Source: Chthoniobacter flavus
GTDB lineage: Bacteria > Verrucomicrobiota > Verrucomicrobiia > Chthoniobacterales > JACTMZ01
Direction: 5' to 3'
Assembly: GCA_945871065.1 (NCBI GenBank)
Contig: CAMBUL010000026.1
Span: 1-34,097, forward strand
DNA length: 34,097 nucleotides
The notes beneath the pieces were generated by a model that was given only the letters and a program-made list of their open reading frames with translations, did no database searches and was not told where the DNA came from. Each line of letters begins with the position of its first letter. Position 1 is the stretch's first letter. The translations under genes and the position numbers were made by a program. Of this stretch, positions 1 to 34,097 are shown in pieces.

Positions 1-125
1 TCAACAGCAAAATCCAAGCCATCAAGCACGCCGCCCGCGGCTTCCGTTCCTTCGCCGCCTACCGCCTCCGCATCCTCTTCTTCTGCGGCGGACTCGATAT
101 GCGACCTCGCTTCAGCAACAGCTAA
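1..125 (+). CDS. ISL3-family transposase, C-terminal fragment (cut by window edge)
   Basis: The reading frame that is open from base 3 ends with TAA at 123-125 and encodes the last 40 residues of a transposase. The segments NSKIQAIKHAARGFRSFAAY and RILFFCGGLDMRP match the conserved C-terminal end of the ISL3 (IS204/IS1001/IS1096/IS1165) DDE transposases. In these, the final helix region N-x-K-I-Q followed by A-R-G-F-R lies just after the last catalytic acidic residue. The catalytic DDE residues lie upstream and are not visible. The enzyme would cut and join the IS ends. Nothing shows whether the copy is intact. Confidence 0.75.
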   Translation, partial: NSKIQAIKHAARGFRSFAAYRLRILFFCGGLDMRPRFSNS

Positions 126-149
126 ACCCACGGAATTTCACGAAGAACC
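1..149 (+). mobile_element. Right end of an ISL3-family insertion sequence
   Basis: The window opens inside the last 40 codons of a transposase (see next entry). About 23 bp after its stop codon lies a sequence ending in GAAGAACC at 142-149. Read inwards this is GGTTCTTC, which resembles the outer end of ISL3-family terminal repeats as I remember them. I infer that base 149 is the outer edge of the element, and that 150-157 (TACTTTTT) would be the target duplication if an 8-bp duplication was made. The left end is outside the window, so neither the repeat nor the duplication can be confirmed here. Confidence 0.5.
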
Positions 150-643
150 TACTTTTTCTCCATGCCCGGGATGAGGTCGGTGTGGTGCCCGATCATCTTC
201 CACTGACCGTTTTCCTTGCGGTAAATGCTCGTCGCGCGCAGCGAGATCGTTTTCTTTTTGCCTTGGATGGCAACCGAGCCGACTTCCGTGTTGCTCACCG
301 TGGCCAGATCGCTGCCGGCTGTGATCTTGACCCGCGCGGGCTTGATCGAACCGCCCATTTTCATGGCGGCTTGGGATGCCCAGTCTTTGCGCACCGCATC
401 CCATCCGACCAGGAATCCGCCACCCGGCCCCATGTAGGTCACGTCCTTGCGGTGCGACCAGAGGGCTTCCATCGGCGCCAGGTCGCCGGTGCAGAGCTTG
501 CTGAGCGCGTTGTAAAATTGGTTGCTCGCAGCGCGAACCGCCGCCGTGTTGTCTTCGGCCGCGCGGGCCGGAGTGTTCGAGAGAAGGAACGCCGCGCAAA
601 AAGCCGCCGCACCGACAAGACGAAAGGATTTTGAGATTTGCAC
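149..643 (-). CDS. Secreted NTF2-like (SnoaL/DUF4440-type) protein
   Basis: Predicted exported protein of 164 residues. I chose the GTG at 643 because it puts a short basic start (QISKSFR) directly before a hydrophobic core (LVGAAAFCAAFLL) and an ARA-A type cleavage site near residue 30. An ATG at 712 would leave an awkward 30-residue extension ahead of the core. The mature part has the NTF2-like cone-fold pattern: an N-terminal helix (VRAASNQFYNAL), the 'M-E-A-L-W-S-H' segment after it, a central GWDAV, and final strands ending W-K-M-I-G-H-H-T-D. Members of this superfamily bind small ligands or act as isomerases, and no active residues are diagnostic here. The TAG stop straddles the inferred edge of the ISL3 element, so the original C-terminus may have been changed by the insertion. 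Confidence 0.7.
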   Translation of the reverse strand: MQISKSFRLVGAAAFCAAFLLSNTPARAAEDNTAAVRAASNQFYNALSKLCTGDLAPMEALWSHRKDVTYMGPGGGFLVGWDAVRKDWASQAAMKMGGSIKPARVKITAGSDLATVSNTEVGSVAIQGKKKTISLRATSIYRKENGQWKMIGHHTDLIPGMEKK

Positions 644-710
644 GGATAAGTTGGTTGCAGGCGTACTCAAGCAAGGCAAGAGCAAAGAAGCGGCCGCAGT
701 GTTCCGCGGC

Positions 711-878
711 ATGACCTTGCGCTCGGACCATATTACACCGCGAAAGAAAGCGGTGGTCTTCTGTGTGCTCGCGGCGAACAGCAGGCCCGACCAAGCCGAG
801 TTTGTGGGCGCAACGCTCGATGCCACGCTACTGACCACGGAGGAAGTCGAGATGGTGGAGAATTATCTCGACCGCTGA
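711..878 (+). CDS. Small hypothetical protein, 55 aa, followed by a terminator
   Basis: Short ORF from ATG 711 to TGA 878, in the gap left if the minus-strand NTF2-like gene begins at 643. I do not recognise it. The C-terminal half (VGATLDATLLTTEEVEMVENYLDR) looks like a normal amphipathic helix. The main argument for expression is a well-formed plus-strand terminator hairpin 30 bp downstream at 907-928, which needs a plus-strand transcript. The frame is open further upstream, so the start could be earlier (TTG at 651), but that would overlap the neighbour's leader. It could also be the 3' remnant of a longer gene. Confidence 0.3.
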   Translation: MTLRSDHITPRKKAVVFCVLAANSRPDQAEFVGATLDATLLTTEEVEMVENYLDR

Positions 879-906
879 GGCAACGCATCCTTTTACGCCC
901 CATCCC

Positions 907-930
907 AGACACCCGTCCGGTGTCTTTTCA
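907..930 (+). terminator. Rho-independent terminator
   Basis: Perfect 7-bp stem AGACACC (907-913) / GGTGTCT (919-925) with a 5-nt loop, followed by TTTC. The T-run lies on the plus strand only, so it ends a rightward transcript. The only plus-strand ORF just upstream is the 55-residue one ending at 878. Confidence 0.6.
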
Positions 931-1011
931 TTTGAGTCAATTCGGTGGATCAATCATTCCGTCGGCATCGCTTGCGCCTCGCGAAAATGAAAGTAGTGTC
1001 GGTATTTGACC

Positions 1012-1911
1012 ATGAAGCACCGCATCCCATCCACCTTTCTACTTCCTGTCGCCTTCCTCTGCCTCGCGACCAGCCATGCCCGGGCCGCCGATACCGACGC
1101 CGAGGAAGCGGCCATCTTCAAAGCCGCCGAGGGCTTCGTCGAGTCCTTCCATCGCGGGGACGCCAAGGCCGTGGCGGCTTGCTGGACGACGGATGGCGAC
1201 TATGTCGACGACCGCGGAAAACGCTTCGCCGGGCGCGAGGCAATCGAAAAGAATTTTGCCCAATTTTTCGCGGCGAACAAAGGCCTGAAGATCCGCATCG
1301 ACATGGCCTCGCTGCGCTTTCCTGCGGACGGCGTGGCCCTCGAGGACGGGACTTCTGCGGTGCTGGCTCCCGATGGTTCGGCACCGAGCCGCGCCCGCTA
1401 CAGCAATGTGCTGGTGAAGAAGGACGGCCAGTGGCTGCTCTCAAGCGTGAGAGAATCGCCCGATGACGGTCCCAGCCAATACGAATTCCTGAGCGATCTG
1501 GAATGGGCGATCGGCGAGTGGATGGAGGACCCCACGGGCGCCGAAGTGGGCCACATCAGCTTTTCCTGGGCCCCCGGACAAAACTTCATCGTGGCGACCC
1601 GCACGATGGACTTCAAAGACGTCAGCCTCCTGCAGTCCACGCAATGGATCGCGTGGGACCCGGCGGCGAAGACGATCCGGTCGTGGAATTTTCATGCCGA
1701 CGGCGGATTCGGGGAGAGCACCTGGTCGAAGGACGGCGAGACATGGTCGACCAAGAGCGAGGCGGTTCTGGCCGATGGCACCAAGGTCGCCTCGACCACG
1801 ATGATCACGCAGGTTGACGCCGACACGGTGAAGACCAAGGCGACGAACCAGACCCTGAACGGAAAACCCATGCCCGACACGGCCGAAGTCACGATGAAGC
1901 GTATCCGCTGA
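1012..1911 (+). CDS. Secreted SgcJ/EcaC-type NTF2-like protein
   Basis: Predicted exported protein of 299 residues. I chose ATG 1012 (MKHR...) over the TTG two codons earlier because it gives a normal signal peptide ending SHARA-AD near residue 26. Residues about 28-150 form an NTF2-like domain of the SgcJ/EcaC type: an AAEGFVESFHRGD helix, A-A-C-W-T-T-D-G-D-Y, F-A-G-R-E-A-I, and a final strand K-K-D-G-Q-W-L-L-S-S-V-R-E. The second half (about 160-299) is a beta-rich domain with repeated W-x-W/D-G-E-T-W patterns. Such two-part proteins are common in Planctomycetes and Verrucomicrobia. The ligand or reaction is unknown. The following gene starts 45 bp downstream without a terminator, so the two are probably co-transcribed. 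Confidence 0.75.
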   Translation: MKHRIPSTFLLPVAFLCLATSHARAADTDAEEAAIFKAAEGFVESFHRGDAKAVAACWTTDGDYVDDRGKRFAGREAIEKNFAQFFAANKGLKIRIDMASLRFPADGVALEDGTSAVLAPDGSAPSRARYSNVLVKKDGQWLLSSVRESPDDGPSQYEFLSDLEWAIGEWMEDPTGAEVGHISFSWAPGQNFIVATRTMDFKDVSLLQSTQWIAWDPAAKTIRSWNFHADGGFGESTWSKDGETWSTKSEAVLADGTKVASTTMITQVDADTVKTKATNQTLNGKPMPDTAEVTMKRIR

Positions 1912-1956
1912 GCACTCCCCGCATCCGACAATATCCACCCTCTGCCAAAATACATC

Positions 1957-2541
1957 ATGAACACCAAATCCATCGTCATCCTCGCCGCCATTCTCACCAT
2001 GGCGTGCCTCGCCACGCCTGCGCTCGCTTGGGGCGGTTCGCGCTCGGGAAGTTTCTCCAGCGACCGCGGAGGCAGCGTCTCGCACTCGAGTTCTACCTCG
2101 GGCGGCGACGGCAGCTTTTCGCGCCAAGGATCGACTACGGCCACGAGCGCAAACGGGAACACCTACTCGGCGGACCACTCCGGATCCGGCACCTACGGCG
2201 ACGGCAGCGTGAACTACCAAGGCTCGACTTCGGGCGGTGGCACCTATAGCGGGAGCGCTTCGGTCTACCATACAGGCGGCTACGGCGGCGTTTATTATGG
2301 CGGCGGCTACGGCGCGGGCTTCCATGCAGGCGCGACGACCGCAGCGGCGGTCGCCACTTCTCCGGCGGTTGTGGTGGCTCCCGCTCCAGCGGTCGTCGTC
2401 GCACCCGCGCCCGCACCAGCCGCGGTTGTCGCTCCTGCCCCGGCCGTGATGGTTCCGGCCGCACGTGTGCTGGTGGCACCAGCTTACCGCTATCCCGTCT
2501 ACCCGGCCGCTGGCGTCTACCGACGCGCGCGGTTTCGCTAG
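1957..2541 (+). CDS. Exported low-complexity Gly/Ser- and Ala/Pro/Val-rich protein
   Basis: 194 residues with a clear signal peptide (MNTKSIVILAAILTMACLAT, cleaved after ALA near residue 24). The mature part has three zones. First is a Ser/Gly/Thr-rich stretch with repeated S-G-S-G/Y-x-G patterns (25-105). Next is a Gly/Tyr stretch (GGYGGVYYGGGYGAG, about 106-122). Last is an Ala/Pro/Val tract made of imperfect VVVAPAPA repeats (about 130-170), and the protein ends in a basic Y-R-R-A-R-F-R. I recognise no enzyme domain. The composition suggests a surface or periplasmic structural protein, possibly a flexible linker attached to the envelope. The Ala/Pro repeats at the DNA level could make this gene variable in length. 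Confidence 0.7.
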   Translation: MNTKSIVILAAILTMACLATPALAWGGSRSGSFSSDRGGSVSHSSSTSGGDGSFSRQGSTTATSANGNTYSADHSGSGTYGDGSVNYQGSTSGGGTYSGSASVYHTGGYGGVYYGGGYGAGFHAGATTAAAVATSPAVVVAPAPAVVVAPAPAPAAVVAPAPAVMVPAARVLVAPAYRYPVYPAAGVYRRARFR

Positions 2542-2591
2542 CAGCATCGGCGGAGATAAGGGAAACGGGAAACCCCGCCGCCTGTCCCTCC

Positions 2592-3194
2592 ATGCGCATC
2601 GCCATTTCCGGTTCCCATTCGCTCGGCAAATCGACCGTGGTCAATGACTGGGTTGCCTCCCGCGCCACCTACACCCGCGAGGAAGAACCCTACCGCGCCC
2701 TGGGTCTGCACGGACCCTACGAAATTCTTTTCCGCGACGCCTCGACGCGCCTGCATAATGGGATCCAGCTCTACTACAACATCAGCCGGCTCCACCGTTA
2801 CGCTTCGAGCGCGGAAGACGTCATCTTCGACCGCGCGCCGGTCGATTACCTCGCCTATTCGCAATACACCGCGGACTGCGGCACGACCGACATCGATGAT
2901 GCCTTTGTGCAATCGATGGTTCCCGCCGTGCGCGAGTCCCTCGATCACCTCGATATCCTCGCCTTCGTGCCTTGCTCGGAACAGTGGCCGGTGGCCATGG
3001 AGGAGGACGGTATCCGTCCGGTCGACCACGCCTACCGCGACGAGGTCGACGCCATTTTCAAGCAGATCTACCGCGAGGGACGGTTCGGCGTGATGCCCGG
3101 AAAAAACGCACCCCGCCTGATCGAACTTTGCGGCTCGCGCGAGCGGAGACTGGAACAGCTGGCGGAGGCCATCGCGGCCCTTGGCGCCGCCTGA
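2592..3194 (+). CDS. P-loop ATP/GTP-binding protein (AAA_28/NadR-kinase-like)
   Basis: 200-residue cytoplasmic protein beginning directly with a nucleotide-binding P-loop, G-S-H-S-L-G-K-S-T (residues 7-15), a Walker A motif. A later D-R-A-P-V-D-Y-L-A-Y resembles the D-R-x motif of deoxynucleoside-kinase-like and NadR-kinase-like P-loop proteins. An R-rich segment near residue 181 (RERR) could serve as the lid. The layout fits the AAA_28 group of small P-loop proteins, whose substrates are mostly unknown, so I give no substrate. There is no signal peptide or membrane segment. The ion-channel gene follows on the same strand after a gap of about 140 bp that holds two hairpins, so co-transcription is uncertain. 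Confidence 0.7.
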   Translation: MRIAISGSHSLGKSTVVNDWVASRATYTREEEPYRALGLHGPYEILFRDASTRLHNGIQLYYNISRLHRYASSAEDVIFDRAPVDYLAYSQYTADCGTTDIDDAFVQSMVPAVRESLDHLDILAFVPCSEQWPVAMEEDGIRPVDHAYRDEVDAIFKQIYREGRFGVMPGKNAPRLIELCGSRERRLEQLAEAIAALGAA

Positions 3195-3236
3195 GGCGGC
3201 ATGCGGCAACCGGGCGGACCGGCCATCATCGGTCCG
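3186..3236 (+). other. Two GC hairpins at and after a stop codon
   Basis: GCCGCC-TGA-GGCGGC (3186-3200) folds over the stop codon of the P-loop gene. CGGACCG (3215-3221) / CGGTCCG (3230-3236) forms a second stem with an 8-nt loop. Neither has a T-run, so they are not classical terminators. They may protect the mRNA 3' end or slow transcription before the ion-channel gene. Confidence 0.35.
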
Positions 3237-3337
3237 GGTCTGATCCGCGAATTCCAGCGGCAAAACTCGCCTCCAACCTGCCGCTCTGCTAAGCAAACGG
3301 AATGGCATGCCGCCGGAACGACCATGACGCCCCGCAA

Positions 3338-4441
3338 ATGATTCCCCGCCTGCTCCGGATCTTCCGTGCCTTCGCCCTTCCGCCGGTCTGGGTTGCAGGG
3401 TTGATTTTTCTGGTCACCCCCCTGGGCGGGGCGCACGCCATCGAAGCCGGGATGCCGAATCCACCGGCCTCGCCGACGGTGGTGAAGGTGGGGGTCTTCC
3501 TCGCCGATATCCTCGATCTGGACGAAGTGAATGAAACTTTCCAAGTCGAACTCATCACGGTGGCGGAGTGGGATGACCCGCGACTGGCCTTCGATCCGGC
3601 GGTGGAAGGAACGGAGACAAAACTTTTCCAGGGACAAACCCAATTCAACGAAGTCTTCGCCGGTTGGTGGCCGCAATTGGTGATCATCAACGAAACCGGG
3701 GCGGGCGACACCAGCGCCATCAAGATCGAGGTTCGCGCGGACGGACGGGCCCGCTTCCTGGAGGCGCGGAACGTCACGTTAGAGACCCCCATGAAGTTGC
3801 AACCATTCCCGTTCGACAGACAAACGCTGGAGGCCAGGATGGTGGCCTTCGGCAACGACAGCGGACAGGTGCTTCTGGAGGTGAACGAACGAATGCTGGG
3901 TGCCACCAAAGAGTACGCCATGGAAAACGGCCTGCTCAATATCGCACAATGGCGCCTGCTCAAGCTCGACATGGAAGCCAGGCTGTCGAACCAACGCTAC
4001 TACGGGGAATCGAAGCCGATTTCCGAGTTCCTTTTCACCATCACCCTGCAGCGCGAATCGGCGAGCGTCGTCTGGAAGGTGATCCTGCCGCTGATCATCC
4101 TCGTGCTGTTGATGTGGTCCATCTTCTGGATGGAGGTCGACAACCTCTCGGACCGGCTGAATGTCGCCTTCATCGGCATCCTGACCATTGTCGCCTACCA
4201 GTTCCTCATCGAGGGTTCCATGCCGCGCAAATCCTACTTCACGTTCACGGACACAGTCCTGCTCTACTCGTTCGTGGTGATGTGCCTCTCCGTCCTCGAA
4301 AGTCTCGTTCTCACCTCGATGTGCAAGGCGGGGCACAAAGCCGCGGCACAGCGGGTGGACCATGTGGCCCGGTGGGCGTTCCCCCTCGTTTACTTCGCCG
4401 GCCTCACGCTGAGTTACTTCTACTACGTGATCCGCTATTAG
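3338..4441 (+). CDS. Pentameric ligand-gated ion channel (Cys-loop family, GLIC/ELIC-like)
   Basis: 367-residue membrane protein. ATG 3338 gives a signal peptide (hydrophobic VWVAGLIFLV, cleavage near AHA-IE at 34-35). The extracellular beta-sandwich domain (about 45-240) holds the family signature F-P-F-D-x-Q at 157-162, without the flanking cysteines, as in prokaryotic members. Four membrane helices follow: M1 about 245-265 with the conserved Pro251, M2 272-292, M3 302-326, M4 346-364. By hand alignment to GLIC through the conserved Pro296 after M2, pore positions are Asp272 (-1'), Arg273 (0'), Asn275 (2'), Ile279 (6') and Leu282 (9', the usual hydrophobic gate). An acidic -1' ring would favour cations. 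There is only a short M3-M4 linker. In this family an outside ligand or protons open the pore. The ligand here is unknown. Confidence 0.9.
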   Translation: MIPRLLRIFRAFALPPVWVAGLIFLVTPLGGAHAIEAGMPNPPASPTVVKVGVFLADILDLDEVNETFQVELITVAEWDDPRLAFDPAVEGTETKLFQGQTQFNEVFAGWWPQLVIINETGAGDTSAIKIEVRADGRARFLEARNVTLETPMKLQPFPFDRQTLEARMVAFGNDSGQVLLEVNERMLGATKEYAMENGLLNIAQWRLLKLDMEARLSNQRYYGESKPISEFLFTITLQRESASVVWKVILPLIILVLLMWSIFWMEVDNLSDRLNVAFIGILTIVAYQFLIEGSMPRKSYFTFTDTVLLYSFVVMCLSVLESLVLTSMCKAGHKAAAQRVDHVARWAFPLVYFAGLTLSYFYYVIRY

Positions 4442-4563
4442 CGCAGTTCCGATCCGTACCGTAAAACTTCGATACGGACACCCCTTGGTCGCCGACCGAA
4501 GGACAGGTCAACAAGAGCGCGCTCAACATTTGCCTGCGGATGTTGGAGCAATCCGGTAGCCGC

Positions 4564-7326
4564 TCAGGATGATTTTTCGGAGGGATCCGCGCCGCACGGC
4601 CGCGGCAAGTAGGCTTGGAGTTGCGGGAGGAGTTTTTTGATGATGGAGCCGTCTTTGGTGATGAGCGAATGGACGCGGCCGCTGAGGCGTCCGCGGTCTT
4701 CTTCGGTCAGGTCTTTCGCCGTGACGACGATCACCGGGGTGTGGACGTAGCGAGGATCGCGGCGGAAGTGGTCGAGGAATTCAAAGCCGTCCATGCGCGG
4801 CATCATGAGGTCGAGGAGGACGAGCGATGGCTCGGTCTCGCGCACGGCCTCGAGCGCGGCCACGCCGTCGCCGGCGAGGAGAACTTTCCAACCCTGCTTG
4901 ACCATGGTGCGTTGGAGTTGGTCGCGCGAAGCTTCGTCGTCTTCCACGATGAGCACGGTGCGGGCCTGCGCGCCGAGATCGAGACGCTCGAGGGTGCCGC
5001 GCAACCGCGTCCAATCAACCGGCTTGGCCAGGTAATCGAAGACCCCGAGGGCCACGCCCATTTCGCGGCTGTCGGTGATGGTGACGAGAATGATCGGGAT
5101 GTGCGCGGTGGCGGGGTCGGCTTTGAGCGCGTTGATGACCGACCAGCCGTCCATGCCGGGCATCATCACATCGGTCGTGATGGCCACGGGATGTTTCGTC
5201 TTGGCCAACTCGAGGCCGTCGCGGCCGTTGCTCGCGGTGTGCACGTCGAAACCTTCCTTGGTCAGGAAACGGCTCATCAGGTCGAGCACGGTCGGATCGT
5301 CGTCGATCACCACGACGGAGGGACGTCCGGATGTTCCAGTCGTGCCGGCTGGCGCGGCCGCGGCGGGTGCGGCCGGCACCTCCTCCTGCGGTGCCGCGGC
5401 CGGCAAGGCGACGGTGAAGGTCGAACCCTCGCCCGGAACGCTCTCCACGGTGATATCGCCCCCGAGCAGCCGGCAAAAATCGCGACTGATGGCGAGGCCG
5501 AGCCCAGTGCCGCCGAATTTGCGCGTGGTCGAGGCGTCAGCTTGGCTGAAGGCTTGGAAGAGGCGCCCTATCTGCTCCGGCGTCATGCCGATGCCGCTGT
5601 CGCTCACCGCGAAGCGCAGCCAGTCGGCGCCGTTTTCCACGCTGCGCGTGACGACGAGCCGGAGTTTTCCTTTCTCGGTGAACTTGCTCGCGTTGCTCAG
5701 GAGGTTGAAAAGCATCTGGCGGATTTTGGTCAGATCGCTGTGCATCGTGCCGGAGTCAGCAGGGAGTTCGACCTCGAGGTGGTTGTCGTTCTTTTTGACC
5801 AGCGGGAGCACGGTCGATTCGACTTCGCGCACCATGGTGGCCACATCGATCGTCTCGCAATAGATGGTCATTTTTCCGGCCTCGATCTTTGAAAGGTCGA
5901 GCACGTCGTTGATCAGCCCGAGGAGGTGCTTGCCGGCGCTGTGGATTTTTTTCAGGTCGGGGATGAATTCGTCCTGCCCGAGATCCTGCATCTCCTCGGT
6001 GAGCATTTCGCTGTAGCCGATAATGGCGTTCATCGGGGTACGCAATTCGTGGCTCATATTGGCCAAGAAAGCGCTCTTCGTGCGGTTGGCTTCCTCGGCC
6101 TGGTCCCGGGCCTCGGCCAACTCCTCGGTGCGCACGCGCACTTTTTCGTCCATCGTCTCGATCATCTCGCGCAACTGGCCGGTCATATGGTTGAAGTCGC
6201 GGGCCAGATCGCCGATTTCATTGCTGCTGCGCACCTCGGCGCGGCGGTGCAGGTTGCCCGAGGCAACCTCGTGCGCGGCGGCGGTGAGTTCCTCGATAGG
6301 ACGGGAGAACGAGCGCGCCACCAACCAGGCGGCCAGCGCGGCGAGAAGGCCGCTGACCAGCGCGATGCCGGCGGACAATTTGCGCAGGAGCGAGACCGGA
6401 GCGAAGGCTTCGTCGTCGTCGACCTTCACCACCACGCCCCAGCGCAGCGCGGGCAGGTATTGCCAGACGGCGAGCACGGATTTCCCGCGGTAATCGGTAT
6501 CGGGCCCGAAGCCGGGCAGGCCCTTCATGCTGGCGCGCAGTGCGGCGGAAGGCCCCTCGGCCGGCACGCGCAGACGGAAGGCCGCCTCCGGGTCATGCCG
6601 TGTCGGGGCCACAGCCATGAGCCCGTCGGCGTGTTCGGCCACCACAACCATCTCGCCGGTCGCACCAAGGCCGGAGGTGTCGCTGATCACGCGGTTGATC
6701 TCCGCCGCGCCGATCTGCAACACGGCCAGCCCGCGATACTTCCCGCCGGCCAGCACGGGCACGGCAATGAACGTGGCGGGCAACGCGTCGGGTCCGTAGA
6801 AATCGAAATCCGATTGCTCGAGCCCGAGGGTGAAGCGGGCGGACTGCGCGGTGCGGCCCAGCGTGGTGCCGGCCACGGGAAACTCGTCGAGCTTCACGCC
6901 GAAATCAGGACCGCGGGCGGTGGAAAAAACAATCCGGCCATCCGGATCGATGAGGTAAATGTCGTCGGTGCCAATCGATTCCGCGGCGCGCCGCAGGAAC
7001 GGCGCGAAGCGCGCGGCGGCCGCGGCGTGGAGGTTTTCGTCGAGCGCACCATTCTTCCAGGCGGCGGAAAATACGCCGATGGCCTCGGCCGTGCCCGGGT
7101 TCACCGCGAGGACAAGTAAGTCACGTTCCTGCCCGCGCAAGAACGTTTCGACCTGCCGGCCGAGGTTGTTGGCCATGGCCCGGAGGTTGTTTTCGATCTG
7201 GTCGGTGAGAAGTTGCCGGGCGGTGCGCGTGGTGAGAAACGCGGCGGCGATGAGCGGCAGCAGGGTCAGAAGCAAAAACCAGACGAGCAATTGCCTGGCG
7301 ATGCGGGAGCGGCGGGACTTTTTCAT
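4564..7326 (-). CDS. Hybrid sensor histidine kinase with two receiver domains
   Basis: 920-residue inner-membrane kinase. I chose ATG 7326 (MKKSRR) because it overlaps the stop of the upstream receptor gene as ATGA and directly precedes the first membrane helix (12-31). Order of parts: TM1; a periplasmic Cache-like sensor (about 40-315); TM2 (317-337); HAMP (338-390); coiled coil (390-415); HisKA with phospho-acceptor His426 in S-H-E-L-R-T-P; HATPase (about 525-645) with [14 protein letters not shown] and G-T-G-L-G-L boxes; an Ala/Pro linker; receiver 1 (about 670-785, phospho-Asp719, in T-D-V-M-M-P); and receiver 2 (about 790-905, Asp839 in D-L-M-M-P). There is no Hpt domain or DNA-binding output, so phosphate must pass to a partner elsewhere. 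The receptor in front is the likely signal input. Confidence 0.9.
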
Positions 7327-8582
7327 GGCACGGGCGCGTCCTCTTCGCGCGGGCTGACCCATTTTCCACCCCACGAAGCGGCAAGATCTTTCTGCCAGCT
7401 CTCCCAGTCGACGCGCGTGCGGAAGAGCGGGAAGGGCATAGGGCGCACCGGTTTGTCCGAGGACCACACGATGTCGAACTGCCCATCGGGGCGGATGCGG
7501 CCGATGCGAGCGTATTTCCAGGTGTGTTGCGTGGGGCCGTCAATGTAAGCGAGGCCGCCCGGCGCGCGCATCCCCTGCCCGCCGATTTTGGCCAGCACGG
7601 CGGCGGGTTCGGCCGAGCCGGCGGCGCGCACGGCCTGCGCCCAGAGCATGACGCCGAAGTAGGCCGCCTCGAGCGGATCGGAGACGACACGGTCCGCGCC
7701 GAAACGCGCGCGGAATTTTTCGAGAAACGCGTTGTTCTCCGGCGTGTCGACGCTCTGAAAATAATTCCACGCAGCGTAGTTCCCCGCCATGGCCTCGGCG
7801 CCGAGTTCGGGCAATTCGGTTTCGCTGATGCTGAACGAAATGACGGGAAGGCGGTCCGGCGTGAAGCCTGCTTCGCGCAGGGCACGGAAGAACGCGACAT
7901 TCGAATCGCCGTTGATCGTGTTGAGGATGACCTCGGGTTTAGCCTCGACGATGGCCTCGATCATCGGGGCGACATTTTTCCCGCCGAGCGGGAGATACAA
8001 TTCGCCGACCACCTCGCCACCCAACGCGGCGACCTGGTCGCGGATGATTTCGTTGGCCGTGCGCGGGAAAACGTAATCCGACCCGACAAGGAAAACGCGC
8101 GGACCGAAGTTGGCCAAGGCGTAGCTCACCGCCGGCATGACCTGCTGGTTCGGCGTGGCGCCGGTGTAGACGATGTTGGGCGATTGCTCGAGACCCTCGT
8201 ATTGCACCGGATAAAAAAGCAGGTGGTGGTGTTTTTCGAAAACCGGACCGGCCGCCTTGCGGCTCGAAGATGTCCAGCACCCGAAGACCACGCTGACCCT
8301 CTCCTCCGTGATCAGCCGCTCGGCCTCGGCCGCAAAGTTGCCGGAGTCGGACGTGCCGTCGGCAATGACCGGTTCAAGCCGCCGCCCGAGGAGTCCGCCT
8401 TGGGCATTGATCTCCTCGATAGCCAGCAGGGTGGCATCGACCACCGGCCGCGCGCTGATCGCCAGGGTTCCGGTCATGGAATGCAAAATACCCACCCGGA
8501 TCGGCGCCTCGGCCGGCCGCAAGCAAGCGGCCAACGCCCCTGCAATGAAAAAGGAGGCCAGCAAGCGGGAAAAAGTCAGCAT
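7323..8582 (-). CDS. Lipoprotein receptor of the urea/short-chain-amide binding family (UrtA/AmiC-like)
   Basis: 419 residues. ATG 8582 gives a lipoprotein signal with lipobox L-A-A-C (Cys20), so the protein should be anchored in the periplasm. The rest is a type I periplasmic binding fold (Peripla_BP_5/6). It has [10 protein letters not shown] near the start, [12 protein letters not shown], a [12 protein letters not shown] motif and Y-P-V-Q-Y-E-G. These motifs are typical of the UrtA/FmdD/AmiC group that binds urea, short amides or related ligands. No permease or ATPase gene lies nearby. Instead it overlaps the hybrid kinase by 4 bp, which argues that it senses rather than transports, as TorT does for TorS. 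The exact ligand is not readable from sequence. Confidence 0.85.
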
Positions 8583-9051
8583 GGGGTAAAGGCGGCAGCA
8601 GAGAAATAGCTCCACAAGATTGGCAGCTTGCGGCGCCTGCGGCCAGCCGGTTTCGGTTCCACTCCTGCGGAAGGGACTGGCCAGAAAACCCCATCGTTGT
8701 TCGGGAGGATATTGGGGCTCGAGGCTTCGGCCCGTTTGCCGACAGTGGCATGGAGATTGGCCAGCGATGGACGTCCTCTACTTATCTTTGCCAAAAATCC
8801 CCTCAGCGGATCACTTTCTCTCTCGAAAAATCGCCTGCCCCTTTCGTCGAACCAGATCGCTGCGCCAGCTTTGCAAGGTTATCATTGTAAAGAACCACCC
8901 AACGGGAGACCGACTTGCTGTCTTAAGTTAAGATGTCTCTCGAGGCACCTGCTTCGGGAAGATGTTCATCGGGCCTTGGGCGATCGCAGCAAAGAGGCAG
9001 GACCCCGATGGAACTTTTCTTCAGAGCTCCTTTTCGCGCGGAATTCCTCGG
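8583..9051. other. 469-bp gap without a recognised gene
   Basis: The stretch between the receptor gene and mnmA (both on the minus strand) has short ORFs on both strands, but none has recognisable protein character. It should hold the promoter of the receptor-kinase operon near its left side. I compared it by eye with guanidine and cobalamin riboswitch cores, because the receptor might sense a nitrogen compound, and found no convincing match. A weak imperfect hairpin (GGAACT.../...AGCTCC, about 9008-9028) lies just after mnmA in its reading direction and might end that transcript. Confidence 0.5.
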
Positions 9052-10131
9052 TCAGCCGATTTCGGCGAAGACCGCGCCACCAAGAAGGCGCGGTCCGTCG
9101 TAGAGCGCACAAATCTGCCCTGGCGCGAGGGCGCGTTGCGGTGAGGAAAAGATCATTTCGGCTGTGCCGTCGGCGCGGCGGGTGAAATTAATCGGCACCC
9201 GCGGAGCGCGGTAGCGCGGACGCGCTTCCATGGGCGCTTTGCCCGGCAGTTCGGGACCGGTGGTGCTCAAGTTGGTCAGGATGGCGCGGTTGGCATAGAG
9301 ACCGTCGGTCTCCGGACGGTCATAGCCGATGACGAGTTCGTTGGTCGGCAGGCGTTTGTCCACCACCACGTAGGCCGTTTCCGGTTCGGCCGAGGCCACG
9401 CGGATGCCGCGGCGTTGTCCGAGGGTGTAATTATGCAAGCCTCGGTGCTCGCCGAGGACGCGTCCGGCCAGATCGACGATCGGACCGGGATTTTCCGGAA
9501 GGTATTCCTTCAAAAAATCCTGCATGCGCACTTTGCCGATGAAACAGATGCCTTGGCTGTCTTTTTTCTCCGCAGTGACCAGACCGGCCCTCGCGGCCTT
9601 GGCCCGCACTTCGCTTTTGTGCAGTTCGCCGACCGGAAACCACGCGCGCGCAATCTGCTCCGGACGCAGCATGGCGAGGAAGTAGGATTGGTCTTTGCCC
9701 GGATCGGCGCCCTCGAAAATACCGGGCTGGCCCGTTGGCCCCAAAGCGATGCGCGCGTAATGCCCCGTGCCAATACCGTCGAATCCTTCCCGCAAAGCAA
9801 GATCGAGGAAGACGCCGAACTTTATCTCACGGTTGCAATAGACATCCGGGTTCGGCGTGACGCCCTCGGCATAGCCCTTGAGCAAATAATCCACCACGCG
9901 CTCACGGTAATCCTCGATGAGGTTGACCACGCGGAACGGGATGCCGAGTTTTTCCGCCACGGCGCGTGCGTCGGCCACGTCCTGCTCCCACGGGCACTGG
10001 CCGATCGGATCCCACTCGGCCATCCAGTTCTTCATGTAGGCGCCCTCGATCTCGTGACCTTGCTCGCGAAGCAAAAGCGCGGCCACGGAGCTGTCCACCC
10101 CACCCGACATGGCGACGAGAATGCGGGCCAT
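9052..10131 (-). CDS. mnmA: tRNA-specific 2-thiouridylase MnmA
   Basis: 359-residue cytoplasmic enzyme that thiolates U34 of tRNA-Lys, -Glu and -Gln, using ATP and sulfur passed from a desulfurase. ATG 10131 places the PP-loop S-G-G-V-D-S-S at residues 9-15, as in the family. The two catalytic cysteines are present: Cys99 in N-P-D-V-Y-C-N and Cys196 in D-S-Q-G-I-C-F-I-G. Other family marks are G-T-G-H-Y-A-R (121-127), G-K-D-Q-S-Y-F-L and the Y-T-L-G-Q-R-R-G segment. The length is normal. The gene starts 7 bp after the btpA-like stop, so both are likely co-transcribed and co-translated. Confidence 0.95.
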   Translation of the reverse strand: MARILVAMSGGVDSSVAALLLREQGHEIEGAYMKNWMAEWDPIGQCPWEQDVADARAVAEKLGIPFRVVNLIEDYRERVVDYLLKGYAEGVTPNPDVYCNREIKFGVFLDLALREGFDGIGTGHYARIALGPTGQPGIFEGADPGKDQSYFLAMLRPEQIARAWFPVGELHKSEVRAKAARAGLVTAEKKDSQGICFIGKVRMQDFLKEYLPENPGPIVDLAGRVLGEHRGLHNYTLGQRRGIRVASAEPETAYVVVDKRLPTNELVIGYDRPETDGLYANRAILTNLSTTGPELPGKAPMEARPRYRAPRVPINFTRRADGTAEMIFSSPQRALAPGQICALYDGPRLLGGAVFAEIG

Positions 10132-10138
10132 GAGGCAA

Positions 10139-10942
10139 TCAGCGCGCGGCACGCACCGCGGCAGCGACCGCTTTGACGCGATCGAGGTCGACGGGTGCGG
10201 TCCAATGGCCGTCCTTCTTCAACGCGGATCCGACAATGACCGCATCGGCATGCTGCAACATGGCCGCGGCGTTTTCCGCGGTGACCCCGGAACCGACAAT
10301 GACCGGCAACTTCGTCGCGCCGCGCGCGGACGAGAGATCGGCGGTCGAAGTTTCGCGTCCGGTCGCTTCGCCGGTGACGATGACCGCGTCCGCCCCGAAA
10401 AATTCCGCGGCCTTGACCGTTTCGGCGAGACTGACATCGGCCGTCACAGCGTGCGCCGCGTGTTTCTTTTTCAGATCGGCCCACACGGCGATGTGCTCCG
10501 CGCCGATTTGCTTGCGGTAGCGCAACAAAGGACCCGCGCAGGCATCCATCCATCCCTCGTCGGCGACGTGGCCGAAGACAAAGCCTTCGGTGCGGACGAA
10601 ATCCATCCCCGCCGCCAAGGCGACGGCAAGCGCAGCCTCATTGGCGCCGGCCAACACCTGCACGCCGCAGGGCAGATTGGTCGCCTCATTGATCGCACGG
10701 CAAACCGCGGTCATGGACGCGACGACTTCGGGCCCGACCTCGCGTTTGAGGTAGGGAATGTCGTGCATGTTCTCCACAAGGATGGCATCGCACCCGCCCT
10801 CGGCCAGCGCCCACACTTCCTGCACGGCGGCGCGAACCAATTCGTCCACCGTTTGCGACGCGCGCGGTGTGCCGGGCAAGGCGCCGACATGGACCATGCC
10901 GATGAGGGCTTTGGGTGGAAGAGTTGGGCTATTCATGGGCAT
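10139..10942 (-). CDS. BtpA/SgcQ-family TIM-barrel protein
   Basis: 267 residues, cytoplasmic. The N-terminal I-G-M-V-H-V-G-A-L-P-G-T-P is the signature of the BtpA/SgcQ family, followed by D-A-I-L-V-E-N-M-H-D-I-P-Y and G-V-Q-V-L-A-G-A-N. Near the C-terminus is P-V-I-V-G-S-G-V-T, a standard phosphate-binding loop of (beta/alpha)8 barrels. BtpA is needed for photosystem I assembly in cyanobacteria, but relatives are widespread in non-phototrophs, where the role is unknown. Phosphosugar or nucleoside metabolism has been guessed. ATG 10942 was chosen, and ATG 10936 is nearly as good. The link to mnmA hints at a nucleotide-related job, but this is inference. Confidence 0.85.
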   Translation of the reverse strand: MPMNSPTLPPKALIGMVHVGALPGTPRASQTVDELVRAAVQEVWALAEGGCDAILVENMHDIPYLKREVGPEVVASMTAVCRAINEATNLPCGVQVLAGANEAALAVALAAGMDFVRTEGFVFGHVADEGWMDACAGPLLRYRKQIGAEHIAVWADLKKKHAAHAVTADVSLAETVKAAEFFGADAVIVTGEATGRETSTADLSSARGATKLPVIVGSGVTAENAAAMLQHADAVIVGSALKKDGHWTAPVDLDRVKAVAAAVRAAR

Positions 10943-11059
10943 AGAGAGTTTGCGTCCATACAACCAAACGCGGGCCGGGGCGGCGACAAAAGATCAAGCG
11001 AGGGCCCCGGAAAAGGCGCAAACCTACGCAGCGGGGCCCCTGCAAGGACATGAGCATCA

Positions 11060-11186
11060 ACTTTTTTTATAAACGATCAAACTGCACATATTCTTGCGTA
11101 AGTATATATCAAGCATATATTTATAAATTCAACAAATATTATTGTTTTTGTTGTTTTATGCAATTTCAGGGCTATGATGAATTTTT
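11060..11186 (+). promoter_or_regulatory. AT-rich upstream region with candidate promoter for the pilin-like gene
   Basis: This is a strikingly AT-rich leader in otherwise GC-rich DNA. A candidate sigma-70-type promoter is TTGCGT (11094-11099), a 16-bp spacer, then TATATT (11116-11121). TATAAA at 11122-11127 is another possible -10. The AT bias could also attract nucleoid proteins. No Shine-Dalgarno site stands out before ATG 11187. Confidence 0.35.
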
Positions 11187-11753
11187 ATGTTCCCCTCCCA
11201 ACAAAGACCGTCCGCGGCCTTCACGGGCTTCACTCTCGTCGAGCTCATCGTGGTGATCGCCATCATCGCCGTCCTCGCCGCCCTCTCGATACCCTCGTAC
11301 TCCGCCATCACGGATCGTATTACCATTTCCAAGGTCAAAAACACGCACATGCGGGGACTGACCGCGACGATGGCCCTTTACCGTGCGGACAACATGAACA
11401 GGTGGCCCGCCCTGAAGGCGACCAACGGGGAGTTCAATTCTTGGTATGGGCCGCCGACCAAACTGGCCCAAGGCAAGGAGGTCATGAAGGCGCTCCGACC
11501 CTACTACGGGGCCGGCGACATCAAAGAGGACGGCACTTTCAAAGACCCGTGGGGCAACCAATACGCCATGAAGTGGGACATCGACAACAGCGGGAAACTT
11601 GAGTACTATGACAAAGCTAACCGGGAAAACATTTCGAAAGATTTTATCGTTGTCAGCCTGGGCAAAAACCGAACGCAGGACAATCCGAGGCTCAAGACCT
11701 CGGACGACGTCTTCAGTTTTTGCGCTTACGGTGACACGAATTTCTTCAAGTAG
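11187..11753 (+). CDS. Type II/IV pseudopilin-like protein (prepilin N-terminal cleavage motif)
   Basis: 188 residues. A short leader of 14 residues ends in Gly14, followed by F-T-L-V-E-L-I-V-V-I-A-I-I-A-V-L-A-A-L. This is a textbook prepilin peptidase site (cut after Gly14, Phe15 methylated, Glu19 at +5) with the hydrophobic helix that packs inside a pilus. The globular part has K-D-P-W-G-N-Q-Y-A, the GspG-like motif seen in major pseudopilins, so it belongs with the G-type pseudopilins used in type II secretion. No secretion or pilus genes are nearby. Single stand-alone genes of this kind are frequent in Verrucomicrobiota, Planctomycetota and Lentisphaerota. The C-terminal tail overlaps the remnant 3' end of the opposing nucleotidyltransferase frame. 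Confidence 0.85.
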   Translation: MFPSQQRPSAAFTGFTLVELIVVIAIIAVLAALSIPSYSAITDRITISKVKNTHMRGLTATMALYRADNMNRWPALKATNGEFNSWYGPPTKLAQGKEVMKALRPYYGAGDIKEDGTFKDPWGNQYAMKWDIDNSGKLEYYDKANRENISKDFIVVSLGKNRTQDNPRLKTSDDVFSFCAYGDTNFFK

Positions 11754-12262
11754 TTCCGCCGCCCCTCGGCGGCAAACAACTCGCGCAGGAAATAAAGATC
11801 TCCCCGATCTCAAGGACGCATCGAACGGCTGTTGACACGCCAAAGCAGGTCGGGATTGGCAAAAGGGATTTTCACCCCGTCGAGTTAGCGCACGAGGACG
11901 TGATCCTTGGCTTCCCCATAGCTGATGCCGCTGGCTTTGGCCATGAGATCGACGAGAACCTCATCGGCAACACGAACCACTGTAAACTTCGCCACGTCTC
12001 CGGGGTCAAGCTCCCGGACCGCGCCATCGGGAAGAGTGGCCAGCGCCTCGAAAACTTTCACCTCGTTGTCAGCCGCAGGGTCGACGAGCAAATCAATGTC
12101 GCCGGTGGTACGGGGATAACCGGCCTCAATGACAGCAAAGCCGCCAACTACGACATATTTGGCACCCAAGCGGTTCAGTTCGCGGCAAAGGCTAACCACA
12201 TCCTCTTGTTGCGGAGGCCGCGAGATCAGCTCCGGGGCCTCGTCATGTAGTGCATCATCCAT
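11726..12262 (-). pseudogene. Nucleotidyltransferase (MNT/DUF6036-type) interrupted by two stop codons
   Basis: The intact N-terminal part (125 codons, ATG 12262 to TAA 11887-11885) has the nucleotidyltransferase signature V-V-G-G-F-A-V followed by T-G-D-I-D-L-L-V (the G-G...D-x-D metal site). It ends abruptly at D-H-V-L-V-R. Reading on in the same frame past that TAA gives L-D-G-V-K-I-P-F-A-N-P-D-L-L-W-R, then an in-frame TGA at 11812-11810, then D-R-G-D-L-Y-F-L-R-E-L-F, up to a TAA at 11728-11726. This matches the usual C-terminal layout of the family (L-D-G-V-x-I-P, then a R-E-K-D-x-x-D-L-x-F-L-like segment). I therefore read it as a decayed gene, although the short 125-residue form might still be made. 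It overlaps the end of the 72-residue partner by 37 bp. Confidence 0.7.
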
Positions 12263-12444
12263 GCATCGGCCTCCTCGAAAGAACGGAACTTGAAAACACC
12301 CTTGGGAAAACGCGGGAACCCAGCTTCTTCGCGGATCCGGGCCAGTGACTTCTGGAGACCGAGCCCGTAGACTAGAGAATCCTTGATCTTCCGCCGACCC
12401 ACGGTCTTGCCGATTTTTTCGTCGATGTTGACCACCGGATGCAT
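12226..12444 (-). CDS. Small hypothetical protein paired with the nucleotidyltransferase
   Basis: 72 residues, start ATG 12444. It has no signal peptide or membrane segment. The sequence is basic in the first half (DEKIGKTVGRRKIKDSL) and ends with V-F-K-F-R-S-F-E-E-A-D-A-W-M-M-H-Y, a pattern I associate with short proteins encoded directly before MNT-type nucleotidyltransferases. I do not know a function. Its 37-bp overlap with the next gene points to translational coupling, as in toxin-antitoxin-like pairs, and a perfect palindrome sits just before its start codon. It could be a partner or neutraliser of the nucleotidyltransferase, and this is inference. Confidence 0.6.
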   Translation of the reverse strand: MHPVVNIDEKIGKTVGRRKIKDSLVYGLGLQKSLARIREEAGFPRFPKGVFKFRSFEEADAWMMHYMTRPRS

Positions 12445-12452
12445 GGCATAAA

Positions 12453-12464
12453 GTTACGCGTAAC
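12453..12464. promoter_or_regulatory. Perfect 12-bp palindrome, candidate operator
   Basis: GTTACGCGTAAC is fully self-complementary and lies 9-20 bp upstream of the ATG (12444) of the 72-residue gene. A bound dimer here would block transcription or the ribosome site. Autoregulation is common for small two-gene modules, but no regulator is identified. Confidence 0.4.
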
Positions 12465-12714
12465 CCATGGCAGTAGCAACCCCGCGACCGGCCGGCGGCA
12501 GAAACTTCGTTACCTTCTTTTCAAACGCGGGCTAAGCCGGCGCGACCAAATGCCGGGGGCGAAGAAGGATACGACCAGCGGTCTGGCTGACGACGAGATC
12601 AAGCAGGCGATGCCATAACAAGGAGGGTGTTTTCGTGGCCTCCGCCAAATCGGCGGCTTCCGCACGAGACATGAAGCGCAGCAGCACGGGGACCAGCTAT
12701 TGGCTGGCCGCGGC

Positions 12715-13179
12715 TTACTTGGCGGGGAGGTCGAAGTTCGCCTGCGAAGTCATGAGCCAGCGCCCCCCTTGGCGGATGAAGGTTGCCAGATACGGTGCAG
12801 GGGTGCCCTTGTACCGGCTGCCCTTGATGGTGTATTCGGCCGTGGCCATGTAGCGGACAACGAGGGACGACCCGTGACGGGTGGTTTTCATCGGGCCGAA
12901 TTTGAAAGCGTCGAGGTCGATCTTGCCATTGCCGACTTTGACCAAGAATTCCGATTTGTCCATGTAGCTCCCGTCGGCCCTCGCCACCTGCCAACTCGGA
13001 TCCAGGCCGGCCTCCAGCCCCTTGGTATCGGCATCTTTGACTTGATTCCAAAAGGTCATGAGCAACTCCTTGGCCTGCGGGCCGGGTTTGTTGCCGGCCG
13101 CCGCGCCGTCGCTGGCCGGAGAGCTTACGCTGCCGGCGATCAGCGCGAAGAGCGTAGCGACGCAAAAAGTCCGTGGCAT
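12715..13179 (-). CDS. Secreted NTF2-like (DUF4440-type) protein
   Basis: 154 residues. ATG 13179 (MPRTF) was chosen because a signal peptide follows at once (VATLFALIAGSVSS, cleavage near residue 23-25). An upstream start would add about 25 basic residues. The mature domain shows the NTF2 pattern: K-E-L-L-M-T-F-W-N-Q-V-K-D-A-D helix, L-D-P-S-W-Q-V, then alternating strands ending G-G-R-W-L-M-T-S-Q-A-N-F-D-L. It resembles the secreted gene at 149-643 in layout but not closely in sequence. Substrate and role are unknown. It is transcribed away from rpsO, with which it shares a 321-bp divergent gap. Confidence 0.7.
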   Translation of the reverse strand: MPRTFCVATLFALIAGSVSSPASDGAAAGNKPGPQAKELLMTFWNQVKDADTKGLEAGLDPSWQVARADGSYMDKSEFLVKVGNGKIDLDAFKFGPMKTTRHGSSLVVRYMATAEYTIKGSRYKGTPAPYLATFIRQGGRWLMTSQANFDLPAK

Positions 13180-13500
13180 GCGGAGGCTGAAGGTGAGTGA
13201 TCTCCGCTTGCGGGGTGCGGTTGCCTCGCGTTGGCACATGGGCGTTGTTTGCATTGCTGGTCAAATTGGCAGCCCGGTCTTCGAAAGGCAAGCACCCGGA
13301 ATTCTGGGCTGGGGACCGGAACGGCGAATCTCTGAAGTGCGGCCGAGGGAGGAAGTTTACCCGGAGGCGGCCTCGCCCACCCTCGGCTCCGGCCGCCCCA
13401 CCTTTTCACTCAGCCTTCTAGTTTCCGCTTGCCGCCCTCTCTTCCCAAACTTCCCCCTTGCTCCGGCCAAGTTTCCCGATAATATCACGAATTCGCATTT
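13180..13500. promoter_or_regulatory. Divergent intergenic region; candidate rpsO promoter
   Basis: No gene is seen in these 321 bp. Close to rpsO there is TTGCTC (13458-13463), 16 bp, then TAATAT (13480-13485), a fair sigma-70-type match 16 bp before the start codon, leaving only a very short leader. The rest must carry the promoter of the opposing NTF2-like gene. No autoregulatory S15-binding structure could be recognised by eye. Confidence 0.35.
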
Positions 13501-13752
13501 ATGACCAAGACCGCCGTAACCAGCGCAGCGCTGCACGAGAAAGACACCGGAAGCGCGGACGTACAAGTCGCACGCCTGACCGAGCGCATCAACCATTTGA
13601 CCGGACACCTGAAGGAGAATGCCAAAGACCACTCGTCCCGCCGCGGCCTCCTCAAAATGGTAGCCCGCCGCCGCAGTCTGCTCGACTACCTCAAAGACAC
13701 GGCAGTGGAGCGCTACACCAAGCTCCTCGAGAGCCTCAATCTTCGCAAATAA
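13501..13752 (+). CDS. rpsO: 30S ribosomal protein S15
   Basis: 83 residues, slightly shorter than the usual 88-89. S15 binds 16S rRNA at the platform and is one of the first proteins to assemble. The family marks are present: [16 protein letters not shown] (15-30), [18 protein letters not shown] (33-50) and the [10 protein letters not shown] segment (56-65). It is followed by a terminator hairpin and then pnp, the widely conserved rpsO-pnp order, in which reads through the terminator feed pnp. Confidence 0.97.
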
Positions 13753-13758
13753 ACCAGG

Positions 13759-13784
13759 CCGCCGCGCTCGCGGCGGTTCTTTTG
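13759..13784 (+). terminator. Terminator between rpsO and pnp
   Basis: Stem CCGCCGCG (13759-13766) / CGCGGCGG (13769-13776), realistically folding with a 4-nt loop, followed by TTCTTTT. It lies directly after the rpsO stop and probably ends most rpsO transcripts. Confidence 0.7.
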
Positions 13785-13919
13785 CCAGCCATCAGAACGC
13801 ACGTCCCCGTCATTCATACCCCAGCCTGGGCTTCAGGTCTCCCGTGCGGAGCCTTGCATCCTGTGCTTTGGGATGAAACGGGGCCGGTGTTCACCAACCA
13901 AAAACCGTAAATACAACCT

Positions 13920-16055
13920 ATGTCACACACCATCATCTCGGGCCCTGTCGGCCAGAACGAGATCACCTTCGAAACCGGCAAAATCGCCAAACTCGCCGAC
14001 GGCGCCGTCACGGTCCGCTCCGGCGACACCATCATCCTCGTCACTGCCGTCTCCGCAACCAAACTGCGCGAAGGCCAGGACTTCTTCCCGCTGACCGTCG
14101 ACTACAAGGAAAAGGCGGCCGCGGCCGGCCAATTCCCCGGCGGCTACTTCAAGCGCGAAGGTCGCCCGTCCGAAAAGGAAATCCTCACCGCGCGGATGAC
14201 CGACCGTCCGCTCCGCCCGCTCTTCCCGAAGGACTACTTCTTCGAGACGCAGATCATCACCATCATGCTCAGCGCCGACGGCGAGAACGACCCCGACATG
14301 CTCAGCATCAACGGCGCCTCCGCCGCCCTGACCGTCTCGGACATTCCGTTTGACGGCCCCATCGGCGCCGTCCGCATCGGCCGGGTCAACGGCGAATTCG
14401 TGATCAACCCGACCCACGCCCAGCGCGAACAGAGCGACCTCGACCTCGTTTACGTCGGCAAAGAAAACGAAGTCATCATGATCGAAGGCGCTTGCGACGA
14501 ACTGCCCGAGGTCGACTTCAAAGCCGCCCTCGATTTCGCCCAGGAACCGGTGCGCAAGCTCATCGCGATGCAACGTGAGTTGGCTGCCAAATCGGCCAAG
14601 CCCAAGCGCGAATACCCGCCGCTCGCGGTGGACAACGGCATGCTCGAGATCGCCTACGCCGTGGCTGGTGACCGCATCGAAGCCGCTCTCTACACGTCGG
14701 GCAAAGTCGCCCGGTCGAAAGCCGTCGGTGCCCTGCGTGGCGAAGTCGAAGCCGCCATCAAGGCGAAATTCCCCGAGGCAACCCCGTTCGCCATCGGTCA
14801 AGCCTTCGACTACCTGCAGAAAAAAGCCTTCCGCATCAGCATCCTCGATCGCAAAGAACGCTGCGACGGGCGCGGTCTGCACGACCTGCGCAAACTCGAA
14901 GCCGAAGTCGGCATGCTGCCCCGTGCCCACGGGTCTGCCCTCTTCCAGCGCGGTGAGACGCAGGCCATGGCCCTGGCGACCCTCGCGCCGGCTGACGAGG
15001 CGCAAAACCTCGACACCTACGCCGGCGGCGAAGCGACCAAACGCTTTATTCTGCACTACAACTTCCCGCCCTTCAGCGTCGGTGAAGCCGGCCGCTTCGG
15101 CGGCATGAACCGCCGCGAAATCGGCCACGGGGCCCTTGCCGAGCGTTCTGTGCGTCCGGTCATCCCGCCGGAAAACGAATTCCCCTATGCCATCCGCGTG
15201 ACCAGCGAAGTGATGGAGTCCAACGGCTCCACCTCCATGGCCAGCGTCTGCTCCGGGGTGCTCGCCCTCATGGACGCAGGTGTGCCGATCAAGCGCCCGG
15301 TGGCCGGCATCTCCGTCGGCCTGGTCAGCGAACACGACGAAAGCGGCGCGATGAAGCGCTACACCACGCTGACCGACATCCTCGGCTCCGAAGACCACTT
15401 CGGCGACATGGACTTCAAACTCTGCGGCACGGAAAAAGGCGTCACCGGCTTCCAGCTCGACCTCAAGTTGCCCGGTCTGCCCCTCGACATCCTCAAGCAG
15501 GCCATCGACGAAGCAACCGAAGCCCGCGGCAAAATCCTCCAAGTCATGAACGCCGCCCTCGCCTCGCACCGCACGGAAATGAGCCCCTATGCCCCGCGCA
15601 TCGAAACGGTGAAGATCCCGGCCGACAAGATCGGCCTCCTCATCGGCCCCGGCGGCAAAACGATCAAGGGAATCGTCGCGGAGACCGGCGCCGAGATCAA
15701 CATCGAGGACGACGGTTCGGTCCACATCTACTCGAGCAGTGGCGACAGCCTGCGCCGGGCCAAGGAGATCATCTCCGGCATGACCAAGGACATCGAAGTC
15801 GGCGAGATGTACCAGGGCACCGTGGTCACAATCAAAGAATTCGGCTGCTTCGTTGAAGTCATGCCCGGCAAGGACGGCCTCGTTCACATCTCCGAACTGG
15901 CCGACTTCCGGGTCAACAAAGTGGAAGACGTGGTCAAAGTCGGGGACTCGATCTGGGTCAAATGCATCGGGGTCGACGACCGCGGCAAAGTCAAACTCAG
16001 CCGCCGGGCCGCGATGAAAGATCGCGACCAAGGCGCGGTTCCGGCCGACGCCTGA
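13920..16055 (+). CDS. pnp: Polyribonucleotide nucleotidyltransferase (PNPase)
   Basis: 711 residues, the usual family length. PNPase degrades RNA 3' to 5' with phosphate as a trimer and can add tails in reverse. Visible parts: RNase PH domain 1 (about 10-145, R-E-G-R-P-S-E-K-E-I-L and R-P-L-R-P-L-F-P), an all-helical linker, and RNase PH domain 2 (about 315-545) with G-R-F-G-G-M-N-R-R-E-I-G-H-G, E-S-N-G-S-T-S-M-A-S-V and L-D-L-K-L-P. Then come a KH domain with I-G-P-G-G-K-T-I-K-G-I (about 576-586) and an S1 domain (about 620-695, G-C-F-V-E-V-M-P-G-K-D-G-L-V-H-I-S-E-L). Start ATG 13920 is preceded by AAATACAACCT and no clear Shine-Dalgarno site. Confidence 0.98.
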   Translation: MSHTIISGPVGQNEITFETGKIAKLADGAVTVRSGDTIILVTAVSATKLREGQDFFPLTVDYKEKAAAAGQFPGGYFKREGRPSEKEILTARMTDRPLRPLFPKDYFFETQIITIMLSADGENDPDMLSINGASAALTVSDIPFDGPIGAVRIGRVNGEFVINPTHAQREQSDLDLVYVGKENEVIMIEGACDELPEVDFKAALDFAQEPVRKLIAMQRELAAKSAKPKREYPPLAVDNGMLEIAYAVAGDRIEAALYTSGKVARSKAVGALRGEVEAAIKAKFPEATPFAIGQAFDYLQKKAFRISILDRKERCDGRGLHDLRKLEAEVGMLPRAHGSALFQRGETQAMALATLAPADEAQNLDTYAGGEATKRFILHYNFPPFSVGEAGRFGGMNRREIGHGALAERSVRPVIPPENEFPYAIRVTSEVMESNGSTSMASVCSGVLALMDAGVPIKRPVAGISVGLVSEHDESGAMKRYTTLTDILGSEDHFGDMDFKLCGTEKGVTGFQLDLKLPGLPLDILKQAIDEATEARGKILQVMNAALASHRTEMSPYAPRIETVKIPADKIGLLIGPGGKTIKGIVAETGAEINIEDDGSVHIYSSSGDSLRRAKEIISGMTKDIEVGEMYQGTVVTIKEFGCFVEVMPGKDGLVHISELADFRVNKVEDVVKVGDSIWVKCIGVDDRGKVKLSRRAAMKDRDQGAVPADA

Positions 16056-16078
16056 GCGATCCGCCAGCAAATCACACG

Positions 16079-16108
16079 AAGGGCGTCCCGCAGGGGACGC
16101 CCTTTTTG
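16079..16108 (+). terminator. Strong Rho-independent terminator after pnp
   Basis: Stem GGGCGTCCC (16081-16089) / GGGACGCCC (16094-16102) with a GCAG loop, flanked by AA before and a TTTTT run after. It closes the rpsO-pnp unit. Confidence 0.9.
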
Positions 16109-16167
16109 CTTTCTTCCATGCGGAGCTTCGGGCAAAGGTGCAGGGTCTCTCCCCGGACGCCCTCGCC

Positions 16168-16386
16168 ATGCCCGACCAGAAGAAAGCGCCGGCCAAGCCG
16201 AAACACGCCCTCGAAACCGAAGTCATCTGGGCGGTGATCGGGCTCTACCTTTTCATCGCCGGGGTTCTCCTTCTCATCCACCATCTGCAGCCCGAGGATC
16301 GGGAAACAAGGTCCTCATCCCCTTCGCCCAGCCACGCGGCGCAGTACGGCGTCCCGGGCGGCGCACCGCACACCACCCGGCCATGA
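16168..16386 (+). CDS. Small single-pass membrane protein coupled to corA
   Basis: 72 residues from ATG 16168. It has a basic N-terminus (P-D-Q-K-K-A-P-A-K-P-K-H), one hydrophobic helix (about 20-39: VIWAVIGLYLFIAGVLLLI) and a polar tail of low complexity. I do not recognise a family. Its stop overlaps the corA start as ATGA at 16383-16386, so the two are translated together. This is good evidence that it is real and that its product may work with the magnesium channel, for instance as a regulatory subunit. That role is inference. Confidence 0.6.
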   Translation: MPDQKKAPAKPKHALETEVIWAVIGLYLFIAGVLLLIHHLQPEDRETRSSSPSPSHAAQYGVPGGAPHTTRP

Positions 16387-17348
16387 TTACCGCGTTTTTC
16401 AAGGACAACGGCACCTTCCGCTTCACCCGCGAAGTGCAGTCCGCGGAAGAAATGAAGGGTGCGCTCTGGGTCGATGTCCTCCGCCCCACGCCGGAGGAAA
16501 AAGACATCCTGCGCTCCGCGCTCGGCATCGAACTCACCCTCCAGCACCCGACCATTTACCATGAGGACGACACGCTCTTCATGACCATGGGCCTGGTGAG
16601 CAAAGACGAGGAAAACGCCACCCGGGTCAACAAGCTGACCTTCATCCTCCACGAGGACTGCGTGGTCACCCTGCACGAGATCGAGCTCATGCCCGTGGCC
16701 ATCTTTGCCCAGCGCATCCGCCGCCGGGCCCACCTCTACGACAATCCGCAGAAAATCCTCTGGGGCCTGCTCTTCGCCCTGAGTGAAACGGTGGCCGACC
16801 GGGTCGAGGCCGTCGGCACCGACCTCGAACAGCTCTCGAAAAATATTGCCGAAATGCCGACCGAATTGGGCACCGGCAAGACCGGCACCATGACCGAGAT
16901 CAGCGAACTCCTGGCCGAACTCTCGCGCTACGAAGACTTCATCTCGCAGAGCGGCGAGAGCGTGCTGCAACTCGCGCGCGTTGTCCGCTACTTCAACGCC
17001 GAGGTCGACGGCTTCGCCGAGGCCGAACTGCAGGCCCGGGTCAACGAATTGGCCGCGGACGTTGCCGGGATCAAAGACCACCTTGCCTTCGAACATGACA
17101 AAGTGCGCTACCTGCAGCAGGCCTCCATGGGCATCCTGAACATGCAGCAGAACCAGATCGTCAAGGTCTTCACCATCCTCACCGCCGTCTTCCTCCCACC
17201 CACCCTTGTCGGCACCATGTACGGCATGAACTTCGCCCACATGCCTGAACTGTCGTGGAAGTGGGGCTTCCCCGTGACCATCTTCCTCACCTTCCTCTCC
17301 GCCATCCTTCCCCTCGTCTACATCAAAAAGAAGCGCTGGCTTCGCTGA
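16383..17348 (+). CDS. corA: CorA-family magnesium/divalent cation transporter
   Basis: 321 residues. CorA forms a pentameric inner-membrane channel for Mg2+, and related members carry Co2+, Ni2+ or Zn2+. The cytoplasmic funnel domain covers about 1-255, with a long helix (about 205-255). Two C-terminal membrane helices follow, the first ending in the family signature Y-G-M-N at 280-283. The loop after it (F-A-H-M-P-E-L-S-W-K-W) has the conserved M-P-E. The protein ends in a basic tail I-K-K-K-R-W-L-R, as usual. It overlaps the small membrane-protein gene by 4 bp, and a YciH-type gene follows 6 bp after its stop, so the three form an operon. Confidence 0.93.
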   Translation: MITAFFKDNGTFRFTREVQSAEEMKGALWVDVLRPTPEEKDILRSALGIELTLQHPTIYHEDDTLFMTMGLVSKDEENATRVNKLTFILHEDCVVTLHEIELMPVAIFAQRIRRRAHLYDNPQKILWGLLFALSETVADRVEAVGTDLEQLSKNIAEMPTELGTGKTGTMTEISELLAELSRYEDFISQSGESVLQLARVVRYFNAEVDGFAEAELQARVNELAADVAGIKDHLAFEHDKVRYLQQASMGILNMQQNQIVKVFTILTAVFLPPTLVGTMYGMNFAHMPELSWKWGFPVTIFLTFLSAILPLVYIKKKRWLR

Positions 17349-17354
17349 TCCGTC

Positions 17355-17741
17355 GTGGCGCGGGAAAAAAAACAGCGCATCGCCACCGAAGCGGCACCCG
17401 CCGCGTTCACCCATCCTTTCGCTTCGCTTGATCTCGGACCGCTGCGCAACGCCCCACCCGCCCCGCCTCCTAAGGCCTCCCCGCCGGCCAAAGAATCAAA
17501 AGAACGCCTCCTCCTCCGCCGCTCCACCGCCCGCCGTGGCGGCAAAACCGTCCTTGTCCTCGAAGGGTTCTCTCCCGCCTGGAACGCGGCCAAACTCGAA
17601 TCACTGCTCCACAATCTGAAGATCTCCCTCGGCTGCGGCGGCCAAGTCGAAAGCCGCACTCTCGAACTCCAAGGCGAACTCACCGAACGCCTCGTCCCCC
17701 TCCTCGAATCCCGCGGCTTCGCCGTGAAACGAGGTTGGTAA
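17355..17741 (+). CDS. YciH/SUI1 (eIF1-like) translation factor
   Basis: 128 residues, beginning with GTG 17355 just after corA. The N-terminal 50 residues are a Pro/Ala-rich, disordered-looking extension. The SUI1 domain spans about 55-128 with R-R-G-G-K-T-V-L-V-L-E-G-F and L-G-C-G-G-Q-V-E followed by L-E-L-Q-G-E, which match the YciH family. E. coli YciH is thought to help discriminate start codons and to inhibit translation under stress. The C-terminal L-L-E-S-R-G-F-A-V-K-R-G is typical. Co-location with corA is not a known functional link. Confidence 0.88.
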   Translation: MAREKKQRIATEAAPAAFTHPFASLDLGPLRNAPPAPPPKASPPAKESKERLLLRRSTARRGGKTVLVLEGFSPAWNAAKLESLLHNLKISLGCGGQVESRTLELQGELTERLVPLLESRGFAVKRGW

Positions 17742-17770
17742 GGGTGCATCACGATTAACCCGCAGGCCAA

Positions 17771-17791
17771 ATCGCGCCGGGACGGCGCGAT
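17771..17791. terminator. Hairpin between convergent genes
   Basis: Perfect stem ATCGCGCC (17771-17778) / GGCGCGAT (17784-17791) with a 5-nt loop, between the YciH-type gene (plus) and the aminotransferase gene (minus). There is only a short T-run on either side, so it is a weak or Rho-assisted terminator for both. Confidence 0.4.
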
Positions 17792-17855
17792 CCACCTTCC
17801 CATCCCTCAGCGTTCTCCGCGCCGTCTGCGGTTTCAATGACCCCGCCGCCCGTCG

Positions 17856-19382
17856 CTACGACTTCGCAAAGCACTTCGTCCCCCACCCGCACGGACCGTA
17901 GCAATCCGGCTTGGAGAAGCTGTGCATCTTCGGGGCCGGCGGGACATCACCCGGCTCGAGCTTCACGCTCTTCAGTGTGTCTTCGAGGCGGTTGAGCGTC
18001 TCGTCGAGCAGTTCCTGCGGCACGTTGAGCGCCGGCTCGATGCGGATGCTTTCCGCGCTGATCAAGGTCCCCGCGGTCAACACGCGGCGATGGAACATAC
18101 CCTGCGCGACCTTGTAACCAACGGTCGATGAAGGGAACTTCATGCCGATGAGCAGGCCCTGACCCGTCACCTCTTTCAAAATGTCCGGATAGCGTGCCTT
18201 CAGTTCGTTGAGCTTGGCCATCATGTAGTGGCCCTTGCGCGCGGCCTGGCCCGGAGTGTCTTCCTCGAACATAACCTCGATGGCGGCCAAGGCGGCCGCA
18301 CAGGCGATCGGGTTGCCACCCGTTGTCGTGGTGTGCATGAAGGGATTCGGTTCCATCACGCTCCAAATTTTCGCGGTGGAGAAAAAGCCACTGCAGGCCA
18401 CCACGCCGCCGCCGAGCGCTTTGCCGAAGCACATGATGTCCGGCGTCACTCCCGAATGGTCGACGCCGAAAAGTTTGCCCGTGCGACCGAAGCCGGTCTG
18501 CACCTCGTCGGCGATGAGCAGGACATTGTAGTAGTCGCAAATCGCGCGGAGGCGCGGCAGGAAGTCCGGCGGTGGCACAATGGCCCCCGCCTCGCCCTGC
18601 ACCGGTTCAATGATGACCGCGGCCATGCTGTCACCCACCATATGGGCTGCTTCGAGTTCCTTCTCCACCGCACAAGCGCAGCCATAGGGCACAAAGCGCA
18701 CGCCTTCGAGCAGAGGCAGGAGGGGTTGGCGGAAGACCGCTTTGCCGGTCACGGACAGCGACCCGAGTGTCTTCCCGTGGAACCCTTTCTGCATCGAAAT
18801 GATGCCCTTCTTCCCGGTGTAGAGCTTGGCCAATTTCAGCGCGCCTTCGATCGCTTCGGTCCCGCTGTTGGCAAAGAAGCCTTTTTGGATGTCCCCGGGG
18901 GTGATGTGCGCAATGACGCGGCCGAGTTGCGCGCGGAGGGGATCGAGCATTTCTTGGGAGTATTGCGGCGAGCGGTCGAGTTGCGCTTTGACCGCTTCGA
19001 TGATTTTCGGATGACGCAGTCCGTAGCTGTAGAGCCCGAAGCCGCCGAGCATGTCGATGAACTCGCGCCCAAGGGCATCACGGATCAGCGAGCCCTGGCC
19101 CTCCCACTCGGTGAAGGCGAATTCACCGCCGAGGGTGGCCGACTTGCGGTGTTCGAGAAACCCCGCATTGATGTGCTGGGCGAAATTTTCCACCGTCTGC
19201 TCGGCAATCCGCTGCCGCGCCTCAAGCGAGATGTCCTTGGCCGGCTTCTTGACCAGATCGAGCATCCACCGCGCTTCCTCCAAGGCGTATTCGTGATCGC
19301 GCAGATGCGGGGATTCCAAATGCTTGGATGAGACATCAGCCGCACTCGTCGCGCGGGAAGGAGGTGTTTCCGACAAAGCCAT
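17856..19382 (-). CDS. Putrescine-type class III aminotransferase (PatA/YgjG-like)
   Basis: 508 residues. The enzyme is a PLP-dependent fold type I class III aminotransferase. Much of the chain parallels E. coli YgjG (putrescine:2-oxoglutarate aminotransferase): H-I-N-A-G-F-L-E-H-R-K-S, G-G-F-G-L-Y, E-M-L-D-P-L-R-A, F-F-A-N-S-G-T-E-A-I-E, E-P-V-Q-G-E, D-E-V-Q-T-G-F-G-R-T-G-K, and the PLP lysine in C-F-G-K-A-L-G-G-G. The likely job is moving the amino group of putrescine or another diamine to 2-oxoglutarate. Ornithine-type activity cannot be excluded. ATG 19382 was chosen, with a TTG six codons earlier possible. The last 16 residues carry three cysteines (494, 498, 504), an addition not seen in E. 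coli YgjG. Confidence 0.85.
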   Translation of the reverse strand: MALSETPPSRATSAADVSSKHLESPHLRDHEYALEEARWMLDLVKKPAKDISLEARQRIAEQTVENFAQHINAGFLEHRKSATLGGEFAFTEWEGQGSLIRDALGREFIDMLGGFGLYSYGLRHPKIIEAVKAQLDRSPQYSQEMLDPLRAQLGRVIAHITPGDIQKGFFANSGTEAIEGALKLAKLYTGKKGIISMQKGFHGKTLGSLSVTGKAVFRQPLLPLLEGVRFVPYGCACAVEKELEAAHMVGDSMAAVIIEPVQGEAGAIVPPPDFLPRLRAICDYYNVLLIADEVQTGFGRTGKLFGVDHSGVTPDIMCFGKALGGGVVACSGFFSTAKIWSVMEPNPFMHTTTTGGNPIACAAALAAIEVMFEEDTPGQAARKGHYMMAKLNELKARYPDILKEVTGQGLLIGMKFPSSTVGYKVAQGMFHRRVLTAGTLISAESIRIEPALNVPQELLDETLNRLEDTLKSVKLEPGDVPPAPKMHSFSKPDCYGPCGWGTKCFAKS

Positions 19383-19436
19383 GATGTTTTTAATAAACAA
19401 CGGCCCACGCGGTCCCGCAAGGGGATTCGGGCCCGG

Positions 19437-20819
19437 TCACAGGGTGAATTCCCCCGCCTCAACAGGTTCGGCGCAACGTTTAGCGTGCACGCTAACCACC
19501 CGGCGCCCGTCGGTCTGGCTCACCGTGAACTCGTAACCGTCGATACGCACCGTCTCGCCCTTCTTGGGCAAATGGCCGAGTTCGTGGGTCAAATACCCGC
19601 CGATCGTGCTCACCTCGGTGCTTTCGACTTTCACCCCGATCAAATCCTCGAGATCGTGCAGCGCCACGCCGCCCTCGAGCTCGAATTCGTCTTCGCCGAC
19701 CTTGCGGTACTCCTCTTCGTCGGTGTCGAACTCGTCTTGGATTTCGCCGACCAATTCGGCCAGCACATTGTCGAGGGTGACCACCCCGACGGCACCGCCG
19801 TATTCGTCGACCACCACCGCCAAGTGCGCGCCTTTGCCGAGAAAAAGTTTGAGCAAGCGCTCGAGCGGCATCAGCTCCGGCACATGCAGAAGATCGCGCT
19901 TGATCGAGGCAAGGTCCGTCCTGTCCGCCTGGACCAGGGCGAGCAAGTCTTTGATATGGACCAGACCGATACTGTCGTCAAAGCGACCGCGGCAGAGCGG
20001 AAACCGCGTATGGCGCGATTCGAGGGCGGTGCCGATGTTGTCGTCGAAACTTTCCTCCAGATCGAGGAATACCACCTCGCCGCGCGGTGTCATAATGTCG
20101 CGCACCACGCGTTTGCGCAGATCGAGCGCGTTGATCAGGATCTCCCGGCCCAATGTGCTGACCGTTCCGCCATCGCCATCCGACGTGTTGCGCAGAAGGG
20201 TGCGCAACTCGTCCTCCGTATCCTCCCCCCCCAAACGCGGGTCAGGCGGGGTTCGCAGCACGGTGCGCAAGATCCAACCGGAGGCAAAATCGACCACCCG
20301 AACCAGCGGCCGCAGCGTGAAATGGAACAGCCGCATCGGCCCCGCCGTCCAAAGCATGATCTTCCGCGCACGGCGGATGGCGAGCAACTTCGGCACCTGT
20401 TCGCCGACCACCACATGAAGGAAAGCGAGCAGGGCAAAGACCGCCACGAAAGCGATGGCCGACCCCACCGCCTCGCTGCCGATCCCGGCCCAATACAACC
20501 ACGGCTCAAGCAGTCGGGCCACAAAGGGCGCGCCGACCCAGCCCAGTCCGAGACTGGTTAAAGTGATGCCGAGTTGCGCCGCCGAGAGGTAGGGCTGCGT
20601 GTTCTGCAGCATTTTGCGCACGCGGGCCCCGTTGCGGCGTCCACCGAAATCATCCTCCTCGTCCCAGCCGCCGGCGCGAAGCTTCACCATGGCAAACTCG
20701 GCCGCAACAAAGAATGCGTTGAGCAACAGGAGCGCCGCCACAGCCAGCAGGCGCAGGCTGGCACCATCGGCCACCTCCGGCAAGGCGGAGGCCATGGGTT
20801 GGTAATGCGGGAAATTCAT
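19437..20819 (-). CDS. CorC/HlyC-CNNM family membrane protein with CBS pair
   Basis: 460 residues. ATG 20819 (MNFPHYQP) was chosen because the hydrophobic CNNM domain follows. The upstream frame extension is basic and unlike the family. Order: CNNM/DUF21 membrane domain (about 20-190, with N-A-F-F-V-A-A-E-F-A and S-L-G-L-G-W-V-G), two CBS domains (about 220-345, with D-I-M-T-P-R at the first and V-V-V-D-E-Y-G-G at the end of the second), and a CorC_HlyC transporter-associated domain (about 365-445, with E-L-E-G-G-V). Such proteins are Mg2+ or other ion transport/efflux factors, often mislabelled hemolysins. It is transcribed with the S14 gene upstream. Confidence 0.9.
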   Translation of the reverse strand: MNFPHYQPMASALPEVADGASLRLLAVAALLLLNAFFVAAEFAMVKLRAGGWDEEDDFGGRRNGARVRKMLQNTQPYLSAAQLGITLTSLGLGWVGAPFVARLLEPWLYWAGIGSEAVGSAIAFVAVFALLAFLHVVVGEQVPKLLAIRRARKIMLWTAGPMRLFHFTLRPLVRVVDFASGWILRTVLRTPPDPRLGGEDTEDELRTLLRNTSDGDGGTVSTLGREILINALDLRKRVVRDIMTPRGEVVFLDLEESFDDNIGTALESRHTRFPLCRGRFDDSIGLVHIKDLLALVQADRTDLASIKRDLLHVPELMPLERLLKLFLGKGAHLAVVVDEYGGAVGVVTLDNVLAELVGEIQDEFDTDEEEYRKVGEDEFELEGGVALHDLEDLIGVKVESTEVSTIGGYLTHELGHLPKKGETVRIDGYEFTVSQTDGRRVVSVHAKRCAEPVEAGEFTL

Positions 20820-20919
20820 TATCGGATCGATCACGCTGATCAAAGGATGGTCAGAGCATCGGCTCCGGCGCGCGATCGACAACATCGGCGGCACCGGGCG
20901 GTGCCGCACGGGACACCAG

Positions 20920-21189
20920 CTACCAGCTTGCTTTGGTCACACCCGGGATCAAACCCGCACAGGCCAGCTCGCGGAAAGTGAGGCGCGACATTTGAAATTC
21001 ACGGATGAAAGCACGTTTGCGGCCCGAGACGCGACAACGGTTCGACAAGCGTACCGGGCTGGCATCGCGGGGCAACTGGGCCAGAGCAAGAAAATCACCC
21101 TTCTTTTTGAGCTCCGCGCGTAACGCGGCGTGTTTAGCCACCGTTTTGCGTTTGCGCTTTTCGCGCTCTATCCATGCTGTCTTCGCCAT
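20920..21189 (-). CDS. rpsN: 30S ribosomal protein S14 (zinc-free form), stand-alone
   Basis: 89 residues from ATG 21189 (MAKTAW), preferred over an ATG ten codons earlier because it fits the family start. S14 binds the 3' head of 16S rRNA. The ending F-I-R-E-F-Q-M-S-R-L-T-F-R-E-L-A (about 61-76) with I-P-G-V-T-K-A-S-W is diagnostic. The C-x-x-C pairs of the short zinc-binding form are absent, so this is the long C-minus form. It is not inside a ribosomal protein operon, so it may be a second copy kept for zinc shortage. That cannot be tested from this window. Confidence 0.93.
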   Translation of the reverse strand: MAKTAWIEREKRKRKTVAKHAALRAELKKKGDFLALAQLPRDASPVRLSNRCRVSGRKRAFIREFQMSRLTFRELACAGLIPGVTKASW

Positions 21190-21375
21190 ATGATTAAGAA
21201 ATAGTCGGATACCATGCATCGGACGGGACTCCGGCGCAAGATCTAAATCGGCGGAAAGACAAAAAACCTCCGGTCTGGAGCGAAATAATTGACACCCTCC
21301 AGATGACGGTTAATTCTGGACGACTTGGTCGACGAAAGCCTCGTGCTTCGTCGTCGCCCCGAGAAAAATCCCGCC

Positions 21376-22173
21376 ATGAACGAGCCCAAAAAAGAAACTG
21401 TCCGCATCGTCCTCCCGCCCCGCCTCGACGGAAAACCGGGCGCAGCCAACCCCCGGGAGGCCGCGATGGTCAACCTTCCGCCAAAACCCCTGCCAACCGC
21501 GACCGGCGCACCGCCGACCATGCCCTCGCCTCCGAAAGCCGACACGCCGGCCACCCCGGGCGGTATCATGCCACCGGCACCACCCAAACCGTTTGCCATG
21601 CCGTCCATGCCCAAGCCCGGGATGACCGCCACTCCTCCGGCCCCGGCCATGCCAAAGCCACCCGGTGCACTTGCCGCCCCCACCGCCGCGCCCCTGCCTC
21701 CCAAGCCGTTGGGAACCGGACCTGCTGCCGTGCCCAAGCCACCGGCACCGGCCGCGCCGAGACCCCCGGCTCCGGGGGTCCCATCCGCTCTGGCCGCGCC
21801 CAAGCCCCCTTCAACTCCCCTCCCGTCCGTCGCCTCGGCTTCCGGCGCAGCCATGCCTCCCAAGCCGGTATCCGCGGCGCCCAGGCTTGCGGTTGCGGCT
21901 CCTGCCGCACTCAAACCTGCTTCCTCGATCGAGGCGAAAAAAAGCACTTCCAAGGTTGATATCGCCCCCCCGTCCCGCCCCGCCCCGCAGGCCACCGTGA
22001 AAATTGCCCCGGCCAGCGCCGCCGCAAGTCCTGCCCCGGCAATCAAGACCGCCGCGTCGGCTGAAGTTTCCTCCGGCGACGCCGCCCCCGACTCACTCAC
22101 CGGCATCCTCGCTATCGCCGCGACTGTTGCCGCCCTCGCCGCTGTCGGTATCCAAGTGTGGATGTTCCTCTAA
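21376..22173 (+). CDS. Pro/Ala-rich tail-anchored membrane protein
   Basis: 265 residues. It begins with a short conserved-looking piece, K-K-E-T-V-R-I-V-L-P-P, that I associate with Verrucomicrobiota proteins of this type. Next comes about 200 residues of Pro/Ala/Lys low complexity (repeats of P-K-P-P and A-P-x-P). The final C-terminal membrane helix (about 243-265: LAIAATVAALAAVGIQVWMF) would place the bulk in the cytoplasm if it is a tail anchor. There is no signal peptide and no domain I can name. It is followed after 28 bp by thioredoxin. ATG 21376 was chosen because the upstream frame only adds basic residues. Confidence 0.65.
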   Translation: MNEPKKETVRIVLPPRLDGKPGAANPREAAMVNLPPKPLPTATGAPPTMPSPPKADTPATPGGIMPPAPPKPFAMPSMPKPGMTATPPAPAMPKPPGALAAPTAAPLPPKPLGTGPAAVPKPPAPAAPRPPAPGVPSALAAPKPPSTPLPSVASASGAAMPPKPVSAAPRLAVAAPAALKPASSIEAKKSTSKVDIAPPSRPAPQATVKIAPASAAASPAPAIKTAASAEVSSGDAAPDSLTGILAIAATVAALAAVGIQVWMFL

Positions 22174-22201
22174 AAAAACAACCCAACCCACAACCCAAAA
22201 C

Positions 22202-22531
22202 ATGGCCAGCACCAACGTTCTGCAACTCAACGACGGCAATTTCGACAGCGAAATCAACAAAGGCACTATCCCCGTCCTGGTCGATTTTTGGGCCCCTTGG
22301 TGCGGTCCTTGCCGCATGATCGCCCCGGTTCTCGACAAAATCGCCGATGCCATGGTCGGCAAAGCCGTGGTGGCCAAAGTCAATGTCGACGAAGCCCCCG
22401 GGGTAGCCAGTCGCTTCCGGGTTTCCTCCATCCCGACTTTGCTTTTCTTCAAAAACGGCGAGGTGAACGGCCAAATTGTCGGCCTGCAAAGTGAAGCCGA
22501 TCTGACCGCAAAGCTCACCGCTTTGATGTAG
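22202..22531 (+). CDS. trxA: Thioredoxin
   Basis: 109 residues, cytoplasmic disulfide reductant. The active site W-C-G-P-C is at 33-37 with Cys34 and Cys37, in the usual F-W-A-P-W-C-G-P-C-R-M. The cis-proline loop I-P-T-L-L-F-F-K-N-G lies near residue 78-87, and D29 before the tryptophan is the conserved buried acid. The start ATG 22202 follows an A-rich leader without a Shine-Dalgarno site. It lies in one transcription direction with the Pro-rich protein upstream and the DUF72 gene 14 bp downstream. Confidence 0.97.
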   Translation: MASTNVLQLNDGNFDSEINKGTIPVLVDFWAPWCGPCRMIAPVLDKIADAMVGKAVVAKVNVDEAPGVASRFRVSSIPTLLFFKNGEVNGQIVGLQSEADLTAKLTALM

Positions 22532-22545
22532 TTAGGATTTGAGCG

Positions 22546-23556
22546 ATGAGAGTCGAGGGAAAAGAAGAACCCTCCTCCTCGAATCTCTCAACCCTCAACC
22601 TTCAACCCCCGGCTTCCCTCGCGCTCACCGCGCCTCTCGCCCGCGAGACATCGCGCCTCGCGCGGGAAAACAACCTGTACCTCGGCACCTCGTCGTGGAA
22701 ATACGAGGGCTGGCTCGGGCAAATCTACGACGCGCAGCGCTACCTCACGCGCGGCAAAATTTCCACCCGCCGCTTCGAGACCGAGTGCCTCGAGGAATAC
22801 GCCGACACCTTTCCAACCGTCTGCGTCGATGCCGGCTACTACCGCTTTCCCTCGGATAAATTCCTCGCGGGCCTTTGCTCGCAGGTTCCCGACCACTTCC
22901 GGTTGAGCTACAAAGTGACCGACGAAATCACGGTGAAAAAATTTCCCCAGCTCGACCGCTTCGGCCACCGCGCCGGGTCGGAGAACGAAAACTTCCTCCA
23001 GGCCAAACTTTTCATCGACGCCTTCCTCGGCCCGCTCTCGCCGCATCGCGGGAAAACCGGCGTGCTCATCTTCGAATTCTCAGCTTTTTATCCGACACAC
23101 TTCGAGCGCCTGCGCGACTTCATTGCCGCGCTCGATGCCTTCCTCGGGCAACTCCCGACCAATTGGCAATACGGCGTTGAGGTGCGCAACGCCAAGTTGC
23201 TCCGTCCGGAATATTTCGACGTCCTCCATGCCCACAACGTGGCTCACGTCTTCAACAGCTGGACCAAAATGCCGCCGGTCGAAGAGCAAATGGCCATGCC
23301 GGGCTCTTTCACCGCCGACTTCTTCGCCGCCCGCTTCCTCCTCCGCCCCGGCCGCGCCTACCAACAAGCGGTCGACCGCTTCCAACCCTACACCGAGACC
23401 AAAGAAATAAACGAAGAAGCCCGCGCCGCAATCAAAGCCCTGATCAAACGCGGAACCGCTGCACCCACCCCGTATCCCAGCTATGTCTTCGTCAACAACC
23501 GCCTCGAGGGAAATTCCCCCAACACCATCGCCGCAGCTCTGGCCTTGGGGAGCTGA
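22546..23556 (+). CDS. DUF72 (YecE-like) protein
   Basis: 336 residues with a TIM-barrel-type DUF72 domain from about residue 44. It has L-G-T-S-S-W-K-Y-E-G-W-L-G at the start, Y-A-D-T-F-P-T-V-C-V-D-A-G-Y-Y-R-F-P in the middle, and E-V-R-N and N-N-R-L-E-G-N-S-P further on. The family's function is not established. The first 35 residues look like translated repeat DNA: the bases at 22585-22608 are direct TCAACC-type copies. No other start codon exists before the domain, so the ATG at 22546 must be used. A bidirectional terminator begins at its stop codon. Confidence 0.85.
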   Translation: MRVEGKEEPSSSNLSTLNLQPPASLALTAPLARETSRLARENNLYLGTSSWKYEGWLGQIYDAQRYLTRGKISTRRFETECLEEYADTFPTVCVDAGYYRFPSDKFLAGLCSQVPDHFRLSYKVTDEITVKKFPQLDRFGHRAGSENENFLQAKLFIDAFLGPLSPHRGKTGVLIFEFSAFYPTHFERLRDFIAALDAFLGQLPTNWQYGVEVRNAKLLRPEYFDVLHAHNVAHVFNSWTKMPPVEEQMAMPGSFTADFFAARFLLRPGRAYQQAVDRFQPYTETKEINEEARAAIKALIKRGTAAPTPYPSYVFVNNRLEGNSPNTIAAALALGS

Positions 23557-23585
23557 GTTTTCGCCGGTGTCAGCCGGCGAAAACT
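23556..23585. terminator. Bidirectional terminator between convergent genes
   Basis: Perfect 12-bp stem AGTTTTCGCCGG (23556-23567) / CCGGCGAAAACT (23574-23585) with a 6-nt loop. The TTTT and AAAA runs inside the stem serve a transcript from either side, i.e. the DUF72 gene and the esterase gene. Confidence 0.85.
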
Positions 23586-23592
23586 ATCCTCT

Positions 23593-24453
23593 TCAATCTT
23601 CTTTAATCCGTGGCCTGTCTTTCTCCGGGAGCAAAAACCGCAACGCCACCGGTAACCGCTTCGCCCAAGCCTTTTCGTTGTGCTCGTCACCCTCGCCCGG
23701 ATTCCAAAGAAAATTTTCTCCCTCAATGTAGCCCTGCGCAAGCAAGGCATCGCGCACCGCCAGCGCATCCTCCCAATAATCCCCCGAGAGATTCCCTTGC
23801 TCCTTCGTCCCCATATCCAGGTAAATGCGCAGACCGTCCTTCTTTGAACCGCCCATCATCGACTGCGTGAAATTCGGACTCGTCCAAAAAGCCGACGAAA
23901 AAACTCCCACCGCCCCGAACGCCTCCGTATTCAGTCCGAGCCAAAGCGAAACCAATCCGCCCATCGACGCGCCCGCCACGGCAGTGTTTTCGCGGTCCGT
24001 CAAGGTCCGGTATTTCACATCGATGCCCGACTTCACTTTCCCGACCAAGAAATTCGCATAGCGATCGCAAATGCCGTTCCCCCGCGGCGGATCACGCGGG
24101 TTCAGATCGGACGGTGGTTGGTATTCACTCATCCGGGCCTGGCCCATGTCCGCTTCGTTGTTCGGAATGGCCACCAAGATCGCCTCGCGCATCCGCCCCG
24201 CCTTGATTTCCTCCAGCGCCGCATCCTCCGCGAACCAGCACCCAAACGATCCGCCCGGACGGAACACATTCTGCCCGTCATGGAAATAGAGCACGGGATA
24301 CCTTTCGCTCCCCGTGTCATAGCCCGGCGGGAGCCACACCCGCACCTCCCGCGAGGGAATCAAGGCGTCGTCCGACTCGAAAAATACCGTGTCCATCCGC
24401 CCACCAGCCCAAGCATTCACGACCAATAAAAACAACATCTGGAGCACCACCAT
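23593..24453 (-). CDS. Secreted esterase of the EstD/Fes-like alpha/beta hydrolase group
   Basis: 286 residues. ATG 24453 gives a signal peptide (VVLQMLFLLVVNAWA, cleaved near residue 16). The fold is the PF00756 esterase type: V-W-L-P-P-G-Y-D (39-46), Y-P-V-L-Y-F-H-D-G-Q-N (52-62), nucleophile Ser163 in G-A-S-M-G-G, and His258 in E-G-D-E-H-N-E-K-A-W. The catalytic Asp is not assigned with confidence. The family includes feruloyl and acetyl-xylan esterases and enterobactin esterases. The substrate cannot be named, but export suggests plant or other external esters. The frame extends upstream into a repeat element (see 24504-24557) and I excluded that part. Confidence 0.8.
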   Translation of the reverse strand: MVVLQMLFLLVVNAWAGGRMDTVFFESDDALIPSREVRVWLPPGYDTGSERYPVLYFHDGQNVFRPGGSFGCWFAEDAALEEIKAGRMREAILVAIPNNEADMGQARMSEYQPPSDLNPRDPPRGNGICDRYANFLVGKVKSGIDVKYRTLTDRENTAVAGASMGGLVSLWLGLNTEAFGAVGVFSSAFWTSPNFTQSMMGGSKKDGLRIYLDMGTKEQGNLSGDYWEDALAVRDALLAQGYIEGENFLWNPGEGDEHNEKAWAKRLPVALRFLLPEKDRPRIKED

Positions 24454-24503
24454 CGCCGGCGAGAGCCGTTTCCGTGGACCCACCCAAAGCTTCCCCACCG
24501 TAG

Positions 24504-24557
24504 GGCCCGCTGGCCTCTCCGAGTCGTATGGCTCCACGAGCAAGAGGCCAGCGGGCC
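24504..24557. repeat. Large inverted repeat, REP-like
   Basis: The arms GGCCCGCTGGCCTCT (24504-24518) and AGAGGCCAGCGGGCC (24543-24557) are perfect complements of 15 bp around a 24-nt loop. The loop itself can pair TCGT with ACGA. The element lies just upstream of the esterase start, in the gap behind the Dyp cluster. Its form suggests a dispersed extragenic repeat, and it may fold in RNA as well. Confidence 0.65.
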
Positions 24558-24679
24558 GCGGCAAAAGTCTGACTTGAAATCTCATTTCCTCTCTCTGCCC
24601 TCCCCATCACTTCCGGTCAATCCGGAACGCACGCCAAAGCAGAAGGTCTGCCGCGGCTCACCGCGCCTCACGACACGCC

Positions 24680-26008
24680 TCAATGCGGGCCGAGGTTTTC
24701 CACCATCCAACGCAAGCCGCCGAGTCCCGGCAGGAAAAGGTGCTCCCCTCCGCGGGTCTGCGAGAAAGCGGCCAGCCCCTTGTAACGGTGCCGCGGACGC
24801 GGGACCGCGAATTCGTCAGAGCGGTCACGGCGCCCGGCAATCGGGTCGGATCGCTCACCTTGGGAAATGAAGTCCCCATCGTTGATCCATTGCGACTGCA
24901 CAAACTCAAACTGACGACCTGGGTTGGCGTTGATGATGGCGAGGACAAGCCCCCGATCGACGCCATCGTCCTCAGTCACGCCCTCGGGGAGCACAGGACC
25001 ATAGGCCGAGCCACGGCGGAGAAGCCGGTGCAGACGCATGTCGACAACGGTCCCATCAAGTGCATCGCGCGGGTTGACGCGGCGGATATGGCAACCGGGC
25101 GCCGTACGGTCGCCATCCGGGTCCTCAGCACGGAAAGTAAAGTCGTTGTTTCTCATCGGATCCTTGGCAATTTCCGGGTCATCTTTTTCCGGCGAGAGCG
25201 CCATGGGACATCCGCTCCGCCACCGCCCCATCATTTGCGCCGCAACCAATTCCCGACCGTCGGGGGTCTCCGCATTGTCGCGGAGAAAGCGGCGGAAAGC
25301 CGCGACGTCCTGATGGATCTTGCGCAAGGAAATGTAGGTGCTGTTCCGCCAAAACTCTTCCGGTCCGGGCCCCGAGGCAATCACTCCGAGTTCGTTTTCA
25401 TAGCCGAGCACGAACTCTCCGGCTTTGGCCACCGGTTGCCCCGGCAACGGGTTGCCTCCCTGACCCTCGATGTAAGGACGGGAAATGCCGTCGACAAAAC
25501 CAAAGTGTTCGCGGCCGGTCGGCGGCAAACCGACATCAAGCCGGTTGATCGTGCGCAGGCCCCCCAGGCCGGCCACCGCCTCGCGGCCGATGGCGGCCTT
25601 CACGTCGCGCAATTCCGGCGAGCCCGCCATGATGAGCAGGCCGATGTCCAGTCCGTTGCCTCCATGCGGCATGTCCCAGTGCGACGGGTCATTGACTCCG
25701 ACATCACCGAGGAATTCCTTGCGGGCCGCCATACCTTGGATGAATTCGCGCGGAAAACCGTTCAGGATTTCGCGAGGCAGGCCGAGCTTGCGGAGGCCCT
25801 CCCAGGAAAAAGTCGCGTTGATCCACGCATTCTCGGGCGGCGCATCCCAGTGCGCCGCGGGAGTTATGTGCGGAAGCAGGCGCTTGATCAGGGTGATGGC
25901 GCTTCCCGCATCGTCGATCGTGAAGACATAGTACGTGCCGAAATACGGCATCGGCCTCGAACGGAGGACGGTGCCCTGGATGTCTTCCAGTTCAAGTTCA
26001 ACCGCCAT
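24680..26008 (-). CDS. Dyp-type heme peroxidase
   Basis: 442 residues. The dye-decolorizing peroxidase signature G-x-x-D-G is present at 170-174 (F-G-F-V-D-G-I-S), with catalytic Asp173. The heme-binding His307 lies in C-H-I-R-R-V-N-P-R-D, the usual H-I-R-R-x-N-P-R. The arginine-rich segment after it and L-F-L-P-G-L-G-G at the end also fit. The length fits the larger C-type group. It uses peroxide to oxidise bulky substrates. There is no signal peptide, so it is cytoplasmic or encapsulated, and no encapsulin gene is visible. A Shine-Dalgarno-like CGGAG sits about 7 bp before ATG 26008. It is the last gene of a four-gene set. Confidence 0.92.
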   Translation of the reverse strand: MAVELELEDIQGTVLRSRPMPYFGTYYVFTIDDAGSAITLIKRLLPHITPAAHWDAPPENAWINATFSWEGLRKLGLPREILNGFPREFIQGMAARKEFLGDVGVNDPSHWDMPHGGNGLDIGLLIMAGSPELRDVKAAIGREAVAGLGGLRTINRLDVGLPPTGREHFGFVDGISRPYIEGQGGNPLPGQPVAKAGEFVLGYENELGVIASGPGPEEFWRNSTYISLRKIHQDVAAFRRFLRDNAETPDGRELVAAQMMGRWRSGCPMALSPEKDDPEIAKDPMRNNDFTFRAEDPDGDRTAPGCHIRRVNPRDALDGTVVDMRLHRLLRRGSAYGPVLPEGVTEDDGVDRGLVLAIINANPGRQFEFVQSQWINDGDFISQGERSDPIAGRRDRSDEFAVPRPRHRYKGLAAFSQTRGGEHLFLPGLGGLRWMVENLGPH

Positions 26009-26023
26009 GGCACTGCTCCGGCG

Positions 26024-26539
26024 TCAGTTGGCCGCGTCGAGCATCTCGTTGACCGCCTCGGAGAGGCGCCGCATCTTGGCGATGTCCTTGATCGTCAGGT
26101 CAGGGTTCGCCGCGTAGAAGGCATCCGCCGTGTAAGCCTGCTGCTCGATGAGTTTGGCCGTCGCCGGGTCTGCCGCGCAGGTAAATCCCTCCCAAACCCC
26201 GGGCATGAGCAGATCAAACCACGGGCCGGCCTGGGTCACGACGTCTTGCAGATAGGGTACAAAATCCCCGTCGTAGACGGCAGAAACAAGAATGCGCGTG
26301 TCGTTGTCGAAGAGGATGACGCGGAAGTCATGGACCGTGCCGATGCGCTTCTCCCAGTAGCCGGCTTCGGCTTGGAAACGGGCGATGCGGTCGCGGAAAA
26401 GTTTGCCGCCTCCCGGCACCACGTTGCCGATCACATGGATCTCGCCGCGCTTGCCGATCCGCTTGCCCGGACCGTCGGGCTGGTTGGAGGAGGGCTGGGT
26501 TAGCGCTGCTTTTTCCGGGGAGATCTCGAGGTTGCTCAT
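26024..26539 (-). CDS. Hypothetical protein in the heme-peroxidase cluster
   Basis: 171 residues, no signal peptide and no membrane helix. I do not recognise the family. It is highly conserved-looking in the middle: G-E-I-H-V-I-G-N-V-V-P-G-G-G, then R-I-L-V-S-A-V-Y-D-G-D-F-V-P-Y-L. That suggests a ferredoxin-like alpha/beta barrel. The C-terminal part is helical and acidic. It starts 33 bp after the NTF2-like stop and ends 15 bp before the Dyp start, so all are in one operon. A role in delivering the electron donor or heme to the peroxidases would fit, but nothing in the sequence shows it. Confidence 0.65.
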   Translation of the reverse strand: MSNLEISPEKAALTQPSSNQPDGPGKRIGKRGEIHVIGNVVPGGGKLFRDRIARFQAEAGYWEKRIGTVHDFRVILFDNDTRILVSAVYDGDFVPYLQDVVTQAGPWFDLLMPGVWEGFTCAADPATAKLIEQQAYTADAFYAANPDLTIKDIAKMRRLSEAVNEMLDAAN

Positions 26540-26572
26540 AAGTTGTGGTTGTGGTGGTTGAGTTTTTCGGCT

Positions 26573-26950
26573 TCAGGCCGAAGGAAATGGCTTCGTGGCG
26601 ATAAACTCGCGCTGCTCGCAGATGCGGCCATCGCGCCAGGTGCAAACCACACCGAGTAGCGCGCTGAGCTTCTCGCCGGCGAGCGATATTCCAGTGGTCA
26701 GCGCGACCGAACAGGTGCGCGTTTCCGCGGCATCGCAAAAAAGCTGCAGGTAGGGATCGATATGGATGAGGTTGTCCGGATACTCGAGGCAAAATGCCTG
26801 CCCCCGCCGGAGGTGCTCCTCAAGATCGTGTGGTGCAGTATCCGCATCCATCCACCCGCGGAAGTCGGGCGCAAAATGCGCCCGGTAGTCATCCCAACGG
26901 CGCTCGTTCCAAGCTACGTCCACCGCGCGCATTTTGTCGGACAGGCTCAT
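26573..26950 (-). CDS. NTF2-like (SnoaL-type) protein in the heme-peroxidase cluster
   Basis: 125 residues. ATG 26950 was chosen because it overlaps the stop of the catalase-like gene as ATGA. The fold is NTF2-like: W-N-E-R-R-W-D-D-Y-R-A-H-F-A-P-D-F near the start (R-x-x-D and W/D helices), T-T-G-I-S-L in the middle, and a strand ending W-R-D-G-R-I-C-E-Q-R-E-F. The SnoaL group includes polyketide cyclases and many small ligand-binding proteins. It has no signal peptide, unlike the three other NTF2-like proteins in the window. Confidence 0.75.
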   Translation of the reverse strand: MSLSDKMRAVDVAWNERRWDDYRAHFAPDFRGWMDADTAPHDLEEHLRRGQAFCLEYPDNLIHIDPYLQLFCDAAETRTCSVALTTGISLAGEKLSALLGVVCTWRDGRICEQREFIATKPFPSA

Positions 26951-27915
26951 TGGCCGGCGCCGGCCATGGCGGCAAAAGGACAAGATTTCCATCCGCCCGT
27001 TCTTTGCGCGGCGGAGACTTCGTAAATGCCCCGCCGGATCTGCAGGATCGGATCGTCAGTGGCTTCGATGCCGTCGGTCAGGACGGTCGGATCGTGGTTC
27101 ATCACAAGATCGCCGATTTCCGCTTCGGTGGTCGGCGCCACCACGCGCAGGCGGCCAACCGTCTCCCGCCGACGGCCTTCGGGCCACAAGGCGGTTGCGT
27201 CGTTGATCGGGTCTCCCGGTTCGGCAAACTCGAGGACGAGGTCCCACTCGACCGGACCTTGCGCCACCTGGGCTTCAAGATCATTGAAGAGGACCTCAGC
27301 GTCTTCGGCCGACAGTTCTTTGACCTCCCGGAAACGGACGCCGGCCACCGGTTCCCAGTGGCAGCGCACCACGGTCTCCGTCCCGTCCTCGGCAATCCAC
27401 CGGAAGGCATGCACGGCGTGGAAGGCGCACCAAGGAAAGCCCGCGGGCGCGGGGGTCTGGGAGCGCATCTGCAAGACGGCCGCCGTGTTCGGGTTCCGGG
27501 CAACAAAGGCCATCAACCCTTCCTTGTTCATCGGCCCGCCAGGCGCGAGGGGCAACGCGGCTTCGAGGATGCCATGCAATTGCTCCAGGGAATTCACCAC
27601 GAAAAGCAATTGGCTGAGCATGACCAGATTCGTGACCCGGCCATTGGGAAGGTAAAAGCGGACCGCCATGCCGACCGTGTTGCCGAAATGCGCAAAAGGG
27701 TCGCCGCCGCCCTTGGAGACACGCACGGTGACGGGAACCTCGTCGCCCTGCAGATGGACAGCGCGGGTATATTTTCGGGCGTTCTCGTTGGCCCGGAAGA
27801 AACCGCGGAACATCCGTCCGTCGGCATGAAGGGCGCGGTAACCTTGGAAGTTACCCAGAACAGCGCGGATTTTTTGGACCAACTCCTCTGCGTCATCGTA
27901 TTGGCTGGCGTGCAT
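26947..27915 (-). CDS. Catalase-like heme peroxidase (SrpA/minimal catalase family)
   Basis: 322 residues, much shorter than normal catalases (about 480-750). ATG 27915 gives the start M-H-A-S-Q-Y. The catalase core is readable: the distal histidine in L-H-A-D-G (His30), V-T-V-R-V-S with Arg65, G-M-A-V-R-F-Y-L (82-89), D-A-T-A-L-W-P (239-245), and near the C-terminus D-P-I-L-Q-I-R-R-G-I-Y with Tyr298 as the likely heme ligand. This layout matches the catalase-related peroxidases such as SrpA, which often oxidise organic substrates better than they dismutate peroxide. There is no signal peptide. It is the first gene of the minus-strand cluster and lies 66 bp from the divergent LuxR-type gene. 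Confidence 0.85.
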   Translation of the reverse strand: MHASQYDDAEELVQKIRAVLGNFQGYRALHADGRMFRGFFRANENARKYTRAVHLQGDEVPVTVRVSKGGGDPFAHFGNTVGMAVRFYLPNGRVTNLVMLSQLLFVVNSLEQLHGILEAALPLAPGGPMNKEGLMAFVARNPNTAAVLQMRSQTPAPAGFPWCAFHAVHAFRWIAEDGTETVVRCHWEPVAGVRFREVKELSAEDAEVLFNDLEAQVAQGPVEWDLVLEFAEPGDPINDATALWPEGRRRETVGRLRVVAPTTEAEIGDLVMNHDPTVLTDGIEATDDPILQIRRGIYEVSAAQRTGGWKSCPFAAMAGAGQ

Positions 27916-27980
27916 AATGATCAATGACCGAGCCAGTATCCTACCGGCCGCTCTCGCACGAGCAATAGGACAAACGTCCC

Positions 27981-28916
27981 ATGCCACCCTCCATGTCCTC
28001 TTGGCAAAACCCTACCCCGGTTGCTATCTTGACCGTTGTGCCTTCGAATTTGCTGTCGCTTTTGTCCGACGCCTCCGAAGCTGATTCAGTTGATGAGTTT
28101 GCCGAGGCCCTCCTGCGCGCATGGGCCTGCGTGGTGCGGGCGGATTACCATTCGCTTATCCGTTTCTCACAGCCCAGCGAAACCGTGACCTACTGGCACC
28201 CGGGCGAGGGTCGACTGGGACCGGACCACTGGCTGCCGCGGCTCTTTGCCGGACTTTTGGCTGCGGAGAAACCGTTGGAAACCCACCCGAGTACAGAAGC
28301 ATTTCTCAAGCACGGGCCCGGGGCCTACCTGAGGAGTGCCATCGAGAAGGACAAAGTTTGGCGGCGTCGGCGCCACTACCGGTTGGTCGATAGCAAGCAC
28401 GGCATCGAGGACACCCTCACGCTCTTTCTTTCGCCGGCGCACGGAGCACTCGTCACATTGCATGCCGGTTCCAAGGGATCCCACTTCGAGTCCACGGTGT
28501 CGGCCCCGGCCCAAGAGTTTGGTTCCATCGCCGATGCGCTGGTCGCGGCGCGCGGCGGATTCAACGATCGAACCCCAGCGCCAAAACCCCGACTGACCAA
28601 GCGTGAAGCGGAAATCCTCCGCTGGGTGGCCGAAGGCAAACGCAATGCCGAGATCGCGATCATCCTTGCTTTGAGTGCCCACACGGTCCGCAACCATCTC
28701 GAGAACATTTTCGCCAAACTCCAAGTGGACACACGGACCGCGGCGGCCGCGGCGCTGCATGCGATGGCAATACCGCGACAGGCGACGACAACAGACAACC
28801 CCGCGGCGACCGGGCGGAAACTCCCGTCCGGTGGCAAAAACAGCCGTCGTTACCCGCGCACCGGAGCAGCCAGAGCAATCTCCGTTGCCACGAAGGACTT
28901 GAAGTCGGCCTCGTAA
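27981..28916 (+). CDS. LuxR-type transcription regulator, divergent to the heme-peroxidase cluster
   Basis: 311 residues. A C-terminal LuxR/GerE helix-turn-helix (about 203-265) has L-T-K-R-E-A-E-I-L-R-W-V-A-E-G-K and H-T-V-R-N-H-L-E-N-I-F-A-K-L. There is no receiver domain. The N-terminal 195 residues are an unrecognised sensory region, and a basic, Ser/Thr-rich tail of about 45 residues follows the HTH. It shares a 66-bp divergent gap with the catalase-like gene, so it likely controls it. A GGAC-N4-GTCC half-pair (27968-27979) sits directly before its start. The start could also be a later codon (ATG 27993). Its 3' end overlaps the opposite gene by 67 bp. Confidence 0.8.
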   Translation: MPPSMSSWQNPTPVAILTVVPSNLLSLLSDASEADSVDEFAEALLRAWACVVRADYHSLIRFSQPSETVTYWHPGEGRLGPDHWLPRLFAGLLAAEKPLETHPSTEAFLKHGPGAYLRSAIEKDKVWRRRRHYRLVDSKHGIEDTLTLFLSPAHGALVTLHAGSKGSHFESTVSAPAQEFGSIADALVAARGGFNDRTPAPKPRLTKREAEILRWVAEGKRNAEIAIILALSAHTVRNHLENIFAKLQVDTRTAAAAALHAMAIPRQATTTDNPAATGRKLPSGGKNSRRYPRTGAARAISVATKDLKSAS

Positions 28917-29311
28917 AGTGTGTCGGAAGCAATCCGCTCCCAGGCCTGGCGGAACGCCGGTTTGGCCAGCGCATCATGCATTCCGAGACGCCACAGATTC
29001 CACATGCCCTCGTCGAAATAGCCGCGGCGGTGCAGATACCACTCCTCGAAACACATGCCGAAATACGTCCGCATCACACGCATGATCGCGCCCGCATCGT
29101 CGCGTCCTTCCAGGCAAAAGGCCGGATCGTGGACCTCTTCCGGCAACCGCTCCATTACCTCGAGGAAGCGACGCGAATGGTCCCCAAAATGCTCGACCGC
29201 CAACTGCACGCGCAACACCCCCAACTGCCTCCACAGCGCGTAGCCTGCGACAAGAACGCTGAGGATCGTGGCCAGACTTCCGCCCACGCCCAGCCAATCG
29301 GTGACAGTCAT
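28850..29311 (-). CDS. Hypothetical single-pass membrane protein
   Basis: 153 residues. ATG 29311 (MTVTDWLG) begins with a membrane helix (about 5-25: LGVGGSLATILSVLVAGYAL) followed by a basic turn (W-R-Q-L) and a helical cytosolic part. It has a M-R-T-Y-F-G-M-C-F-E-E-W-Y-L-H segment. I associate this layout with uncharacterised DUF-type inner-membrane proteins but do not name it. It is convergent with the LuxR-type gene, and their coding ends overlap by 67 bp. Both frames look like real protein, and one of the two ends might be shorter. Confidence 0.6.
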   Translation of the reverse strand: MTVTDWLGVGGSLATILSVLVAGYALWRQLGVLRVQLAVEHFGDHSRRFLEVMERLPEEVHDPAFCLEGRDDAGAIMRVMRTYFGMCFEEWYLHRRGYFDEGMWNLWRLGMHDALAKPAFRQAWERIASDTLYEADFKSFVATEIALAAPVRG

Positions 29312-29479
29312 AAGTTGGAGAATAGAGACAAACTCACGTCTCATGCCTACGCGAGAAAGGGCCATCTTCCAAGCCTCGCGGTCGGGACGAGTCAGCCCTC
29401 AGGTCCGGACTCTCAGACGAGGGACGGCTGCAACGCAAAAGATTGACCTCTTCAGTCTCTCCGCGTGCCATCAACGTCA

Positions 29480-30349
29480 ATGAGCCCATGGATCCTCGCC
29501 GCCCGACCGCGCACCTTGGGTGCCGCGCTTATCCCCGTGATCGCCGGATGCGCTTTGGCCATTTCGGTCAGCGCCTTTGATCCGTTGGGTTCCGCTCTCA
29601 TCCTCGCCTGCGCCGTCCTCATCCAAATCGCGACCAACTTTTTCAACGACGCCCTCGACCACGCCAAAGGCGCCGACACCGCCGGGCGACTCGGCCCGAC
29701 CCGCGTCACCTCGGCCGGACTCCTCCCCGCGCGCCGGGTGATGACCGGCGCCTTTCTCACCCTCACGCTGGCCGCCCTCCTCGCACTCCCTCTTGTTCTC
29801 CGCGGCGGCGGGATCATTCTGCTCATCGGCCTCCTCTCCCTGCTCTTCGCCTATGCCTACACCGGCGGCCCTTTTCCCTTGGCCTACCTCGGACTCGGGG
29901 AAATTTTCGTCACCCTCTTTTTCGGTCTCATCGCCGTGGGCGGCACCTTTTATCTCAACACCCTCACCTTCTCCGCCGCCGCGATTCTGGCCGGACTGCA
30001 AATCGGCCTGCACTCCAGCGTGCTGCTCGCGGTCAATAATCTCCGTGACCTCGAAACCGATCGTGCGGCGAACAAGAGAACGCTGGCCGCCCGGTTCGGG
30101 CTCACCTTTGCCCGCCGCGAAAACGCCGCACTCGTCATCGCCCCCTTCATCCTCGGCCTCGCCTGGCTCCCGCTCGGCTATCTCTGGGCCTTTCTTCTCC
30201 CGTTGATCACCCTGCCCCTGGCCTGGTGGCTGGCCCGCGCCTGCCTCGCCGCCACCCCCGACCGCAAGGTCAACCAACTTCTCGCCCAGGCCGCCGCCCT
30301 GCATGCCGCCTTCGGCCTCCTCCTTGCCCTCGCCTTTCTGCTCCCGTGA
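29480..30349 (+). CDS. menA: 1,4-dihydroxy-2-naphthoate prenyltransferase MenA
   Basis: 289 residues, inner membrane, UbiA superfamily. It attaches the polyprenyl chain to 1,4-dihydroxy-2-naphthoate, the last-but-one step of menaquinone synthesis. Two Asp-rich motifs are visible: N-F-F-N-D-A-L-D-H-A-K-G-A-D (about 52-65) and N-N-L-R-D-L-E-T-D-R (about 186-195). The N-terminal R-P-R-T-L-G-A-A-L and the R-L-G-P-T-R segment also fit MenA of E. coli. About eight membrane helices are expected. ATG 29480 was chosen, and a GTG at 29465 would add five residues. The stop overlaps the menC start as GTGA. Confidence 0.92.
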   Translation: MSPWILAARPRTLGAALIPVIAGCALAISVSAFDPLGSALILACAVLIQIATNFFNDALDHAKGADTAGRLGPTRVTSAGLLPARRVMTGAFLTLTLAALLALPLVLRGGGIILLIGLLSLLFAYAYTGGPFPLAYLGLGEIFVTLFFGLIAVGGTFYLNTLTFSAAAILAGLQIGLHSSVLLAVNNLRDLETDRAANKRTLAARFGLTFARRENAALVIAPFILGLAWLPLGYLWAFLLPLITLPLAWWLARACLAATPDRKVNQLLAQAAALHAAFGLLLALAFLLP

Positions 30350-31329
30350 AAATCTGGGCGCACCACTACACACTGGAGCCCGGATCCGATCCGGCCCGCG
30401 CCGCACGTGGTCCGCGAAACGGTGCACTTCTCCGCGTCGAGTTCGAAGATGAAACAATCGGCTATACCGACCTGCATCCGTGGGAGGAATTTGGGCACGC
30501 TTCGCTGGCCTATCATCTGGCATCACTCTGCACGGACCAACCGGCACTGTTGGCCAATCTTGCCCTGCGCCACGCCCACACCGATGCCGCAGCGCGCCGA
30601 GCAGGGCTCTCGCTTTTCGATGGGCTTCCCGAAGTGCGCAGCCATGCCCTTTTCACCGATTGGACAGCCGCTCCGCGCAGGGCGTTCGAGCAATGCGTGG
30701 CAGGAGATTACACCGCGGTTAAACTCAAGATCGGACGCAATAGGCAGCGCGAAGCAGAGGCGCTCAACGCATTGGCCGATCTGCCGCTGCGCTGGCGCCT
30801 CGATGCCAATGCCTCCTTCACGACCGGCGGCGTATCGATCGACGCCTTTCTCACCAACCTCAATCCGAACATCCGACAACATATTGAATTCCTCGAAGAC
30901 CCGTTCCCTTACCATCCGGACGCGTGGCCTGCATTCTCGCAGCGCGAAAAACTCCCTCTCGCCCTCGACTGGGAACTTCCCGACTCCCCCCCGCCTTGGC
31001 CCGGCGCGCAAATTGTCGTGATCAAACCCGCCTCCCAAGACGCCTTCCCCCTCGCTCTCGCCGCCGCGCAGGCCGGTTTGGAAATCGTGGTCAGCCACAG
31101 CATGGACCATCCCCTCGGCCAAGCGGTCGCCCTTTGGACCGCCCAGCGTTTGCGCCAGCGCCACGGCGATCTCGTCCGCCAGGGCGGACTCCAAGCCGCC
31201 GGACTTTACCAGCCGGACGAATTCAGCGCCCAAATCAAAACAAACGGTCCATTCACCACGCCCCCGCCCGGCACCGGCTTCGGGTTTGACGACCTTCTGA
31301 GCCTACTTCCTTGGCAGCCACTCCGATGA
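30346..31329 (+). CDS. menC: o-Succinylbenzoate synthase MenC
   Basis: 327 residues, enolase superfamily. It dehydrates SHCHC to o-succinylbenzoate in menaquinone synthesis. The GTG at 30346 overlaps the menA stop (GTGA). The active-site set is complete: K126-x-K128 in V-K-L-K-I-G-R, then metal ligands Asp153 (L-D-A-N), Glu184 (L-E-D-P-F) and Asp208 (A-L-D-W-E), and Lys227 (V-I-K-P-A). Spacing mirrors E. coli MenC. The next gene starts within its stop codon (ATGA), so three genes are tightly coupled. Other men genes are not in the window. Confidence 0.92.
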   Translation: MKIWAHHYTLEPGSDPARAARGPRNGALLRVEFEDETIGYTDLHPWEEFGHASLAYHLASLCTDQPALLANLALRHAHTDAAARRAGLSLFDGLPEVRSHALFTDWTAAPRRAFEQCVAGDYTAVKLKIGRNRQREAEALNALADLPLRWRLDANASFTTGGVSIDAFLTNLNPNIRQHIEFLEDPFPYHPDAWPAFSQREKLPLALDWELPDSPPPWPGAQIVVIKPASQDAFPLALAAAQAGLEIVVSHSMDHPLGQAVALWTAQRLRQRHGDLVRQGGLQAAGLYQPDEFSAQIKTNGPFTTPPPGTGFGFDDLLSLLPWQPLR

Positions 31330-31687
31330 ATCAACAAGCCCCCGCACCTCCCATCTGGTGGCTCATCTGGGCAACCATCACCGCAGCATTTTTCCTCGCG
31401 GTCGGCATCTTCGAAACCGCCGCCACCCCGGCCAGCACGCTGTCATGGCTCGCCCTCATGGCCCTCCCGCCCTTCCTTGACTCCGCGGTCATCCGCTTCG
31501 GCCTGCTCCGCCAGTGTCCCGGGCACGGCCCAAGAAGTTCATCTTCTTCCTCCTCGGCCTCGCCCTCGCGCAATCCGGCGGCTTCTTTGCCCTCATCCTC
31601 AGCTCACCCTGGAAAACACCCTTGGCCGCGGCCGACCTCGTTCTTATCGTCGTCTATATCCCCGCCCTCATCATCCGGCGCCCTTGA
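31326..31687 (+). pseudogene. Frameshifted small membrane-protein gene
   Basis: ATG 31326 overlaps the menC stop. The first 65 or so codons encode a membrane protein (W-W-L-I-W-A-T-I-T-A-A-F-F-L-A-V-G-I-F, then L-S-W-L-A-L-M-A-L-P-P-F). After about base 31520 this frame turns into Ser/Pro-rich nonsense. A different frame (shift of -1, codons from about 31532) continues with K-K-F-I-F-F-L-L-G-L-A-L-A-Q-S-G-G-F-F-A-L-I-L and ends I-I-R-R-P with TGA at 31685. Joined, they give a compact three- or four-helix membrane protein of about 120 residues. Either the gene is broken, or the sequence has an error near 31515-31530. I do not recognise the family. Confidence 0.7.
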
Positions 31688-31706
31688 ACCCAAAATCGCA
31701 TCCCTT

Positions 31707-32267
31707 ATGACCCGTTCCCCCCTCACCCTCCTTGTTCTCCTCGCCGTTCAGGTCTCCCTCCCTGCTCTGGCCGCCGAGCCGGCCAAAATCCTCTTCGACT
31801 TCGCCGACCCCGCCGCTCTGCGCGGATGGCAAGTCCGAGACGACGGAGTGATGGGCGGTCTCTCGAAAGGAAACATCACCCGCGATCCGGCCGGTTACGC
31901 CGTCTTCAGCGGCCAAGTGTCGCTCGAAAACAATGGTGGATTTTCCTCCATGCAAACCAACTTCGACCCCATTGAAGTTTCCCAGTACGAGCAGGCCGTC
32001 ATTCGCCTGAAAGGCGACGGCAAAGATTACCGTTTCATCGTCAAAGCGGAAAACGACGCCCGCCACTATTACGTGGCCGAGTTCCCCACGACAGGCGATT
32101 GGGAAGAGATCAAAATCCCCCTGCGCACCATGTATCCTGTCCGCCGCGGCGACCGCCTCGACTTGCCCGATTACCCCGCCGAAACCCTGTCCCAAGTCCG
32201 CCTCATGATCGCCAACGGACGAGCGGAATCCTTCCAACTCCAAATCGCGGGCATTGCCCTTGATTAA
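31707..32267 (+). CDS. Secreted CIA30-domain protein
   Basis: 186 residues. ATG 31707 gives a signal peptide (LLVLLAVQVSLPALA, cleaved near residue 22). The mature part is one CIA30-type beta-sandwich (about 28-186). It carries the family mark R-D-D-G-V-M-G-G-L-S-K-G near the start, F-S-G-Q-V-S-L-E-N-N-G-G-F-S-S at about 70-84, and Y-R-F-I-V-K-A in the middle. CIA30 was first named for complex I assembly in fungi, but bacterial secreted members have an unknown, probably carbohydrate-binding role. It follows the frameshifted gene by 19 bp and is probably in the menA-menC transcript. Confidence 0.82.
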   Translation: MTRSPLTLLVLLAVQVSLPALAAEPAKILFDFADPAALRGWQVRDDGVMGGLSKGNITRDPAGYAVFSGQVSLENNGGFSSMQTNFDPIEVSQYEQAVIRLKGDGKDYRFIVKAENDARHYYVAEFPTTGDWEEIKIPLRTMYPVRRGDRLDLPDYPAETLSQVRLMIANGRAESFQLQIAGIALD

Positions 32268-32421
32268 ATGCGCAAAGGCCACTCACCGTGGCGCACTTGC
32301 GGATTGATATGATCTGGCATGAGGCCTGCGGCTGGATTGGCGCCCGATTGGGGCGAAGGCTACATCGAGTCGATCCTCGCCGAGTGGACCCATGCTTCGG
32401 ACCCAGCCCGGGTCCCGATCC

Positions 32422-32455
32422 CACACATGGACTTTCTGCAGAAAGTCCATGTGTG
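32422..32455. repeat. Perfect 34-bp palindrome
   Basis: The sequence from 32422 to 32455 is fully self-complementary with no loop: each 17-bp arm begins CACACATGG and the centre is CTGCAG. It lies between the convergent CIA30 gene and priA. It could end transcription from both sides, or be an extragenic repeat or a site for a dimeric or cruciform-binding protein. It has no T-run. Confidence 0.8.
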
Positions 32456-32505
32456 ATCCCGTGGCGTCACCTTTGTTTACTTTATTTCCCTCTCTCCCGG
32501 GTCCC

Positions 32506-34097
32506 TCACAGCAACGCCACAGGATCCACATCCACCGCGACATGCACATCCTTCGGCAGCTTGATCGCCCCCAAGCACTCCTTGATCGCCTTGGTCAGGG
32601 CCCGGATGGGTTTGCCCCGCGCCACCACCTGATACCGATACATCCCGCGGACCCGCGCCAGCGGGGCCGGGGCAGCCGGACTAACCATCACGGTGTGCGG
32701 CACGGCCGCGGTTAGTTTCTGGGCCAAGGTACGCGCCGCGAACTCTGCCTTTTGCGCGGTATCCGCCCGCGCGGTGAGCAAAACCAGATGCGAATAGGGC
32801 GGATGTCCGAAATTATGCCGCATCTCGAGTTCATACGTGGCAAATCCATCGAAGTCGTGGGACTTGGCAAACTGCAGCGACGGATGCGCCGGGGAGAAGG
32901 TCTGCACGATCACCTCGCCCTCCGCATCCCCGCGCCCCGCCCGCCCCGCGACTTGCACCAAGAGCTGAAAGGTCCGCTCACCCGCCCGGAAGTCCGGCAG
33001 ATGCAACGCGGAATCCGCGCTGATGATCCCCACCAGGGTCACGCCCGGAAAGTGCAGCCCCTTGGCGATCATCTGCGTGCCGACCAGGATGTCGATTTTC
33101 CGGCCGCGGAAGGCCCCGAGCGTTTCGTGATACGCGCCCTTCCGCGTCATGGTGTCCGAATCCATCCGCGCCACCCGGGCCGAGGGAAACATCTTCCGCA
33201 CCGCGGCCTCCACTTTTTCCGTGCCCACCCCGCTGAACGCGATTTGCGGGTCCTGGCATTGCGGGCACCGCCGCGGCGGCTTTTGCGCGTGACCGCAGAT
33301 ATGACAGCGGGCGAGGTCTTCCTTTTTGTGCAAGGCCAGCGAGACACTGCAGTGCGGACACTCCACGTTTTTCCCGCAGGACTTGCAGGCCAGGACGGTG
33401 AAAAATCCGCGGCGGTTGAGAAAGAGAATCGTCTGCTCCCCCTTGGCCAAACGCGCTTCGATGGCCAGCCCCAGCTTCGGCGAGATGAACTGGTCGTTGC
33501 GTTCACCGTCCTTGCTCCGCAAGCGCATGTCGACCACGCGAAAGACCGGCAGCACGCAGCCGTCATGCCGATGGGTCAACTCGAGCAGGTCGTACTTGCC
33601 CTTGCGGCAGTTCTCGAAAGTTTCCAGCGACGGGGTGGCTGATCCGAGCAAGACCGCACACGGCTCCATCTTCCCGCGTACCACGGCCAGATCGCGCGCA
33701 TGGTAACGCGGCCCCTCATCTTGCTTGTAGGAATTGTCATGCTCCTCGTCGATGACGATGAGTCCCGGATTTTCCAAGGGCGCGAAGACCGCCCCGCGGG
33801 CTCCGATGACAATGCGCGCCTGCCCGCTCCGCACCCGGTGCCATTCGTCGTGGCGCTCCCCCTCACTCAAATGACTGTGCAGCACCGCGACCGCAATCCC
33901 TTGCGGCGTGAAGCGCGAGGAGAAGCGCTCGACGGTCTGCGGAGTAAGGGCAATTTCCGGGACCAGCACGAGCGCTGTTTTCCCCGCGCGGAGTACCTCA
34001 TCGATGGCGCGCAGATAAACCTCCGTCTTTCCGCTGCCCGTGATGCCCTTCAAGACAATTGGCTTATGCCCCGCCGGATCGCGCAAGGCCGGACGGA
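32506..34097 (-). CDS. priA: Primosomal replication protein PriA, C-terminal part (cut by window edge)
   Basis: The last 530 or so residues of the PriA helicase, open to the window edge. PriA restarts stalled replication forks by loading the replisome. Visible: Walker A G-I-T-G-S-G-K-T-E, the P-E-I-A-L-T segment, the helicase box D-E-E-H, G-S-A-T-P-S-L-E and, later, the zinc-binding cysteines C-x-x-C (C-K-S-C, C-P-H-C, C-H-I-C, C-P-Q-C) in the middle, then G-T-Q-M-I-A-K-G-L-H-F-P and Q-V-A-G-R-A-G-R-G. The N-terminal DNA-binding domain is outside the window. The frame continues upstream of the TTG near 34086, so that is not the start. Confidence 0.97.
   Translation of the reverse strand, partial: RPALRDPAGHKPIVLKGITGSGKTEVYLRAIDEVLRAGKTALVLVPEIALTPQTVERFSSRFTPQGIAVAVLHSHLSEGERHDEWHRVRSGQARIVIGARGAVFAPLENPGLIVIDEEHDNSYKQDEGPRYHARDLAVVRGKMEPCAVLLGSATPSLETFENCRKGKYDLLELTHRHDGCVLPVFRVVDMRLRSKDGERNDQFISPKLGLAIEARLAKGEQTILFLNRRGFFTVLACKSCGKNVECPHCSVSLALHKKEDLARCHICGHAQKPPRRCPQCQDPQIAFSGVGTEKVEAAVRKMFPSARVARMDSDTMTRKGAYHETLGAFRGRKIDILVGTQMIAKGLHFPGVTLVGIISADSALHLPDFRAGERTFQLLVQVAGRAGRGDAEGEVIVQTFSPAHPSLQFAKSHDFDGFATYELEMRHNFGHPPYSHLVLLTARADTAQKAEFAARTLAQKLTAAVPHTVMVSPAAPAPLARVRGMYRYQVVARGKPIRALTKAIKECLGAIKLPKDVHVAVDVDPVALL

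Follow-up and report, generated by a model that had tools for sequence, protein, structure and literature searches.

No prokaryotic pentameric ligand-gated ion channel (pLGIC) had a known biological role as of 2016 (Jaiteh et al., PMC4795631). In the window analyzed here, a stretch of 34,097 nucleotides from a MAG that carries two pLGICs and belongs, judging by named relatives, to the Chthoniobacterales (Verrucomicrobiota), an initial annotation had read one gene as encoding such a channel. The locus raises the question of whether the gene does so, what would open the channel, and how the gene came to its present hosts.

The channel subunit and its relatives

Profile searches, monomer fold prediction and fold search concur, and sequence and model together confirm the proposed identity of the gene product as a bacterial pLGIC. 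Family similarity is clear: the Pfam model PF02931 (Neur_chan_LBD) matches at 2.5e-19 (70 bits; cut-off, 26), a PDB sequence search finds GLIC at 7.5e-33, and the NCBIfam model NF033918 (LGIC_1) aligns over positions 1 to 305 of 305. Since the score of this full-length match, 427.9 bits, is below the curated cut-off of 500, we did not assign the channel to LGIC_1 and treat it, on sequence grounds, as a sister group of that family within one clade. The Pfam transmembrane model likewise stays below its cut-off (23.2 versus 28.1 bits), a weakness compensated by the transmembrane helices of the AlphaFold2 (AF2) monomer. This model (input, an alignment of 49 homologues from genomes; pLDDT, 88.7) runs from a signal helix through the strands of the ECD to four helices, giving the predicted beta-sandwich and four-helix subunit. 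Foldseek gave 1107 PDB matches to it at E <= 0.001, the best being GLIC (TM by target, 0.91; E, 7.6e-27), followed by GABA-A, DeCLIC, glycine receptor and sTeLIC structures. Thus, at the monomer level, profiles, predicted fold and fold search all describe a pLGIC, with neither a deviating fold nor a lack of family similarity to speak against it; pentameric assembly would be expected from family knowledge. No solved structure closer than about 25% identity was found in the PDB, where an LGIC_1 protein from gammaproteobacteria, used as query, returned only GLIC, glycine receptors and ELIC.

The hallmarks named in the initial annotation (FPFDxQ, the M1 Pro, Leu9', Asp-1' and the Pro after M2) were all read correctly from sequence and alignment, prime numbering included (Table 1). 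The aromatic-Pro-aromatic-Asp motif is F169-P-F-D172, R251 precedes M1, and the Pro after M2 lies in SMPRKSY; four transmembrane helices, the M1 Pro, a basic 0' residue, Leu9' and the M2-M3 loop Pro are all present. Across the 49 homologues, the Pro-loop Pro and the Arg that closes the ECD are invariant and the M2-M3 Pro is nearly so. The Cys-loop cysteine pair is absent, with no Cys around residues 155 to 185, and profiles, sequence and AF2 model reveal no extra N-terminal sensor domain, the signal peptide alone preceding the ECD. An alternative start at 3338, the internal Met13 of the longest frame and the start given in the initial annotation, would give a 367-aa product. One relative retains the 12 extra N-terminal residues and others have lost or substituted them; either start yields an identical mature protein. 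With dN/dS values of about 0.15 to 0.24 against relatives, the gene is under purifying selection. A promoter/terminator scan and Rfam gave no match above chance.

Table 1. Coordinates of the channel gene, its predicted parts and its neighbors in the window
Feature	Position	Strand	Basis or remark
AAA_28 (NadR/P-loop-kinase-like) gene, upstream of channel	2592..3194	+	PF13521
pLGIC subunit gene, longest ORF	3302..4441	+	open, complete, 379 aa + stop; profile and PDB matches
Predicted signal peptide, residues 13-46, ending ...GGAHA	3338..3439	+	sequence, alignment; low-confidence N-terminal helix in model
Extracellular (periplasmic) ligand-binding beta-sandwich domain	3440..4057	+	PF02931 residues 55-252; AF2 strands
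Glu78, counterpart of GLIC proton sensor E35	3533..3535	+	alignment
Pro-loop FPFDRQ, residues 169-174	3806..3823	+	sequence; same Pro in all 49 homologues
M1 helix with conserved Pro (VILPLII)	4058..4129	+	AF2 helix, alignment
M2 pore helix, D-1' R0' N2' I6' L9' A13' F16' L17'	4145..4219	+	AF2 helix, pore mapping
M3 helix	4244..4327	+	AF2 model
M4 helix	4337..4435	+	AF2 model
dCache hybrid histidine kinase	4564-7467	opposite to channel	
UrtA-like periplasmic binding protein	7323-8615	opposite to channel	

In the tree, the channel and four close relatives form a group (support, 100/100) that is joined first by three further Verrucomicrobiota plus Bythopirellula (98/96) and next by three LGIC_1 proteins from gammaproteobacteria (95/87). 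The resulting 12-member branch, spanning Verrucomicrobiota, Planctomycetota and gammaproteobacteria, is nested in a 21-member clade (99/99); some deep branches of the tree are long and of uncertain order. One branch member is carried by a cultured Planctomycetota isolate, Bythopirellula polymerisocia. The LGIC_1 model matches 16 of 388 Verrucomicrobiota genomes, and in the samples of Planctomycetota and gammaproteobacteria it matches 26 of 343 and 17 of 321, respectively; to call prokaryotic members uncommon was thus fair.

The second pLGIC of the host (L002, G000:C19, 1011-2072, minus strand; 353 aa) is ~31% identical to the window channel, sits in a sister clade and has Ser2' and Val6'. It fits the species relationships for the nearest relative, G005, and is only 61% identical in G006. 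Other Verrucomicrobiota have a PBP-I domain (Peripla_BP_6) fused to a pLGIC-like C terminus (L021, L023 and L067), an arrangement already known from the work of Tasneem et al. (PMC549065).

Proposed mechanism, ligand site and acid pH

We propose that the protein is probably a homopentameric, Pro-loop (Cys-loop-less) ligand-gated channel of the inner membrane that conducts cations and is gated by a small molecule, possibly with the assistance of protons. The signal peptide would direct the beta-sandwich domain into the periplasm, where the small molecule, perhaps helped by protons, would act at the subunit interfaces. The ensuing movement would reach the M2 helices by way of the Pro-loop, the Glu78-bearing beta1-beta2 loop and the M2-M3 loop, and opening of the Leu9' gate would then let cations flow. 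A search for functional data on members of the branch found none. As the main trigger we lean toward a small-molecule agonist, with acid pH as the weaker contender.

Activation of ELIC by amines needs Glu77 and Glu131. The corresponding positions are V127 and V181 in the channel and are never acidic in the 12 closest members; the equivalents of ELIC F19, F133 and Y175 (F66, F183 and Y233) are aromatic in 12 of 12. An aromatic cage kept without the acids makes ELIC-type amines unlikely agonists, and because both ligand acids are missing, the ligand would be something other than ELIC's primary amines. Elsewhere in the window (17856-20909, minus strand), 13 kb from the channel, a putrescine-aminotransferase-like gene (607.9 bits; cut-off, 612) lies beside a CNNM/CorC-type gene that also resembles, below cut-off, the polyamine exporter PaeA. 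These polyamine-related genes are notable solely because ELIC responds to putrescine-type amines.

The alternative that survives best is a channel gated by protons as in GLIC, wherein low periplasmic pH would protonate Glu78 and nearby acids of the ECD-TMD interface and so open the pore, the orthosteric pocket binding modulators only; we regard it as unlikely, if far from negligible. Eight GLIC residues alter proton activation (E26, D32, E35, D122, E222, H235, E243 and H277), E35 being the key proton sensor (PMC5760087). Five of these eight positions (26, 32, 35, 122 and 243) are acidic in the channel, Glu78 at the E35 position among them, which makes acid pH a fair candidate trigger, and the E35 position is Glu in all 21 clade members versus 1 of 43 other homologues, which suggests that acid pH plays some part. 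However, E222, H235 and H277 are replaced by S, I and T, and the branch also conserves two aromatic residues of the pocket, F183 and Y233. Moreover, GLIC with a neutralized E35 retains its pH gating (PMC5760087), so that the E35 position alone is insufficient for a proton-gated channel. Gating by a small molecule, with protons in a possible assisting role, is the reading that we prefer.

Lateral transfer and gene neighborhood

The housekeeping gene for PNPase, also located in the window, was the reference for the history of the channel gene; the dS values are simple Nei-Gojobori/Jukes-Cantor estimates for comparison use only. Identity to Bythopirellula, a member of another phylum, is 70% for the channel and 49% for PNPase; for G084, from another family, the figures are 86% and 78%, with dS of 0.39 versus 1.04. 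Transfer of the channel gene between phyla and families would be the simplest reading. In G084 (Terrimicrobiaceae; L055, G084:C8), two direct copies of an IS200-like (Y1) transposase element (5160-6198 and 10248-11286; 1039 bp, 97% identical) closely flank the channel gene, an extra 35-bp terminal repeat (8953-8987) stands right behind the channel's stop codon, and DNA similarity to the window spans little beyond the channel gene.

Against G005, the channel is 82% identical and PNPase 99%. There, the channel and the AAA_28 gene next to it have dS values of 0.50 and 0.41, whereas the kinase, UrtA, PNPase and the second channel have 0.11, 0.19, 0.22 and 0.13, respectively. The simplest reading would be replacement of the AAA_28-channel segment, the G005 lineage being the more likely place. 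Mis-binning is unlikely to explain this odd divergence, as the channel, the kinase (98%) and PNPase (99%) share one 36.7-kb contig. The values against G010 and G006 fit vertical descent. Carriage by phages, viruses or plasmids was considered and rejected, with 0 matches in phages, 0 in viral contigs and a single plasmid match, from Legionella, at 25% identity. That bacterial pLGICs are patchily distributed and laterally transferred has been inferred earlier (Tasneem et al., PMC549065; Jaiteh et al., PMC4795631), and our transfer figures are a clean example of this and no new principle.

AAA_28 precedes the channel in the four same-genus channel-carrying genomes and nowhere else, and in three same-genus genomes the kinase and UrtA-like gene follow on the other strand. 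We discarded an AAA_28-channel operon, since the arrangement is limited to the genus and AAA_28 also occurs without the channel (in G003 and as a second copy on C17). The two AAA_28 copies of the host (that of the window and L052, 270-866, C17) share 92% aa identity, and in relatives several copies sit at the ends of contigs, as repeats in an assembly would.

The same neighborhood would accommodate a sensory set, in which the UrtA-like protein presents the ligand to both the channel and the dCache kinase. These genes are adjacent in the window, G005 and G006, bacterial pLGICs fused to, or in operons with, PBP and Cache domains have been described (Tasneem et al., PMC549065), and PBP-I fusions occur elsewhere in the order. 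Such a set is nevertheless improbable: the kinase and the binding protein lie on the strand opposite to the channel, a 13-kb gap separates channel and kinase in G010, G003 has AAA_28 and the kinase/UrtA pair without a channel, and such neighbors are absent in G084, Bythopirellula, G320, G223, G220 and the gammaproteobacteria. Since neither the pair nor AAA_28 is kept beside the channel elsewhere, the tempting PBP/Cache link is weak, and we rejected a functional tie to the pair as the main explanation. Instead, the single-gene transfer pattern suggests a channel without need of dedicated partners.

The intervening stretch in G010 (L051, G010:C1, 3787-16812) encodes PEP-CTERM and fibronectin-type proteins, absent in the window, and contains a 45-bp repeat of the 3' end of the kinase gene. 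In the gammaproteobacterial LGIC_1 genomes (L136, L137 and L138), the channel follows, in conserved order, a 218-aa gene that by eye resembles a site-2 (M50) protease.

The pore and comparison with known systems

The M2 helix reads S-2' D-1' R0' L1' N2' V3' A4' F5' I6' G7' I8' L9' T10' I11' V12' A13' Y14' Q15' F16' L17' and, of all solved structures, has its closest match by sequence in the M2 of ELIC. In 12 of 12 branch members, S-2' D-1' R0' L1' N2' F5' I6' G7' I8' L9' A13' Y14' Q15' F16' L17' are fixed, and Asn2'/Ile6'/Gly7' is, as far as the aligned sequences tell, a fixed subfamily signature. Pore mapping bears out the earlier remark that the lining (N2' I6' L9' A13') is unlike that of GLIC. 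Position 6' is hydrophobic (Ile, Val or Met) throughout the 21-member clade versus 1 of 43 other homologues, the remaining 42 having Thr, Gly, Ser or Ala (GLIC, Ser; ELIC, Thr), although these counts are not independent trials, the sequences being related. The pores of cation-selective pLGICs are lined by three hydrophobic layers in their outer half and, in the inner half, by two polar layers and an acidic one (PMC3119659); in the predicted pore of our channel, one normally polar layer, 6', is hydrophobic. This difference is the firm part of the suggestion in the initial annotation that conductance could differ.

Since 6' is a polar layer in cation-selective pLGICs, the Ile might make the pore conduct poorly. 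A degenerate non-conducting channel or pure receptor, whose 6' hydrophobic ring, polar or small in other pLGICs, would stay dewetted so that it either signals with no flow of ions or does not signal, is nonetheless the least probable of the readings, as the Asn2' and Asp-1' rings are retained and M2 differs at no position between the Verrucomicrobiota and Planctomycetota proteins, which together with the low dN/dS indicates a pore under strong constraint. For the conducting channel that we favor, Asp-1' hints weakly at cation selectivity, because residues before M2 are not in general predictive of selectivity in prokaryotic pLGICs (Jaiteh et al., PMC4795631).

The channel joins a known superfamily; its branch is little studied, its pore is distinctive and conserved, and the signs of lateral transfer are clear. 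We suggest only tentatively, and with more doubt than confidence, that the branch has its own type of gating and conduction, combining a 6' hydrophobic ring above the Asn2' ring, a GLIC-like interface Glu and a pocket without the ELIC acids, and that the gene, exchanged between bacteria singly, equips its hosts with a self-contained sensor of some ligand widespread in the environment. Given the strongly conserved pocket frame, the fixed unusual pore, a cultured isolate and the lack of a solved structure, the branch is a practical new model, useful for studying 6' pore hydrophobicity and interface protonation in pLGICs.

The channel aligns with LGIC_1 (NF033918) over all 305 positions and shares with it the clade and the signature SDRLN-[VI]-[AS]-FIGIL, but it is 40 to 42% identical to the three gammaproteobacterial sequences above cut-off. 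GLIC (Gloeobacter violaceus) resembles it in fold (TM, 0.91), in the Pro-loop and in the acids at 26, 32, 35, 122 and 243, whereas identity is about 22%, H235, E222 and H277 have no counterpart, and the GLIC pore has T2' S6' I9' in place of N2' I6' L9'. The amine-gated ELIC (Erwinia/Dickeya) has in common with it the acid at -1', Arg0', Leu1', Phe5', Leu9', Ala13', Tyr14' and Phe16' and the aromatic F19, F133 and Y175 positions; it differs at E77 and E131 (both Val in the channel), Y38 and F188 (both Ile) and in its Q2' T6' versus N2' I6'. DeCLIC and sTeLIC share the pLGIC fold at 21 to 25% identity, and DeCLIC's extra N-terminal domains are absent from the channel. Animal Cys-loop receptors share the overall fold, the Pro-loop core and Leu9', whereas the channel lacks the Cys-loop cysteines and has just a short M3-M4 linker.
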